Shown here: positions 1 through 64,000 of the stretch, piece after piece
Layout of the letters: each line of letters opens with the position of its first letter
Numbering within the stretch: position 1 is the stretch's first letter
Position numbers and translations under genes: made by a program
Assembly (NCBI RefSeq): GCF_015864945.1
Contig: NZ_JADYWF010000003.1
Location: 186,001 to 250,000, forward strand
Length of the DNA stretch: 64,000 bases
Direction: 5' to 3'
Origin: Salinibacterium sp. NG253
GTDB taxonomy: Bacteria; Actinomycetota; Actinomycetes; Actinomycetales; Microbacteriaceae
Notes under the pieces: generated by a model
Database searches by the model: none
Told to the model about the DNA's origin: nothing
Seen by the model: the letters and a program-made list of their open reading frames with translations, nothing else

Positions 1-1
1 C

Positions 2-1024
2 ACGATCGCAAAGAAAGCGGAGGAAGTCGGGCTCGATGTCTTCGCCCTGGGGGAGCACCACAACCCACCGTTCTTCTCCTCAAGCCCCACGACGACCCTG
101 GCGTACATCGCCGCGCAGACCGAGAAGCTCATCCTCTCGACCAGTACGACGCTCATCACCACCAACGACCCCGTGAAGATTGCCGAAGACTACGCGATGC
201 TTCAGCACCTCTCCGATGGTCGCGCCGATCTTATGATGGGCCGCGGCAACACGGGGCCGGTGTACCCGTGGTTTGGCAAAGACATTCGAGAGGGCATCCC
301 GCTCGCCATCGAAAACTATTCGCTGCTGCACAAGCTGTGGCGTGAAGAGTTCGTCAACTGGGAAGGCAAGTTCCGCACGCCGCTGCAGGGCTTCCAATCA
401 ACACCCCGACCCTTGGATGGCGTGCCTCCCTTCGTCTGGCACGGCTCGATCCGCAGCCCCGAGATCGCTGAGCAAGCCGCGTTCTACGGTGATGGCTTCT
501 TTGCCAACAACATCTTCTGGCCAAAAGAGCACTACATGCGCCTCGTTGGCTACTACCGCCAGCGCTTCGAGCACTACGGTCACGGCACGGCAGCGCAGGC
601 CATCGTAGGTCTTGGCGGCCAGGCATTCATGCGCAGCAACTCGCAGGCCGCGAAGGCTGAATTCCGCCCGTACTTCGACAACGCCCCCGTCTACGGCAAC
701 GGACCGTCAATGGAAGATTTCACCGACCAGACTCCGCTCGCCGTGGGCAGCCCGCAAGAGGTCATCGATAAGTACGCCGGGATGCGTGAACACTTCGGCG
801 ACTACCAGCGCCAGCTCTTCCTCATGGACCACGCCGGCTTGCCGCTCACGACCGTTCTCGAGCAGCTCGACATCCTCGGTGAAGAAGTTGTGCCGGTGCT
901 CCGCAAGGAGTTCGCCACGAACCGTCCTGCCGAAGTTCCGGATGCCCCAACCCACGCCTCGCTCGTCGCTCAGCGTGATGCGGCTCTCGCCGCCTCCGCA
1001 GCCGACGCCCCGGCGACCGTCTAG
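2..1024 (+). CDS. LLM-class flavin-dependent monooxygenase, 5' end cut by window edge
   Basis: The frame is open from base 2 to the TAG at 1022-1024 (340 visible residues); the true start lies left of the window. It looks like a luciferase-like TIM-barrel protein: GEHHNPPFF near the visible N-terminus, RADLMMGRGN about 60 residues on, and a helical C-terminal half. The closest subgroup I recognise is the actinobacterial CE1758-type LLM protein (recollection of the family, not a search). That type is normally encoded beside an FMN reductase of the CE1759 type, and such a gene follows 53 bp downstream. Expected chemistry is reduced-flavin and O2 dependent oxidation of an unknown substrate in the cytoplasm. 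The Ala/Pro-rich tail is probably disordered. Family assignment is firm, substrate unknown. Confidence 0.85.
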   Translation, partial: TIAKKAEEVGLDVFALGEHHNPPFFSSSPTTTLAYIAAQTEKLILSTSTTLITTNDPVKIAEDYAMLQHLSDGRADLMMGRGNTGPVYPWFGKDIREGIPLAIENYSLLHKLWREEFVNWEGKFRTPLQGFQSTPRPLDGVPPFVWHGSIRSPEIAEQAAFYGDGFFANNIFWPKEHYMRLVGYYRQRFEHYGHGTAAQAIVGLGGQAFMRSNSQAAKAEFRPYFDNAPVYGNGPSMEDFTDQTPLAVGSPQEVIDKYAGMREHFGDYQRQLFLMDHAGLPLTTVLEQLDILGEEVVPVLRKEFATNRPAEVPDAPTHASLVAQRDAALAASAADAPATV

Positions 1025-1077
1025 TTTCGCGGCCCGCCGCGCATCCACACCGTCAGATCCAGAGAAAGAAGCACACC

Positions 1078-1710
1078 ATGTCCGACGTCAAGAAGATTGC
1101 CGTCATCGCCGCTGGACTCAGCCAGCCGTCGTCAACCCGCCTCCTCGCCGACCGCCTCGCTGAGGCAACCGTCATCGACCTGCGGGAACGTGGCATCGAA
1201 GCCGAAGTGACCGTCATCGAGTTGCGCGACCTCGCGCACGATGTGATGAACAACCTGCTCACGGGCTTCCCGAGCGCCAAGCTCGATGAAGCCATCGCCG
1301 CGGTTACTGGCGTTGACGGGCTCATCGCCGTCACGCCGATCTTCACCACGAGCTATAGCGGGCTTTTCAAGTCGTTCATCGATGTGCTCGACCCGCAATC
1401 GCTCACCGACCTACCAGTACTGCTCGGCGCGACCGGTGGCACCGATCGGCACTCGCTCGCGATCGACTACGCGATGCGACCGCTATTCAGCTACCTTCAC
1501 GCTGTGGCGGTGCCGACGGGTGTGTATGCGGCATCCGCCGATTGGGGAAGTGGTTTAGACAGCGCGTCGAGCACCCTTCCCGCACGAATCTCTCGTGCAG
1601 CAGGCGAGTTGGCGGCGCTCGCCGCGGTTTCCGATCGCTCCTCGCGGGTGACCGACCCGTTTGCCCTTCCCGAGGGATTCAGCCCCGTCGGGAGCTTTGG
1701 GGCGCAATAA
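1078..1710 (+). CDS. NADPH-dependent FMN reductase (CE1759-like)
   Basis: A 210-residue flavodoxin-fold reductase. The N-terminus reads KKIAVIAAGLSQPSSTRLL, the beta1-loop that binds the FMN phosphate. TPIFTTSYSGLFKSFID at about residues 83-100 is the flavin-contacting loop and helix of the NADPH-dependent FMN reductase family. It follows the LLM monooxygenase gene by 53 bp on the same strand, so it most likely supplies reduced FMN to that enzyme as a two-component monooxygenase. The start ATG at 1078 is preceded by the purine-rich AGAGAAAGAAG. No partner beyond the two genes is visible because the window begins inside the first one. Confidence 0.85.
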   Translation: MSDVKKIAVIAAGLSQPSSTRLLADRLAEATVIDLRERGIEAEVTVIELRDLAHDVMNNLLTGFPSAKLDEAIAAVTGVDGLIAVTPIFTTSYSGLFKSFIDVLDPQSLTDLPVLLGATGGTDRHSLAIDYAMRPLFSYLHAVAVPTGVYAASADWGSGLDSASSTLPARISRAAGELAALAAVSDRSSRVTDPFALPEGFSPVGSFGAQ

Positions 1711-1762
1711 AAATCAACCAGCGGTGGCGGGCGCGGGGCACACCGAGTCCGCTGCCGAGTGT

Positions 1763-2695
1763 CTAGACCGTGGGGAATGTTCCGCCGAGCACTTCGCCAT
1801 CGTCGTAGATCGATCGCGGGCTACCGATCACTTTCGGATCAGGAATCCCGACGACATCGTGGTCTTTGTTGGTGTAATCAAATTGCGCGAGGAGCCAACG
1901 CATCGCTTCGGTGCGAGCGAGCTTCTTATCGTTGGATTTAACAACGGTCCACGGGGCCTGCGGGGTATCGGTATAGAAGAACATCGCTTCTTTGGCCTCG
2001 GTGTAGTCATCCCATTTGTCGAGGCTCGCGAGGTCTGTTGGCGATAGCTTCCATTGCCGCACTGCATCGTGGGAGCGCGCGGCAAACCGTGCGCGTTGTT
2101 CATCCCGGCCAACGGAGAACCAGAACTTCACCAAATGGATGCCCGACTGCACGAGCATGCGCTCAAACTCGGGTGCCGAACGGGTGAACTCGAGATGCTC
2201 ATGTGGCGTGCAATAGTCCATTACGCGTTCGACACCGGCTCGGTTGTACCAAGAGCGGTCGAAGATCACTATCTCGCCACCGGTCGGCAAGTGCTGCACG
2301 TACCGCTGGAAGTACCACTGCTTTCGTTCGCGCTCGGTGGGGACTTCGAGCGCAACCACCCGGGCCCCTCGCGGATTGAGATGCTCCATGAATCGTTTGA
2401 TGGCGCCGCCCTTACCTGCGGCGTCGCGGCCCTCAAAGATGATGACGACCTTTCGGTCTGTCTCCTTGATCCACGACTGAAGTTTGAGCAGCTCGATCTG
2501 AAGCAATCGTTTCTGGCGCTCGTACTCGCGACGGGACATCTTGGTCTCATACGGATGACCGTGCCGCCACGCGACTTTCGGTTCTTGGGGTGGCAGAACG
2601 CTGTGCTCTCGAGGGGAGGGGGCACTCGTTGCATTTTCACGCGAGACCGTGTCGGAGCTGGCTTCTGGTTCTGAATCACCGTTGGATGAGGTCAT
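1763..2695 (-). CDS. ppk2: Polyphosphate kinase 2
   Basis: A 310-residue PPK2 protein that transfers phosphate between polyphosphate and nucleotides. After an acidic, probably disordered N-terminal 40 residues, the P-loop GRDAAGKGG sits at about residues 89-97, the second acidic motif IFDRSWYNRAGVE at about 150, and the lid-module region with PTERERKQWYFQRY lies between them. Length and motifs match single-domain PPK2 enzymes. The ATG at 2695 lies 6 nt after a TAGAAT hexamer on the minus strand with no Shine-Dalgarno, so the mRNA is probably leaderless. A perfect 17-bp palindrome covers that hexamer and 21-bp repeats lie further upstream (separate entries). The gene is monocistronic and convergent with the FMN reductase gene. 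Confidence 0.93.
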   Translation of the reverse strand: MTSSNGDSEPEASSDTVSRENATSAPSPREHSVLPPQEPKVAWRHGHPYETKMSRREYERQKRLLQIELLKLQSWIKETDRKVVIIFEGRDAAGKGGAIKRFMEHLNPRGARVVALEVPTERERKQWYFQRYVQHLPTGGEIVIFDRSWYNRAGVERVMDYCTPHEHLEFTRSAPEFERMLVQSGIHLVKFWFSVGRDEQRARFAARSHDAVRQWKLSPTDLASLDKWDDYTEAKEAMFFYTDTPQAPWTVVKSNDKKLARTEAMRWLLAQFDYTNKDHDVVGIPDPKVIGSPRSIYDDGEVLGGTFPTV

Positions 2696-2701
2696 TCAGC
2701 A

Positions 2702-2719
2702 ATTCTACAGACTGTAGAA
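2702..2719 (-). promoter_or_regulatory. ppk2 leaderless promoter overlapped by a palindromic operator
   Basis: On the minus strand TAGAAT (2702-2707) precedes the ppk2 ATG by 6 nt, placing +1 at the start codon. The same bases form half of a perfect inverted repeat, TTCTACAGACTGTAGAA (2703-2719, 8-bp arms around one base). The position, covering the -10, suits a repressor site. The cognate regulator is not identified. Confidence 0.6.
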
Positions 2720-2749
2720 AAAATAGCTTGAAAACCTTAGCGCAGCGCA

Positions 2750-2810
2750 AAAAGCACCGAGCTCAGCGAGAAAAGCACCGAGCTCATCGGCAAAAGCTTG
2801 TCGAGCTGCG
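2750..2810. repeat. Three-copy 21-bp direct repeat with A-tracts
   Basis: AAAAGCACCGAGCTCA occurs at 2750-2765 and again at 2771-2786. A degenerate third copy, AAAAGCTTGTCGAGCT, lies at 2792-2807. The period is exactly 21 bp, so the A4 tracts face the same side of the helix. The array lies between ppk2 and the DUF5302 gene, upstream of the ppk2 promoter. Confidence 0.75.
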
Positions 2811-2826
2811 CGTCATTCGGCCGTGA

Positions 2827-3009
2827 TTACCCGGTCTTGCGGCGGAAGTCGCGCTTGTGGTCTGCGCGGTCCTGTGTGCCGTGGATAGCCGATTCGGCAT
2901 CCAAATGGCCCGGACGTGATGTTTGCTTACCCTGCTTGCGGTCAAGCGCCTCGCGGAACCTGCGCTTGTTCTCTTCGCTCGCAGAGGGTGTTTCTTCTGT
3001 GGGTTCCAT
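2827..3009 (-). CDS. DUF5302-family small protein
   Basis: A 60-residue, highly charged protein. The core EENKRRFREALDRKQGK resembles the actinobacterial DUF5302 family as I remember it; the function of that family is unknown. There is no membrane segment or signal peptide, and it is probably a small cytoplasmic helical protein. The ATG at 3009 is 7 nt after TACGCT on the minus strand, the same leaderless arrangement as many genes here, which supports it being real. It reads toward the repeat array and ppk2. Confidence 0.7.
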   Translation of the reverse strand: MEPTEETPSASEENKRRFREALDRKQGKQTSRPGHLDAESAIHGTQDRADHKRDFRRKTG

Positions 3010-3016
3010 ACTTGTC

Positions 3017-3022
3017 AGCGTA
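3017..3022 (-). promoter_or_regulatory. Leaderless -10 of the DUF5302 gene
   Basis: TACGCT on the minus strand, 7 nt before the ATG at 3009, with no Shine-Dalgarno between. Confidence 0.45.
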
Positions 3023-3095
3023 GGCCACCTCTATGGCAATGCGCTCCTCGTCCGTGTCGCGCGCCAATCTCTGGGGCTTCACAGGCCCCCGGTGC

Positions 3096-3329
3096 TACGA
3101 TTATGGGAGTTGTCCTGCTAGTTAGAGGGCGACGCACGGAGCAGGCTGGCAAGAAGCTGGTCACCGGTGGTAATTTTCCGAGTCGTTCGGAGGCTTTCTA
3201 CTGTTGGCCAGACATGCGCCGCCACTCTAGGCATGCGCATGAACCATCGCGTCCTTCTGCCCGCTCCTGCTCCTTGACGAGTCGCACACCACACGGGTGC
3301 GCGACGTAAAACAAAGGAGAAACCCCCGC
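3096..3329 (+). promoter_or_regulatory. pnp promoter and structured leader (candidate Actino-pnp RNA)
   Basis: This is the only content of the 320-bp gap before pnp. TACGAT at 3096-3101 is the likely -10, giving a leader of about 220 nt. GGAGCAGG (3138-3145) can pair with CCTGCTCC (3266-3273), closing a long domain. A second hairpin, GTCGC-A-CACC paired with GGTG-C-GCGAC, spans 3281-3305, and the ribosome binding site AAAGGAGA follows at 3313-3320. A conserved Actino-pnp RNA motif has been described upstream of actinobacterial PNPase genes. This leader is in the right place to be a member, but I have not matched it to the published consensus. Confidence 0.55.
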
Positions 3330-5579
3330 ATGGAGGGTCCAGAAATCACATTCGCCGAAGCCGTTCTCGATAACGGCAAGTTCGGCAAGCGCACCGTGCG
3401 CTTCGAAACCGGTCGACTCGCTCAGCAGGCACAGGGTGCCGTCGCTGCGTACCTCGACGAAGAAACAATGATCTTGAGCGCAACCAGCGCTGGCAAGCAC
3501 CCGCGTGAAGGCTTCGACTTCTTCCCACTCACTGTGGATGTTGAAGAGCGTTCGTACGCAGCGGGCAAGATCCCCGGCAGCTTCTTCCGTCGCGAGGGTC
3601 GTCCCTCCACGGAAGCGATCCTCGTCTGCCGTCTCATTGACCGTCCGATGCGTCCGACCTTCGTTGAGGGACTCCGCAACGAAGTTCAGATCGTCATCAC
3701 CGTTCTGAGCATCGCCCCGGATGAGTTCTACGACGCTCTCGCGATTAACGCAGCATCGCTCAGCACCCAGATCTCGGGACTTCCGTTCTATGGTCCGGTT
3801 GCCGGCATCCGCATGGCTCTCATCAACGACCAGTGGGTTGCCTTCCCGAAGTACAGCCAGCTTGCTGACGCTGTCTTCGACCTCACTGTTGCTGGCCGTA
3901 TGGTCACCAACGACAAGGGCGAAGAAGACATCGCCATCATGATGGTTGAGGCAGAAGCTACCGAGAACAGCTGGGAACTCATCAAGGCTGGCGCGACCAA
4001 GCCCGATGAGGCCGTTGTTGCTCAGGGTCTCGAAGCATCCAAGCCGTTCCTCAAGCAGCTTGTGAAGGCTCAGCTCGAGGTTTCGACCAAGGCTGCAAAG
4101 CCTGTTGCCGAGTTCAAGCTCTTCCCGCCGTACTCTGACCAGGCGTACAACGCAGTCAGTGAAATCGCGGAAGCAGAGCTTCGCGATGTCTACAAGATTG
4201 CCGACAAGATTGAGCGCCAGACCGCTGATGACGAGCTCAAGGCTCGCGTCAAGGCTGAGGTTCAGTCCAAGGTTGACGCTGAAGAACTCGGCGAAGACGT
4301 ACTCGGCATGGTTGGCGGAGCGTACAAGGCCGTCAGCAAGAAGGTCATGCGTACCCGCGTGCTCACCGAGGGAATCCGTATCGACGGCCGTGGCTTGAGC
4401 GACATTCGTGCGCTCGATGCTGAGGTTGAGGTCATTCCTCGCGTTCACGGTTCGGCAATCTTCCAGCGCGGCGAGACTCAGATCTTGGGTGTGACCACGC
4501 TGAACATGCTCAAGATGGAGCAGCAGATTGACTCACTGGCACCAGTGACCAAGAAGCGCTACATGCACCACTACAACTTCCCGCCCTACTCGACTGGTGA
4601 GACCGGTCGTGTTGGTAGCCCGAAGCGTCGCGAGATCGGGCACGGCTTCCTTGCCGAGCGCGCCATCGCGCCAGTTCTTCCTGCTCGTGAAGACTTCCCA
4701 TACGCGATCCGCCAGGTGTCCGAGGCTCTCGGTTCCAACGGTTCAACGTCGATGGGTTCCGTCTGTGCTTCGACCTTGTCGCTGCTCAACGCTGGTGTGC
4801 CGCTGCGCGCACCGGTTGCGGGTATCGCCATGGGCTTGATTTCGGATGAAGTTGATGGCGTTACGCGCTACGCAGCTCTCACCGACATCCTTGGTGCTGA
4901 AGACGCACTCGGCGACATGGACTTCAAGGTTGCCGGTACGAGTGAGTTCATCACCGCTATTCAGCTCGACACCAAGCTCGCTGGTTTGCCTTCGTCGGTT
5001 CTCGACGGTGCACTCAAGCAGGCTAAAGAAGCGCGTACCGCGATTCTTTCGGTGATCAACGCTGCAATCGATGCTCCTGACGAGATGGCCCCCACGGCAC
5101 CTCGCGTGATCTCGGTTCAGATTCCGATCGACAAGATCGGTGAGCTGATTGGCCCGAAGGGCAAGAACATCAACCAGATCCAGGATGACACTGGAGCCGA
5201 CATCTCGATTGAGGATGACGGAACCGTCTACATCGGCGCTGTCGATGGTCCTTCTGCTGAGGCTGCACGCGCGGCGGTTAACGCCATCGCGAACCCGCTC
5301 AACCCTGAGGTTGGCGAACGCTTCTTGGGTACGGTCGTCAAGATCGCTACCTTCGGTGCATTCGTTTCGCTTACCCCTGGTAAAGACGGTCTGCTGCACA
5401 TCTCCGAGGTCCGCAAGCTTGCCGGTGGCAAGCGTGTTGAGAACGTCGAAGACGTTCTCGGAGTCGGCCAGAAGATTCAGGTTGAAATCACCAAGATCGA
5501 CGACCGTGGCAAGCTCTCGCTTGCTCCCGTCCTCGACGAGGCTGACGCAGACGCAGCGGCTCCCGCTGACGAAAGCTAA
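3330..5579 (+). CDS. pnp: Polyribonucleotide nucleotidyltransferase (PNPase)
   Basis: A 749-residue phosphorolytic 3'-5' exoribonuclease of the RNA degradation machinery. Domain order is the usual one: first RNase PH-like domain (about 10-150), helical linker domain, second RNase PH-like domain with the phosphate-binding SNGSTSMGS around residue 470, KH domain from about 590 with the GPKGKNI loop, and S1 domain from about 660 with [17 protein letters not shown]. An in-frame GTG at 3297 would add 11 residues, but AAAGGAGA nine bases before the ATG at 3330 and family N-termini favour 3330. The Glu/Asp/Ala-rich tail is short. A long leader precedes it and a strong hairpin terminator follows, so it is transcribed alone. 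rpsO, a frequent partner, is not adjacent. Confidence 0.97.
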
Positions 5580-5598
5580 GTCCCGCTAAACGCACATC

Positions 5599-5635
5599 AC
5601 ACAGCGCCTCTTCTCGTTGAGAAGGGGCGCTGTGT
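5599..5635 (+). terminator. pnp terminator hairpin
   Basis: CACAGCGCC at 5600-5608 pairs with GGCGCTGTG at 5626-5634, and the inner TCTTCTC/GAGAAGG pairs around a GTT loop. The stem is about 17 bp with one G-T pair, 20 nt past the pnp stop. The following T run is weak. Confidence 0.8.
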
Positions 5636-5754
5636 CGTTAACGGTACGGGGGAGTGTGCGCACGAAAACTTTCTTGAGCAAATGACAGCCAGAAAGGGGG
5701 TAGTCACCCTAGTCTGCCCTTCGTTGGGGTGCCGCTATGTGGGGGTTACCGCGC

Positions 5755-5760
5755 TATTGT
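5755..5760 (+). promoter_or_regulatory. Leaderless -10 of the small membrane protein gene
   Basis: TATTGT ends 6 nt before the GTG at 5767 and no Shine-Dalgarno is present. Confidence 0.45.
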
Positions 5761-5766
5761 GTGGTT

Positions 5767-5952
5767 GTGACCCGAATCACTACACCTCTTGATGCCTTCA
5801 TGAGCGACATGCTCATTTGGCTAGAGACCGCATGGTATTTGTGGGTGGCCCTCGGCATTGTTGTAATCGTCGTGGTCGTCAGCGTGGTTGTTGCGAAGAT
5901 GCGCAACCGAGGCTACGAACGCGTTCCGCATTACTACCGCCGCAACACCTAA
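5767..5952 (+). CDS. Small single-pass membrane protein, function unknown
   Basis: A 61-residue protein with one long hydrophobic segment (about residues 16-40, ending IVVIVVVVSVVVAK) followed by a basic cytoplasm-type tail, KMRNRGYERVPHYYRRN, which suggests an N-out, C-in single span. I do not recognise a family. The GTG at 5767 was chosen because TATTGT lies 6 nt upstream, the spacing seen at about twenty other genes in the window. The ATG at 5800 is an alternative that would remove 11 residues. The gene stands alone after the pnp terminator. Confidence 0.55.
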   Translation: MTRITTPLDAFMSDMLIWLETAWYLWVALGIVVIVVVVSVVVAKMRNRGYERVPHYYRRNT

Positions 5953-6058
5953 GTCAGAGACTCTCGCGTTCTCCCGATTGCCCGTATTCCCGATACGGGA
6001 TGCTCGTCGTGCCTGCGCTTCCTGCTGCGCGCTTCCGGCCGCGCGCTTCGTAAGCGAG

Positions 6059-6589
6059 CTACTCGCTAGTGCTCGACAGGCCGATCAGCTGGGCGCGGGC
6101 AACGATGTGGTCGCGTAGTGCGAACCCCAGCATGGCGGGAGTGCTTCCTTCGGCAACGTCGAGGCGTTCGACGTTGAGTGCACTCACGGTGAAGACATAG
6201 CGGTGCGGCCCGTGGCCAGCGGGAGGGGCTGCTCCTTGGAACGAGGTGAGCCGCAGTTCGTTGGGAAGAGTAATTGCGCCGTTGGGCAGGAGTTGGGCAT
6301 CCGGATTGCCGGCGTCGTGCGGCAACGACTCAACGGAGGCAGGGATGTTGTAGACCGCCCAGTGCCACCAGCCGCTGCCGGTGGGGGCATCAGGGTCAAA
6401 GACCGTTAGCGCGAAGCTCTTCGTGCCGGAGGGGAAGCCGTGCCAGTGCAATGTGGGGGAGCGATCTTCGCCGCCAATATTCGCAATTCCGGAGCGAGCC
6501 CACTGGGGAAGCATGCCGCCCTCTTCGAAGTCAGGACTTTCGAGCACAAATGAGGGGACTTGAGGCAGTTTCCAGTTGGGGTCATTCAC
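6059..6589 (-). CDS. YbhB/YbcL (Raf kinase inhibitor/PEBP-like) family protein
   Basis: A 176-residue member of the bacterial PEBP family. The conserved motifs are in order: SPTLHWHGFP, DPDAPTGSGWWHWAVYNIP (ligand-pocket motif) and GPHRYVFTVSAL. The family binds small anionic ligands, and its role in actinobacteria is not well defined. The frame extends 49 codons further upstream. The GTG at 6589 is preferred because AAAGGA stands 8 nt before it and the protein then starts at the usual place for the family. It is divergent from the aldo/keto reductase gene, with a shared 192-bp control region. Confidence 0.9.
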   Translation of the reverse strand: MNDPNWKLPQVPSFVLESPDFEEGGMLPQWARSGIANIGGEDRSPTLHWHGFPSGTKSFALTVFDPDAPTGSGWWHWAVYNIPASVESLPHDAGNPDAQLLPNGAITLPNELRLTSFQGAAPPAGHGPHRYVFTVSALNVERLDVAEGSTPAMLGFALRDHIVARAQLIGLSSTSE

Positions 6590-6781
6590 GGTGACGGTCC
6601 TTTCGGTTGCAAAAACGACGCTGGGGCCAGTATGACGAGAATGACGTCCGGATGACACTTTCACGGGGCGTGTGACCCGAAAATGACAGTTTTCGACACG
6701 GACTAATAACGATCTGTCTGTCCTCCCTCCATTCACTGCCGTGGCGACATATTCTTACCAAAAGCCTTGTGGGAGGCCGTT

Positions 6782-7774
6782 ATGACGCAGGTGCACCCGA
6801 CTCAATCACTGACGGGTTCCACTCGCGCGCGTCCAGTAACTGGGCAGCATTTCTCTACCCGGGTAATCGGGTCATCTGACCTCCGTGTTTTCCCGGTTGC
6901 GCTCAGCGGAAACATCTTCGGCTGGACCGCAGATGATGCTGCAACAGCCTCGATCCTCAACGCTTTCGCCGACGGCGGTGGCAACTTCATCGACACAGCA
7001 GACTCCTATGCTTCTGGTCGCAGCGAGCTCATGATCGGAAAGTGGATGCGCGTCCGTCGCAATCGCGATCAGATGGTGGTGGCGACCAAGGTCGGCAAGA
7101 GCCGCGATAACCCCGGCATGGAAGCGGACGCCATCAAGCGTTCGGTGGATGCCTCGCTTGCGCGGTTAGGGACATCCCACATCGATCTTTTGTACCTGCA
7201 CGTCGATGACGAGAGTGTTGACTTCGACGAGACTCTGCTCGCGGTCGACGAACTCATCGGCGAAGGCAAAGTGCGCTACTTCGGCGGTTCCGATCACACG
7301 GGCAATCGTCTTATCCAGGCGCGCATCGCGTGCGGTCAGATGGGCGTTGCCCCCATGGTGGCTGTGCAGGCGCACTACAACCTTCTTCACCGCCAAGAGT
7401 ACGAAACCGGGCTCGCCCACGTGGCAGCCATTCAAGGCCTAGGTGTGATGCCTCGGTTCGCGCTGGCTAGTGGGTTTTTGAGCGGCAAGTACCGGCAGCG
7501 TGCCGATCTGGCGCTCAACTCGCGCGGTCACGATGCGGCGCAGTACTTGCGTCGCCGCGGTATCAAGATTTTGAATGCTCTCGACGGAGTCGCCGAAGAG
7601 CAGGATGAAAGCGTTGCGACGATCGCTTTGGCGTGGCTGTTGAACAAGCCGGGTGTTGTCGCACCAGTGGTGAGCGCTAGCCGGGCAGAGCAGGTCCCTG
7701 AGCTCATCGCGGCGGCGCGCGTGCAATTGACGCGGCACCAGTCAGCCGAGTTGGATCGCGTCTCTAGCTTCTAG
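6782..7774 (+). CDS. Aldo/keto reductase
   Basis: A 330-residue NADPH-dependent oxidoreductase with a TIM-barrel fold. The catalytic tetrad region is visible: Asp and Tyr in DTADSYASGRSE (about residues 71-82), Lys in VVATKVGKS and His in LLYLHVDD. The C-terminal SASRAEQVPELIAA segment belongs to the cofactor phosphate-binding site. The ATG at 6782 has GGGAGG 7 nt upstream and is preferred over a GTG at 6767. TATTCT at 6750-6755 may be the -10. The upstream region carries TCTGTCTGTCC, also found in the palindrome upstream of the M16 peptidase gene, so the nearby TetR protein is a candidate regulator. Substrate unknown. Confidence 0.93.
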   Translation: MTQVHPTQSLTGSTRARPVTGQHFSTRVIGSSDLRVFPVALSGNIFGWTADDAATASILNAFADGGGNFIDTADSYASGRSELMIGKWMRVRRNRDQMVVATKVGKSRDNPGMEADAIKRSVDASLARLGTSHIDLLYLHVDDESVDFDETLLAVDELIGEGKVRYFGGSDHTGNRLIQARIACGQMGVAPMVAVQAHYNLLHRQEYETGLAHVAAIQGLGVMPRFALASGFLSGKYRQRADLALNSRGHDAAQYLRRRGIKILNALDGVAEEQDESVATIALAWLLNKPGVVAPVVSASRAEQVPELIAAARVQLTRHQSAELDRVSSF

Positions 7775-7842
7775 AGCGCGCTTGTAGCAGGCGTGTTCTG
7801 GTGTCGAGCACGTCTCTCGCTACTGCTTCGTTCTAGCCGTCA

Positions 7843-7862
7843 GCGTGCCTCAACGGGCACGC
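7843..7862. terminator. Hairpin between convergent aldo/keto reductase and TetR genes
   Basis: GCGTGCC (7843-7849) pairs with GGCACGC (7856-7862) in the gap between two convergent genes. The stem is short and lacks a T run, so this is a modest candidate for a bidirectional terminator. Confidence 0.4.
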
Positions 7863-7872
7863 GGGTGGGTCG

Positions 7873-8463
7873 CTAGACCTTGACCGCTTCGGCGAGTACG
7901 CGCTTGATGACGCGAGCCATAGCGGCGCCGGCGGCGATAGTGTCGCCAGCGTAGCCGCCGGCGAGGGCGCCATCCTTGGCGAGCATGAGCTCGTCAGCGG
8001 CGTCGCCGGCAAAGGGGTGCTCTGCGGCGCGCATAAGTTCGTACAGCGACTCGTTGTACCAGTCGCGGTGATCAGCGATCAGCACACGGACGGGGTGCGT
8101 CGGGTCGGGGAACTCTGCGACAACGTTGAGGAACGGGCATCCACGGAAGTCGGGCTTAGTGAGCTCTCCAGCGACTGACTCCAGGAGGCCAAGAACGGCA
8201 TCGTGTGGTGAGGCGGAATTGTCGATGATCGACTGCACTTCGGTCTCGACGGCGGCACGGCGGCTCTTGACGTACTCAAGGATGAGGTTGTCTTTTGAGC
8301 GGTAGTGCTTATAGAAGGTTGCCTTGGTCACGCTCGACTGGGCGATGATGCGGTCTACCCCGACGTTCAGAATGCCGTCTTGGTAGAAGAGTGTGTTGGC
8401 CGTTTCTAAGATGCGGCCTTTGGCCGGAGCGCGCTGCGCGGTCTCTGGTGTCTCAAATACCAT
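7873..8463 (-). CDS. TetR/AcrR-family transcriptional regulator
   Basis: A 196-residue repressor-type protein. The N-terminal helix-turn-helix covers about residues 15-60: ILETANTLFYQDGILNVGVD, then SSVTKATFYKHYRSKDNLI, the typical recognition helix ending in the FYKHY motif. The C-terminal helical ligand domain carries RGCPFLNVVAEF. The ATG at 8463 has AAGGAG 9 nt upstream. It is convergent with the aldo/keto reductase, and two palindromes lie upstream of its own start (8554-8581 and 8664-8677). It probably represses itself and one or more neighbours. Ligand unknown. Confidence 0.93.
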   Translation of the reverse strand: MVFETPETAQRAPAKGRILETANTLFYQDGILNVGVDRIIAQSSVTKATFYKHYRSKDNLILEYVKSRRAAVETEVQSIIDNSASPHDAVLGLLESVAGELTKPDFRGCPFLNVVAEFPDPTHPVRVLIADHRDWYNESLYELMRAAEHPFAGDAADELMLAKDGALAGGYAGDTIAAGAAMARVIKRVLAEAVKV

Positions 8464-8524
8464 CGCAGCGCACTCCTTCCGTGGAGGTTCGGATCAGGAA
8501 CTGTCCCCACTATGTGCATCGCTA

Positions 8525-8632
8525 GATTCGGGTCCAAGCGATGCGGTTTGTTTCATAACCCGGATTCGGGTCTGGGTTATGTGGTTTACATCAACCGGTT
8601 CGGGTCCGGATGATGGGTTGTCGGCTTCGGGT
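8525..8632. repeat. Four imperfect direct repeats of a TTCGGGTC word
   Basis: TTCGGGTCC/T/C and TTCGGGTGC start at 8527, 8565, 8599 and 8626. The first two copies are also followed by similar GATGCGGTTT/TTATGTGGTTT blocks. Spacing shrinks from 38 to 34 to 27 bp. The array occupies most of the 310-bp gap between tetR and the M16 peptidase gene. Confidence 0.55.
8554..8581. promoter_or_regulatory. Inverted repeat upstream of tetR
   Basis: CATAACCC (8554-8561) and GGGTTATG (8574-8581) form an 8-bp inverted repeat separated by 12 bp, about 90 bp upstream of the tetR start. This is a candidate operator, or part of the degenerate repeat array. Confidence 0.4.
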
Positions 8633-8663
8633 GCCTAGAAAGAACATTAGCATATGAGGACAT

Positions 8664-8677
8664 ACAGACAAGTCTGT
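8664..8677. promoter_or_regulatory. TetR-type operator palindrome
   Basis: ACAGACAAGTCTGT has perfect 6-bp arms around AA and is extended on the right by CTGTCC. Its 11-base right part, TCTGTCTGTCC, is repeated at about 6713-6723 before the aldo/keto reductase gene. Confidence 0.5.
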
Positions 8678-8759
8678 CTGTCCCCTTTTTTTCACCCCAA
8701 TATGGGGGACGGAATCCGACCGAATCTGAGCAATCGGCTCAAGAGAGAGACAAATGACG

Positions 8760-8765
8760 TAGGCT
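8760..8765 (+). promoter_or_regulatory. Leaderless -10 of the M16 peptidase gene
   Basis: TAGGCT ends 8 nt before the ATG at 8774 (5 nt before the GTG at 8771). No Shine-Dalgarno is present. Confidence 0.4.
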
Positions 8766-8773
8766 CAGTGGTG

Positions 8774-10144
8774 ATGAGCGACGCTGTAATTCTTCCTCTT
8801 GACCTTCCCGAACTGTCGTTCACCGCAACCGGCGACAGTCTCGTTCGTAGAACTGTTTTGCCAAGCGGTGTGCGCATTCTGAGCGAACAAGTACCCGGAG
8901 CGCGCAGCGCAACCGTGGGCTACTGGGTTGCTGCCGGCTCCCGTGACGAACATCCCGAGACCTTCGGCGCCACGCACTTTCTTGAGCACCTGTTGTTCAA
9001 AGGCACCGCCGCGCGTTCGGCTCTTGACATTGCTGTGAGCTTCGATGCTGTGGGCGGTGAGCACAACGCGATGACGGCCAAGGAATACACCTGTTACTAC
9101 GCCAAGGTGCAAGACATCGACCTGCCGATGGCGATCGAGGTCATCGGCGACATGCTCACGTCAAGCCTCATCGATCCCACCGAGTTCGCTAACGAGCGCG
9201 GCGTCATTCTCGAAGAACTGGCGATGGCCGACGACGATCCCACGGATGTTGCCAGCGAGCGCTACTTCGAGGCCGTCTTCGGCGCGCATCCGCTCGGCCG
9301 TCCTATTGGGGGAAGCCCTGAGACCATCAATGCGATCTCGCGCGATGCCGTCTGGGACCACTACCAAGCTAACTACCGTCCGCAAGACCTCGTCATCACG
9401 GTGGCAGGGGCGGTTGACCACGATGAACTCGTAGCAGCGATTTCCGCGTGCCTCGTTTCGGCCGGCTGGGATCTCTCGGTAGAAGCGGCTCCGGTTGCGC
9501 GTCGCGACCTCTCTGGTAGCGCGCATTCTCCGGTGCTGACCCCGGGCCAACGGCTGCACGTCACGCATCGCCCCATCGAGCAGGCCAATATCATCGCCGG
9601 GGTCGAAGGCCTCTCGGCTACTGATAGTCGTCGCGCAACACTGACGGTGTTGAACTCGATTCTGGGCAGCGGCATGTCATCGCGCCTTTTCCAAGAGGTG
9701 CGCGAAAAGCGCGGGCTTGCCTACTCCGTCTACTCGTTCTCGCCGAGCTACTCCGACGCAGGCGTGTTTGGCATCTATGCCGGATGCTCACCCGAGAAAG
9801 TCACTCAGGTTACTGACCTGATGCTCGAGGAATTCCACAAGCTCGGCACCGCCCACGTCACCGACGAAGAGATCAGCCGTGCGATTGGCCAACTGCGGGG
9901 AGGGTCAGCGCTCGCGCTCGAAGACTCCGATTCCCGCATGTCACGCCTCGGCCGCAGCGAGCTCACTCTCGGTGAGTTTGTCGACCTCGACGCCTCCATT
10001 GCCCGCATCTCGGCAGTCACTGCCGACGACATCCAAGAACTTGCTCATGAACTCTCGTCGCGCCCCCTCTCTATTGCAGCGGTCGGGGCCGTCAACGAAG
10101 AGATGTTCTCAGGGCTTGCTCTCGGCAGCGTTGCCCAGAGCTAG
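8774..10144 (+). CDS. M16 family zinc metallopeptidase (insulinase-like)
   Basis: A 456-residue processing-peptidase-like enzyme. The inverted zinc motif HFLEH occurs in THFLEHLLFKGTAARS (about residues 68-85), and the third zinc ligand Glu lies in NERGVILEELAMADDD about 75 residues later. The second M16 domain carries the R/Y pair region VREKRGLAYSVYS. In many actinobacteria an M16 gene follows pnp directly; here 3 kb with four other genes separates them. The frame runs upstream to 8654, but the family N-terminus and the TAGGCT hexamer favour a start at 8774. Cytoplasmic, no signal peptide. The histidine phosphatase gene follows after 18 bp. Confidence 0.92.
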   Translation: MSDAVILPLDLPELSFTATGDSLVRRTVLPSGVRILSEQVPGARSATVGYWVAAGSRDEHPETFGATHFLEHLLFKGTAARSALDIAVSFDAVGGEHNAMTAKEYTCYYAKVQDIDLPMAIEVIGDMLTSSLIDPTEFANERGVILEELAMADDDPTDVASERYFEAVFGAHPLGRPIGGSPETINAISRDAVWDHYQANYRPQDLVITVAGAVDHDELVAAISACLVSAGWDLSVEAAPVARRDLSGSAHSPVLTPGQRLHVTHRPIEQANIIAGVEGLSATDSRRATLTVLNSILGSGMSSRLFQEVREKRGLAYSVYSFSPSYSDAGVFGIYAGCSPEKVTQVTDLMLEEFHKLGTAHVTDEEISRAIGQLRGGSALALEDSDSRMSRLGRSELTLGEFVDLDASIARISAVTADDIQELAHELSSRPLSIAAVGAVNEEMFSGLALGSVAQS

Positions 10145-10162
10145 ATCAGCAAAGGAATGATG

Positions 10163-10765
10163 ATGGCGCATTACCTGTATCTCGTCCGGCACGGAGAGCA
10201 GCAGGACGCAGAACACGGACTACCAGACGGACCGTTGTCGGGCAAAGGTGTCCGGCAGGCCCAAGCGATCTCTGAACGGCTGAGCGGGGTTCCCTTTACG
10301 CGCGCGTTCCATTCGCCGTTGCAGCGAGCAGAAGAGACAGCCGCGATCATGACCGAGCGGATGCCGGCCCTTGAGTCTCAGCCGACGACGCTACTCATGG
10401 ACTGCATCCCCAGCGGCCCCACTCACGATATGCCTGCAGCCTTTGAGCCCTTCTTCGGTTCCGTGACGGATGAAGAGATCGACGCCGGGCAGGCGCAGAT
10501 GGAAGATGCCGTCAACGAGTTTTTGACTCCGGCGCGCGAAGACCGTCATGACCTTCTGATTACCCACAACTTTGTGATTTCGTGGTTCGTGCGCGAAGTG
10601 CTTGGCGGGGATCAGTGGCGCTGGCTCGGCCTCAATCAGGCCAATTGCGGGCTGACGATCATCCGTGTGCGCAGTGCCAAGCCACCCGTGCTCGTGACCC
10701 ACAATGACCTCGGGCACTTGCCCGCTGAGCTGCGCACCGGATTGCCCACCGAACAGCCCTACTAG
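10163..10765 (+). CDS. Histidine phosphatase family protein
   Basis: A 200-residue phosphoglycerate-mutase-like phosphatase. The catalytic motif LVRHGEQ opens the protein, PLSGKGVRQAQAISERL and the FHSPLQRAEETA motif follow, and the second catalytic His is in LLITHNFVISWFVREV. Three consecutive ATG codons begin at 10157. AAAGGA ends at 10156, so the third (10163, spacing 6) is the best start. It probably shares a transcript with the M16 peptidase gene. Substrate unknown. Confidence 0.9.
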   Translation: MAHYLYLVRHGEQQDAEHGLPDGPLSGKGVRQAQAISERLSGVPFTRAFHSPLQRAEETAAIMTERMPALESQPTTLLMDCIPSGPTHDMPAAFEPFFGSVTDEEIDAGQAQMEDAVNEFLTPAREDRHDLLITHNFVISWFVREVLGGDQWRWLGLNQANCGLTIIRVRSAKPPVLVTHNDLGHLPAELRTGLPTEQPY

Positions 10766-10813
10766 CCAGTTCTGCTCGGCAAGGTTGGGCGGCCGTGAGC
10801 TGACACGCAGCGA

Positions 10814-11353
10814 TTAGCGCAGCGTCTTGAGATACCAGGTCGTGGCGTTCGAGTTGTCGTTGTAGGGCTCGCACGGTTCGAAGCCGCTTGAACGGTAGAG
10901 CCCGCCTGCCGCGGCGAGGCTTTCGTTGGTGTCGAGTACGAGTTCCGTAGCGCCCCAGGCGCGTGCTCGTCGTTCGAGTTCGCTGAGAAGCTGGCGGCCA
11001 AGACCCGCACCGCGACCCTCGGGGCGCACCCACAGGTGCTTCACCTCGAACCGGCCGGGCTCAAGCTGGCGGATGCCGCCACAGCCGAGTGCGGTCGCCT
11101 GCGACTGAGCATCAACGGCGGATGCTTCCGATGCAACGGTGGGCTTCGCATCACGTCCGGGGCCGGCAGCTGGCTCGGGGTTCGTCTCGATGACCAGGAA
11201 AACCCCGCGCGGCTCAGTGAACTGTTCCGGCGTGGGAAACGTTGTGACATAGCCAGAGGGCGTCGGGAAGGTCTCAGCGCGGTAGCTGAAGTATTCCGTC
11301 AGAAGTTCGTGGGCGAGGGCATCCGTCACGGGAAGAGAGCGAAACTGTGGCAC
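10814..11353 (-). CDS. GNAT-family N-acetyltransferase
   Basis: A 179-residue acetyltransferase. The acetyl-CoA motif A is clear in VRPEGRGAGLGRQLLSELE (R-x-x-G-x-G/A), followed by ATELVLDTNESLAAAGGLYRSSGF, the usual beta5-alpha4 segment. The GTG at 11353 lies 6 nt after TACTCT on the minus strand, indicating a leaderless transcript. It is divergent from dapB and convergent with the phosphatase gene. The acceptor substrate is unknown. Confidence 0.9.
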   Translation of the reverse strand: MPQFRSLPVTDALAHELLTEYFSYRAETFPTPSGYVTTFPTPEQFTEPRGVFLVIETNPEPAAGPGRDAKPTVASEASAVDAQSQATALGCGGIRQLEPGRFEVKHLWVRPEGRGAGLGRQLLSELERRARAWGATELVLDTNESLAAAGGLYRSSGFEPCEPYNDNSNATTWYLKTLR

Positions 11354-11359
11354 AGCACC

Positions 11360-11365
11360 AGAGTA
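11360..11365 (-). promoter_or_regulatory. Leaderless -10 of the GNAT gene
   Basis: TACTCT on the minus strand, 6 nt before the GTG at 11353. Confidence 0.5.
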
Positions 11366-11411
11366 CTCGCGGCGCAGCGGGGGAGTAGTCGGTGAGCCCG
11401 CTCAGGATTGG

Positions 11412-11417
11412 TAGATT
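11412..11417 (+). promoter_or_regulatory. Leaderless -10 of dapB
   Basis: TAGATT ends 6 nt before the dapB ATG at 11424 and no Shine-Dalgarno is present. The context TAGATTTGAACAATGAC closely matches that before hisB. Confidence 0.55.
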
Positions 11418-11423
11418 TGAACA

Positions 11424-12179
11424 ATGACAACGAAAGTAGCGGTAGTCGGCGCAACCGGTCGCATGGGCAAATACATCAGTGGCGTCGTAGAGGCTGCTGC
11501 TGATTTCTCGCTCGTCGCCGCCCTCAACTCACGGTCTGAACTCAGCGAGATGCTCGCGGCAGACATCGTGGTCGATGTCACGGAGCCGAGTGTCTCACCC
11601 TCGGTTGTCGATTTCGCGATCAGCAATGGCAAGAGCGTGCTCGTTGGCACGTCGGGCTGGAGTGAGGACCGCGTTCAGGGCTTGCGCTCAACCTTGACGG
11701 AGACTCCGGAGGTTGGCGTCGTCATCATCCCCAACTTTTCTGTCGGATCGGCCCTCGCGACGTCCTTTGCGACCGCCGCCGCTCGCTATTTCGACTCAAT
11801 CGAAATCATCGAGAGCCATCACGCCGCCAAGGTCGATTCTCCGTCGGGCACCGCAGTGCGCACCGCCGAGCTCATGGCGGATGCTCGCTCAGAGCGTGGC
11901 CCGGCGTTGGCCCCGCACGTCGATCAGCGCGCCCGGGGCGAGCAGGTCGCCGGCATTCCGGTGCACAGTCTGCGGATGACGGGAGTGATCGCGCACCAGC
12001 AGGTCATTTTCGGTGGTCCCGGCGAGGTGCTCACCATCGACCACCGCACAATGTCGCAGGATTCCTACGAGGCCGGCATCCTGTTGGGACTCCGTGCCGT
12101 GGTCAGCGCTACCGGCGTGACGGTTGGTCTCGACCAACTCATAGACCTCTCACCAGCATCGGGCGCACCCTCCGCATGA
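11424..12179 (+). CDS. dapB: 4-hydroxy-tetrahydrodipicolinate reductase
   Basis: A 251-residue enzyme of the diaminopimelate/lysine pathway, reducing the product of DapA with NAD(P)H. The nucleotide loop VVGATGRMGKYI is at residues 5-16. The family signature ESHHAAKVDSPSGTA (about 131-145) carries the catalytic His and Lys. The C-terminal FGGPGEVLTIDHRTMSQDSYEAG is the tetramerisation/substrate region. The start ATG appears to be +1 of a leaderless mRNA. The stop overlaps the next gene as ATGA. dapA is 3.3 kb downstream and dapF about 19 kb away. Confidence 0.97.
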   Translation: MTTKVAVVGATGRMGKYISGVVEAAADFSLVAALNSRSELSEMLAADIVVDVTEPSVSPSVVDFAISNGKSVLVGTSGWSEDRVQGLRSTLTETPEVGVVIIPNFSVGSALATSFATAAARYFDSIEIIESHHAAKVDSPSGTAVRTAELMADARSERGPALAPHVDQRARGEQVAGIPVHSLRMTGVIAHQQVIFGGPGEVLTIDHRTMSQDSYEAGILLGLRAVVSATGVTVGLDQLIDLSPASGAPSA

Positions 12180-12631
12180 AAACACGCATAGCCGCACTGG
12201 TCATGGTGGCGCTTCTCGCGCTCTACATGATCTTCGTGATCAACTATTCGATCGTGCTCATCCGCATCGATCAACCCATTGCCAACGTCATGGGCTGGGC
12301 TTTGCTCGTGCTGCCGCTGATCGGTTTTTGGGCGCTCGCCGCAGAACTGTTTTTCATTTTCCGGGCCGAGCGACTGCTCACCACTCTTGAGGAGGAAGGT
12401 GCGCTGCCGGATGAGGTGGTTGAGCTCTTGCCGAGCGGCCGCCCCGATCCCGCGACGGCAGATCGCGCCTTTGACCGCTATCGTACCGAGGCTGAGGCCG
12501 CACCAGAATCATGGCGTGCCTGGCTGCGCTTGGGGCTCGCGTATGACGCCAGCGGCGACCGCAAGCGGGCTCGTTGGGCTACCCGACGGGCAATCGCGCT
12601 CTCGCGCGCGAAGCCGACGCCCACCGCCTAG
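12176..12631 (+). CDS. Two-helix membrane protein with TPR-like tail, function unknown
   Basis: A 151-residue protein overlapping the dapB stop by 4 nt (ATGA), so translationally coupled. Two hydrophobic segments (about 5-30 and 38-62) are followed by a charged soluble domain. Its end, PESWRAWLRLGLAYDASGDRKRARWATRRAIAL, reads like one tetratricopeptide repeat. I recognise only a general resemblance to conserved actinobacterial membrane proteins found near dapB. No catalytic motif is visible. Confidence 0.8.
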   Translation: MKTRIAALVMVALLALYMIFVINYSIVLIRIDQPIANVMGWALLVLPLIGFWALAAELFFIFRAERLLTTLEEEGALPDEVVELLPSGRPDPATADRAFDRYRTEAEAAPESWRAWLRLGLAYDASGDRKRARWATRRAIALSRAKPTPTA

Positions 12632-12659
12632 CTAGCTTCGCTGGTCGGCGAGAGTACTT

Positions 12660-13571
12660 TTACTCGACGAACGCGTCGATGGCCTGCTCGATAGTCGTGT
12701 GGCGGAACGTGAATCCCGTGTTGGCTAGCGTGGGCGATTGAACGTTCTCATCGACCAAAATGAGGTCCTTGCCGGCGTCGCCCAGCATCCGGAATGCGAA
12801 ACTCGGAACCACAAACCAGTGTGGCCGTTTCATCTTCTGGGCCAGTGTCTTTGTGATGGTTTCAGCGGTTGCTGGAGTGGGGCCGACGAGCGAAACGGCG
12901 CCGGCAAAGTCGCTTCGTAGTAGATGGACGATAGCCGCGGCTTCATCGTGCAGGCTGATCCATGGCCAGTATTGGGCACCGCTGCCGAGCCGGCTTCCGA
13001 CTCCAAACCGCGTCAAGAGGTTGAGCGGCGTGAATGCTCCGCCCCGGCCAACCACAATTCCGGTACGGAACATGACGAGCCGTGTGGTGCTCGGCGTTAG
13101 TCGCGCCGCTTGCTCCCACGCGTAGACGACATCGCTCAGAAATCCTGTTCCCTTGCTCGATTCATCAGTGAGCACTTCACCGGGGCGGCTGCCAAAGTAA
13201 CCAACGGCTGACCCGCTGAGAAACACGACTGGCGGATTCGAGGCGCGCCGAATCGCTTCGGCCAGCGCGCGCGTGCCGTCTACGCGCGAGCGCAAAATCT
13301 CGCGCTTATAGCTGGCCGTCCACGGGAGCTTGCCCGTGGACGCACCAGCGAGGTTGATGACGGCGTCTGCGCGCTCGATGGCCCGTTCATCCACCGTGCC
13401 CGATCGTGGATCCCACTCGTATTCGCCCTCGGCAGTCGGTTTGCGACGCACAAGCTGCATCACTTCGAATCCCGCAGCGGTGAGTTGGGCTACCAGCTCT
13501 GTTCCGATGTAGCCAGACGCGCCGGCAACAAGGACTCGTGAAATCGGGGGACGGGGAGCGGGCTCGTTCAT
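12660..13571 (-). CDS. TIGR01777-family NAD(P)-dependent epimerase-like protein
   Basis: A 303-residue SDR-type protein of the SDR39U1/YfcH group. The Rossmann motif VAGASGYIGTELVAQL is at about residues 15-30, VINLAGAS at about 70, and SGSAVGYFGSRPGE (the family's substitute for the YxxxK region) at about 115. The C-terminal DUF1731-like part holds MLGDAGKDLILVDENVQSPTLANTGF. The activity is not established for most members. The start ATG is 2 bp after the osmC stop, so the two minus-strand genes form an operon. Confidence 0.92.
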   Translation of the reverse strand: MNEPAPRPPISRVLVAGASGYIGTELVAQLTAAGFEVMQLVRRKPTAEGEYEWDPRSGTVDERAIERADAVINLAGASTGKLPWTASYKREILRSRVDGTRALAEAIRRASNPPVVFLSGSAVGYFGSRPGEVLTDESSKGTGFLSDVVYAWEQAARLTPSTTRLVMFRTGIVVGRGGAFTPLNLLTRFGVGSRLGSGAQYWPWISLHDEAAAIVHLLRSDFAGAVSLVGPTPATAETITKTLAQKMKRPHWFVVPSFAFRMLGDAGKDLILVDENVQSPTLANTGFTFRHTTIEQAIDAFVE

Positions 13572-13573
13572 GG

Positions 13574-13999
13574 CTAGGCCAAGCTCGCTTCGAGGGTGAT
13601 CGGGATGCCGGTCAGCGCTCGTGAGACGGGGCAGCCTTCTTTGGCTTCAGTTGCCAGTCGCTGAAAGTCGTCATCGCTGAGGTCCGCCACTTTGGCGCTC
13701 ACGAGCAGGTGGCTCCCGGTGATGCCCTCGGCGGGATCGAACGTCACGGCGGCAGTGACTTGAAGACTTTCTGCCGGGGTGCCGTTCTCGGCTAGACCGT
13801 TCGAGAACGCCATCGCAAAGCACGCGGAGTGGGCGGCACCCAAAAGTTCTTCGGGGTTTGTCGTCGCTTCTTGACCTTCGGATCGTGCGGCCCACGTCAC
13901 GGGGAATTCTGCGGCGTCAGAGGAATCCAACGAGGTGGTTCCTTTGCCGCTGAAGAGGTCGCCGAACCAGAGAGTTGTTGCTTCGCTCGTAACAGGCAT
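13574..13999 (-). CDS. OsmC-family peroxiredoxin
   Basis: A 141-residue thiol peroxidase of the OsmC/Ohr type, reducing hydroperoxides. The two catalytic cysteines are visible: AAHSACFAMAFSN (about Cys60) and KEGCPVSRALTG (about Cys123), with the conserved Arg/Glu region NPEELLGAAHS preceding the first. The start ATG at 13999 has AAAGGA 7 nt upstream. It lies first in a two-gene operon with the TIGR01777 gene and is divergent from thyA. No OhrR-like regulator is nearby. Confidence 0.93.
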   Translation of the reverse strand: MPVTSEATTLWFGDLFSGKGTTSLDSSDAAEFPVTWAARSEGQEATTNPEELLGAAHSACFAMAFSNGLAENGTPAESLQVTAAVTFDPAEGITGSHLLVSAKVADLSDDDFQRLATEAKEGCPVSRALTGIPITLEASLA

Positions 14000-14120
14000 T
14001 GCTGTCCTTTCGTCGATCTCAACACTATGCGTTGGCTATGCAGCGCGCATGAGAAAGCCGTGTGAAACCGATGCCGGTCGCCGCGCTGCGGAGCCGTGGC
14101 GCCGCGGGCGGTGCACTCAG

Positions 14121-14126
14121 TACTAT
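14121..14126 (+). promoter_or_regulatory. Leaderless -10 of thyA
   Basis: TACTAT ends 7 nt before the thyA ATG at 14134, with no Shine-Dalgarno. Confidence 0.5.
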
Positions 14127-14133
14127 TGGTTCG

Positions 14134-14943
14134 ATGGCATCCACGATTGCAACCCCATATGAAGACTTGCTGCGCGACACTCTCGCGAACGGCGTAGCTA
14201 AGGGCGACCGAACTGGCACGGGCACCCGCAGTGTGTTCGGGCGCCAGTTGCGGTTCAATCTCGCCGAGGGGTTTCCGCTCATCACGACCAAACGGGTGCA
14301 TTTCAAGTCGATCGCCTACGAACTCTTGTGGTTCTTGCGCGGCGAAAGCAACGTCTCGTGGTTGCGCGACAACGGTGTCAGCATTTGGAATGAATGGGCG
14401 GATGCCGACGGCGAGCTTGGCCCTGTCTACGGCGTTCAGTGGCGCTCCTGGCCGACACCGTCTGGTGAGCAGATCGACCAGATCTCCGAGGTCATCGAGC
14501 AGATCAAGACCAACCCCGATTCCCGTCGTCTGATCGTGACGGCCTGGAATCCTGCAGACATCCCGAAGATGGCTCTCGCGCCGTGTCACGCGTTCTTCCA
14601 GTTTTATGTCGCAGACGGCAAGCTCTCGTGCCAGCTCTATCAGCGCAGTGCCGACCTCTTTTTAGGCGTGCCCTTCAATATCGCGAGCTACGCGCTGCTC
14701 ACTCACCTCGTAGCAGAGCAGACCGGCCTCGAGGTCGGTGACTTCGTCTGGACGGGCGGCGACTGCCACATCTACGACAACCACGTTGAGCAAGTGACAG
14801 AGCAGCTCTCTCGCGAGCCGTTTGCGGCACCGCAGCTGGCGATCACTGCAAGGCCGGCGAGCATCTTCGACTACAGCTTTGAAGACTTTGAGATTGTCGG
14901 CTACGAGCACCACCCGGCCATCAAAGCCCCGGTCGCCGTGTGA
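14134..14943 (+). CDS. thyA: Thymidylate synthase
   Basis: A 269-residue ThyA that makes dTMP from dUMP with methylenetetrahydrofolate, releasing dihydrofolate for the next gene's enzyme. The catalytic Cys lies in [12 protein letters not shown]. The phosphate-binding arginines are in [11 protein letters not shown] and SRRLIV, and [11 protein letters not shown] is the conserved C-terminal dUMP motif. The frame is open 24 codons further upstream, but the length then exceeds the family and TACTAT sits 7 nt before the ATG at 14134. The stop overlaps the folA GTG (GTGA). Confidence 0.97.
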
Positions 14944-15500
14944 GCGGCAACGGTCGCACTTTCTCCGTCGCCCTGATCTGGGCACAATCCGCCGGCGGAA
15001 TCATCGGTCACGACGGCTCGATGCCGTGGCATTTGCCCGAAGACCTCAAACACTTCAAAGAACTCACCCTCGGCAGCCCCGTCATCATGGGACGCAAGAC
15101 GTGGGATTCCCTGAATCCACGGTTTCGCCCGCTGCCAGGGCGACGCAATATCGTTGTCACTCGCCAAGAAACATGGGCCGCGAGCGGAGCCGAAGTCGCG
15201 CACAGCATTGAAGCGGCGATAGAGCTGGCTGCGGCATCCGCTGAACAGGGCGAAGCTGAGCAACCCGACACCGTGTGGGTTATTGGCGGAGCGGAAATCT
15301 TCGCTGCGGTTCTTAGCCACGCCAGTTGGGTAGAAGTCACCGAGATCGCGGCGACCTACGCTGGCGACACTGTGGCGCCAGAATTCGGTGAGGAGTGGAT
15401 GCTCGCCGCCACCGATCCGGTCGATGGCTGGCACACGTCAGCCACTGATCTTCGCTACCGATTTTTGCGTTACGAGAACCAAGAGCCTCAGCAGCGGTAG
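14940..15500 (+). CDS. folA: Dihydrofolate reductase
   Basis: A 186-residue DHFR regenerating tetrahydrofolate. Motifs are [25 protein letters not shown] cut here into its parts: the Met-20 loop with [19 protein letters not shown] for NADPH binding, [10 protein letters not shown], and [10 protein letters not shown] before the adenine pocket. The GTG start overlaps the thyA stop by 4 nt, so thyA-folA are translationally coupled, a common pairing because ThyA consumes the folate that FolA recycles. dapA follows with its own promoter signal inside the folA end. Confidence 0.96.
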
Positions 15501-15503
15501 CCT
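15498..15503 (+). promoter_or_regulatory. Leaderless -10 of dapA
   Basis: TAGCCT, whose first bases are the folA stop codon, ends 6 nt before the dapA GTG at 15510. Confidence 0.5.
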
Positions 15504-15509
15504 AGAGGG

Positions 15510-16484
15510 GTGACTAAAGAGAATCCCTTCGGCCAAGTCCTTGTTGCGCTCATTACGCCCTTCACCTCTGAGGGTGAAGTCGATTGGGCCGATGTAGAGA
15601 AGCACATCGATAGCGTGATCAGTTCTGGCGCCGACGGCATCGTCGTCACGGGCACCACGGGGGAGACGAGCACGCTCACTGACCCCGAGAAGATCAAGCT
15701 CGTTGAAGTTGCCAAGTCGGTCTCTGGCGGTCGTGCCAAGATCATCACGGGCGGCGGATCTAACGAGACTGCGCACGCGATCGAACTCTACAAAGCGAGC
15801 GAGAAGGCGGGCGCTGACGGCGTCATGATCGTCACGCCGTACTACAACAAGCCAACTCAGTCCGGTGTGCTCACTCACTTCCGCATGATCGCGGACGCGA
15901 CCGATTTGCCGGTGATCTTGTATGACATTCCCGGCCGCACCGGAATCCCGATCACCTACGAAACTATTCTTCGCGCCGCCAAGCACCCCAACATCCTCGC
16001 TGTCAAAGACGCGAAGGGTGACTTCAGTGAGGTAAGCCGTGTGCTCAACCAAACTGATCTCATGTACTTCTCGGGTGACGACTCCAACGTCTTGCCGCAC
16101 TTGTCGATCGGTGCCTCTGGCCTCATCGGTGTGACCGCCAACATCGCGCCAGCGCCGTACCGCGTGATCGTGGATGCCGTCAACGCTGGCGACCTTGCAA
16201 CCGCAACGGCCGCCCACCAAGCTCTCGAGCCGCTCGTGCGTGCAGCGATGGCCCACGTACCGGGCACGGTCGCCGCCAAGTACATCCTTCACGGTCTCGG
16301 CCGTATCTCGAGCCCGCGCGTGCGCTTGCCTCTCGTGGGCCCCGAAGACGCTGAGGCAGCCCTCATCGAAGACGAGTTGGCTCTCGTCTCGGGCATCGAG
16401 GGGCTCGATCTGTCCAACTTTCGCCCTGACCGCAATGCCGCGGCTGGGGGAGCCCTGCCCAAGATTGCCGGGGCAACCCGCTAG
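15510..16484 (+). CDS. dapA: 4-hydroxy-tetrahydrodipicolinate synthase
   Basis: A 324-residue class I aldolase condensing pyruvate with aspartate semialdehyde. GIVVTGTTGETSTL near residue 45 binds pyruvate, YYNKPTQSGVLTHF holds the active-site Tyr, and the Schiff-base Lys is in ILAVKDAKGDFSEV at about residue 170. The protein is about 25 residues longer than the E. coli enzyme at the C-terminus, usual for actinobacteria. It starts with GTG at 15510, with a leaderless-type hexamer 6 nt before. rnj follows after 93 bp, a dapA-rnj order common in actinobacteria. Confidence 0.97.
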   Translation: MTKENPFGQVLVALITPFTSEGEVDWADVEKHIDSVISSGADGIVVTGTTGETSTLTDPEKIKLVEVAKSVSGGRAKIITGGGSNETAHAIELYKASEKAGADGVMIVTPYYNKPTQSGVLTHFRMIADATDLPVILYDIPGRTGIPITYETILRAAKHPNILAVKDAKGDFSEVSRVLNQTDLMYFSGDDSNVLPHLSIGASGLIGVTANIAPAPYRVIVDAVNAGDLATATAAHQALEPLVRAAMAHVPGTVAAKYILHGLGRISSPRVRLPLVGPEDAEAALIEDELALVSGIEGLDLSNFRPDRNAAAGGALPKIAGATR

Positions 16485-16517
16485 CTTCGCCGACGCGGGG
16501 TAGGCTCTGCCACGGGC

Positions 16518-16577
16518 ATGGCCCACATTTTTCGCACGGGGGCTGACGGCCCCACACATCTATCTGCAAGGTACTGA
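16518..16577 (+). CDS. Possible 19-codon upstream ORF abutting rnj
   Basis: ATG at 16518 opens a 19-residue frame (MAHIFRTGADGPTHLSARY) whose TGA at 16575-16577 touches the rnj ATG at 16578. TAGGCT at 16501-16506 would place +1 near 16513, only a few bases before this ATG. It may couple translation into rnj. It could also be chance. Confidence 0.3.
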   Translation: MAHIFRTGADGPTHLSARY

Positions 16578-18254
16578 ATGCCAGTTTCTATTTTTGATCC
16601 GCCCGCACTTGAGTCGGGAACGCTCCGTGTCACCCCGATCGGTGGTCTTGGCGAAATCGGTCGCAACATGACCACCTTCGAAATTGACGGCAAGATTCTC
16701 ATCGTCGATTGTGGCGTCCTGTTCCCTGAGGAACACCAGCCCGGAGTCGACCTGATCCTGCCCGATTTCAGCTCGATTCGCGATCGTCTCGACGACATCC
16801 TCGGCATTGTGCTCACGCACGGCCACGAAGACCACATCGGTGCTGTTCCTTATCTCTTGCGTTTGCGCCAAGACATCCCGCTGATCGGGTCGACTCTCAC
16901 GCTCGCGTTGATTGAGGCGAAGCTCAAAGAGCACCGCATCAAGCCGTACACGCTCAACGTCACCGAGGGCCAGAAGGAGAAGATCGGTCCCTTCGACCTC
17001 GAGTTCGTTGCCGTGAATCACTCGATTCCGGATGCACTCGCTGTCGCCATCACCACTGTGGCGGGCACCGTCCTGCACACGGGTGACTTCAAGATGGACC
17101 AGTTGCCTCTCGATAACCGCATCACCGACCTTCGTGCGTTTGCGCGTCTGGGCGAAGCGGGAATTGACCTCTTCCTCTCCGATTCCACGAACGCAGACGT
17201 TCCCGGTTTCACGCCCAACGAGCGTGACATCGGCCCAGTACTCGAAGCGGTTATCGCTAAGGCTCCGCGGCGCGTCATCGTGGCCAGCTTCTCGAGTCAC
17301 GTCCATCGCGTGCAGCAGGTGTTGGATGCCGCGATCGCCAACAACCGCAAGGTTGTTCTGATGGGGCGTTCTATGGTGCGCAACATGGGCATCGCGTCAG
17401 ACCTCGGATTCCTCAAGGTGCCCGACGGGGTTCTGTTAGACGCCAAGAAGGCCGTCAACTACCCCGACAACCAGCTCGTGTACATGTCAACCGGCAGCCA
17501 GGGAGAGCCGATGGCTGTTCTGGCGCGCATGGCCAACATGGAACACCAGATTGAGGTGGGCCAGGGCGACACCGTCATCCTCGCGTCGAGCCTCATCCCC
17601 GGCAACGAGAATGCGGTTTACCGCGTCATCAATGGCCTCACCAAGTTGGGCGCCAACGTCGTGCACAAGGCGAACGCCAAGGTGCATGTGTCGGGTCACG
17701 CCGCAGCGGGTGAGCTTCTCTACTGCTACAACATCTTGCGCCCCAAGAACGTTCTTCCCGTTCACGGTGAGTACCGCCACTTGGTCGCGAACGCGAACCT
17801 CGCGATTCAGTCGGGCGTGCCCGCTGAGAACACGATCATTGCTGAAGACGGCACTGTCATTGATCTCAAGGACGGCCACGCGGCTGTTGTTGGTCAGCTC
17901 GATGTCGGTTTCGTGTATGTCGACGGCTCGAGTGTCGGCGAGATCACGGAGGCGGACCTCAAGGACCGCCGCATCCTCGCCGAAGAGGGATTCATCTCCA
18001 TCTTCGTTGCGGTGGATGCTCAAACCGGCAAGGTCATCGTGGGACCCGAGATTCAGTCTCGAGGTTTCGCCGAAGACGAGGGCGTGTTCGACGCCGTGCT
18101 TCCGCAGGTTGTCAAGGCACTGACGGATGCCGCCGAGAACGGAACGCGCGATACTCACGCGTTCGCTCAGGTGGTTCGTCGCACGGTGGGTCGTTGGGTG
18201 AATACTCAGCACCGTCGCCGCCCGATGATCGTTCCGGTCATCATCGAGGCGTAA
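16578..18254 (+). CDS. rnj: Ribonuclease J
   Basis: A 558-residue metallo-beta-lactamase/beta-CASP ribonuclease with 5'-3' exonuclease and endonuclease activity. The zinc motif THGHEDHIGAVPY is at about residues 80-92, the second His in NHSIPDA, the Asp in HTGDFKMDQ, the beta-CASP motif B region ASFSSHVHRVQQ, and the C-terminal HVSGHAAAGEL and PVHGEYRHL. It degrades or processes RNA alongside PNPase, also encoded here. AAGG lies close upstream of the ATG. Cytoplasmic. Confidence 0.97.
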   Translation: MPVSIFDPPALESGTLRVTPIGGLGEIGRNMTTFEIDGKILIVDCGVLFPEEHQPGVDLILPDFSSIRDRLDDILGIVLTHGHEDHIGAVPYLLRLRQDIPLIGSTLTLALIEAKLKEHRIKPYTLNVTEGQKEKIGPFDLEFVAVNHSIPDALAVAITTVAGTVLHTGDFKMDQLPLDNRITDLRAFARLGEAGIDLFLSDSTNADVPGFTPNERDIGPVLEAVIAKAPRRVIVASFSSHVHRVQQVLDAAIANNRKVVLMGRSMVRNMGIASDLGFLKVPDGVLLDAKKAVNYPDNQLVYMSTGSQGEPMAVLARMANMEHQIEVGQGDTVILASSLIPGNENAVYRVINGLTKLGANVVHKANAKVHVSGHAAAGELLYCYNILRPKNVLPVHGEYRHLVANANLAIQSGVPAENTIIAEDGTVIDLKDGHAAVVGQLDVGFVYVDGSSVGEITEADLKDRRILAEEGFISIFVAVDAQTGKVIVGPEIQSRGFAEDEGVFDAVLPQVVKALTDAAENGTRDTHAFAQVVRRTVGRWVNTQHRRRPMIVPVIIEA

Positions 18255-18262
18255 CTTTTATG

Positions 18263-18294
18263 AATGGCGCGGGGGCTTCGGCTTCCGCGCCATT
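18263..18294 (+). terminator. rnj terminator hairpin
   Basis: AATGGCGCGGGGGC (18263-18276), a TTCG tetraloop, and GCTTCCGCGCCATT (18281-18294) form a 14-bp stem with two G-T pairs, 8 nt after the rnj stop. There is no long T run. Confidence 0.75.
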
Positions 18295-18406
18295 TGTGCG
18301 CCCGGACTCTTTCTCCTAGACCGCTGTCGCTTGGGGATCGCTGACGTCTGCGCGAGGGCAAACGTTGGGCTTGTTTTTCGGTGCCCGAGATGATCTGATG
18401 TGAAGA

Positions 18407-19420
18407 TTGCTCGGCTGTGTGGATCGGGCCTGTTCAGATTCGGGGTTTCAATTGGGCGTTGCGCGCAGGTGGGTCTTTCCCATCATCTGGATGATCATTT
18501 TTGCCATTATCGCGGCGGCGCTCGTGAAGTTCGCCTTCTTTGGTGATGCACTCACCGCCGAGAGCCTCGAATACCCAACGGTCGCGATCGAAGAACAGCA
18601 CTACGAAGTAGTGACAGGCACCATCGCCAATGACGTCGAGCTGACAGGAAGCATTGCCGCTGCGGCTGCGGTGCCTATTCCTGCAACCCTCTCGGGTGAG
18701 GTGCGCGAAGTTGCCGTGTCGGCCGGTCAATCAGTGAAGAAGGGGCAGGAGATCCTGAAGTTGCGGGCTGAAGTCGTCAACCCCGATGGAACATCGGGAA
18801 CGCAATGGAAAATCGTCGAAGCGCCGGCAACTGGCAAGCTCACTGATTTCACCGCGCTTGTGGGGTCATCGTTTCAGGTGGGCTCTCCGGTCGGAAACGT
18901 TGCGCCACCCTCCTACATCGTGAGCGGAACCGTGCCGTCAGAGCAGCTGTATCGCCTCGTAGATCGTCCGAAAGAGGCGAGCGTTGCGATCAATGGTGGT
19001 CCGGCGCCGTTTACCTGCACGGGGCTCAGCATCGCGTTCGCCTCGACGAGCGATGGGGGCGCGGAAGCAGCGTCCGGGCCAACGGTGTCGTGCGCAGTGC
19101 CGAGTGACGTCGTGGTCTTTCCCGGGCTCACCGCCGACATCACGATTGCGGGAGGGATTGCCGAAGACGTCATGGTCGTTCCGATCACGGCGGTGGAAGG
19201 CACTGCCCTTTCCGGCATCGTTCACCTCGTGATGCCCGATGGCACGACGGAGGAACGGGAAGTCGTTCTGGGGCTCAACGACGGCATCAGCGTCGAAGTG
19301 GTCTCTGGAATTGAGGTCGGAGACACCATCTTGCAGTTCGTTCCTGGCGCTGAGGCTACCGGCGACGAAGCTTTGCCCGACAATTGTTACTACGAGGGCA
19401 CTGAAGTGGTGTGCTACTAG
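18407..19420 (+). CDS. MacA-like periplasmic-adaptor-type membrane fusion protein
   Basis: An adaptor subunit for an ABC export system, 337 residues from the TTG at 18407. An N-terminal transmembrane segment (WVFPIIWMIIFAIIAAALVKF) is followed by a lipoyl/barrel-sandwich region, SGEVREVAVSAGQSVKKGQEIL, and a beta-barrel part ending GLNDGISVEVVSGIEVGDTIL, the standard C-terminus of MacA-type adaptors. A Cys pair near the end (DNCYYEGTEVVC) could form a disulfide outside the cell. The start is uncertain: TTG at 18407, GTG at 18419 and TTG at 18452 are all possible and none has a clear signal. The stop overlaps the ATPase GTG (TAGTG). Confidence 0.82.
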   Translation: MLGCVDRACSDSGFQLGVARRWVFPIIWMIIFAIIAAALVKFAFFGDALTAESLEYPTVAIEEQHYEVVTGTIANDVELTGSIAAAAAVPIPATLSGEVREVAVSAGQSVKKGQEILKLRAEVVNPDGTSGTQWKIVEAPATGKLTDFTALVGSSFQVGSPVGNVAPPSYIVSGTVPSEQLYRLVDRPKEASVAINGGPAPFTCTGLSIAFASTSDGGAEAASGPTVSCAVPSDVVVFPGLTADITIAGGIAEDVMVVPITAVEGTALSGIVHLVMPDGTTEEREVVLGLNDGISVEVVSGIEVGDTILQFVPGAEATGDEALPDNCYYEGTEVVCY

Positions 19421-20145
19421 TGCCATTGCTCTCGCTTGATGACGTCACGCGCTCGGTCGAGTTGCCTGATTTCTCGACGCTGGAGATTCTCAAGGGAATC
19501 ACCCTCAATGTCGAGGTGGGTGACCACATCAGCATTGTGGGGCGTTCGGGTTCCGGAAAGTCCACTCTGCTCAATCTTCTCGGCCTCATCGACAACCCCA
19601 CCAGTGGTCGCATCGTGTTCGACGGTGAACCGCTCGAGAAGCTCGCCGGCAGCAAACGCGACCGCAAGCGCGGCAGAGATGTCGGTTTCATCTTTCAGCA
19701 GTTCAATCTCTTGGCCGGTCGCACCGCCCTCGAAAATGTAATGACCCCTTTGCTCTATGCCTCCGGGCGCCAATTTTGGCGACGTAAAGTTATCGCCGCA
19801 GAGATGCTCGACCGCGTCGGGCTTGGCGGCCGGATGGCCTCGATGCCTGAAAAGCTCTCGGGTGGTGAACAACAACGCGTTGCTATCGCGCGCGCCCTTG
19901 TTCGCAGCCCCCGCCTGATCCTGGCCGACGAACCGACCGGTGCTCTGGATGTCGAAACAGGCAAAACGGTGATGGCTTTGCTGGATGACGTTGCTGAGCA
20001 ATCAGGCGCGGCTCTCATCACCATCACGCACGACCCGAATGTCGCAGCGCTGGCCCGCCGGCACTACCGCCTCGACGGTGGGGTGTTGGAAGCTATTGAT
20101 GTGCGCAAAATGCTTGCCGCGAGTCTGCCGGAGGCTGCGCTATGA
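19420..20145 (+). CDS. ABC transporter ATP-binding protein (MacB/LolD-like)
   Basis: A 241-residue ATPase. Walker A is [15 protein letters not shown], the Q-loop region [18 protein letters not shown], the signature [16 protein letters not shown], Walker [14 protein letters not shown], and the switch His lies in ITHDP. The sequence is of the MacB/LolD export class. The GTG at 19420 overlaps the adaptor stop (TAGTG); an in-frame GTG at 19411 is possible. It overlaps the permease gene by 4 nt. Together the three genes form one export system of unknown cargo. Confidence 0.93.
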
Positions 20146-21542
20146 GCTGGTGGCGCAAGAAAAAGCCTGCGGATTCACCGGCTGAGCCTGTGGAGGCACC
20201 GAGCGAGCTCGCGGAACCACCGATCGAGCCTACGGGCCTGACGACCGGGCCCGCGACATCCGCTGAACTCGTTGCACGCCCGAGTTCTGAGCTTGCCGTA
20301 ATTCGTCAGGAGCCTCGCGGTGCCGTGGTCAGCGGTGTCGTTGGCGCAGTGGTTGAAGCGTGGGACGAGGTGCGCATCAATCGCACTCGTGTCTTGTTGA
20401 GCCTGATCGGCATTGGTGTCGCGGTGTGCGCGCTCGCCACTGTCGTGGGTGCGGGTACCGTGTTCGGCCAAGCCCAGACGGAACAGTTTGAGCGGGGCAG
20501 TGGTCGCCCCGCAACGCTTGCCGTGTATCCGCCGTACCGAATAAACGGAGCACAGAGTGCCGACTCGGCTACTTTCGTCGCCACTATGGAAAACATCATC
20601 GAGCGTTACCAGGTCAGTCACGCGACTCCGCTATTGCGGGGGAGCATCACCGCCAACCTCGTCAATGGCACCCAGTTCACGACTGTGCAGGGAGTGAGCG
20701 CTGCCTATGGCGTTATGCATCGCGTTGAGCTGGGCGAGGGGCGTTGGCTCACTGAGGAGGATGGGAACCGCCTTGCTCCTGCCGTTGTAATCAACGACGA
20801 GTTTTATGACGCGCTCGGTCGCCCCGATCTGCGCACCCACCCGACCATCGAGTTGGAAGGAGAAACCACTACCACTGCCGTGGTGGTCGGAGTTTTTCTG
20901 CCCCAACCGTTTTCTAGCGGGCTCACTCTGTCGATGTTGGCGGAACCATTCGAGGCCCTCGTGGGGTCCGCAGCAGGGCAGCAATCAGATATCGGCTATG
21001 AGCTGTGGGTTCCCGAAGAGCAATCAGCGCAGTTGCAAGACATCATCGCGCGGGAGATGGTCGGCGGCTTTGGGGAAGGCTGGACGGCGAACGTCCATCG
21101 AAATGACTACCTTGCCTGGGGCGGGCCAAGTCCACTCGAGCCTTTGCAATGGGTCATCGGTGGCATCGCCGGCCTGATTCTGCTCCTTGGCGGTCTCGGT
21201 CTGGTCAACATCTCTCTCGTGACCGTCAAGTACCGCGTACGGGAAATTGGTGTTCGCCGCGCGTTCGGGGCCACCGCCGGTCGTGTTTTCTTCGCCGTGA
21301 TGATGGAAAGCGTCGTCGCGACGGTTGCCGCCGGTGTCATCGGCGTCGCCCTCGCGATTGTGATCGTTCAGAATCCGTCGGTGCAAGGACTTATCGCGCC
21401 CGGGGTTCAAGATCTTCCCCCGTTCCCGCTGGAGGCAGCGTTGATCGCGCTCGCGGCATCCGCGGCGGTCGGAGCGTTGGCAGGCCTCATGCCTGCTCTC
21501 GTCGCTGTTCGAGTGAAAGTTATCGACGCCATCCGCTATTAG
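20142..21542 (+). CDS. ABC transporter permease (MacB/FtsX-like)
   Basis: A 466-residue permease. A cytoplasmic N-terminal extension of about 75 residues is rich in Pro, Glu and Ala (repeated PxEP/LAEPP elements). Then come the first transmembrane helix (RVLLSLIGIGVAVCALATVVGAG), a large extracytoplasmic MacB_PCD-type domain (about 110-330) and three C-terminal helices, with VKYRVREIGVRRAFGATAGRV (trimmed) as the FtsX coupling motif. The long Pro-rich leader is unusual for MacB-type permeases. The ATG overlaps the ATPase stop by 4 nt. Substrates could be peptides, antibiotics or lipoproteins; nothing in the context decides. Confidence 0.9.
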   Translation: MSWWRKKKPADSPAEPVEAPSELAEPPIEPTGLTTGPATSAELVARPSSELAVIRQEPRGAVVSGVVGAVVEAWDEVRINRTRVLLSLIGIGVAVCALATVVGAGTVFGQAQTEQFERGSGRPATLAVYPPYRINGAQSADSATFVATMENIIERYQVSHATPLLRGSITANLVNGTQFTTVQGVSAAYGVMHRVELGEGRWLTEEDGNRLAPAVVINDEFYDALGRPDLRTHPTIELEGETTTTAVVVGVFLPQPFSSGLTLSMLAEPFEALVGSAAGQQSDIGYELWVPEEQSAQLQDIIAREMVGGFGEGWTANVHRNDYLAWGGPSPLEPLQWVIGGIAGLILLLGGLGLVNISLVTVKYRVREIGVRRAFGATAGRVFFAVMMESVVATVAAGVIGVALAIVIVQNPSVQGLIAPGVQDLPPFPLEAALIALAASAAVGALAGLMPALVAVRVKVIDAIRY

Positions 21543-21603
21543 GGCTGCTGGGGCAGAGCGGGCGCGATGAGTGTCGCTGCATTGCTCTGACAGAGGCCAC
21601 CGG

Positions 21604-21609
21604 TAGCGT
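21604..21609 (+). promoter_or_regulatory. Leaderless -10 of ftsK
   Basis: TAGCGT ends 6 nt before the ftsK ATG at 21616; no Shine-Dalgarno. Confidence 0.5.
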
Positions 21610-21615
21610 TGAATT

Positions 21616-24381
21616 ATGGCTACGCGTACATCGTCGACCTCGCGCTCGGGTGCGTCGAAACCGCGCGCCAGAAACACCACGAATAAGACCCAAGCGACCA
21701 AACGGATGCCGCGAGGCAAGAAGCCTCCGGTCGAGCCGGAGGGTCCTCTCACCAAGCTGTGGCTCGCGCTCGCGCACATGGTCGGTGGAGCGTTCCGCGT
21801 TTTCGGCCGTGAAGAACTCACGAAAGATGAGCGTCGCGACGGTGTTCCTTTCCTCTTCTTCCTGCTGGCGATCGTCGGCGCCGTCGTCGAGTGGTTCAAC
21901 CCCACCGACTCAGTAGCGATCGCCCTCGACGCATACACCTTCGGCGGTCTCGTCGGACGAGTCGCTTTCGCGCTCCCCGTGATTCTGCTGCTCTTGGCCA
22001 TTTGGATGTTCCGGCATCCGTCGAGCGTTCACGACAACGGCCGCATCGGTATCGGTCTCAGCATCCTGATCGTTACTGTCGCAGCGCTCTGCCACGTCTA
22101 CAGTGGTCAGCCCCATCCCTCCGACGGTGCCGAGGTAATCGCCCGCGCCGGGGGAGTCTTCGGGTGGTTGCTAGCCAATCCGCTGCTGTGGCTTGGCGGC
22201 ATGTGGCTTGCCGTGCCGTTGATCGTGATCTTGCTCGTCCTTTCGCTTTTCATCGTCACTAAGACCCCGCCCAATCGGCTCCCGTCGCGACTGCGCGAGC
22301 TCTACGCGTACCTCTTTGGGGCGCAACTGCAGAGCGATGAAGAACGTGCTGCGGCGAAGAATCAGACTGGTGCGCATAAGAACGATTCCGTTCAGTTCGG
22401 TTCCTTAACCGACATCGGGCTTGGTGATGTCAACGACACCGGCTCGTTGCCATGGTGGCGCCGCAACAAGTCACAACAGACTGAAGACAAGGCGTTCGAT
22501 AGTCCTGTGATTTCGCGTGATCAGTCGACCGAGATTGTTGCTCCGGCTCCGACCTCGGCGCCGTCAGTGGCTCCGGTTAAACCGCCGGCGGCCAAAGATC
22601 TCACGAAGAAAGAGGACGAGTTCGGCGTCGAGCTGCTCGAGGATCTCCTCAAGGCAGAAGACGCGGTCAAGAAGTACGCGACCGGAGAAGTGGATGCCGC
22701 AGCCACCGGTGTGCGCGACGACGGCCCCGGCATCCTGCCCGGTTTCACGACCAAGGCCAGCGAAAAGGGCAATGCGGGCGAGTTCGATGGCCCGCACGAA
22801 ACCACCCCGCAGTCTACCGCGGTGTATCGCCTTCCCCAGGCCGCCATGCTCTCGGCGGGAACGCCACCGAAGTCGCGCTCAGCCGCGAATGACGAAGTGG
22901 TCGCAGCGATCACCGAAGTGCTCAAGCAGTTCAGCGTGGATGCGACCGTCACTGGTTTCAGTCGCGGTCCTTCCGTTACGCGCTATGAACTTGAACTCGG
23001 CCCCGGCGTGAAGGTGGAGCGCGTTACCGCGCTCGCCCGCAACATCAGCTACGCGGTCGCGAGCAACGAGGTCAACATCCTGTCACCCATTCCGGGCAAG
23101 AGTGCTATCGGTGTTGAAATCCCCAACAAGGACCGCGAGATTGTGTCGCTTGGCGATGTGCTGCGCTCGAGCGCCAGCACAAAGAGCGAACACCCGATGA
23201 CTATTGGGCTCGGCAAAGATGTCGAGGGTGGATTCGTCGTTGCTAACCTGGCGAAAATGCCCCACCTTTTGGTTGCCGGTTCGACCGGTTCGGGTAAGTC
23301 AAGCTTCGTGAACTCGATGATCACTTCGGTGCTGATGCGGGCCACGCCTGCCGAAGTGCGCATGGTTCTCATCGACCCTAAGCGGGTCGAGCTCTCGATC
23401 TACGCTGGCGTGCCTCATCTCATCACTCCCATCATCACGAACCCCAAGAAGGCTGCTGAAGCCCTCGCCTGGGTCGTGAAAGAGATGGACATGCGCTACG
23501 ACGACCTTGCAAGTTTCGGGTTCCGTCACATCGATGACTTCAATCGCGCGGTAATTGCCGACGAGATCAAACTTCCTGAGGGTAGCCAGCGCAAGCTCAA
23601 GCCCTACCCGTACCTGCTGATCGTCGTCGATGAGCTCGCCGACCTCATGATGGTCGCGCCACGAGATGTCGAAGACTCCATCGTGCGCATCACCCAGCTG
23701 GCACGTGCCTCCGGAATCCACCTCGTGCTTGCGACCCAGCGACCCAGCGTCGATGTCGTCACCGGCCTCATCAAGGCCAACGTGCCGTCGCGACTCGCTT
23801 TCGCGGTGTCGAGCATGACGGACTCTCGCGTGATCCTCGACCAGCCGGGCGCTGACAAACTCATCGGTCAGGGAGACGCACTTTTCCTCCCGATGGGCGC
23901 TTCCAAAGCCATCCGCGTTCAAGGCGCGTGGGTTCCTGAGAGCGAAGTTGCCGAAATCGTGAAGCACGTTATTGCTCAAGCGCAGCCGGAGTACCGCAAC
24001 GATGTCGCGGCTGTTGCCGAGAAGAAGCAGATCGATGCTGACATCGGGGATGATCTCGATGTGCTCCTCGCAGCTACCGAACTCATCGTTAGTACGCAAT
24101 TTGGTTCTACCTCGATGCTTCAGCGCAAGTTGCGTGTCGGCTTCGCTAAGGCCGGCCGTCTCATGGACCTGCTTGAGTCGCGGGAAATCGTTGGTCCCTC
24201 CGAAGGGTCAAAGGCGCGCGACGTGCTGGTGTCCGCTGAACAGCTGCCTGCAGTGCTCGCTCGACTCCGGGGAGAAGACGAGCCGGCTCCGGTCGACGCG
24301 GTAGCCGAGTCTCTCAGCGGATACGATGAAGTAGAAAGCGCCTCAGATGAGGACGCCTGGAATTTGACCGATCGGGAGTGA
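21616..24381 (+). CDS. ftsK: DNA translocase FtsK/SpoIIIE
   Basis: A 921-residue chromosome-segregation motor. A basic N-terminal tail leads into four membrane helices (about residues 70-225), an acidic/Pro-rich linker (about 225-400), and the alpha-beta motor with Walker [16 protein letters not shown] near residue 555 and Walker [16 protein letters not shown] near 675. The winged-helix gamma domain (about 850-905, [20 protein letters not shown]) recognises polar DNA motifs. It pumps DNA through the closing septum and activates dimer resolution. The downstream order ftsK-pgsA-cinA-clgR matches other actinobacteria. Confidence 0.97.
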
Positions 24382-24385
24382 TCGC

Positions 24386-25042
24386 GTGGGCGACCAACCA
24401 GTTTCTGAATCCGCTCCGCCCCACCGCACGAGCTCATTTCGTGGTCGGATGGTTCGCAAGGGTGATACCCCGGCGTCGAATGCCAACATCGCCAACATCG
24501 TTACAGTGGTGCGCATCTTCCTCGCTCCGCTCTTCATCTGGATGCTGCTCTTCGATGACGGCGAGATGGGGCTCATCCGTTACTTGGCGGCTGCGCTCTT
24601 CATCTTTGCGATCGTCACCGACACCGTTGATGGCCACCTAGCGCGGGGGCGAAACCTCATCACGAACGTCGGGATCATCCTTGATCCCATTGCCGACAAG
24701 ATTCTGACCGGTGGCGCTCTCGTTGCCCTGTCGATTCTGGGTGAGCTTCCTTGGTGGATCACGATTCTTATTCTGGTGCGCGAGTTCGGCATCACGATCT
24801 ACCGTTTTGCGGTGCTGTCGAAGGTCGTTGTCCCGGCCTCCCGCGGGGGCAAACTGAAGACCGTTCTGCAGGCCGTCGCCATTTCTCTCTTCCTGGTTCC
24901 GTTGTTTACCGTGCTCGGCCCGTGGGTCCTTTGGGTGAACTGGTTCGTGATGGCTATCGCTTTCATCTTGACGATGTACACCGGCATCGAATATCTGTGG
25001 CGTGCATGGCGTCACACCCGCAAATCCAACTCAGGAGCGTGA
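24386..25042 (+). CDS. pgsA: CDP-diacylglycerol--glycerol-3-phosphate 3-phosphatidyltransferase
   Basis: A 218-residue membrane enzyme making phosphatidylglycerol phosphate. The CDP-alcohol phosphotransferase signature is complete: D-G-x2-A-R-x8-G-x3-D-x3-D, seen in DGHLARGRNLI and GIILDPIADK. Five or so membrane helices follow the hydrophilic first 40 residues. The GTG start is 4 bp after the ftsK stop. It belongs to the pgsA3-like paralog located beside cinA and clgR in mycobacteria, so its exact product could differ from the main PgsA. Confidence 0.93.
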   Translation: MGDQPVSESAPPHRTSSFRGRMVRKGDTPASNANIANIVTVVRIFLAPLFIWMLLFDDGEMGLIRYLAAALFIFAIVTDTVDGHLARGRNLITNVGIILDPIADKILTGGALVALSILGELPWWITILILVREFGITIYRFAVLSKVVVPASRGGKLKTVLQAVAISLFLVPLFTVLGPWVLWVNWFVMAIAFILTMYTGIEYLWRAWRHTRKSNSGA

Positions 25043-25052
25043 CCCTTCACCA

Positions 25053-25550
25053 GTGACTACTGAAGAACTCGCCACGAAGATCGTGGCGATTCTCACCGAA
25101 CAACGACAAACCCTTGCTCTAGCCGAGTCTTTGACGGGCGGTCTGTTGTGCGCGTCGCTCGTGGCAGTGCCTGGTGCCTCCGCTGTGCTCAATGGGGCAG
25201 TGGTGGCGTACAACACCGCCATCAAGCATCAGGTTCTGGGCGTCGATGCGAGTCTTCTCGCCATCCACGGCACGGTGCATCCGGATGTCGCAGCTCACAT
25301 GGCCACGGGAGCGCGCGACGTTCTCGGCGTAGGCGAGCAACAGGCCTACTACGGCTTGGCGACGACGGGAGTCGCGGGGCCTGGCTCCCACGAGGGAAAG
25401 CCACCCGGAACGGTATTCATCGGTTTCGCTGCCACTGGCTTTGTCGAAACTCGTGATTTTGAGTTCTCGGGAGACCGTCACGAGATTCGTGCACAGGCCG
25501 TTCACGAGGCGCTGCAGTGTTTGTACGACTATCTGACGTCGGAAGACTAG
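25053..25550 (+). CDS. pncC: CinA-family nicotinamide-nucleotide amidohydrolase
   Basis: A 165-residue stand-alone CinA C-terminal domain that deamidates NMN to nicotinate mononucleotide. Motifs are LALAESLTGGLLCASLVAVPG near the N-terminus (split here for length), VVAYNTAIKHQVLGV, GLATTGVAGPGSHEGKPPGTVFI and the C-terminal HEALQCLYDYL. The frame extends upstream over the pgsA end, but the GTG at 25053 gives the family's usual length. An AGGAG 15 nt upstream is rather far. It is co-transcribed with ftsK-pgsA. Confidence 0.9.
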   Translation: MTTEELATKIVAILTEQRQTLALAESLTGGLLCASLVAVPGASAVLNGAVVAYNTAIKHQVLGVDASLLAIHGTVHPDVAAHMATGARDVLGVGEQQAYYGLATTGVAGPGSHEGKPPGTVFIGFAATGFVETRDFEFSGDRHEIRAQAVHEALQCLYDYLTSED

Positions 25551-25756
25551 CTCTCGCGGATGGTTCGTTTGTCCCCAAAACTGGTGTCAGTTCGTGGCAG
25601 GAGCCGGGAATATTCCATGTTTCGGCTCGGTTACAGTAAGCGAACTCACAAGGCTTCTCCAGTGTGGAGCGGTTAGAGTTCAGAACATAAATTGGCTGTA
25701 GTCTTAGCTATCCAGAATTGTCTGGTCGCACGATTCAGTCAGAAAGGGAGTGTCCA

Positions 25757-26065
25757 ATGGTTCTAGTTCGTCAAGAAATCGGTGACGTTCTCCGCGACTT
25801 CCGCTTGCAAAAGGGACGCACCCTTCGACAGGTAGCAAGTAAGGCGAGCGTTGCTCTCGGATACCTCAGTGAGGTTGAACGTGGTCAGAAAGAGGCGAGT
25901 TCTGAAATTCTTGCCTCGGTAGCTGAAGCTCTCGATACGCCCATCTCCGTGATCATGCGTGAGGTCGGCGACCGTCTTGCGGTCATCGAAGGCGCAACCA
26001 CGATTCCCGATACTCTGCCTGACGAGCTCGTCGCAGAGTTCGATTCGAACTTGGTTTCGCGCTAA
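25757..26065 (+). CDS. clgR: XRE-family regulator ClgR
   Basis: A 102-residue helix-turn-helix activator. The HTH reads GRTLRQVASKASVALGYLSEVERGQKEAS (about 19-47, given in parts: RQVASKASVALGYLSEVERG). This strongly resembles mycobacterial ClgR, which controls clp protease genes and stress functions, and the location after pgsA-cinA is the same as in M. tuberculosis. AAAGGGAG lies 6 nt before the ATG. The C-terminus here ends NLVSR, not the AVA-type tail that makes mycobacterial ClgR a Clp substrate. A TAGTCT at 25699-25704 may be its -10. GCGAAC at 25640-25645 is a possible half-site for autoregulation. Confidence 0.88.
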   Translation: MVLVRQEIGDVLRDFRLQKGRTLRQVASKASVALGYLSEVERGQKEASSEILASVAEALDTPISVIMREVGDRLAVIEGATTIPDTLPDELVAEFDSNLVSR

Positions 26066-26150
26066 CCCCATCACGTCAGACCCATCACGTCAGTGCCCCG
26101 TTCCGGTGTGGAGCGGGGCATTCGTGCGTTCCGGGCGCTGTTGTCGCGTT

Positions 26151-26156
26151 TAGGGT
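26151..26156 (+). promoter_or_regulatory. Leaderless -10 of the DUF3046 gene
   Basis: TAGGGT ends 6 nt before the ATG at 26163. Confidence 0.5.
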
Positions 26157-26162
26157 GGAGTA

Positions 26163-26387
26163 ATGCGATTGAGTGAGTTCTGGACGGCTGTCTCCGATGA
26201 GTTCGGTGAGCCCTACGGCCGCGTTCTCGTCAATGACCAAGTGCTTGGTCCGGTCGGCGGCGTTACCGCAGCTCAAGCGCTGTCACGTGGTGTTCCCGCG
26301 AAACAGGTGTGGGCTGCCCTGTGTGACGCCATGGATGTCCCAATGGATCGCCGCTATGGCGTTGGCCAGCGCGAGCCTAAGAAGTAA
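26163..26387 (+). CDS. DUF3046-family protein
   Basis: A 74-residue protein of the actinobacterial DUF3046 family: MRLSEFWTAVSDEFGEPYGR at the start and the central DQVLGPVGGVTAAQAL with VPAKQVWAALCDAMDVP. Members are typically found just upstream of recA, as here. The function is unknown. The region is probably all-helical, without membrane segments. It has its own leaderless-type promoter, and the SOS-controlled recA promoter begins 25 bp after its stop. Confidence 0.9.
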   Translation: MRLSEFWTAVSDEFGEPYGRVLVNDQVLGPVGGVTAAQALSRGVPAKQVWAALCDAMDVPMDRRYGVGQREPKK

Positions 26388-26411
26388 TCTTTTCGATTCT
26401 GCGTGGCATGT

Positions 26412-26427
26412 TCGAACATCTGTTCGA
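26412..26427. promoter_or_regulatory. SOS box of recA
   Basis: TCGAACATCTGTTCGA differs from the actinobacterial LexA consensus TCGAACATATGTTCGA at one base. It lies just before a TAGTCT -10 (26434-26439), where bound LexA would block the recA promoter. The transcript then has a leader of about 185 nt in which I see no further gene. Confidence 0.92.
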
Positions 26428-26630
26428 CATTGGTAGTCTTCTCCCTAACATCCTTTCGAATATTGAGTTTGGATGAGTTGCGCACGTCGCTTCTCTGGAA
26501 TGTCAGAGCATGCCCGTAGCGTGGCATTAGCAACACAGCCTTTGTCGGGAGGTTGCGGGCCTTGCATCATCGGTCCACGCCAATCACGACAGCCTATGGG
26601 CAGCAACCTACGACCACTGGAGAAGAAGTA

Positions 26631-27797
26631 ATGCCATCAGTAGCAGACCGCGAGAAGTCCCTTGAGACCGCTCTCGCTCAAATTGACCGTCAGTTCGGCA
26701 AAGGCTCAGTCATGCGCCTCGGCAGCGATGAGCGCGCTCCGGTTGAGGTTATTCCCACCGGCTCGATCGCTTTGGATGTCGCACTCGGCATAGGCGGGCT
26801 TCCCCGGGGCCGTATCGTCGAGATCTACGGCCCGGAATCTTCGGGTAAGACCACGCTCACCTTGCACGCCATCGCCAATGCCCAGCGCAATGGCGGAATC
26901 GCAGCCTTCATCGACGCCGAGCACGCGCTCGACCCGGAATACGCAGCGAAGCTTGGCGTCGACATCGATGCGCTTCTCGTTTCCCAGCCCGACACCGGTG
27001 AGCAGGCGCTTGAAATCGCCGACATGCTGGTGCGAAGTGGCTCTATCGACCTGATCGTCATTGACTCGGTTGCTGCGCTGGTTCCGCGCGCAGAAATCGA
27101 AGGCGAGATGGGCGACACGCACGTTGGTCTGCAAGCTCGACTCATGTCGCAGGCGCTGCGCAAGCTCACCGGTGGCCTGAGCCAGACCAACACCACCATG
27201 ATCTTCATTAACCAACTGCGCGAAAAGATCGGTGTCTTCTTCGGTAGCCCCGAAACCACCGCCGGTGGTAAGGCGCTTAAATTCTACGCGTCAGTTCGCC
27301 TCGACATCCGTCGTATCGAAACGCTTAAAGACGGCACAGATGCGGTGGGCAACCGCACGCGCGTCAAGGTCGTGAAGAACAAGATGGCTCCGCCCTTCAA
27401 GCAGGCGGAGTTCGACATTCTCTACGGCATTGGCATCTCCCGCGAAGGTAGCCTCATCGACTTCGGCGTCGACCACGAAATCGTCCGCAAGTCGGGCGCG
27501 TGGTACACCTACGACGGCGACCAGCTCGGCCAGGGCAAGGAGAAGTCTCGTGCTTTCCTGCTCCAAAATCCTGCCATCGCGCTAGAGATTGAGCAAAAGA
27601 TCATGCGCAAGCTCGGTGTCGGTGCAGAAGCTAAGGCCGCCAATGCAAGCGAGGCGAAAGCGCTTGCTGATGCTGCCGCTGTTGCGGAGAAGGCCGCTAA
27701 GGCCAGTGCTAAGGCTGAGGCCAAAGCTGACGGCCCTACGTTGCCGGTGGCAGCTAAGGCGCCTGCCGCGCCCCTCAAGAAGGCTTCTGGGCAGTAG
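26631..27797 (+). CDS. recA: Recombinase RecA
   Basis: A 388-residue recombinase and LexA co-protease. Walker A is [10 protein letters not shown] (about 72-81), IDAEHALDP contains the catalytic Glu, Walker B is [12 protein letters not shown], and loops L1/L2 with [15 protein letters not shown] and [14 protein letters not shown] follow. The C-terminus is an Ala/Lys-rich tail of about 50 residues, longer than in E. coli. The frame is open upstream to 26553, but GGAGAAGAAG before the ATG at 26631 and the conserved N-terminus fix the start. It is under an SOS box and followed 9 bp later by recX. Confidence 0.98.
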
Positions 27798-27806
27798 GTA
27801 GTACTG

Positions 27807-28658
27807 GTGAATTCCTCCGACGACGATTACATCGCCCCCGTCATCGACCTCTTTGCTGACAGGTCTAGCGCTGCGCGCGCTGACGTGTTGGAGTCGTCGC
27901 CGGAGGAATCCTCCTCACAAGAACACTGGGCAGCTGAGGCCGTTGAAGAACCGCAGGCGGTGCTTCGCGCACTGCCCACAATGCGTGACTTCAGTCCGGC
28001 CAGCGAAAAAGAAGAAGAACCGCAGCCAGCAACACGTCGCGAGCCACGATTCGTCCCTGAACCGGTTGCTTCAGAAGCAACGATTTGGGCCGATCATCCC
28101 GCTAACGGATCAGCAACGGTGGAGCCGGAAGATGGTTCGTCGCGCAAGGCACGAAAGCAAGCCCGCGACGGCTTCTCCGAGATCAGCCGAGTCAGCATGC
28201 GGGCGCTTGCTCGCCGCGGGATGTCCTCGCACGAGATGACCCAGTTCCTCGCCACCCGTGAATTCGAGTCCGACGAGGTCGAGGCAGAGATCGAGCGTCT
28301 TGAAGGATCCGCGCTCCTCGACGATGCGGCCCTCGCCGAAACGCTCACCCGCACATTGCGCGAACGTAAAGGCCTCGGCTCCGGCGGAATCATTGCGGAA
28401 CTTCGTCGTCGAAAGATCGACCAAGAGCACATTGACGCCGTCGTCGACTTCGAGCGTGATGAAGAACAAGAGCGCGCAAATGAAGTCGCACTCAAACGCG
28501 TACCACAACTCCGCTCACTCGACAACGAAACGGCCAAGCGCCGCCTCAGCGGATTCCTGCTTCGCAGAGGCTATTCGGGCTCTGTGGTGTCATCGGCAGT
28601 CAACACCGCGCTGGCGCCCGGTGCCGGCGGATCATCGCACGGTCCCCGCTTTCGCTAG
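27807..28658 (+). CDS. recX: RecX-family regulatory protein
   Basis: A 283-residue RecX homologue, a modulator of RecA filaments. The first 115 residues are acidic and low complexity (EEPQ/SSPEESSSQ runs), and the RecX three-helix repeats follow: SRVSMRALARRGMSSHEM, LATREFESDEVEAEIERLEG, LTRTLRERKGLGSGGIIAELRRRKI and the C-terminal RRLSGFLLRRGYSG. The N-terminal extension is much longer than in E. coli RecX. The GTG start is 9 bp after recA, so it is presumably co-transcribed and SOS-induced. Confidence 0.92.
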   Translation: MNSSDDDYIAPVIDLFADRSSAARADVLESSPEESSSQEHWAAEAVEEPQAVLRALPTMRDFSPASEKEEEPQPATRREPRFVPEPVASEATIWADHPANGSATVEPEDGSSRKARKQARDGFSEISRVSMRALARRGMSSHEMTQFLATREFESDEVEAEIERLEGSALLDDAALAETLTRTLRERKGLGSGGIIAELRRRKIDQEHIDAVVDFERDEEQERANEVALKRVPQLRSLDNETAKRRLSGFLLRRGYSGSVVSSAVNTALAPGAGGSSHGPRFR

Positions 28659-28705
28659 AAGCTCGCCGAGCTTCGCGCCTGTCAACCCTCCTCAACGCTG
28701 AGGCT

Positions 28706-28711
28706 TAAGGT
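28706..28711 (+). promoter_or_regulatory. Leaderless -10 of miaB
   Basis: TAAGGT ends 7 nt before the ATG at 28719, which decides that start over the GTG at 28710. Confidence 0.45.
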
Positions 28712-28718
28712 GGAACAC

Positions 28719-30272
28719 ATGATTGACGAAAAACTGGCGACCCCGCGCAGCTACGAAGTGCGCACCTACGGGTGCCAGATGAACGTGCACGATTCAGAAC
28801 GACTGAGCGGCTCGCTCGAAGCTGCTGGCTACGTGCGAGCGACTGAAGGCCAAGCGGACGTCGTTGTCATCAACACGTGTGCCGTTCGCGAGAACGCCGA
28901 CAACAAGCTCTACGGCAACCTCGGCATGTTGGCGAGCGTTAAGAAAGAGCACGACGGCATGCAAATTGCTGTCGGAGGCTGTCTCGCTCAAAAGGATCAG
29001 GGCGTCATCCTCGAGAAAGCTCCGTGGGTTGACGTCGTCTTCGGCACCCACAACATGGGCTCACTGCCCACGCTGCTCGAACGGGCCCGCCACAACGAAG
29101 AAGCCCAACTCGAGATCCTCGAATCGCTCGACGTTTTTCCCTCCACTCTGCCCACCCGCCGCGAATCGACCCACAGCGCCTGGGTGTCGATCTCTGTCGG
29201 CTGCAACAACACCTGCACTTTTTGTATCGTTCCCACGCTGCGCGGTAAAGAGAAAGACCGTCGCCCCGGCGAGATTCTTGCCGAAGTGCAAGCGGTGGTC
29301 GATGACGGCGCTACCGAAATCACTCTCCTGGGTCAAAACGTGAACTCCTACGGCGTCGAATTTGGCGACCGCCAAGCGTTCAGCAAACTGCTGCGCGCTA
29401 TGGGCTCCATCGAAGGCCTTGAACGCGTCAGGTTCACGAGCCCCCACCCTGCCGCATTCACCGACGACGTTATCGACGCGATGGCGGAAACCCCGAATGT
29501 GATGCCGCAGCTTCACATGCCACTCCAATCAGGCTCCGACCGCATTCTCAAAGCCATGCGCCGCAGTTACCGTTCGACCAAATTCCTCGGCATCCTTGAG
29601 CGAGTACGGGCGCAGATGCCTCACGCTGCGATTACGACTGACATCATCGTGGGATTCCCCGGTGAGACCGAAGACGACTTCCAGGACACCCTGCGTGTGG
29701 TCGAAGAATCACGTTTCGCCTCGGCCTACACGTTCCAGTACTCCATCCGTCCCGGAACGCCGGCGGCCACCATGGAAGACCAGATTCCGAAAGAGGTCGT
29801 ACAAGAGCGCTACGAGCGACTCGCGGCGCTTCAGGACCGCATCTCGAGAGAAGAGAATGATGAGCAAATCGGCCGCACCCTCGAGGTGATGGTGACGGCA
29901 ACGGAAGGCCGCAAGCAGGCTGAAACCGCGCGACTCTCTGGCCGCGCTGAAGACTCTCGACTCGTGCACTTCAACATTCCCGAGGGCAGCGCTACGCCCC
30001 GCCCCGGTGACGTCGTCACTCTCACGATCACCGAAGCTGCGGCATTCCATCTCGTTGCCGACACCGAACCCGGGGGAGTGCTCGACATCCGTCGCACCCG
30101 GGCGGGAGACGCCTGGGACCGTGCCGAGGCAGCGTCGTGTGGAGTCCCCACGAGCGCAGGCACAAGCACGGGCGCTGGCGCAGCGGACGCGAGTCCACGC
30201 GTATCGCTTGGTCTGCCCACGATCCGTGTCGCCACGACACCGATCTATGACCCCAGCGATTCCCTGCGCTAA
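28719..30272 (+). CDS. miaB: tRNA-2-methylthio-N6-dimethylallyladenosine synthase
   Basis: A 517-residue radical SAM methylthiotransferase acting on i6A37 of tRNA, the product of the next gene's enzyme. The N-terminal cluster cysteines lie in [19 protein letters not shown] and GGCLAQK. The radical SAM motif C-x3-C-x2-C is [12 protein letters not shown] at about residue 165. A TRAM domain (about 385-450) is followed by a 60-residue Ala/Ser/Thr-rich tail without counterpart in the core family. miaA begins 7 bp after the stop. Confidence 0.96.
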
Positions 30273-30279
30273 GTACGAA

Positions 30280-31335
30280 ATGGCACAACCACCGCATGCC
30301 CATCACGAGCAGTCCGAACTGACCACGTCGTTGCCCGTTTCTGCCCGCTCTGACCACCCCGGCCCCGAGCCCGAGACACTTGCCAGCGACAGCGCTGACG
30401 CGTTCCCGCTGGTAGTGGTCGTCGGCGCGACCGGCACAGGCAAGTCTGAACTCTCCTTGAACACAGCGGATGGTCTTGCGCGTCAGGGCATCTCATCCGA
30501 GATCATCAACGCCGACGCCATGCAGCTGTATCGGGGCATGGATATTGGCACAGCCAAGCTGCCTCTCGACCAGCGCCGCGGCATCCCACACCACCTGCTT
30601 GATGTGCTCGACCCCACCGACGACGCCAGCGTTGCGCAGTACCAGACGGATGCGCGGCGAATCATTCGGCAAATCCAGAGTACCGGGCGCGTGCCGATCA
30701 TGGTTGGCGGCTCGGGCCTCTACGTCTCGAGCGTGATCCACGACTTCCAATTTCCCGCCCGAGACCCGGAGGTTCGCGCGCGCCTTGAAGCCGAACTCGA
30801 CGAGCTGGGTGTTGGGCTTCTTTTTCAGCGCCTTCAACAGCGTGACGCGGCAGCGGCGCACTCGATCGGCGCGAGCAATGGGCGGCGTATCGTTCGGGCG
30901 CTTGAGGTGATTGAGATTACGGGCGAGCCGTTCGGCGCCGGGCTTCCCGAAGAGAAAAAACTATGGACTCCCGCGCATATTCTTGGTGTAGCCGCGCCTC
31001 GAGATGAACTTGTGCCAAGGCTCAACGCCCGCGTGCAGCAGATGTGGGACTCCGGGTTACTCGATGAGGTTCGTGAGCTTCGTCCGCGCGGGCTGGGCGT
31101 CACCGCCGCTCGCGCTATCGGTTATGCCCAGGCGATCGAGCAGTTGGATGGCACGCTCACTGAGGCGGATGCGATCGAGCAGACGGCCGCCCTCACGCGC
31201 CGCTATGCGCGTCGTCAGGTGGGCTGGTTCAAGCGTTACGACCACTGTCATTGGCTGCAGTATGACGATCCCGAGCGGGCAGAGCGCGCTCTGTCGATCG
31301 TCATGGGGGAGAATGGAACGCATGGCAACGCTTAA
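30280..31335 (+). CDS. miaA: tRNA dimethylallyltransferase
   Basis: A 351-residue enzyme adding a dimethylallyl group to A37 of tRNA, the substrate of MiaB. The P-loop is [22 protein letters not shown]/tRNA contacts are in [34 protein letters not shown] and the C-terminal [15 protein letters not shown]. The ATG at 30280 puts about 45 poorly conserved residues before the P-loop, longer than usual, so a later start is possible, though none has a clear ribosome binding site. It overlaps dapF by 14 nt. Confidence 0.93.
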
Positions 31336-32200
31336 CTTCACTAAAGGTCAGGGAACTGGCAACGACTTCGTGCTGTTTTCTGATCCGGATGGTGAGATTG
31401 ACCTCACCCCGAAGCAGGTTGCGGCCATTTGCGATCGTCACTTTGGTGTGGGCGCCGATGGAATCATCCGCGCTGTTCGGTCCCGCAGTCTTGACGCGGG
31501 CGCTGCGGCGCTTGCCGAAGATGCCGACGCGGAGTGGTTCATGGACTACCGCAATGCTGACGGCAGCATCTCCGAGATGTGTGGCAACGGCATCCGTGTC
31601 TACGCGGAGTACCTCGCCAATGAGGGTTTTGTTGACTTCGAGCCAGGTGACACCTTGCCGATCGGTACTCGTGGCGGCGTGCGCGATGTTCAGCGCAACA
31701 TGGCTGGCTATCAAGTCGACATGGGGCGTTGGGCGCTCGACGGCGGAGAGCCGCTCGTGCGGGCGAAAGAACTTGAGGTCGCCCGTCCGGGCCTCGGTAT
31801 CAATGTTGGAAATCCTCATGTGGTCGTAGCTCTTGCCGAAGAAGCAGAACTCGATGGTGTTGACCTCGGCTACATCCCCGTGATTGATCCGCTGCCCGAA
31901 AACGGCGCGAATGTTGAATTCGTGGTGCCGGCCGAGCCGCTCGTCAAGGATGGCGTTGGTTCAATTCGGATGCGCGTGCATGAGCGCGGCAGTGGCGAAA
32001 CGTTGTCGTGTGGCACGGGTGCTGTCGCCGCGGCTCTCGCTATTCGTCATTACGCCGGAGCGAGCGCTCCCCACCAGTGGCGGGTCACCGTTCCCGGCGG
32101 AACCGTTGTCGTTCGCATGTTCCCGACCGAGGATGGCGAACACGTGTCGCTGAGCGGTCCGGCCGAACTCGTTTACACCGGCAGCCTAGAACTCGCGTAG
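31322..32200 (+). CDS. dapF: Diaminopimelate epimerase
   Basis: A 292-residue epimerase converting LL- to meso-diaminopimelate for peptidoglycan and lysine. The catalytic cysteines are in [13 protein letters not shown] (about residue 88) and [12 protein letters not shown] (about residue 227). [13 protein letters not shown] starts the first half-domain. GGGGAG at 31306-31311 lies 10 nt before the ATG at 31322; an ATG at 31313 is too close to it. The start lies inside the end of miaA, so the two are coupled. Confidence 0.96.
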
Positions 32201-32210
32201 CGCGCCGCTG

Positions 32211-32228
32211 AGGGCCGTTGACGGCCCT
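32211..32228. terminator. Bidirectional hairpin between dapF and the methyltransferase gene
   Basis: AGGGCCG, loop TTGA, CGGCCCT: a 7-bp perfect stem in a 38-bp convergent gap. Confidence 0.6.
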
Positions 32229-32238
32229 TCGCTGCCGC

Positions 32239-32874
32239 CTAGACGTCAGCGTCGTCGAGCGTTGCAGCGTGGTGTCGCGCCCGCAGTAGCCGGTAGCCCT
32301 TGTTAGTTGCGGCACGAGTGAAACTGAAGTCGTCGGGGAAGGTTGCTTCCATCCAGCGGTGGAGGGAATCCGATCCGAGGTTCTTTTGCACAACCAGCCA
32401 GGCGTCGGCGTCTTCTTCGAGACGGGGTAGCCAGGTCTGGAGAATGTTGTGCAGCTCGTTCTTGCCGACGCGGATGGGCGGGTTCGACCAAATAGACATA
32501 AACGTTATGTCTTCGGGAACATCTGCGGGCAAAACCGCGTTAATGTTGGGTATGGACAATTTTTCGGCGTTTGCGCGTACAAGATCCAGTGCGCGCTCGT
32601 TGACGTCCACCGCCCACACCGTTGCATGAGGTGACTCGAGGGCAAGGGTGAGCGCCATCGGTCCCCAGCCGCAACCGAGGTCAAGCAGGTTTCCTCCCGG
32701 GGGAGGAGCGGGCACGTTCGCCAGTAGAACCTTGGTTCCAGCGTCGATCCGTTCCGGACTGAAGATCCCATTTGACGTGACAAGTTCGCGTTCGAGACCA
32801 GCAATGGTCGCGTGAATCGTCCGCAATTTGAGATCACTCTCGGGTGATGACGAGAAGTAATGCTCGTTAGCCAT
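32239..32874 (-). CDS. RsmC-like class I SAM methyltransferase
   Basis: A 211-residue methyltransferase. The SAM motif LLDLGCGWGPMALTLA (about 62-77) and the N6/N2-methylase signature SNPPIRVGK (about 133-141) are those of the 16S rRNA G1207 group (RsmC/RlmG C-terminal half). FSSSPESDLKLRTIHATI at the N-terminus is typical of the short actinobacterial form. The likely substrate is 16S rRNA, but this is by family only. The ATG at 32874 is 6 nt after TAAGTT on the minus strand (leaderless). It is divergent from hflX. Confidence 0.9.
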   Translation of the reverse strand: MANEHYFSSSPESDLKLRTIHATIAGLERELVTSNGIFSPERIDAGTKVLLANVPAPPPGGNLLDLGCGWGPMALTLALESPHATVWAVDVNERALDLVRANAEKLSIPNINAVLPADVPEDITFMSIWSNPPIRVGKNELHNILQTWLPRLEEDADAWLVVQKNLGSDSLHRWMEATFPDDFSFTRAATNKGYRLLRARHHAATLDDADV

Positions 32875-32880
32875 GCACAG

Positions 32881-32886
32881 AACTTA
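32881..32886 (-). promoter_or_regulatory. Leaderless -10 of the methyltransferase gene
   Basis: TAAGTT on the minus strand, 6 nt before the ATG at 32874. Confidence 0.45.
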
Positions 32887-32902
32887 CCGAAAACTAGAGA
32901 AG

Positions 32903-32908
32903 TAGGGT
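32903..32908 (+). promoter_or_regulatory. Leaderless -10 of hflX
   Basis: TAGGGT ends 7 nt before the hflX ATG at 32916. Confidence 0.5.
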
Positions 32909-32915
32909 TAACCCA

Positions 32916-34475
32916 ATGACGCGAAACACGACAGAAACCAGTATCGAGGCCAATGATGGCGACGACGCCGAGCGTTCCGTCGACCGTGTTCTGGCCACAG
33001 AAAGCTCTGACCACGCCGCAGTGACGCGCTTCGGTGCCGAAGGAGCAGGCAAATCTGGCGCCCAGGCGCTGCAATCCGATGCTCACTATGAGTCCGATCG
33101 CGATGGTGACCAGTTCGATCGCGAGGATCGCCACGCCCTGAAGCGGGTGGCAGGGCTGTCGACCGAACTTGATGACGTCACGGAGGTCGAGTACCGCCAG
33201 CTGCGCATCGAGAACGTGGTGCTCATCGGTATCTACGGGCAGGGAAACCTGCGCGAGGCCGAGAACTCGCTTCGAGAGCTTTCTGCGCTAGCCGAGACTG
33301 CGGGCGCCGTCGTGCTTGACGGCCTCCTGCAGCGCCGTAGCCACCCCGACCCGAGCACGTACCTGGGCAAGGGCAAGGCACGCGAACTGAAGGACGTGGT
33401 CGCCGCGACCGGTGCCGATACCGTGATCGCCGATACCGAGCTTGCCCCAAGCCAGCGACGCGCTCTTGAAGACGTTGTGGGGGTCAAGGTCATCGACCGC
33501 ACTGCGGTAATTCTTGACATCTTCAGCCAGCACGCGACGAGCCGCGAGGGCAAGGCCCAGGTTGAACTCGCTCAAATGGAGTACTTGCTTCCCCGTCTGC
33601 GTGGTTGGGGTGAATCGATGTCCCGCCAGGCCGGTGGCCAGGTGGGTGGTGCGGGTGCCGGTATGGGTAGCCGTGGCCCCGGTGAGACCAAGATTGAGCT
33701 CGATCGTCGCCGTATCCACACGCGGATGGCGCGCCTGCGTAAGCAGATCAAGGGCTTTGCGCCGGCGCGTGAAGCGAAGCGGGCAAACCGTGATCGCTTT
33801 GAGGTTCCGAGTGTTGCTATTGCGGGCTATACGAACGCGGGCAAGTCAAGCCTGTTGAACCGCCTGACGCGCGCTGGTGTGCTCGTGGAGAACGCCCTCT
33901 TCGCGACCCTCGACGCAACCGTGCGCAAGTCGGCAACTGCTGATGGTCGGCTGTACACGTTGAGTGACACGGTTGGTTTCGTGCGCAACCTGCCGCATCA
34001 ACTGGTGGAAGCTTTCCGTTCGACGCTCGAAGAGATCGGTCAGTCCGATGTCATTGTGCACGTTGTCGACGCGTCGCATCCTGACCCTGGAGCTCAGCTC
34101 GCCACGGTGCGCGATGTTATTGGCGAACTCGGTGCGCGTGACATTCCCGAGATCGTTGTCTTCAACAAGAGCGATCTTGCGGATGACGATCAGCGTCTGC
34201 TAATTCGTGGCCTGGAGCCGACGGGTATTTTTGTCTCGGCGCGCTCCGGTGAGGGCATCGACGAGCTCAATGCGCGCATCGCAGAACTCTTGCCTTCTCC
34301 TGAGATTGAGGTGACTCTGCTCGTGCCGTATGACCGCGGCGAGGTCATTTCACGCCTCCACGTGCAGGGCCGAGTGATTTCCACCGATTACCGCGAAGAG
34401 GGCACGCTGGTTACCGCGTTGGTTCACCCGGCGCGAGTTCCAGAGATCGAAGAGTTCGTTTCGAAGCAGGCCTAG
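32916..34475 (+). CDS. hflX: GTPase HflX
   Basis: A 519-residue ribosome-associated GTPase that splits stalled ribosomes. An acidic N-terminal extension (about 80 residues) precedes the HflX N-domain (VVLDGLLQRRSHPDPSTYLG) and the Gly-rich linker AGGQVGGAGAGMGSRGPGE. The GTPase domain holds G1 GYTNAGKSSLLNRL, G3 DTVGFVRNLP and G4 NKSD. Length is at the long end for the family because of the N-terminus. Monocistronic, followed by a hairpin. Confidence 0.96.
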   Translation: MTRNTTETSIEANDGDDAERSVDRVLATESSDHAAVTRFGAEGAGKSGAQALQSDAHYESDRDGDQFDREDRHALKRVAGLSTELDDVTEVEYRQLRIENVVLIGIYGQGNLREAENSLRELSALAETAGAVVLDGLLQRRSHPDPSTYLGKGKARELKDVVAATGADTVIADTELAPSQRRALEDVVGVKVIDRTAVILDIFSQHATSREGKAQVELAQMEYLLPRLRGWGESMSRQAGGQVGGAGAGMGSRGPGETKIELDRRRIHTRMARLRKQIKGFAPAREAKRANRDRFEVPSVAIAGYTNAGKSSLLNRLTRAGVLVENALFATLDATVRKSATADGRLYTLSDTVGFVRNLPHQLVEAFRSTLEEIGQSDVIVHVVDASHPDPGAQLATVRDVIGELGARDIPEIVVFNKSDLADDDQRLLIRGLEPTGIFVSARSGEGIDELNARIAELLPSPEIEVTLLVPYDRGEVISRLHVQGRVISTDYREEGTLVTALVHPARVPEIEEFVSKQA

Positions 34476-34491
34476 GCGGGAGCGAGAATCG

Positions 34492-34508
34492 TTCTCGCCT
34501 GCAGCGTG
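34492..34508. terminator. Hairpin between convergent hflX and SDR genes
   Basis: GCGAGAA, loop TCG, TTCTCGC: a 7-bp perfect stem 16 nt after the hflX stop and 33 bp from the SDR stop. Probably bidirectional. Confidence 0.6.
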
Positions 34509-34541
34509 CCGAGCGCGCAGCCGTAGTTCTGGGTTGCGCGC

Positions 34542-35336
34542 TTAGCTGAGGCCGCGACCAGTGACACGTCTCGTCATGGCGGCTACAAGGCGGCGGCTGG
34601 CGAGCCTGGTCATGATGGTGGTGGCACGGTTCATCCCGCCGTCGATAACGCTGGGCGGCGGGTTGCGCCGGTCTACCGTGGCAAGCGCCAGCGCAACGAC
34701 GCCGACGGAAGTGCGGAAGCTTCCGACCTGAGCTCCGGCGCCAGCGACGTCAAAGAACTCGGTGCGGGTAGCACCGGGCGAGAGGGCGAGAATTTTGAGC
34801 CCGGTGCCTTGCGCTTCAGACCAGAGAGCCTCGGTGAAACTTAGGACGAATGCTTTGGCCGCTCCGTAGACGGCCATGAATGGCACAGGCTGGTAACCCG
34901 CGGTGCTCGCGACATTAATAAGTACTCCCGCGTTGTGGCTGCGCAGCTGAGGGTAGAACTGGCGGGTCAGAGCTACAAGGGCGCCAACATTGAGTGCAAT
35001 TTCCTGATCGATTCGCGCGGGTTCCTCATCCTCAAACCTGTTCCGGGTCGCAAACCCCGCGTTGTTCACGAGGCTGTGAACCGGGATGCCGCGCTCGGTG
35101 AGTTCTGCGGCAAGAGCGGATGCTGCATCCGGGGTCGAGAGGTCGCGTTCGATCGGGGTGACGTTTACCCCGTGGCTCGCACGGAGTTCGGCTGCTAGTA
35201 GTTCTAGTCGATCGATGCGGCGTGCGACGAGTACGAGGTCGGCGCCACGGGCGGCGAGCTGTCTGGCGAACTCTTCCCCAAGCCCTGAGCTTGCGCCGGT
35301 GACGAGGACAGTGGTTCCGGTGTAGGCGATCGCCAT
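34542..35336 (-). CDS. SDR-family NAD(P)-dependent oxidoreductase
   Basis: A 264-residue classical short-chain dehydrogenase. The cofactor loop is VTGASSGLGEEFARQL (about 12-27), NNAGFATR at about 90, and the catalytic Ser and YxxxK in INVASTAGYQPVPFMAVYGAAKAF (given for orientation in two parts: NVASTAGY and YGAAKAF). AAGGG lies 7 nt before the ATG. It is divergently transcribed from a TetR gene with 78 bp between, so it is the likely target of that regulator. Substrate unknown. Confidence 0.93.
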   Translation of the reverse strand: MAIAYTGTTVLVTGASSGLGEEFARQLAARGADLVLVARRIDRLELLAAELRASHGVNVTPIERDLSTPDAASALAAELTERGIPVHSLVNNAGFATRNRFEDEEPARIDQEIALNVGALVALTRQFYPQLRSHNAGVLINVASTAGYQPVPFMAVYGAAKAFVLSFTEALWSEAQGTGLKILALSPGATRTEFFDVAGAGAQVGSFRTSVGVVALALATVDRRNPPPSVIDGGMNRATTIMTRLASRRLVAAMTRRVTGRGLS

Positions 35337-35352
35337 GGCGGCCCTTTCTAGG

Positions 35353-35390
35353 TGTACAGGTGTTCAGTAATGTATGTTTACACGTGTACA
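35353..35390. promoter_or_regulatory. Candidate operator for the SDR/TetR divergent pair
   Basis: GTGTACAG occurs twice (35352-35359 and 35384-35391). The second copy overlaps the perfect palindrome TACACGTGTA (35379-35388). All lie in the 78-bp region between the divergent genes. Confidence 0.5.
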
Positions 35391-35414
35391 GTTCAGATGT
35401 CCAGCGGAGAAATC

Positions 35415-36014
35415 ATGAGAGATAGGCAACGCAACGCTCGCGGGAGTGGAGACCAGCTGCGAGATCAGCTCGTCGCGGCCGCGAGTGAAATGCTTCTCAC
35501 ACCGCAGTCCATCGCCCCGCCTTCGCTGCGAGCTGTTGCACGGGCATGCTCTGTCTCTCCCGCTGCTGTCTATCTCCACTTCGAATCTCAACATGCCCTC
35601 ATCGACGCCGTTATCCAGGCACAGATGCAGGCGCTAGGTCATGCCATTGGCGCTGCTGTAGAGGGCACATCGCCGCCGATCGTTCGGGCTTACGCCTTCG
35701 GGGTCGCCTATGCGACGTGGGGAATCGAGTATCCCGGCGCCTACCAACTGCTATTTGAAAGTGCCGACCGTCTTGGCGACTCAGTGCACGAAGCAGACTG
35801 GGGTTTGCTTGAAAGCGCCGCCGTCCTTCTTGTGGAGGTGACCGGCATCGATCTCACGACTGCGAACGTCATAGCGTTTCGCCTCTGGACGTCGTTGCAC
35901 GGCATCGTCTCGCTTCGCTTGCATAAAGTCGATGCGCTGTGGCCGACTTCGCTTGAAGACGAAGTGCGTGCGGTCATCGACAGCCTGGTCGGCACCGTCG
36001 GCGCCACCTCATAG
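35415..36014 (+). CDS. TetR/AcrR-family transcriptional regulator
   Basis: A 199-residue regulator. The helix-turn-helix is LRAVARACSVSPAAVYLHFE (about 37-56), and a C-terminal WHG-like ligand domain follows (AYQLLFESADR, LWTSLHGIVSLRLHK). The ATG at 35415 is preceded by GGAGAA; in-frame starts upstream overlap the putative operator and are less likely. It is divergent from the SDR gene and convergent with lexA (23-bp gap). Confidence 0.92.
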   Translation: MRDRQRNARGSGDQLRDQLVAAASEMLLTPQSIAPPSLRAVARACSVSPAAVYLHFESQHALIDAVIQAQMQALGHAIGAAVEGTSPPIVRAYAFGVAYATWGIEYPGAYQLLFESADRLGDSVHEADWGLLESAAVLLVEVTGIDLTTANVIAFRLWTSLHGIVSLRLHKVDALWPTSLEDEVRAVIDSLVGTVGATS

Positions 36015-36037
36015 GGCGGGCCTCACGCGGAAGGCTC

Positions 36038-36730
36038 TTACTTGATGGCGCGAAGTACGGTGACAACTTTGCCGAGCACTTGGGCGTAGTCACCGAGGAT
36101 CGGCTCGAAGTTTGAGTTACGCGGCAATAGCCACGTATGGCCGTCTCGTTGACGAAAGACCTTCACTGTTGCTTCTTCGTCGAGCATGGCGGCGACGATA
36201 TCGCCGTTCTCAGCAGTCTGCTGTTGACGCACGACGACCCAGTCGCCGTCACAGATGGCGGCATCGATCATGGAATCTCCCACGACCTTCAGCATGAAGA
36301 GTTCACCCTTGCCCACGAGCTGACGGGGGAGCGGGAACACTTCTTCAACATGCTGCTCGGCCGTGATCGGGATTCCGGCGGCGATGCGACCGACAAGCGG
36401 CACCATTGCTGCGTCGCCCATTGACGGGCTGATCGTGCTGGATTCGTCGACGGCGTTGGGAACGTCGATAAGAACTTCGATGGCGCGAGGGCGATTGGGG
36501 TCGCGGCGCACGTAGCCACTGAGCTCGAGCTGGTTGAGCTGGTGGGTAACGCTCGACAGTGAGGAGAGGCCGACGGCATCGCCGATCTCGCGCATGCTCG
36601 GCGGGTACCCCTGAGTGGCGATTGCTCGCTGAATCATTTCGAGGATTGCCTGCTGCTTCGCGCTCAGGCTGGTGCGCCGCCGTGTTCCGCGCTCAGAAGC
36701 GTCGTCATGGGGTGCTGTTGCGTCAGTCAC
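36038..36730 (-). CDS. lexA: SOS repressor LexA
   Basis: A 230-residue repressor with a winged helix N-terminal domain ([21 protein letters not shown], trimmed; [19 protein letters not shown] as recognition region), the self-cleavage Ala-Gly in [14 protein letters not shown], the catalytic Ser in [11 protein letters not shown] and Lys in [12 protein letters not shown]. The GTG at 36730 has GAGGA 5 nt upstream; the frame continues far upstream but the extra part is non-conserved. Three SOS-box-like sequences lie in the divergent region shared with the LysM gene, implying autoregulation. Its targets here include recA and, probably, the LysM gene. Confidence 0.96.
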
Positions 36731-36807
36731 GGAGTCCTCTATTTCTGCCACTGACGATTCCAATGTCAGTGGCTCATTCGAAACTGTATCCGCAGAAGGG
36801 GTCAAAA

Positions 36808-36823
36808 ACAAACGTTTGTTCGA
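36808..36823. promoter_or_regulatory. SOS-box-like site, lexA-proximal
   Basis: ACAAACGTTTGTTCGA matches the actinobacterial LexA consensus at 12 of 16 bases, about 80 bp upstream of the lexA start. Confidence 0.55.
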
Positions 36824-36851
36824 GTGTCGGGAGCAAATGTCAGTGGCTTCT

Positions 36852-36867
36852 TCGAATATGTACTTGA
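36852..36867. promoter_or_regulatory. SOS-box-like site, central, weak
   Basis: TCGAATATGTACTTGA keeps the TCGAA half but matches the consensus at about 11 of 16 bases. Confidence 0.35.
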
Positions 36868-36879
36868 TATTCGAACTAT

Positions 36880-36895
36880 TCGAATGTATGTTCGG
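36880..36895. promoter_or_regulatory. SOS box, LysM-gene-proximal
   Basis: TCGAATGTATGTTCGG matches TCGAACATATGTTCGA at about 12 of 16 bases, with both half-sites recognisable, 70 bp before the LysM start. Confidence 0.65.
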
Positions 36896-36904
36896 AACAC
36901 AACT

Positions 36905-36940
36905 TCGCATCCGGTTCTCCCGGCCGAGAACCGGATGCGA
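36905..36940 (+). promoter_or_regulatory. Perfect 15-bp stem-loop in the LysM gene leader
   Basis: TCGCATCCGGTTCTC (36905-36919), loop CCGGCC, GAGAACCGGATGCGA (36926-36940). It sits between the SOS boxes and the GAGGAG ribosome binding site (36953-36958). No T run follows, so a translational or mRNA-processing role fits better than termination. Confidence 0.75.
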
Positions 36941-36964
36941 TACCACCCCCATGAGGAGCGAATG

Positions 36965-37327
36965 ATGTCTACTGCTGTGATTGCACCTAACGCGGCTGTC
37001 CGTGCACGGCAGTCCGCACCGCGTCTTCGCCTCACCACGCGTGGTCGCGTCGTCCTCATGACTCTCGCGGCCACGCCGTTGGTTATCGCGGCCCTTCTCA
37101 TCTCGCTCAACAGCGGCGGCGCCGCTGCGACGCTCGAGTCCAACGAGAACGCGTTCGTTTATGTCGATGTCGCAGCGGGCCAGTCCCTGTGGAACATTGC
37201 CGAGCAGCACGCCCCGGGGCATGACCCGCGCGAGGTTGTTGCCCAGTTGATTGAAGTGAACCAGATGTCGTCAGCAGACATCTTCGCGGGTCAAGAGCTC
37301 GCGATCCCCGCCAGCTTCTCCAACTAG
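36965..37327 (+). CDS. Membrane-anchored LysM protein, probable SOS cell-division inhibitor
   Basis: A 120-residue protein with a basic N-terminus, one transmembrane helix (about 27-49, [19 protein letters not shown]) and a single extracytoplasmic LysM domain (about 63-117, [17 protein letters not shown] to [11 protein letters not shown]) that should bind peptidoglycan. It is divergent from lexA with SOS boxes between. The same arrangement and architecture are known for YneA in Bacillus and the Rv2719c/ChiZ protein in mycobacteria, which delay division during DNA damage. The ATG at 36965 (GAGGAG at spacing 6) is preferred over the adjacent ATG at 36962. Function is by analogy. Confidence 0.88.
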
Positions 37328-37386
37328 CCTGCCACGCTCCGCCGGCGTCGCCACGGGCCCCGGCATCCGGTCACAGCCTGTTCCTC

Positions 37387-37392
37387 TACGAT
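37387..37392 (+). promoter_or_regulatory. Leaderless -10 of hisC
   Basis: TACGAT ends 7 nt before the hisC GTG at 37400. Confidence 0.5.
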
Positions 37393-37399
37393 TGGTGGA

Positions 37400-38488
37400 G
37401 TGACTTCGCTATCAGATCTCCCTATTCGTGATGACCTCAGGGGCCTTACGCCCTACGGTGCACCAACCGATCCGGTTCGCATTCAGCTGAACGTCAACGA
37501 GAACACGCATCCGATTCCGGAGGCGGTTGCCACCGACATTGTCATGGCTCTCGCCGGCGCTGTTATGAATGCCAACCGCTACCCCGACCGCGAATTCACT
37601 GAACTCCGCGAATCACTTGCGGCCTACCTCGGTCACGGCCTTGCTGCCGACAACATCTGGGCGGCCAATGGTTCCAACGAAGTGCTTCAGCAGACGCTGC
37701 AGGCGTTCGGCGGGCCAGGTCGCCGCGTGCTTGGCTTCCCGCCCACCTACTCGATGCACTCCATCATCGCCTCAGGCACCGGCACCGAGTGGGTCACGGC
37801 ACCGCGCGATCCTGCCTACGACATCACGCCAGAGAGCGTCGTTGCCGCAATCGCTGAGCACACGCCCGATGTTGTTTTTCTCTGTTCCCCTAACAATCCC
37901 ACCGGCACCCCCGTCAGCAACGACACGATCGTGGCCGCCTACGACGCGACCGATGGCATCGTGCTCGTTGACGAAGCGTACGCCGAGTTCTCTGATCGCG
38001 AATCGGCTCTGTCGCTCCTTGAGGGTCGCCCGCGACTTCTTGTGTCCCGCACGATGAGCAAGGCATTCGCCTTTGCCGGCGCTCGTGTCGGTTATCTCGC
38101 CGCGGATCCGGCGATCGCGGATGCCCTGCGTTTGGTGCGACTCCCGTACCACCTATCGGCGCTCACGCAGGCGGCGGCCGTAGCGGCACTGGCCCACGCG
38201 CCGCAAATGCTTGCCATGGTCGACGAGATTAAGGCGCAGCGCGATCGCATGAGCGCTGGACTCGAAGCATTGGGATTCACCCCCGTACCCAGTGAGTCCA
38301 ACTTCGTATTGTTCGGCAACGTCGCTGACCCTCAGGAGCTGTTCCACAAGCTCCTCATTCAGGACATCCTGATCCGCGACGTCGGCATCCCGCACCACTT
38401 GCGAGTCACTGCCGGCACCGAAGAGGAAACCACTGCGTTCTTGGATGCGATGGCCGACCTCCAGACGCTCGGTAGAGTTGAACAATGA
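37400..38488 (+). CDS. hisC: Histidinol-phosphate aminotransferase
   Basis: A 362-residue PLP enzyme of histidine synthesis. NPTGTPVSN and DEAYAEF are PLP-contacting motifs, the Schiff-base Lys is in [18 protein letters not shown], and the substrate Arg lies in the C-terminal [15 protein letters not shown]. It starts the local cluster hisC-hisB-hisH-hisA; hisD, usually first, is not in the window. The GTG appears leaderless. It overlaps hisB by 4 nt (ATGA). Confidence 0.96.
38473..38478 (+). promoter_or_regulatory. Possible internal leaderless promoter for hisB
   Basis: TAGAGT ends 6 nt before the hisB ATG, inside the last codons of hisC. TAGAGTTGAACAATGAC matches the dapB start region TAGATTTGAACAATGAC at 16 of 17 bases. 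Confidence 0.4.
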
Positions 38489-39090
38489 CCTCACAGCGCA
38501 CCGCGACAATTACGCGCGAAACTAGCGAGTCGAGCATCGAACTTTCGATCAATCTCGACGGCACCGGCACCTCATCTATCGACACGAGCGTGCCCTTCTA
38601 CGACCACATGCTTACGGCGTTCTCGAAGCACTCGCTCATCGATCTCACCGTCAAGGCCAGTGGAGACACGCACATCGATGTGCACCACACGGTCGAAGAC
38701 ATTGGCATTGCGCTCGGGATGGCCATCAGGCAGGCGCTCGGCACCAAGGCCGGCATCTCGCGCTACGGTGACGCGCTTGTTCCGCTCGATGAGGCGCTCG
38801 TGCGTGCTGTTGTTGACGTCTCCGGTCGTCCATATCTCGTCCACACGGGCGAGCCTGCGGGCTTCGAGATGCACCTTATCGGTGGTCACTTCACCGGCTC
38901 GATGGTTCGTCACGTCTTTGAGGCAATCAGTTACAACGCGGGTATCACCGTGCACGTGACGGTTCTGGGCGGTCGCGACCCGCACCACATTGCTGAGGCA
39001 GAGTTCAAGGCCTTCGCTCGCGCGATGCGTGCTGCGGTTGAGCCGGATGCTCGTGTCACGGGAATTCCTTCCACGAAGGGTGCGCTCTAG
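38485..39090 (+). CDS. hisB: Imidazoleglycerol-phosphate dehydratase
   Basis: A 201-residue HisB without a phosphatase domain, as in other actinobacteria. The manganese-binding motifs are [38 protein letters not shown] and [16 protein letters not shown]. It dehydrates imidazole glycerol phosphate to imidazole acetol phosphate, the substrate of HisC. It overlaps the hisC stop (ATGA) and is followed by hisH one base after its stop. Confidence 0.97.
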
Positions 39091-39091
39091 A

Positions 39092-39724
39092 GTGGCTGCT
39101 CCTTCGGTTGTCATCCTTGACTACGGTTCCGGCAACATTCACTCGGCAGCGAAGGCTCTCGAGGCTGCTGGCGCGAACGTTCGCTTGAGTGCGGATCGTT
39201 CGGTCGCTGAGGCGGCTGACGGGCTCCTCGTGCCCGGCGTTGGTGCTTTCGCTGCTGTGATGTCGGCGCTCGAGTCAGTTCGCGGGGGCGCAATCATCGA
39301 GAAGCGCCTCACCGGAAGTCGCCCGGTTATGGGTATTTGTGTCGGCATGCAGGTGCTCTTCGCCTCGGGCGACGAACACGGCATTCAGACCGAAGGCCTC
39401 AACGAGTGGCCTGGTGTTGTAGAAAAGTTACCCGCCCCGGTTTTGCCGCACATGGGGTGGAATACTGTCGAGACTCCTGACGACACGACGCTGTTTGATT
39501 CGGTGCGAGACGAACGTTTCTATTTCGTGCACTCCTACGCTGCACAACAGTGGACGCTTGATGTTCAGCCGCCTTTTCCGCAGCCGAAGCTCACGTGGGC
39601 AGACCACGGCGGCCGATTCTTAGCCGCGGTCGAAAACGGGCCATTGACTGCCACTCAATTTCACCCCGAGAAGTCTGGCGAAGCTGGAATCCGACTACTA
39701 AGCAACTGGTTGAAGACCTTCTGA
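39092..39724 (+). CDS. hisH: Imidazole glycerol phosphate synthase, glutaminase subunit
   Basis: A 210-residue class I glutamine amidotransferase supplying ammonia to HisF. It opens [19 protein letters not shown]. The nucleophile Cys is in [15 protein letters not shown], and the catalytic His and Glu are in [12 protein letters not shown]. The GTG at 39092 with GAAGGG about 12 nt upstream gives the family length; the frame extends upstream into hisB but has no conserved residues there. HisF is not encoded in the window. Confidence 0.95.
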
Positions 39725-39803
39725 TTTTGCGTTGGTTCTACGTGCACTAGTATCGGATGCTTGTGCGCGGCGTTCCGCGGTCAGGTCTTTAGAGAGCGTA
39801 TCT

Positions 39804-40553
39804 ATGAGCGAGTTCAACAAAACCCCCGGTCTAACCCTGCTGCCGGCAGTGGATGTAGCCGACGGCAAGGCAGTGCGTCTCACGCAAGGCGAGGCAGGAA
39901 CCGAGAAGAGTTATGGCGATCCGTGCGCTGCAGCTCACGACTGGGCCGACCAGGGCGCCGAGTGGATTCACCTCGTTGACCTCGATGCTGCATTCGGTCG
40001 TGGCGACAACCACGCGATGATCAAGAAGGTCATCAAGTCGACGCCGAAGCGCGTCAACATCGAACTTTCGGGTGGTATCCGCGACGACGAGTCGCTGGAA
40101 TCTGCTCTTGCGACTGGCGCGAAGCGCATCAACCTCGGCACTGCCGCGTTGGAAAACCCCGAGTGGGCTGCTCACGTTATCGCCGAATATGGCGAGGCCA
40201 TTGCTGTTGGTCTTGATGTTCGCGGCACGACGCTGGCTGCTCGCGGCTGGACGCAAGAGGGTGGCGACATTTGGACGGTTCTCGACCGTCTCGAATCTGC
40301 CGGATGCTGCCGCTACGTCGTTACTGACGTCACTAAAGATGGCACGCTGCAGGGCCCGAACATTGAGCTGCTTCGCCAGGTCATGGAGCGCACACACCGC
40401 CCGGTTATTGCCTCTGGCGGAATCTCGAGCTTGGACGACCTTATTGAGCTGCGCGAACTTGTTCCGCAGGGTCTTGAGGGCGCCATTGTGGGCAAGGCTC
40501 TCTATGCGAAGGCGTTCACGCTCGCTGAAGCGCTCGACGTCTCCTCGCACTAA
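39804..40553 (+). CDS. hisA: Phosphoribosyl isomerase (HisA; probably bifunctional PriA)
   Basis: A 249-residue TIM-barrel isomerase. The catalytic Asp residues are in [15 protein letters not shown] (Asp11 region) and [26 protein letters not shown] and [11 protein letters not shown] are the phosphate-binding loops. In many actinobacteria this enzyme (PriA) also performs the TrpF step of tryptophan synthesis; whether it does here depends on the absence of trpF elsewhere, which cannot be seen. The ATG at 39804 matches family length. No strong Shine-Dalgarno. Confidence 0.95.
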
Positions 40554-40612
40554 GCGAATCATTTCGCGGGCGCGGACACCGGAACTGATCTAGCACTGAC
40601 ACGGGAGCTGAC

Positions 40613-41401
40613 ATGGGCGCAGAAATGAACGCAACGGATTCCGCAGGCGTGCCGTGGGAGGGGCGTTCCTTTGAGCCCAACGCAGCACCGGATGACGATG
40701 GCAGCGCTCCTGAAGCGCTCATGGCCACGATCACCCGCTTTCATGCTGGCGATGCCACCGAATCTGAGGTTGTCGATCAGGTTCGCGAGTCCCGCCTTCT
40801 GATCCCGCTGCTTGCCAAGGCGGGGGAGACCGGCACTACCGCCGAGGGGCTCACTGTCGACAAGACGCAAGAACTCTCAATCGTCACGGTTACGGGGCCA
40901 GATGGCCGTGCCGTGTTGCCCGTATTTAGTTCTGTTGAGGCGATGAAGGCGTGGAATCCGGATGCTCGGCCAGTGCCAGCGGCGGGCACCCGCGTGGCGC
41001 TTGCGGCCGCCAGCGAAAGCACTGACCTCGTTATCATCGATCCGCTCAGCGACAGCGAGTTCATCCTTCGTCGCCCGGCAGTGTGGGCGATCGCACAGTC
41101 TGTTCCGTGGACGCCGAGCTTCTTGCGTGCCGATGTGCGGGACGAGTTCGCAGCATCCGCTGAGAGCGAAGAATACGTCGCTGATATCCAGCTATTGGCC
41201 GGCGACCCCGGTGCACGGCTGCATGGCCCCGAGCTGGTCGTTCAGATCGCGATGCGCGAGGGGCTTGACCGCGAGACCTTAGATGCGGTCATGGAGCGGA
41301 TGCGCGAACGCTGGAGTGCCTCTGAACTCATCGCTCAGTCGGTAGATTCGCTCGCAGTCCAAGTCATTCGCGCACCAGCCGCTGACGTGCCCACTAGCTG
41401 A
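40613..41401 (+). CDS. SseB-family protein
   Basis: A 262-residue protein with an SseB N-terminal domain: LLIPLLAKAGETGT, ELSIVTVTGPDGRAVLPVFSSVEAMKAWNP and PVPAAGTRVALAA are the typical order (quoted in parts: AVLPVFSSVEAMKAWNP). Its position between hisA and the infC cluster is conserved in actinobacteria. The molecular function is unclear. GGGAG lies 6 nt before the ATG. Convergent with the DUF1844 gene. Confidence 0.9.
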   Translation: MGAEMNATDSAGVPWEGRSFEPNAAPDDDGSAPEALMATITRFHAGDATESEVVDQVRESRLLIPLLAKAGETGTTAEGLTVDKTQELSIVTVTGPDGRAVLPVFSSVEAMKAWNPDARPVPAAGTRVALAAASESTDLVIIDPLSDSEFILRRPAVWAIAQSVPWTPSFLRADVRDEFAASAESEEYVADIQLLAGDPGARLHGPELVVQIAMREGLDRETLDAVMERMRERWSASELIAQSVDSLAVQVIRAPAADVPTS

Positions 41402-41422
41402 CAGCAACTAGCGGGCGCCGTC

Positions 41423-41773
41423 TTAGTTGACGGGGCCGGTGTACTTTTCGCCTGGGCCCTTGCCGGGGGCATCGGGGAACCGTGACTCTTCGCGGAACGC
41501 GAGCTGAACCGAGCGGAGTCCGTCACGCAGCGGGCGAGCATGGTGGTCACCGATCTCGGGGGCGGCGGCGGTCACGAGGCCGGCAAGAGCGGTAATCAGT
41601 TTGCGGGCTTCGTCGAGGTCCTTCTCTGACTCCGCATCCGGGCCATCAGAAAGGCCGAGTTTCACAGCAGCCGCGCTGAGCATGTGTACGGCGACGGTGT
41701 TGATTACCTCGACTGCGGGCACTTCTGAGATGTCTCGTGCTTCATTTGTCTCGTCTGGGGTGGGCTCGCTCAT
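41423..41773 (-). CDS. DUF1844-family protein
   Basis: A 116-residue actinobacterial protein of unknown function with the family core AVHMLSAAAVKLGL, DLDEARKLITALAGLVTAAA and HARPLRDGLRSVQLAFREES, ending PGKGPGEKYTGPV. It is helical and soluble. AAGGA stands before the ATG. It is on the opposite strand between sseB and infC, as in relatives, and shares its upstream region with the infC promoter. Confidence 0.92.
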   Translation of the reverse strand: MSEPTPDETNEARDISEVPAVEVINTVAVHMLSAAAVKLGLSDGPDAESEKDLDEARKLITALAGLVTAAAPEIGDHHARPLRDGLRSVQLAFREESRFPDAPGKGPGEKYTGPVN

Positions 41774-41804
41774 GATGTCCTTCGCTTATTGGGGTTCGCT
41801 CTGC

Positions 41805-42097
41805 TATTCTTATGCAGGCCCGGGGCTCGCCCCGGATACGAAAGTGGAGATTCTCCCACCTGTCAACCGCATATAAGGTTACCGGGTAGTTACACCCCGC
41901 ACAGTTCGCAGGCGGTGCAGTACGCATGATCAGGTTCCTGACTGTGTGAATTGTTCCGGATGTCGGCTGCGCAGCTTTAAAGGGTGATGCAGCTTTGGCT
42001 GCGTGACGCTCCTCTTTCGTGCCACGGCATCCGCCGAACTGCGTTGATCAAACGAATACCGTTTGTCTGCGCATCACGAACTGTAAGGAGAACACGC
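41805..42097 (+). promoter_or_regulatory. infC promoter and 280-nt structured leader
   Basis: This fills the 324-bp gap between the DUF1844 and infC starts. TTCGCT (41781-41786), an 18-bp spacer and TATTCT (41805-41810) form the likely promoter. The transcript begins near CCGGGG-CTCG-CCCCGG (41820-41835). Further on GCAGCTTT occurs twice (41971-41978, 41989-41996). GCAGC at 41989 can pair either with the upstream GCTGC (41966-41970) or the downstream GCTGC (41998-42002), so two alternative folds exist. TAAGGAG at 42084-42090 is the ribosome binding site. The leader may mediate autoregulation of infC-rpmI-rplT; no known leader family was matched. Confidence 0.5.
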
Positions 42098-42700
42098 ATC
42101 AGCGATCCCCGTACCAACGACCGAATCCGAGTCCCTGAGGTCCGTCTTGTCGGACCCGGTGGCGAACAAGTCGGTGTCGTCTCGATTGACGTCGCCCTCA
42201 AGCTCGCCCAAGAGGCAGATCTTGATTTGGTCGAGGTAGCTCCCAGCTCTAAGCCTCCCGTTGCCAAGATTATGGATTACGGCAAGTTCAAGTACGAAGA
42301 GGCGCAGAAGGCGAAAGAAGCTCGTCGTAACCAGACGAACACGATTCTCAAAGAGGTTCGTTTCCGTCTCAAGATCGACAAGCACGACTACGAAACCAAG
42401 CGCAAGCGCGCCGAGGGATTCCTCGCTGGCGGCGACAAGGTCAAAGCAATGATCTTGTTCCGTGGCCGTGAGCAGTCTCGCCCCGATCAGGGTGTGCGGT
42501 TGCTTCAGAAGTTTGCCGAAGATGTGTCGGAGTTCGGTTCTATTGAATCGACACCGACTATTGACGGTCGCAACATGGTCATGATTATTGGCCCACACAA
42601 GACCAAGGCAACAGCTAAGGCTGAAGCCGAGGCCCGCAAGGCAGCTAACAAGAAGCCTCGTGAGGCAGAAGTTCCAGAGAAAGAGGAGAAAGATGCCTAA
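42098..42700 (+). CDS. infC: Translation initiation factor IF-3 with AUC start codon
   Basis: A 200-residue IF-3. The N-domain begins [19 protein letters not shown], and the C-domain holds [19 protein letters not shown] and [16 protein letters not shown]. An acidic/Lys-rich tail of about 25 residues is added. No ATG, GTG or TTG stands at the conserved N-terminus. ATC at 42098 has TAAGGAG at spacing 7 and matches the family start, so AUC is the most likely initiator. IF-3 discriminates against such codons, giving the known autoregulation. It overlaps rpmI by 8 nt. Confidence 0.93.
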
Positions 42701-42887
42701 GCAGAAGACGCACTCAGGCACCAAGAAGCGTTTCAAGGTCACCGGTAGCGGCAAGGTCATGAAGCAGCAGGCGGGTATGCGACACAACCTCGAGGTTAAG
42801 AGCAGCAAGCGTAAGCGCGCACTCAACCAGGATCAGGTCATTGCGCCGCAGGACGCCAAGACAATCAAGAAGCTTCTCGGTAAGTAA
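42693..42887 (+). CDS. rpmI: 50S ribosomal protein L35
   Basis: A 64-residue L35: [20 protein letters not shown], then the Lys/Arg-rich body [17 protein letters not shown] and the final KTIKKLLGK. The ATG at 42693 overlaps the infC end, with GAGGAGAA just upstream. Second gene of the infC-rpmI-rplT operon. Confidence 0.97.
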
Positions 42888-42905
42888 AGGGTTTAGGAAT
42901 ACATC

Positions 42906-43292
42906 ATGGCAAGAGTAAAAAGGGCGGTTAACGCTCACAAGAAGCGTCGGGTAATCCTCGAACGCGCTAAGGGTTACCGCGGCCAGCGTTCGCGTCTCTA
43001 CCGCAAGGCCAAGGAGCAGGTCACTCACTCCCTCGTCTACGCATACCGCGACCGTCGCGCCCGCAAGGGTGAATTCCGTCGCCTGTGGATTCAGCGCATC
43101 AACGCTGCATCGCGTGCGAACGGCCTCACTTACAACCGTCTCATCCAGGGTCTGAACCTTGCTGGTGTGCAGGTTGACCGTCGTATCCTCGCTGACCTCG
43201 CGGTCACCGAGCCCGCCACGTTCGCGTCGCTGGTTGCAACCGCTAAGGCTGCACTTCCTGCTGACACGTCGGCACCCCGTTCGGCTGCGTAA
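42906..43292 (+). CDS. rplT: 50S ribosomal protein L20
   Basis: A 128-residue L20, a 23S rRNA-binding assembly protein: [39 protein letters not shown], and the C-terminal [18 protein letters not shown]. In other bacteria L20 can repress its own operon through the leader or an intergenic structure. Last gene of the operon, followed by a strong terminator. Confidence 0.98.
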
Positions 43293-43314
43293 CTAGCCGC
43301 ACAACTATTCGTGC

Positions 43315-43361
43315 AATCGGCACGCTGTAGTGACCAATTTGGTCCCTACAGCGTGCCGATT
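43315..43361 (+). terminator. Strong terminator of the infC-rpmI-rplT operon
   Basis: AATCGGCACGCTGTAG (43315-43330) and CTACAGCGTGCCGATT (43346-43361) form a perfect 16-bp stem, capped by GACC-AATTT-GGTC. It begins 23 nt after the rplT stop. Confidence 0.9.
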
Positions 43362-43384
43362 CTCGTATGTGCAGGGCGCGAGCT

Positions 43385-43390
43385 TAGGGT
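43385..43390 (+). promoter_or_regulatory. Leaderless -10 of the rRNA methyltransferase gene
   Basis: TAGGGT ends 7 nt before the GTG at 43398. Confidence 0.5.
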
Positions 43391-43397
43391 TAGTGGC

Positions 43398-44201
43398 GTG
43401 ATTGATAACCCGCGCTCGCCACGTGTACGAGCAGTGGCCAAACTTGCAAAGAAGAGTGCCCGGTCTGAGACCGGGCTTTTTCTCTTGGAAGGCCCCCAAT
43501 CCGTAGCTGAAGCTCTTGAGTTTCGCCCGGATCTCTTGGTTGAGCTCTACGCCACTCCTACCGCTCTCGAGCGCCACAGCGATCTCGCTCGTGCCGCCGA
43601 AGCTGCGGAGATCGAAATTGAATTCGTTTCTGAGCAGGTGCTCGAGACGATGGCTGACACTGTCACTCCTCAGGGCATTCTGGCTGTCTGCCGCCAGTTC
43701 CCGACGTCGGTTAAAGACCTTCTTGCTGGCGGGCCGAAACTGATCGCAATTCTTGAAGAGGTTCGTGATCCTGGCAACGCCGGCACGATCATTCGTGCAG
43801 CGGATGCCGCTGGTGCCGACGGCGTGATTCTTACGGGTCGCAGTGTTGACCTTTACAACCCCAAGGTTGTGCGCGCCACGACGGGATCGCTGTTCCACCT
43901 TCCTGTTGCCGTCGGTGCCGAGCTCGAAGCGGTGCTGGAGCGCGTCAAGGGGGAGGGCATGCGTGTTCTTGCCGCCGATATCAAGGGTGGCGACTTGTTG
44001 GCGGCTCGCAATGAGGGCGTTCTCGATAAGCCCTCGGCGTGGCTGTTTGGCAATGAAGCTCGTGGCCTGACCGACGAGCATTATGCCTTGGCCGACTGGG
44101 TTATTTCGGTGCCGATCTACGGACATGCAGAGTCGATGAACCTCGCGACTGCGGCATCCGTCTGCCTGTATGAGAGTGCTTTCGCGCAACGCAGCAACTG
44201 A
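43398..44201 (+). CDS. TrmH/SpoU-family RNA 2'-O-methyltransferase
   Basis: A 267-residue RNA methyltransferase. The substrate-binding N-domain (KKSARSETGLFLLEGPQSVA) is followed by the knotted SPOUT domain with motif 1 DPGNAGTIIRAADAAGADG, motif 2 WLFGNEARGLTDEHY and motif 3 VPIYGHAESMNLATAASVCL. It probably methylates 23S rRNA (RlmB or TsnR type). Its position after rplT is conserved, often followed by pheST. The GTG at 43398 is chosen because of the leaderless hexamer; the upstream in-frame region is the rplT terminator. Confidence 0.93.
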   Translation: MIDNPRSPRVRAVAKLAKKSARSETGLFLLEGPQSVAEALEFRPDLLVELYATPTALERHSDLARAAEAAEIEIEFVSEQVLETMADTVTPQGILAVCRQFPTSVKDLLAGGPKLIAILEEVRDPGNAGTIIRAADAAGADGVILTGRSVDLYNPKVVRATTGSLFHLPVAVGAELEAVLERVKGEGMRVLAADIKGGDLLAARNEGVLDKPSAWLFGNEARGLTDEHYALADWVISVPIYGHAESMNLATAASVCLYESAFAQRSN

Positions 44202-44293
44202 TCGCAACCGGTACTCGTGATTTAGTGTCACGACCGTGTTACAACTAGGCGCGTTGATTGACCCCCGTTGCAGGCGTGTGTTTATCTTGGTGA

Positions 44294-45046
44294 ATGGCAG
44301 CGCAGAGCGGTGAACCTCTGGTCGTTATCGACCACGTCAACAAACATTACGGTGAGCTTCACGTGCTCAAAGACATCTCGACCACGATTAAACGTGGTGA
44401 GGTAGTCGTGGTTATCGGGCCGAGTGGTTCAGGTAAATCCACGCTCTGCCGTGCGATCAACCGCCTTGAGACGATCGACGATGGCACCATCACGATTGAT
44501 GGCAAGTTGCTGCCCGAAGAAGGCGCTGGTCTGGCCAAGTTGCGCGCAGACGTCGGCATGGTGTTCCAGTCCTTCAACCTCTTCGCTCACAAGACGATTC
44601 TTGAGAACGTCACTCTCGGCCCGCGCCGCGTGCGCAAGATGTCCAAGGCGGAGGCCGACAAGAAGGCGATGGAGCTTCTCGATCGCGTTGGTATCGGCAA
44701 CCAGGCATCCAAGATGCCGGCTCAGCTTTCCGGCGGCCAGCAGCAGCGTGTAGCGATCGCTCGATCGCTCGCGATGGATCCCAAGATCATCCTTCTCGAC
44801 GAGCCAACGTCGGCTCTCGACCCTGAGATGATCAATGAAGTTCTCGATGTCATGGTGCAGCTCGCCAAAGACGGAATGACCATGCTCGTGGTCACCCACG
44901 AGATGGGCTTCGCCCGCAAGGCCGCCGACCGCGTAATCTTCATGGCGGACGGCGAAATCGTTGAAGAGGCCGAGCCCGAGCAATTCTTCACCAACCCTCA
45001 ATCTCCGAGAGCGCAAGACTTCCTCTCGAAAATTCTTACCCACTAA
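44294..45046 (+). CDS. gluA: Amino-acid ABC transporter ATP-binding protein (GluA-like)
   Basis: A 250-residue ATPase of the polar amino-acid uptake class. Walker [16 protein letters not shown]-loop MVFQSFNLFAHKT, signature [16 protein letters not shown], Walker B IILLDEPTSALDPE, switch VVTHEMGF. The four-gene order ATPase, lipoprotein, two permeases matches gluABCD for glutamate uptake in Corynebacterium; specificity is inferred from order and similarity only. TATCTT ends 5 nt before the ATG. The 92-bp upstream gap has no other feature. Confidence 0.92.
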   Translation: MAAQSGEPLVVIDHVNKHYGELHVLKDISTTIKRGEVVVVIGPSGSGKSTLCRAINRLETIDDGTITIDGKLLPEEGAGLAKLRADVGMVFQSFNLFAHKTILENVTLGPRRVRKMSKAEADKKAMELLDRVGIGNQASKMPAQLSGGQQQRVAIARSLAMDPKIILLDEPTSALDPEMINEVLDVMVQLAKDGMTMLVVTHEMGFARKAADRVIFMADGEIVEEAEPEQFFTNPQSPRAQDFLSKILTH

Positions 45047-45083
45047 CTCAGCGGGTAATCCCCACAGCAGCAAGGAGAAACAC

Positions 45084-45956
45084 ATGAGACTCAAAAAAGG
45101 TCTGATGATTTCTGCCATCGCCGCCGTAGGCCTTCTTGGCCTCAGCGCGTGTGCAGCAGACACTTCGTCTACTACCGACACCGACATGGTCGTTCCCGAG
45201 TTTGAAGCAGGCACCACGATGGCTGACCTCGCTGAGGCAGGCACGATCACCATCGGCACCAAGTTCGACCAGCCGCTGTTCGGCCTCAAGGGTCCGTCGG
45301 GCGACCCCGTCGGATTTGACGTCGAGATTGGTAAGCTCGTTGCCGCTTCGCTCGGCATTAGCGAAGACAACATCGAGTGGGTAGAAACGGTTTCTGCCAA
45401 CCGTGAAACGTTCATTGAGAATGGCACCGTAGACATCGTGATCGCGACGTACACGATCAACGACACTCGCAAGGAAGTTATTTCCTTCGCTGGTCCTTAC
45501 TACAACGCGGGCCAGGACATTCTCGTTCTTGAAGGCAACCCTGAGGGCATCACTGGCCCCGAGGACCTCGCAGGCAAGGACGTCTGCAGCGTTGCCGGTT
45601 CCACTTCAGAGAAGAACATCGCTGAGTACGACGTCAACCTCATCACTACTGACGCTTACTCAGCATGCCTCGAGCCGCTTCGCAGCGGTAACGTGATCGC
45701 TGTCACCACTGACAACGTGATCTTGGCCGGCCTTGCCGACCAGAACCCGGGTGAGTTCGAAGTTCTGAGCAACCCGTTCACTGAGGAGCCTTACGGTATC
45801 GGTCTCGGTCATGATGACGACGAGTTCCGCGACTACATCAATGACGTTCTCGAGACCTCGTACTCCGATGGTTCATGGGATGCGGCTTGGGAATCGACTG
45901 CAGGTCAGGTCCTGAAGCTTCCGACCCCTCCTGCTGTAGACCGCTACAGCAACTAG
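45084..45956 (+). CDS. gluB: Amino-acid ABC transporter substrate-binding lipoprotein (GluB-like)
   Basis: A 290-residue extracytoplasmic binding protein. The lipobox LSAC puts the lipid-modified Cys at residue 23 after a KK-containing signal sequence. The mature part is SBP family 3: IGTKFDQPLFGLKGPSG, GFDVEIGKLVAASLGI, DIVIATYTIND, VCSVAGSTSEKN. It captures the substrate (probably glutamate) for GluCD. AAGGAG lies 6 nt before the ATG. A strong hairpin follows, probably allowing higher expression than the permease genes. Confidence 0.94.
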   Translation: MRLKKGLMISAIAAVGLLGLSACAADTSSTTDTDMVVPEFEAGTTMADLAEAGTITIGTKFDQPLFGLKGPSGDPVGFDVEIGKLVAASLGISEDNIEWVETVSANRETFIENGTVDIVIATYTINDTRKEVISFAGPYYNAGQDILVLEGNPEGITGPEDLAGKDVCSVAGSTSEKNIAEYDVNLITTDAYSACLEPLRSGNVIAVTTDNVILAGLADQNPGEFEVLSNPFTEEPYGIGLGHDDDEFRDYINDVLETSYSDGSWDAAWESTAGQVLKLPTPPAVDRYSN

Positions 45957-45963
45957 TGTGCTC

Positions 45964-45996
45964 GGTGCCCGCCTGCGACTAACGCAGGCGGGCACC
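45964..45996 (+). terminator. Intercistronic stem-loop between gluB and gluC
   Basis: GGTGCCCGCCTGCG, loop ACTAA, CGCAGGCGGGCACC: a perfect 14-bp stem starting 8 nt after the gluB stop and ending 37 nt before gluC. Because gluCD need transcription through it, it is probably an attenuator or a stabiliser of the gluAB message. Confidence 0.75.
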
Positions 45997-46033
45997 ATTC
46001 ATGCCCTATTCACTTACTTTCCAGGAGGCCCGG

Positions 46034-46702
46034 ATGGACGTCATCTCTAACGCGATCGACGCCCTTGTCGACATAACGCCGCTCTACATGCAGGGCTTTC
46101 TTTTGACACTGGCCCTGTTGGGCATTGCTGGTGTTGGGGCGTTTATTCTCGGGGTACTCATTGCGGCGATGCGCATTTCGCCGGTTCCTTCCTTGCGTGT
46201 TTTTGCAACGGTGTACACGGAGATCCTCCGTAACATTCCGCTGCTTCTGGTGCTTTTCTTTTGTGCCTTTGTGCTCCCCATCCTTGGTGTCGACCTCGAC
46301 TACTTCCTCCTAGCCGCTCTTGGCTTGACTCTGTACACCTCACCTTTCGTCGCTGAAGCGGTGCGTTCAGGGTTCAATGGTGTTCCCGTTGGCCAAGCCG
46401 AAGCCGCTCGTAGTATTGGCATGGGATTCACCCAGACGGTTGGCCTCGTAATTCTTCCTCAGGCAAGCCGCATGGTCGTTCCGCCACTTATCAACGTCTT
46501 CATTGCTTTGACCAAGAACACTTCGGTTGCCGGGGCTTTCTTTGTGAACGAACTATTCAAGGCGACCGGCGCTGCGTCCCGCGACCACGGTGACCTCGTG
46601 CTGCTCACCCTGGTGTACGCGGCAGCGCTTTATCTGGCCATTACTATTCCGCTTGGGCTCATAGCCGGAGCGATCGAGAAGAAGGTTATGGTGCTGCGAT
46701 GA
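46034..46702 (+). CDS. gluC: Amino-acid ABC transporter permease (GluC-like)
   Basis: A 222-residue permease of the HisMQ class with five or so membrane helices. The EAA coupling motif is GQAEAARSIGMGFTQTVGLVILPQA (quoted in part: AEAARSIGMGFTQTV). The early segment YTEILRNIPLLLVLFF is typical of the family. The ATG at 46034 has AGGAGG upstream; the in-frame ATG at 46001 falls between the hairpin and the binding site. It overlaps gluD (ATGA). Confidence 0.92.
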   Translation: MDVISNAIDALVDITPLYMQGFLLTLALLGIAGVGAFILGVLIAAMRISPVPSLRVFATVYTEILRNIPLLLVLFFCAFVLPILGVDLDYFLLAALGLTLYTSPFVAEAVRSGFNGVPVGQAEAARSIGMGFTQTVGLVILPQASRMVVPPLINVFIALTKNTSVAGAFFVNELFKATGAASRDHGDLVLLTLVYAAALYLAITIPLGLIAGAIEKKVMVLR

Positions 46703-47643
46703 GTGCGAGCGTGCTGTACGACGCCCCGGGTCCGAAGACTCGGCGCAATTCCGCCATCGCCTCCGTGGTCGGTGCGATTCTCATCATCGCGCTTATCGTC
46801 TGGGCGTACTTCATCTTGGCTGCGCCGCGCGTGAGCGCTAACGGCGCTGAGCAGCCGGGGCTTTTTGACCCGTCGAGAACCGACATTCTGGCTGACCCTG
46901 AAGTCTGGGGCGCGTTCGGGCGAGGCGTTGTAAACACTTTGCGGATGGCGGGAGTCGCGGCAGTGCTGGCGATCATCGTCGGAATTCTGTTTTCTTTCGG
47001 GCGCACTGCTGCCTCTAAATGGATCCGCATTCCTACGTCGATCTTGCTTGAGATCTTCCGCGGTATGCCGTTGCTGTTGCTTATTTTCTTCGTTTTCTTG
47101 ATGTTCTCTACCGGTGGTTACTGGGCCGGTGTGCTTGGTCTCGGAATCTACAATGGTGCGATCATCGGCGAAGCTCTCCGTGCCGGCATCAGTTCTTTGC
47201 CCAAGGGACAGCGTGAAGGTGGGCTGTCGATCGGCCTCACCTCGCTGCAGACCCGCTTTATCGTGGAGTTCCCGCAGGCCTTCCGCCAGATGTTGCCGAT
47301 CATTTTGGCGCAGCTTGTCGTGCTGTTGAAGGACACGTCGCTTGCGTACGTCGTTGCGTATCCCGAGCTCTCCCGCACGATCAAGGAGCTCCAGAACTTC
47401 TACGGAAGTCGCTACGTCTTCACTCTTTTCGCGGTCGGACTTGTTATCTACCTCGTCATGAACGTGACCCTGTCGTACGTTGCTCGCTACGTGGCAAAGA
47501 AGAGCGGGCCGAAGGATGGTGCGACCACTCCGGATGCTCCGAAGCAGCCGGGAGTAGATGGCACGCGTGCGATCACGATGCCACCGCGTGGTCACGCTAG
47601 CTACGGCGTCGACAATGGCAGCACTGGCGGCGGCGGGTACTAG
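46699..47643 (+). CDS. gluD: Amino-acid ABC transporter permease (GluD-like)
   Basis: A 314-residue HisMQ-class permease, longer than GluC because of an N-terminal extension with one added helix (about 18-40) and a polar C-terminal tail of 50 residues. Family motifs: LLEIFRGMPLLLLIFFVFL, and the EAA loop PKGQREGGLSIGLTSLQTRF. It forms the membrane channel with GluC. The ATG overlaps the gluC stop by 4 nt. pheS follows after 51 bp with its own promoter signal. Confidence 0.92.
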   Translation: MSASVLYDAPGPKTRRNSAIASVVGAILIIALIVWAYFILAAPRVSANGAEQPGLFDPSRTDILADPEVWGAFGRGVVNTLRMAGVAAVLAIIVGILFSFGRTAASKWIRIPTSILLEIFRGMPLLLLIFFVFLMFSTGGYWAGVLGLGIYNGAIIGEALRAGISSLPKGQREGGLSIGLTSLQTRFIVEFPQAFRQMLPIILAQLVVLLKDTSLAYVVAYPELSRTIKELQNFYGSRYVFTLFAVGLVIYLVMNVTLSYVARYVAKKSGPKDGATTPDAPKQPGVDGTRAITMPPRGHASYGVDNGSTGGGGY

Positions 47644-48734
<1,091 letters not shown>

Positions 48735-48735
<1 letters not shown>

Positions 48736-51227
48736 TGAAAATTCCCATGAGTTGGTTGCGGGAATTCGTTGAGATCCCGACAGATATCACCCACGAACAG
48801 GTTCACGCTGCGCTCGTGAAGGTTGGCTTTGAAGAAGAAGACGTCCACGGTTTCGATATCTCTGGTCCGGTAGTGGTTGGCCAGGTTCTTGAGTTCGTTG
48901 GTGAGCCCCAATCCAACGGCAAAACCATTAACTGGTGCCAGGTTGACGTTGGCGAGGCTGAGCCACGCGGCATCGTGTGTGGCGCTCACAACTTCGTTGT
49001 CGGCGACAAGGTTGTTGTCACGCTTCCCGGCTCGGTTCTTCCCGGCCCGTTCCCGATCGCTGCGCGCAAGACTTACGGTCACGTCTCCGACGGAATGATC
49101 GCGTCTACTCGCGAACTTGGTCTCGGAGACGAGCACGACGGCATCCTCGTGCTGTCTACTCTTGGTCTTGACCCTGAGGTCGGCACGAGTGCAATCGAGT
49201 TGCTCGGGCTCGACGACTTCGCCGTTGAGATCAATGTCACGCCCGACCGTGGGTATGCCATGTCGTTGCGCGGCGTTGCGCGTGAATACGCTCTCTCGAC
49301 GGGCGCAAAGTTCACCGATCCTGCCGACGCTCCCACGATCACCGAGGCGAGCGGTTTCCCCGTGGTCATCGCTGACGACGCGCCCATTCGCGGTCGCGCC
49401 GGAGTGCGCGCCTTCGTCACGCGCGTCGTGCGGAACGTGGATGTCACCAAGCCAACGCCGTCGTGGATGATCACGCGCCTGACGCTCGCCGGCATCCGCT
49501 CGATCTCGCTCACGGTAGACATCACGAACTACGTCATGCTCGAACTCGGGCAGCCGATTCACGCCTATGACCTCGACCGAGTGTCGGGCGGATTGACGGT
49601 TCGTCGCGCGAAAGCGGGGGAGACGCTCACCACCCTCGACGACAAGTCGCGCACGCTCAACCCTGAAGACCTGCTCATCACCGACGAGTCCGGTCCCATC
49701 GGCTTGGCTGGTGTCATGGGTGGAGCAAGCACTGAAATCACGGATGCCTCGACCAACGTTCTGATCGAGGCAGCCAACTTCGAACCGATCTCGATCGCGC
49801 GCACTGCTCGCCGCCACAAGCTCGGCAGCGAAGCATCACGTCGTTTCGAGCGCGGAGTCGACCCGCTAGTGGCTTCTGCGGCGGCTGCGCGCGTCGTGGA
49901 GCTTCTCGTGGAGCTGGGCGGCGGCACCGTCGATACTCTCGGCAGCGACTTACTAGCCGAGCACACCCCAGATGCTGTTGATCTGCCCGAGGGCTATGCC
50001 GAAGGCCTTATCGGCGTTCATTACTCCGCCGATGAGATCACCGACTCTCTGCAGGCTATTGGCGCCGAGGTTACTGTGACTGACACTGGCTGGAGCGTGA
50101 CACCACCGAGCTGGCGTCCCGACCTCGGCGACAAGACCACGCTCGTTGAAGAAGTTGCCCGCATCGTGGGTTACGACCGTATTCCGGCTGTGCTCCCCGT
50201 CGCTCCTCCGGGCCGCGGGCTCACTCGCGCCCAGCGCCTGCGTCGCACTGTCTCTAACAGCCTCGCGGCATCCGGCCTCACCGAGGTCTTGGCCTACCCG
50301 TTCATCTCTCAGCACTCGAACGATCTTTTTGGTTCGCCTGAAGCTGGGGGAGCGACCACGATCAAACTCGCAAATGCCTTGGACCCGGATGCCGCAACCC
50401 TGCGTCGTTCGTTGCTACCGGGCCTCGCGGCGATCGCGCACCGCAATGTCTCTCGTGGACTCACGGACCTCGCTCTCTTCGAGGTCGGGACGGTGTTCCT
50501 GCCCGAAGCAGGCCACCGTTACGGAAGCACCTCGTTGCCGCTCGGCTATGAGTTGCCCAGTGACGCCGCTCTCGCCGAACTGCGTTCGAGCATCCCGGAA
50601 CAACCGTGGCACGTTGCCGCGCTGTTCCTCGGTGATGCCGTTACGCGCCAGCCGGGTCAGCAACCACTCTCTCGCGGGCTCGCGGATGCTCTCGCCACTG
50701 TTCAGCAGCTGGCGGCGACGCTGTCCGTCGACATCGACGTCGTGACGGGAACCCATCAGGCGATGCACCCTGGTCGCACCGCCGAGCTTCGCGTGGGCGA
50801 CCACACTGTCGGCTACGCCGGCGAGTTGCTGCCGGCCCTGGCGCTTGAACTCGATTTGCCGCGTGTTGTTGCGGTGCTTGAGCTCGACCTCACCGTGCTG
50901 ATCACGAGTGCTGCTGTAGATATCGCTGCGGCTCCCATCGTGTCGTACCCGGCCGCTACGCAAGACCTGTCTCTCGTAGTGCCGGTGGCTGTTCAGGCTG
51001 GCGAGTTGTTGGCCATCATCCGCGAGGGTGCAAGCGAACTCTTGGAGAACGTGCGGCTCGTCGATGACTACCGTGGCACCGGCATCCCGGAATTGCACAA
51101 GTCGCTGACTTTTGCGCTGAGGTTCCGCGCCAGTGACCGCACGCTCACGCAGGTAGAAGCGACCGACGCGAAGAACGCTGCGGTTGCCCTTGCTGGCGAA
51201 CGAGTGGGCGCTGAACTGCGCGAGTAA
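48735..51227 (+). CDS. pheT: Phenylalanine--tRNA ligase beta subunit
   Basis: An 830-residue subunit. Domain order: tRNA-binding EMAP-like domain (about 40-150), B3/B4 editing domain (about 215-390, TPDRGYAMSLRGVAREY before it), B5 domain (about 405-475), the degenerate catalytic core, and the C-terminal FDX-ACB anticodon-binding domain (about 735-830, ending SLTFALRFRASDRTLTQVE). It is full length for the family. A terminator follows 15 nt after the stop. Confidence 0.97.
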
Positions 51228-51242
51228 CCACTAATTGGTGCG

Positions 51243-51283
51243 AAAGCCGGTTGTCTCTCGCAGAGTGGCAACCGGCTTTTTGC
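51243..51283 (+). terminator. pheST terminator
   Basis: AAAGCCGGTTG (51243-51253) pairs with CAACCGGCTTT (51269-51279), followed by TT; the loop contains a small CTCT-CGC-AGAG hairpin. A classic intrinsic terminator separating pheST from the arginine operon. Confidence 0.88.
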
Positions 51284-51317
51284 GTTTGTCGATTAGCCTG
51301 CCGCGCGCTCTGGGCAC

Positions 51318-51323
51318 TACTCT
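51318..51323 (+). promoter_or_regulatory. Leaderless -10 of the argC leader ORF
   Basis: TACTCT ends 6 nt before the GTG at 51330, predicting +1 at that G. It is the same spacing as at about twenty genes in this window and is the only promoter-like signal between the pheT terminator and argC. Confidence 0.55.
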
Positions 51324-51329
51324 AGAAAT

Positions 51330-51422
51330 GTGACCGACTTCCGCACTTGCAGCCAGCGATTCTCGCTGAGCTTTGTGGTGCCGTCTTCGCCGGTTCTCCG
51401 CGGGGCTGACGAGCGACGATAG
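51330..51422 (+). CDS. Candidate arginine leader peptide (30 codons)
   Basis: From GTG at 51330 a frame of 30 codons runs to TAG at 51420-51422. Arg codons are at positions 5, 10, 24, 29 and 30. The last two are tandem CGA CGA directly before the stop, and the peptide ends GADERR. It lies 6 nt after a TACTCT -10 signal, so it would be translated from the very 5' end of the arg mRNA. Parts of the ORF take part in the leader helices listed separately. The predicted role is to sense charged tRNA-Arg by ribosome position. No protein family is involved, and translation is not proven. Confidence 0.5.
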   Translation: MTDFRTCSQRFSLSFVVPSSPVLRGADERR

Positions 51423-51506
51423 GCGGAGTTTCGCCACAACCCACGAGGTCGTGTGTGATTCGCCGCCGCAAGTGTTCTCGATTCCGAACCCACTGAAGGT
51501 AATTCC
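51344..51506 (+). promoter_or_regulatory. Foldable argC leader RNA with alternative helices
   Basis: P1: CACTTGC (51344-51350) with GCAAGTG (51468-51474) closes the domain. P2: CAGCGA-TTC-TCGCTG (51354-51368). P3: TTGTGG (51373-51378) with CCACAA (51434-51439). P4: CTCCGC (51396-51401) with GCGGAG (51423-51428), nested in P3. A short CACG-AGGT-CGTG hairpin (51442-51453) follows. AGTGTTC (51471-51477) can instead pair with GAAC and ACT (51486-51494) to make a hairpin touching the argC ribosome binding site GAAGG (51495-51499). That excludes P1. I did not recognise a known riboswitch or T-box. Confidence 0.5.
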
Positions 51507-52553
51507 ATGTCAATTTCGGTCGCTGTGGCCGGTGCCAGCGGTTATGCCGGTGGCGAGCTTCTTCGCCTGCTGTCCACCCATCCTGAGTTCGATGTCACGA
51601 CGGTGACTGCGTTTAGTAACGCCGGTCAGCGCCTCATCGATGTGCAACCGCATTTGCGGTCTCTCGCACACCTAGTTTTTCAGCCGACGGAGCCCGAAGT
51701 GCTCGCCGGTCACGATGTTGTTTTCTTTGCGTTGCCACACGGCAAGTCGGGAGCGCTAACGGCTGAGCTCAGCCCCGACACTCTCGTCGTTGACTGTGGT
51801 GCCGATCACCGCCTCACCAGCGAAGACGACTGGGCTGCCTTCTACGGCGGCGAGTTCTACGGTGCCTGGGACTATGGGATGCCCGAACTGCTGCACGCCG
51901 CCGGGGGCACGCAACGTCAAGTCCTCGCCGGTTCGAAGCGTATTGCGGTGCCCGGCTGCAACGTGACAGCTATCACGCTGGGGCTCGCTCCCGGCATCCG
52001 TTCCTCGTTGATCGAGTCAGAAGACATCGTGGCGGTGCTTGCGGTCGGCCCTTCGGGCGCGGGGAAGAGCCTGAAGGTTAACCTGCTCGCGAGCGAAATG
52101 ATGGGCTCTGCTTCGGCGTATGCCGTTGGCGGCACTCATCGTCACACTCCGGAGATCGCGCAGAATTTGAAAGTCGCTGGCGCTTCATCGGTGACGGTGT
52201 CGTTCACTCCCGTCCTCGTGCCCATGTCACGCGGCATTCTGGCGACCTCCACTGCGAAGCTCGCTGACGGGGTCACCGCAGCCCAAATTCGGGAAGCGTG
52301 GGAGACCGCGTATGCCGACGAGCCGTTCATTCACGTCTTACCTGAGGGGCAGTTCCCGCGCACCGCTGATACGTTGGGCGCCAACACCGCCCTGATCGGG
52401 CTTGCCGTTGACGAAGCTGCGCGTCGCGTGGTCGTCGTCAGCGCAATCGACAATCTTGTCAAGGGCACCGCAGGCGCCGCCATTCAATCGACAAATATTG
52501 CGTTAGGCCTTGAGGAAACCCTCGGTCTGGCGCTGGACGGAGTAGCACCATGA
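51507..52553 (+). CDS. argC: N-acetyl-gamma-glutamyl-phosphate reductase
   Basis: A 348-residue NADPH-dependent reductase, third step of arginine synthesis. The cofactor loop [17 protein letters not shown] opens the protein. The catalytic Cys is in [17 protein letters not shown] (about residue 151). LPHGKSG and [10 protein letters not shown] are further conserved elements. It is the first gene of argCJBDFGH. GAAGG lies 7 nt before the ATG. It overlaps argJ by 4 nt. Confidence 0.97.
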
Positions 52554-53701
52554 GTGTCACATCAGCCGCAGGATTCGAAGCAGCCGGGGTCGAAGCGGGG
52601 CTCAAGGCCAGTGGTGGTCTCGATGTCGCCCTCGTCGTCAACCGCGGCCCACGCTTCGATGCAGCCGCCGTATTCACGAGCAATCGTGCGCAGGCCCACC
52701 CCATCATCTGGTCCAAGCAGGTTATCGACGATGGCGTTGTCACAGCGATCGCCCTCAACTCGGGTGGAGCCAACTGCTTCACGGGCCCGCAGGGTTTTCA
52801 GGTAACGCACGCCACGGCAGAGCACGTTGCTGAAGCGCTCGGGTCATCGGCCGGCGACATCCTCGTCTGTTCGACCGGTCTTATTGGAGAACCGCTTCCG
52901 CAAGACAAGGTTCTCGCCGGGATGTCGGCAGCAATCGGAGCGCTCAGCACCGACGGGGGCCCCGATGCGTCGCTCGCCATCATGACCACCGACAGCAAGC
53001 CCAAAACTACTGTCGCGACCGGCACCGGCTACACCGTTGGCGGCATGGCCAAAGGGGCGGGGATGCTCGCGCCGGGCCTCGCGACAATGCTCGTGGTCAT
53101 CACCACTGACGCCGCTGTCGCTGCAGCCGACCTTGACGCGGCGCTGCGGGAAGCCACTCGTGTGAGTTTCGACCGTCTCGATTCGGACGGCTGCATGTCG
53201 ACCAACGACCAAGTAACGCTGATGGCGTCGGGCGCCTCAGGCGTAACTCCGGATGCAGCCGAGTTTGCCGCACTTGTCACGAGCGTCTGCAGCGATCTGG
53301 CCGAACAACTGCAGGGCGATGCTGAGGGCGCAAGCCACGACATCCGCATCGAAGTTGTGGGGGCAGTAAGCGAAGACGACGCTGTCGTAGTCGGCCGTTC
53401 GGTTGCTCGCAATAATCTCTTCAAGGCCGCGATCTTCGGCAACGATCCTAACTGGGGCCGCGTGCTTGCCGCGATCGGAACCACGGATGCTGCCTTTGAC
53501 CCCTATGCGGTCGATGTGTCGATGAATGGTGTGCGGGTCTGCCACGCGGGCGCCCCCGATCGTTCTCGCGACGAGGTGGATCTCACGGGCCGTGCTGTGC
53601 ACGTGCTGATCGATCTCGCGACGGGCGATGCCGAAGCGACCATCCTGACCAACGATCTCACGCACGATTACGTGCATGAGAACAGCGCGTACTCAAGCTG
53701 A
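52550..53701 (+). CDS. argJ: Glutamate N-acetyltransferase / amino-acid acetyltransferase
   Basis: A 383-residue enzyme that recycles the acetyl group from N-acetylornithine to glutamate and may also use acetyl-CoA. The self-cleavage site is Ala-Thr in [15 protein letters not shown] (Thr about residue 182), which becomes the nucleophile of the beta chain. [10 protein letters not shown] and [14 protein letters not shown] are substrate motifs. ATG overlaps the argC stop (ATGA), and its own stop overlaps argB (TGATG). Confidence 0.96.
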
Positions 53702-54615
53702 TGCCGGCTTTTACCCACGGCGCTGAACACGAGCAGGCCATGACGAAGGCGGGAGTGCTTATTGAGGCGCTTCCGTGGTTGAAGCGTTTTCGTAACCGCA
53801 TCATTGTGGTGAAGTTTGGCGGCAACGCCATGATCAACGACGAACTGAAGCGTGCGTTCGTGCAGGACATGGTTTATCTGCGTCTTGCTGGTGTGCGCCC
53901 CGTGATTGTTCACGGTGGCGGCCCCCAGATCACCAAGGAGCTCAAGATTCGCGGTATCGAATCGGAGTTCCGTGCTGGCTACCGTGTGACGACAGAAGAG
54001 TCGATCGACGTGGTGCGCGATGTGCTCACCGATCAGGTCGGCGCTGAGCTGGTTGATCTCATCAACGAGCACGGAGATCTTGCTAACGGCATTGCCGGGC
54101 ACGAACATTCGCTGTTTATCGGTGAACGCATGATCAAAGAGATCGAGGGCAAGCGAGTTGACCTCGGGTTGGTCGGTAATGTCACCGAGGTTGATCCTCA
54201 GCGAGTGCTTGACGTCTTAGCGAGCGACAACATCCCTGTGGTATCGACACTGGCCCAAGAAGCGGGAGAGATCGCTGAAGACGCCTCTGGCCTGCTCAAC
54301 GTCAACGCGGATTCTGCGGCGGCAGCGCTAGCTATTGCGCTCGAGGCGGCCAAGCTCGTCATCCTCACGGATGTTGCCGGTCTCTACAGCGACTGGCCCA
54401 ACCGTGAGTCGCTCGTCTCGATCATCAACACTGACGAACTGCGTGAGCTGCTGCCGAGTCTGGAATCGGGCATGATCCCGAAGATGACAGCCTGCCTTGA
54501 AGCGGTAGATGCTGGCGTTCCGAAGGCCGCGATCATCGACGGTCGAGCCCCGCACTCGATCCTGCTCGAAGTATTCACGCAAGATGGAATTGGCACCGAG
54601 GTGGTACCCGCATGA
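53701..54615 (+). CDS. argB: Acetylglutamate kinase
   Basis: A 304-residue amino-acid kinase, second step of the pathway. IIVVKFGGNAM binds phosphate, VIVHGGGPQI binds ATP/substrate, FRAGYRVTTEE contacts N-acetylglutamate, and LVILTDVAGLYSDW is the nucleotide loop. The N-terminal helix before residue 25 is of the type that makes the enzyme hexameric and sensitive to arginine feedback, an inference from length. The ATG overlaps the argJ stop by one base. Confidence 0.97.
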   Translation: MPAFTHGAEHEQAMTKAGVLIEALPWLKRFRNRIIVVKFGGNAMINDELKRAFVQDMVYLRLAGVRPVIVHGGGPQITKELKIRGIESEFRAGYRVTTEESIDVVRDVLTDQVGAELVDLINEHGDLANGIAGHEHSLFIGERMIKEIEGKRVDLGLVGNVTEVDPQRVLDVLASDNIPVVSTLAQEAGEIAEDASGLLNVNADSAAAALAIALEAAKLVILTDVAGLYSDWPNRESLVSIINTDELRELLPSLESGMIPKMTACLEAVDAGVPKAAIIDGRAPHSILLEVFTQDGIGTEVVPA

Positions 54616-55799
54616 CCTGGAAAGACGACTACGCCCACCGGATGATGAACACGTTCGGTGTACCGAAGGTGGAGTTCGTGCGGGGCGAAGGCTGCACGGT
54701 CTTCGATTCCGAGGGCAAGCGTTACCTCGACTTCTTGGCTGGCATTGCGGTCAATTCACTCGGCCATAACCACCCCGCGATTGTGGGCGCGCTCAGCCGC
54801 CAAGCCAACCTCCTGCACGTCTCGAACTTCTTCGCGACCGAACCGCAACTCGCGCTCGCGGCACGACTGCTGCGCATTTCGGGTGCCGGTGACGAGGGGC
54901 GCGTGTTCTTTGCGAACTCGGGCACTGAGGCAAACGAAGCTGCCGTCAAGCTCGCTCGCCTCACCGGGCGCCCGCGCATCCTGTCGTTGATGGATTCCTT
55001 CCATGGTCGGTCTATGGGGGCTCTCTCGATCACCGGCAAGGCATCGCTGCGCGAGCCTTTTGAGCCGTTGCTTCCCAACGTCGAGCACATTGATTCCACT
55101 ATCGAGGCCCTCGAAGCTGCGATTGGACCGGATGTCTCGGCCCTCATCGTCGAGCCGATCAAGGGAGAGGCTGGGGTGCACTCGTTGCCCGCCGGCTACC
55201 TCGAAGCGGCTCGTGAATTGACGACTCAGCACGGTGTGCTGCTCATCATTGACGAGATCCAGACCGGAGCCGGACGCACAGGAGACTGGTTTGGCTTCCA
55301 AGAGAGCGGAATCGTTCCTGACGCCATCACTATGGCTAAGGGAATGGGCGGGGGAGTGCCGATCGGTGCGCTCGTGACGTTCGGGAAGGCATCCTCGCTG
55401 ATGCATCCCGGTCAGCACGGCACTACTTTTGGTGGCAACCCACTCGTGTGTGCCGTTTCGGAAGCGGTCTTGGGTCAGATTGAGTCTGACGATCTCGTGG
55501 CGAATGCCGCTCTGCGCGGTGCCGAACTGCGCACCGCGCTGGCCCGCATCGATTCTGCGTTGATCGTTGAGCTTCGCGGTCGCGGACTCCTGATCGGCAT
55601 CGGACTTGCCGAGCCTGTCGCGCAAGAGATCGTGGCGGTTGCGCTTAAGCACGGGCTGATTATCAACGTCCCCAATTCGTCGACTGTTCGACTTGCTCCG
55701 CCCCTCATCATTGGCGATGCCGAAATCGCCGAGTTCATTGACACGTTCAGCACGGTGCTGGACGAAGTGACCAACACAGCATCTACGGAGGCATCATGA
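54612..55799 (+). CDS. argD: Acetylornithine aminotransferase
   Basis: A 395-residue class III PLP aminotransferase. FFANSGTEANEAAVKLAR, IIDEIQTGAGRTG (PLP Asp) and the Schiff-base Lys in TMAKGMGGGVPIGA (about residue 249) are present, with HGTTFGGNPLVCAV after it. In actinobacteria the enzyme may also act in lysine synthesis. The ATG overlaps the argB stop and its own stop overlaps argF, so the genes are tightly coupled. Confidence 0.97.
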   Translation: MTWKDDYAHRMMNTFGVPKVEFVRGEGCTVFDSEGKRYLDFLAGIAVNSLGHNHPAIVGALSRQANLLHVSNFFATEPQLALAARLLRISGAGDEGRVFFANSGTEANEAAVKLARLTGRPRILSLMDSFHGRSMGALSITGKASLREPFEPLLPNVEHIDSTIEALEAAIGPDVSALIVEPIKGEAGVHSLPAGYLEAARELTTQHGVLLIIDEIQTGAGRTGDWFGFQESGIVPDAITMAKGMGGGVPIGALVTFGKASSLMHPGQHGTTFGGNPLVCAVSEAVLGQIESDDLVANAALRGAELRTALARIDSALIVELRGRGLLIGIGLAEPVAQEIVAVALKHGLIINVPNSSTVRLAPPLIIGDAEIAEFIDTFSTVLDEVTNTASTEAS

Positions 55800-56722
55800 C
55801 CAGGCATTTTCTTCGCGACGATGACCTCAGCCCGGCCGAACAACTCGAGATTCTCGATCTCGCCGAAAAAGTAAAGGCCGATCGGTGGGGGCGCAAGCCG
55901 CTAGCGGGTCCGCAGACCGTTGCTGTGATCTTCGACAAGTCATCAACTCGCACTCGCGTCTCGTTCGCTGTCGGCATCGCAGACCTTGGCGGTTCGCCGC
56001 TCATCATCTCGACCGCCAACAGTCAGCTCGGCGGTAAGGAGACAGCCTCAGACACGGCTCGCGTTCTTGAACGCCAGGTGGCCGCCATTGTCTGGCGCAC
56101 CTACGGCCAGCAGGGTCTTATTGAGATGTCCCACGGAACCCAGGTTCCCGTGATCAACGCTCTCAGCGACGAGTTCCACCCGTGCCAGTTGCTCGCCGAC
56201 CTGCTCACGATTCGCGAGCACAAGGGCGAGCTCAAGGGCTTGACCGTCACGTTCCTCGGTGATGGTGCAGACAACATGGTGCACTCCTACCTGCTCGCTG
56301 GCGCAACCGCGGGAATGCACGTGCGCATCGCGTGCCCCGAAGATTACCTACCGCTGGCGGATGTCGTCGCTGACGCGGAGAAGATTGCGGCCTCCACGGG
56401 GGGTTCGATTTCAATTCTCACCGACGCGGCTGAAGCCGTGACGGGTGCGGATGTTGTTGTCACCGACACGTGGGTGTCGATGGGCAAAGAAGACGAGAAG
56501 GCCGCTCGCGTGGCTTCTCTTGGTGCCTACAAGGTCGACACTGCGCTGATGGCGCTCGCAAAGCCTGACGCTATCTTCTTGCACTGCTTGCCTGCTGACC
56601 GCGGGTATGAGGTTGAGGCCGACGTGATCGATGGCCCGCAGAGTGTCATCTGGGATGAGGCGGAAAACCGCCTGCACGCCCAGAAGGCTCTCATGATTTG
56701 GTTGCTCGAACAGGCTGCCTAG
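55796..56722 (+). CDS. argF: Ornithine carbamoyltransferase
   Basis: A 308-residue transcarbamylase making citrulline. The carbamoyl-phosphate motif is KSSTRTRVSF (about 44-53), HPCQLLADLLT and DGADNMVHSYLL follow, and the ornithine motif is FLHCLPADRGYEV. The ATG overlaps argD (ATGA). argR, which commonly comes next in actinobacteria, is absent; a hairpin and a new promoter signal occupy the 67-bp gap to argG. Confidence 0.97.
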   Translation: MTRHFLRDDDLSPAEQLEILDLAEKVKADRWGRKPLAGPQTVAVIFDKSSTRTRVSFAVGIADLGGSPLIISTANSQLGGKETASDTARVLERQVAAIVWRTYGQQGLIEMSHGTQVPVINALSDEFHPCQLLADLLTIREHKGELKGLTVTFLGDGADNMVHSYLLAGATAGMHVRIACPEDYLPLADVVADAEKIAASTGGSISILTDAAEAVTGADVVVTDTWVSMGKEDEKAARVASLGAYKVDTALMALAKPDAIFLHCLPADRGYEVEADVIDGPQSVIWDEAENRLHAQKALMIWLLEQAA

Positions 56723-56727
56723 TATTT

Positions 56728-56744
56728 GGCGGCATGAAGCCGCC
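56728..56744 (+). terminator. Hairpin between argF and argG
   Basis: GGCGGC, loop ATGAA, GCCGCC: a perfect 6-bp stem 5 nt after the argF stop. No T run, so a partial terminator or processing site. Confidence 0.5.
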
Positions 56745-56756
56745 GTTGTAGTTCCC

Positions 56757-56762
56757 TAAACT
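56757..56762 (+). promoter_or_regulatory. Candidate -10 of argG
   Basis: TAAACT lies 27 nt before the argG ATG, after the hairpin. A transcript starting near 56769 would carry the AAGGAG (56776-56781) ribosome binding site. No clear -35. Confidence 0.35.
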
Positions 56763-56789
56763 GATTCACGACGTCAAGGAGAAAAACAT

Positions 56790-59428
<2,639 letters not shown>

Positions 59429-59430
59429 AC

Positions 59431-60018
59431 GTGTTCGAACTGCTCAGCAGGCCGGCGACCGAGGTTGCGCCGCTCTTGCTGGGTGCTGTCGTGCGCGTCG
59501 GTGAGGTCGCGGTGCGGCTCACCGAGGTCGAGGCATACCTGGGCGAAGTCGATCCTGGTTCTCACGCGTTTCGCGGCCCCGGCAAACGTAACGCTGTGAT
59601 GTACGGCCCGCCCGGCCATCTTTACACCTATTTCACCTACGGCATGCACACGTGCGCGAATGTCGTGTGCATGCCTGAGGGCGTCGCCTCAGGAATCCTT
59701 TTACGTGCCGGCGAAGTGATCGAGGGGATGGATGTCGCGGCCGAACGTCGCGCAACATCCAAGAAACCGGCCGACCTCGCTATGGGGCCCGCCCGCCTCG
59801 CGGTTGCGCTGGGCATTCGTTTGGATGATGCCGGCACCAACCTAGAGTCGGGTCGCGTTCGTCTGGAACTGCCGCAGTCGCGGTCTCCGTTCAGCGTTGG
59901 TCCGCGCACGGGCGTCGCGGGTGCTGGCGGCACTGACAAGTATCCGTGGCGCTTCTGGATTCCGGGGGAGCCGAGCGTGTCCCCGTATCGCCCCGCAGTG
60001 AAGCACAAGCGCAGCTAG
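59431..60018 (+). CDS. mpg: DNA-3-methyladenine glycosylase (AAG/Mpg type)
   Basis: A 195-residue monofunctional alkyladenine DNA glycosylase that starts base-excision repair. VRLTEVEAYLGEVDPGSHAF contains the catalytic Glu, RNAVMYGPPGHLYTYFTYGMH the DNA-intercalating Tyr region (quoted in parts), and GPARLAVALGI and DKYPWRFWIPGEPSVSPYR the rest of the fold. The GTG start is 2 bp after argH, so it is expressed as the tail of the arg operon, an unrelated function riding on it. Its stop overlaps the next GTG (TAGTG). Confidence 0.94.
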   Translation: MFELLSRPATEVAPLLLGAVVRVGEVAVRLTEVEAYLGEVDPGSHAFRGPGKRNAVMYGPPGHLYTYFTYGMHTCANVVCMPEGVASGILLRAGEVIEGMDVAAERRATSKKPADLAMGPARLAVALGIRLDDAGTNLESGRVRLELPQSRSPFSVGPRTGVAGAGGTDKYPWRFWIPGEPSVSPYRPAVKHKRS

Positions 60019-60938
60019 TGGCCCGCTTCACACCGCTAGAGCAGCGGATTGATGAGTGGGCGCACCGGCGTCTTGACCGCGTTCGCGATGGCGGTCCGCA
60101 GCATCCGCACGGTAGCAGTCGGGTCCAACCACAGCGCCTCCGCACGTGGGCTATCGAGTTCACCGTGTTCGTGCTCAAGCAAGCCTGGGCGTGCGTCTTT
60201 GGGGGAGCGCTGTTGACAGTTCTCGTGCTGACGCGCCTCTGGTATCCAGAGTCGGCGGCCCTCGCCCGCAACGACTTTCTGGTGTTCGCTGCTCTCGCCA
60301 TCCAAGTTCTCATGGTGGTCTTCAAGCTGGAGACGCTGCGCGAGCTGCGGGTGATCATCCTGTTCCACATCGTGGGCACGGTGATGGAGATTTTCAAGAC
60401 CGATGCTGGGTCGTGGACCTATGAGGGCGACGGCGTGCTGCACATCTTCGGCGTCCCGCTCTATAGCGGTTTCATGTATGCCGCGGTCGGTTCCTACATG
60501 GTGCGCGTGTTCCGGCTCTTCGAGCTTCGTTTTGATCGCTATCCGCGACGCTGGATCACGGCCATTCTGGCCACGCTGATCTACGTCAACTTCTTCAGCC
60601 ACCATTTCATCGTCGACGTTCGGTGGTTCCTCTTCGTGGCCATCGCGGTGGTGTGGTGGCGCACGGTCATGCACGTCAGGGTGTCGCGGGCGCGGTTCCG
60701 GATGCCGATTCTGGTCTCGTTCGTGCTGGTCGCAGTATTCATTTGGATTGCAGAGAATGTGGCGACGTGGTCGAACGCGTGGGTATATCCCAATCAGTCG
60801 GAGGGCTGGGAGTTGGTATCGATCGCCAAGCTTGGTTCGTGGCTGCTGCTCATGATCGTCTCAGTGGTCTTGGTGACGTGGGTCGAGAAACCACAGCCGC
60901 CGGAAGCGATCGCCGAGAACGCCACCGCGCAGCCGTAA
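60018..60938 (+). CDS. DUF817-family integral membrane protein
   Basis: A 306-residue protein with about eight membrane helices after a soluble Arg-rich N-terminus of 45 residues. The family-like motifs are FLVFAALAIQVLMVVFKLE, FHIVGTVMEIFKTDAGSWTY, IPLYSGFMYAAVGSY-type (VPLYSGFMYAAVGSYMVR), NFFSHHFIVDVRW and WIAENVATWSNAWVYPNQ followed by WELVSIAKLGSWLLLMI. Clustered His, Asp and Glu in membrane segments suggest metal or small-molecule binding, but the function is unknown. The GTG overlaps the mpg stop; the frame open upstream lies inside mpg. Confidence 0.85.
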   Translation: MARFTPLEQRIDEWAHRRLDRVRDGGPQHPHGSSRVQPQRLRTWAIEFTVFVLKQAWACVFGGALLTVLVLTRLWYPESAALARNDFLVFAALAIQVLMVVFKLETLRELRVIILFHIVGTVMEIFKTDAGSWTYEGDGVLHIFGVPLYSGFMYAAVGSYMVRVFRLFELRFDRYPRRWITAILATLIYVNFFSHHFIVDVRWFLFVAIAVVWWRTVMHVRVSRARFRMPILVSFVLVAVFIWIAENVATWSNAWVYPNQSEGWELVSIAKLGSWLLLMIVSVVLVTWVEKPQPPEAIAENATAQP

Positions 60939-60974
60939 TGCTAAGCCCACGCAGAGCAAGTGCCGACTGGCTGC

Positions 60975-61529
60975 CTAGCGCCCGACAAGCAGGGCTGCGG
61001 TGCAGAGCCCAGCCCAGACGAGGCTCACGAGCGTGCCAATGATGAATCGTTCGCGGGCAGCTGCGTTCTCGAGCTCTGAGAAACGACCGAGTCCTTTGAT
61101 CGCAACGATGACGGCGATCGCTCCGGGCTGCCACACCATGAAGGATGCGATGAACGCGAAGCGCTCGAGGTAGCCGATCGTGGTTCCGCCGCGCAGAATC
61201 TCACGTTCAGGCAGGGGAGAGTCGGCGTCAATCACGAGGATGCCGCCATGTTCGCCGCGCGGCGCCGGATACGAGGCGAGCGAGAGCACGAGCGCCACGA
61301 GTGGGCTGCCGGCGAGAGTGGCTAGTGCGACGAGGGCGGCGCTGAGCAAAATGATTAGTCCAGAAGCATCACCGGGCAGAGGGTTTCCGGTGGAACCCAG
61401 GATGAGGGCGATACCGACAGGCAGTAGCGAGACGGTGGCGAGCCAATACTTTTCGGTGCGCGCGGCAATCATGGATGCGCCGATCGCTCCGATTGTGAGA
61501 ACGAGTACCGCGATCCACCAGCCGGTCAT
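60975..61529 (-). CDS. Multi-span membrane protein, SatE-like partner
   Basis: A 184-residue protein with about five hydrophobic segments (MTGWWIAVLVLTIGAIGASM first; GTLVSLVWAGLCTAALLVGR last) and a soluble loop around residues 90-120. No catalytic motif is seen. It overlaps the upstream minus-strand gene by 4 nt, so the pair is translationally coupled. Given that the partner resembles SatD, this is probably the membrane half of a SatD/SatE-type pair, an assignment by context rather than sequence. Confidence 0.75.
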   Translation of the reverse strand: MTGWWIAVLVLTIGAIGASMIAARTEKYWLATVSLLPVGIALILGSTGNPLPGDASGLIILLSAALVALATLAGSPLVALVLSLASYPAPRGEHGGILVIDADSPLPEREILRGGTTIGYLERFAFIASFMVWQPGAIAVIVAIKGLGRFSELENAAARERFIIGTLVSLVWAGLCTAALLVGR

Positions 61530-62164
61530 GACGTGCCTTTCTCTGCGCTGAGCGCGTTGTCGGTTACTACTTCACTGTGTGCTCTGTCGAGCAGGTTTGC
61601 AAGGGCGCGAACGGCCTCTTCTTCTGTGCGAAGCCCGGCGACGAGAGCCCGCTGGCTGGCAGATTGTGGGGAGATGCCGAGGCGCTCGGCCGCATCGGCC
61701 TGAGTGATTCCGGTGCTGAGCAAGTCGTAGAGTTCCCAACCGTTGTCTGTGCGACGGTTGCGAAGCAGAATCAACAGCTCAAGAAGTGGCTCGATGTCGC
61801 GGGCCAGCTCGCTCTCGGGGTCGGACTCGACGGCGCATTTGGCTGGACTCTTCTTGGCGCGGTCGATGGCGTCTCTGGCGGCGAGAAAGGCAGGGCCACT
61901 GGTTGCGCGCACGCTTGTTCCGAACGGCAGGGGCACTGCGCCGATACCGATTCCCACGCTCCACTGTTCGGTGCGGGTCAGTTCGAGGGTGATGTCGAGA
62001 GCCGCCTGTGCCGACGTGAGCAGCATTTGCGCTTCGTCTCCGGCGGTGCGTTCGGCGGGCAGCGCGAGGTCATCCGCGCGCTCGGTATTGATGCGCTGCA
62101 GGGTCTGGGCTACGGCATCCGCGCTGCTGCGGCTGTTTCTTTGGTCCGCTGTGATCACAAACAT
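61526..62164 (-). CDS. SatD-like protein with C-terminal helix-turn-helix
   Basis: A 212-residue protein. The N-terminal 115 residues contain [39 protein letters not shown] and SVGIGIGAVPLP, then SGPAFLAARDAIDRAKK. This order matches SatD as I remember the family (not searched). A helix-turn-helix sits at about residues 160-185 (GITQADAAERLGISPQSASQ). The D, GDE and GIGIG elements are also placed like those of class III nucleotide cyclases. The ATG at 62164 is 6 nt after TAGCCT on the minus strand. Role unknown; the context is the coupled membrane gene and divergent tyrS. Confidence 0.7.
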   Translation of the reverse strand: MFVITADQRNSRSSADAVAQTLQRINTERADDLALPAERTAGDEAQMLLTSAQAALDITLELTRTEQWSVGIGIGAVPLPFGTSVRATSGPAFLAARDAIDRAKKSPAKCAVESDPESELARDIEPLLELLILLRNRRTDNGWELYDLLSTGITQADAAERLGISPQSASQRALVAGLRTEEEAVRALANLLDRAHSEVVTDNALSAEKGTS

Positions 62165-62170
62165 AACTAA

Positions 62171-62176
62171 AGGCTA
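62171..62176 (-). promoter_or_regulatory. Leaderless -10 of the SatD-like gene
   Basis: TAGCCT on the minus strand, 6 nt before the ATG at 62164. Confidence 0.5.
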
Positions 62177-62286
62177 CAGCATTGATTCTCCAACATCAGG
62201 CCCACAAGCATGATTTCTTCAGATCAGTGCCTCAGCATTGCGGATAACGCGTGGCAGGCTGCTCTCAGCACCCCGCCGATAGGCAC

Positions 62287-62292
62287 TACGGT
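62287..62292 (+). promoter_or_regulatory. Leaderless -10 of tyrS
   Basis: TACGGT ends 7 nt before the GTG at 62300, which selects this start over an ATG at 62210. Confidence 0.45.
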
Positions 62293-62299
62293 TAATGAC

Positions 62300-63610
62300 G
62301 TGTCAGCGACAGCATCAGAATCTCTCAGTACCCAAAGCAACGACAGCTCTTTCGAGAGCTTGTGGCAAGAGCTCACGTGGCGCGGTCTCGTGCACGTCTC
62401 TACCGATGCAGATGCCCTTGAGAAGCTTCTCGACGGTGACCCCATCACCTACTACTGCGGATTCGACCCGACCGCGCCCAGCCTTCACTTAGGCAACCTC
62501 GTGCAGCTTCTGCTGCTGCGCCGTCTTCAGCTGGCTGGCCACAAACCTCTCGGACTCGTCGGGGGAGCGACCGGCCTCATCGGAGATCCCCGCCCCACAG
62601 CGGAGCGCACGCTCAACGACAACGAAACTGTTGCCGAATGGGTCAGCTACTTGCAGGCCCAGGTCTCCAAGTTCTTGAGCACCGAGGGTGACAATGCCGT
62701 GCGCATGGTCAATAACCTCGACTGGACAGCGCCGATGAGCGCGATCGATTTCTTACGCGATATCGGCAAGTACTTCCGTGTCGGCACGATGCTCAAAAAG
62801 GATGCGGTGAGCGCGCGTCTCAATAGCGACGCTGGCATCAGCTACACCGAGTTCAGCTACCAAGTCATGCAGGGCATGGACTTCTTGGAGCTCTACCGCA
62901 ACTACGACTGCGTCTTGCAAACCGGTGGCAGCGACCAGTGGGGCAATCTCATCAGCGGCAGCGACCTCATTCATAAGGCTGAGAGCGCGAGCGTTCACGC
63001 TATTGGTACTCCGCTCATCACTAACTCGGATGGCACCAAGTTTGGCAAGAGCGAGGGCAACGCCATTTGGCTCGACTCGAAGATGACGAGCCCCTACGCG
63101 TTTTACCAGTTCTGGCTCAATACCGATGATGCTGATGTCATTGAGCGCGTGAAGATCTTCACGTTCCTGTCGCGGGAGCAGATAACCGCTCTCGAGACCG
63201 CTGTTGCTGAGGCGCCGTTCCGTCGCGAAGCACAGAAGACTCTCGCGTTCGAGGTCACTTCTCTCGTTCACGGCCGCGCTGCAACGGAAGCGGCAATCGC
63301 AGCATCTGCAGCTCTCTTCGGCCAAGGGGAGTTGGCGTCATTGGATGCGGACACTCTTGCCGCAGCTCTGCGCGAGCTCGCCCACGTCGAAACCTCAGCG
63401 GACGCGACCGTTGTGCAATTGCTCGTCGACACGAAACTGGTGTCGAGTGCAAGTGAAGCACGTCGCGCAATCTCGCAGGGCGGTGTCTACCTCAACAATG
63501 TTGCCGTAGCGGATGACCAGGCCACGGTGGGCAGTGACCTTCTGCCGGGAAACGTGGCCGTTCTCCGTCGCGGCAAGAAGACGCTCGCGGGAATCTTCGT
63601 CACCTCCTAG
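62300..63610 (+). CDS. tyrS: Tyrosine--tRNA ligase
   Basis: A 436-residue class I synthetase. The HIGH-equivalent is PSLHLGNLVQLL, YCGFDPTAPS precedes it, the Tyr-binding QTGGSDQWGNLISG is intact, and the KMSKS-equivalent is KFGKSEGNAIW. A C-terminal S4 RNA-binding domain (about 370-436, SASEARRAISQGGVYLNNV) is present. The frame is open 30 codons upstream, but the first 90 bases have no conserved content and a leaderless hexamer precedes the GTG at 62300. The TAG stop is followed in the same frame by a DHFR-family remnant. Confidence 0.96.
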   Translation: MSATASESLSTQSNDSSFESLWQELTWRGLVHVSTDADALEKLLDGDPITYYCGFDPTAPSLHLGNLVQLLLLRRLQLAGHKPLGLVGGATGLIGDPRPTAERTLNDNETVAEWVSYLQAQVSKFLSTEGDNAVRMVNNLDWTAPMSAIDFLRDIGKYFRVGTMLKKDAVSARLNSDAGISYTEFSYQVMQGMDFLELYRNYDCVLQTGGSDQWGNLISGSDLIHKAESASVHAIGTPLITNSDGTKFGKSEGNAIWLDSKMTSPYAFYQFWLNTDDADVIERVKIFTFLSREQITALETAVAEAPFRREAQKTLAFEVTSLVHGRAATEAAIAASAALFGQGELASLDADTLAAALRELAHVETSADATVVQLLVDTKLVSSASEARRAISQGGVYLNNVAVADDQATVGSDLLPGNVAVLRRGKKTLAGIFVTS

Positions 63611-63839
63611 CGCGAGCAGCACCCGCAGAAGTGGGCCGACTACTTTTGTGACCAGCCAACGTTCGACTTCACTACACGCGACCTTCCTGTTCCCGAAGGC
63701 GCCGATGTCCGCTTTGTTCGCGGAGCGGTAGCGGATGCTCTGCCCGCGATTCGCGAGGCTGCGGGTCACGGCGACATCTGGATTATGGGCGGTAGGTCAA
63801 TTCGCCCATCTGGTTTACGAAGTCGTACCGCCGAACTAG
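63611..63839 (+). pseudogene. Remnant of a RibD_C/DHFR-family protein gene
   Basis: Directly after the tyrS TAG, and in the same frame, the bases encode HPQKWADYFCDQPTFDFTTR, DLPVPEGADVRFVRG and GHGDIWIMGG, the middle part of small DHFR-family (RibD C-terminal-like) reductases. The N-terminal half with the start is missing. After IWIMGG the family's GQF continuation is found only in another frame (GGT CAA TTC from 63795), which ends at TAG 63837-63839. So there is a 5' deletion and a frameshift near 63794. No function is expected. Confidence 0.65.
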
Positions 63840-64000
63840 TCGTCGCTCTGCCGCTGGTTGTCTGGCTCATTGCCACCATTAACTCTCAAGTTTCACCGCA
63901 CGGTTCGAGCACTACGCAGTGTTTTGGGGCCCTCATTTTTGCGACACGCCCGGGATGCACGTGGTGTTGGTGAGGGGGGCAAAATGCACGTAATGTTTCC
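63840..64000. other. Non-coding end of the window, nothing identified
   Basis: No convincing gene. The G-rich segment with TTTTTGCGACACGCCCGGG (63937-63955) could be the start of a control region for a gene or rRNA operon beyond the window, but no element is complete enough to call. Confidence 0.3.

Follow-up and report, generated by a model that had tools for sequence, protein, structure and literature searches.

The arginine biosynthesis operon argCJBDFGH of Salinibacterium sp. NG253 (Microbacteriaceae) is preceded by a short Arg-rich open reading frame (ORF) and a stem-loop that together are, with good probability, a cis-acting, ribosome-mediated arginine attenuator, which probably stands in for the missing ArgR; the sign of its response and its output are what we infer. 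The conserved core, as read from the alignments, is simpler than the set of helices (P1-P4) originally predicted at this place, consisting of a CGA codon and one stem-loop that opens at GGCG (strands S2 and S3). Sequence lends good support to the trigger side of this proposal, but not to its output side. If correct, the proposal suggests a mode of controlling arginine synthesis without ArgR in much of a bacterial family, and CGA, 8 nt and a GGCG stem-loop are offered as its signature.

The window, that is, the whole stretch of 64,000 nucleotides analysed here, carries the element on its forward strand between two genes. Upstream lies pheT (48735-51227; NCBIfam TIGR00472, 617.7 bits against a cut-off of 402.65), followed by a hairpin with a T-run at 51244-51283 (fold z = -6.82, none of 200 shuffles as stable), whose stem has an internal bulge and which is absent from the list given by a simple terminator scan. 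This hairpin is the probable terminator of pheT, dividing two transcripts, and because it follows pheT the argC operon probably has a transcript of its own. Downstream, the seven arginine genes follow the leader in the order C-J-B-D-F-G-H according to NCBIfam models, also on the forward strand: argC (51507-52553; TIGR01850, 355.1 bits), argJ (52550-53701), argB (53701-54615), argD (54612-55799), argF (55796-56722), argG (56790-57989) and argH (57992-59428), with a DNA-3-methyladenine glycosylase gene at 59431-60018, 2 bases 3' of argH. The Shine-Dalgarno site of argC is GAAGG at 51495-51499, an AAGG-type site being found in most relatives. Reading TAAGGT as a -10 hexamer of argC was considered and dropped, because AAGG is kept where TAnnnT is not, the window included.

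Between the hairpin and argC, the features originally described for the leader hold on the window sequence: TACTCT (51318-51323), a -10-like hexamer, stands 6 nt upstream of a GTG at 51330 that opens a 30-codon ORF (51330-51422) with five Arg codons, the final two being CGA CGA followed by TAG, and the encoded peptide is VTDFRTCSQRFSLSFVVPSSPVLRGADERR. The first of these two codons (51414-51416) is the proposed stall site, found at the same position in 71 of 71 leaders and in all 60 rows of the alignment described below; the second (51417-51419) has an Arg codon at the matching place in 25 of the 71. CGA is uncommon in the window, accounting for 12 of the 236 Arg codons of 11 window genes, in which the share of Arg ranges from 3.6 to 8.7%. 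The leader ORF itself is probably leaderless, that is, with no 5' untranslated region, and transcription would start at about 51330, a position for which the sole basis is the -10-like hexamer; a scan for the sigma-70 consensus returned no promoter in 51200-51520. An ATGTGA at 51328-51333, a start codon directly abutting a stop, overlaps the leader GTG, and it is also found in close relatives and in the genus genome G003. A search of 50800-52000 against Rfam (release 15) returned nothing at E values up to 1, and in nine relatives nothing reached the gathering score.

Conservation of a short ORF with terminal Arg codons, a key expectation of the original prediction, was found throughout the genus. 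A DNA search detected the region in 24 of 27 genus genomes, each with a leader that is rich in Arg, starts 6-7 nt 3' of a -10-like hexamer and ends in ERR-stop (23 sequences) or ARRS-stop (one), and the remaining three genomes (G004, G010 and G003) likewise carry the leader, whose peptide in G003 is VNDARDGFLGLTPSAALRRRGSDERR; a leader is thus present in 27 of 27. For the family, 150 argC upstream regions from 149 genomes were compared, these being the best argC matches among those listed, so that genera near the window are over-represented in them. A separate leader was found in 71 regions from 25 genera, the end of pheT takes its place in 19 (see below), and 60 others remain. The search rule had returned 75 loci, namely 69 leaders and six PheT tails, and visual inspection contributed two more leaders (L131 and L132); the GGCG was picked by hand at three loci of genus g18, one of g29 and three of g64. 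Within the 60 regions, 56 have no match to a covariance model of the core element, three (L115, L133 and L144) are cut by contig ends yet match it, and one (L211) has a weak match with no leader seen. A further 40 regions were selected through the covariance model; in 38 of them CGA formed part of the search pattern, L279 having no CGA at that distance and L296, being incomplete, having been left out.

The geometry of these leaders suggests codon reading. An in-frame CGA lies 8 nt upstream of GGCG in 71 of 71 leaders from 25 genera, while the peptides differ widely among genera. Over 109 leaders, the codon preceding CGA encodes Arg 60 times and Glu 37 times, and the stop comes two codons after CGA in 69 and seven to ten codons after it in 40; this combination of a fixed codon and spacing with a variable peptide and stop indicates that a codon is read beside an RNA strand. 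TAnnnT occurs 6-9 nt 5' of the start in 109 of 109, a figure to be read with the fact that the rule itself required TAnnnT. The leaders contain 27.4% Arg, against 20.6% in shuffles that keep dinucleotides, and the -10-like hexamer at the start, the open frame and the Arg excess recur over 39 genera. An ORF with codons for the end product of the pathway precedes the operon in all 27 genus genomes and in 71 of the 150 argC regions. The leading edge of a ribosome lies some 12 nt beyond the codon in its A site and, with this footprint, the CGA is placed in 71 of 71 leaders such that a stalled ribosome would cover the adjoining helix strand. Arg codons are, however, scattered along the whole leader, and stalling at the earlier ones would leave S2 uncovered, which counts against reading the element as an attenuator.

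Two other accounts of the ORF have to be weighed against this geometry. An arrest-peptide mechanism, in which free arginine would be sensed by way of the nascent Arg-rich peptide inside the ribosome and not through codons, is quite improbable: many leaders do have a polybasic stretch a few residues before CGA, but the peptides vary widely between genera, the stop position is bimodal and the CGA is fixed at the nucleotide level. The fungal-type arginine attenuator peptide, a conserved nascent peptide that causes arrest at the stop codon, finds no counterpart among these leaders, in which peptides and stops vary. That a chance ORF merely neighbours ordinary folding, with no regulation at all, is hardly credible; a fixed codon at a fixed spacing in every leader of 25 genera, and model matches restricted to argC, speak against it.

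The second component of the core is the stem-loop that follows the leader. In the window, S2 (GGCGGAG, 51422-51428) and S3 (CGCCGCC, 51461-51467), both supported by alignment and fold, enclose an inner hairpin (51431-51458) whose sequence differs among genera, and in the minimum-free-energy fold of 51422-51468 positions 51422-51426 pair with 51463-51467 (z = -3.88, none of 200 shuffles as stable); the fold of the whole 51318-51530 gives z = -2.32, with 3 of 200 shuffles as stable. The strand GCGGAG (51423-51428), which had been pointed out right after the stop, is present and conserved along with the ORF. In the leaders compared, S3 mostly reads CGTCGCC or CGCCGCC. An alignment of 60 sequences was made from 50 of the 71 leaders, after removal of near-identical rows, and 10 genus rows; in it GGCG and the 3' strand have the strongest conservation per base and S2:S3 pairing amounts to 87.6%. 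Double-changed cells in S2:S3 number 15, where shuffles average 7.9 and reach this level in 3 of 500 cases; on two of five measures, how many pairs are double-changed and how many pair types occur, the alignment does not surpass its shuffles. When every column pair of 98 sequences was put to a tree-aware covariation test, none proved significant, in a core that barely varies; the S2:S3 pairs that do vary, two in number, take ranks 11 and 15 (E = 60 and 85). The RNA running from S2 up to the ribosome site, taken without choosing S3, folds more stably than its shuffles, with a mean z of -2.35 (101 distinct sequences), while the ORF just upstream of S2 has a mean of -0.44. The value of -3.61 obtained from S2 to S3 is biased by the choice of S3, and therefore -2.35 is the one relied on.

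Given this conservation, the stem-loop might be functional alone, for instance as a protein or RNase site, with the ORF as a by-product of C- and G-rich sequence, and it would fit that GGCG and the 3' strand are the most conserved per base and that CGA could be kept as RNA. We regard this as very improbable, since the leader start with its -10-like hexamer, the open frame and the Arg excess in 39 genera would then go unexplained.

From S3 to the ribosome site there are about 27 nt (25-32 nt in the middle 80%), a tail (51468-51494 in the window) that is C-rich and unstructured in the family, with 43.7% C and 18.7% G, compared with 34.0% C and 37.9% G at 40-12 nt upstream of argC in 48 element-free loci. 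A CTCGTCC-like motif recurs in this tail before the argC ribosome site, in the window and in relatives, with no partner found for it. Duplex searches gave no partner for S3 or the tail in the leader ORF, at the stall site or at the argC start (mean z between -0.01 and 0.45, against -2.22 for S2:S3 as control), so that pairings of S3 or the tail with the leader ORF or the argC start were discarded. Also discarded was S1:S4, in which GACGAG of the leader would pair with CTCGTC of the tail; it is paired in 60.6%, and a slide by +3 scores higher in covariation. Neither an intrinsic terminator nor a U-tract after S3 is listed in 51200-51520, which also disposed of a terminator 3' of S3 in the window. 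For the ribosome site of argC, the accessibility predicted across the 71 leaders is 0.497 in the free RNA and 0.519 with the stall site blocked, with no systematic change, and the idea that a stalled ribosome unmasks this site was dropped accordingly. The leader would act like an attenuator and yet, in the duplex searches, it shows no mutually exclusive RNA structures, nor does it show a terminator with a U-tract or a masked ribosome site as output.

These results bear directly on the original prediction, in which P1-P4 and a small hairpin beside the ribosome site (51471-51494) would exchange with the position of the ribosome and the chosen fold would expose argC translation or let transcription proceed. 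Such a two-structure switch finds some support among the 11 closest relatives, where P1 pairs 7/7 in nine and 6/7 in two and where the small hairpin also folds. However, the strands of P1 were found in only these 11 of 24 genus sequences and not in the other 13; the ORF strand of P4, reconstructed as CTCCGC (pairing with GCGGAG), reads CTGCGC in three of the 11; and the modelled accessibility of the ribosome site is constant over the 71 leaders. As far as the alignments go, P1 and P4 do not extend beyond the closest relatives. The small hairpin, a predicted fold in the clade of the window, is not supported as a general mechanism in a family whose tail is unstructured. The switch is therefore improbable. 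What does hold of that interpretation, which we consider partly supported, is its core: an Arg-codon leader before argC whose last Arg codons abut a strand that a stalled ribosome could cover.

The distribution of the element has to be seen together with that of ArgR, which, with its ARG boxes, governs this operon elsewhere, in other families. The absence of argR from its usual place had been noticed at the outset and extends to the whole genome: there is none between argF and argG and no match to PF02863 in the source genome. The C-terminal domain of ArgR was found in none of 398 Microbacteriaceae genomes, in contrast with 138 of 139 genomes from the order's other families; the one genome without it measures 0.8 Mb. 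The covariance model matches 182 of the 398 genomes, in 46 of 85 genera (a search with stricter filters, positions being known for those among the matches listed), once per genome save for one genome with two matches, and 40 of 40 regions fetched from its matches precede an argC-like start. Weak extra matches, one in G151 at E = 0.003 and one in G030 at E = 0.002, inside or beside unrelated-looking ORFs, were not retained as second copies, and the 139 genomes of other families gave one weak, chance-like match (E = 0.007). The element is not in every ArgR-less genome, 216 of the 398 family genomes having no model match and no ArgR either. At L160, L153, L175 and other element-free loci, in several genera, argC seems to be leaderless behind TAGATTT-type hexamers.

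How would the attenuator work? When charged tRNA-Arg is scarce, the ribosome would stall as CGA occupies the A site; its leading edge would then cover most of S2 and block the stem-loop, so that argCJBDFGH would be expressed; when arginine is ample, the ribosome would finish and depart, and the stem-loop would form and lower argC expression. A terminating ribosome also masks S2 briefly, and hence the stalled and finished states would differ mainly by duration. The output step is guesswork, because no competing structure, U-tract or accessibility change was found. Our first guess, with about an even chance of being right, is that transcription ends prematurely near the C-rich tail, perhaps with assistance from Rho; next would come altered ribosome loading or altered decay of the mRNA. 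With no visible terminator or competing fold, the output may differ from that of textbook attenuators.

The 19 loci lacking a separate leader (L118, L125, L129, L134, L139-L143, L145, L148, L164, L184, L200, L219, L221, L226, L229 and L248; genera g5, g36, g32 and one locus of g12) add a variant in which the end of pheT, upstream of argC, itself provides CGA-N5-GGCG. S3 and the C-rich tail follow the pheT stop in 19 of 19, the fold has a mean z of -2.70 (15 distinct sequences) and the covariance model, which was made from separate leaders, recovers all 19 with genome-wide E from 3e-11 to 6e-7. At all 19 of these loci, which come from four genera only and are not independent, the PheT RxGA motif has CGA as its Arg codon; the same codon is used in 6 of 24 separate-leader genomes and in 5 of 37 with neither type (pheT was readable in 94 of the 150 loci, the RxGA motif being missing in 14). 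In genera g77 and g84, the leaders end like PheT and in the same frame (GERLRATLRD and GERLGASFPG, compared with GERFGATLRD), a resemblance that suggests a common descent of leader and pheT tail. An evenly balanced proposition is, then, that a family-wide single-hairpin arginine attenuator replaces ArgR and that at loci of four genera the pheT end (GAG CGA TTC GGG GCG) serves as leader and stall site, held by a constraint on synonymous codons, with leader and pheT tail possibly sharing descent. If true, the end of an essential protein gene would double as a metabolic sensor.

Attenuators of amino-acid operons of the trp, his and leu type likewise have a short ORF with end-product codons before the first biosynthetic gene, and those codons likewise abut a strand of an RNA helix; unlike them, the argC leader concerns arginine, is probably leaderless and has one stem-loop, with no U-tract or competing structure found. 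No published arginine-biosynthesis leader peptide in actinobacteria was found in the open-licence literature, in agreement with the original prediction, which knew of none. The accessible part of Seliverstov et al. (2005, PMC1262725) gives candidate actinobacterial leaders for trp, ilvB and cys and reports no conserved RNA structure upstream of arginine operons in actinobacteria. It also describes the LEU element of leuA, an actinobacterial leader for which descent from a gene remnant has been proposed, as is suspected here for the pheT tail, but which concerns leucine and involves a pseudoknot. In Pseudomonas, the carAB leader encodes a leader peptide with possible attenuation at an arginine-related operon; according to the accessible part of that report, however, attenuation is tied to pyrimidines and arginine control to transcription (PMC4997734). 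Another comparable case is orf34 in the speF leader of Salmonella, where, in the accessible part of the report, consecutive Arg codons sense the arginine supply via RNA structure with the involvement of Rho (PMC6386406). The likeness is one of description, orf34 belonging to an enterobacterium, lying in a long leader and controlling polyamine synthesis; Rho, as at orf34, or mRNA decay are candidate outputs for the argC leader.
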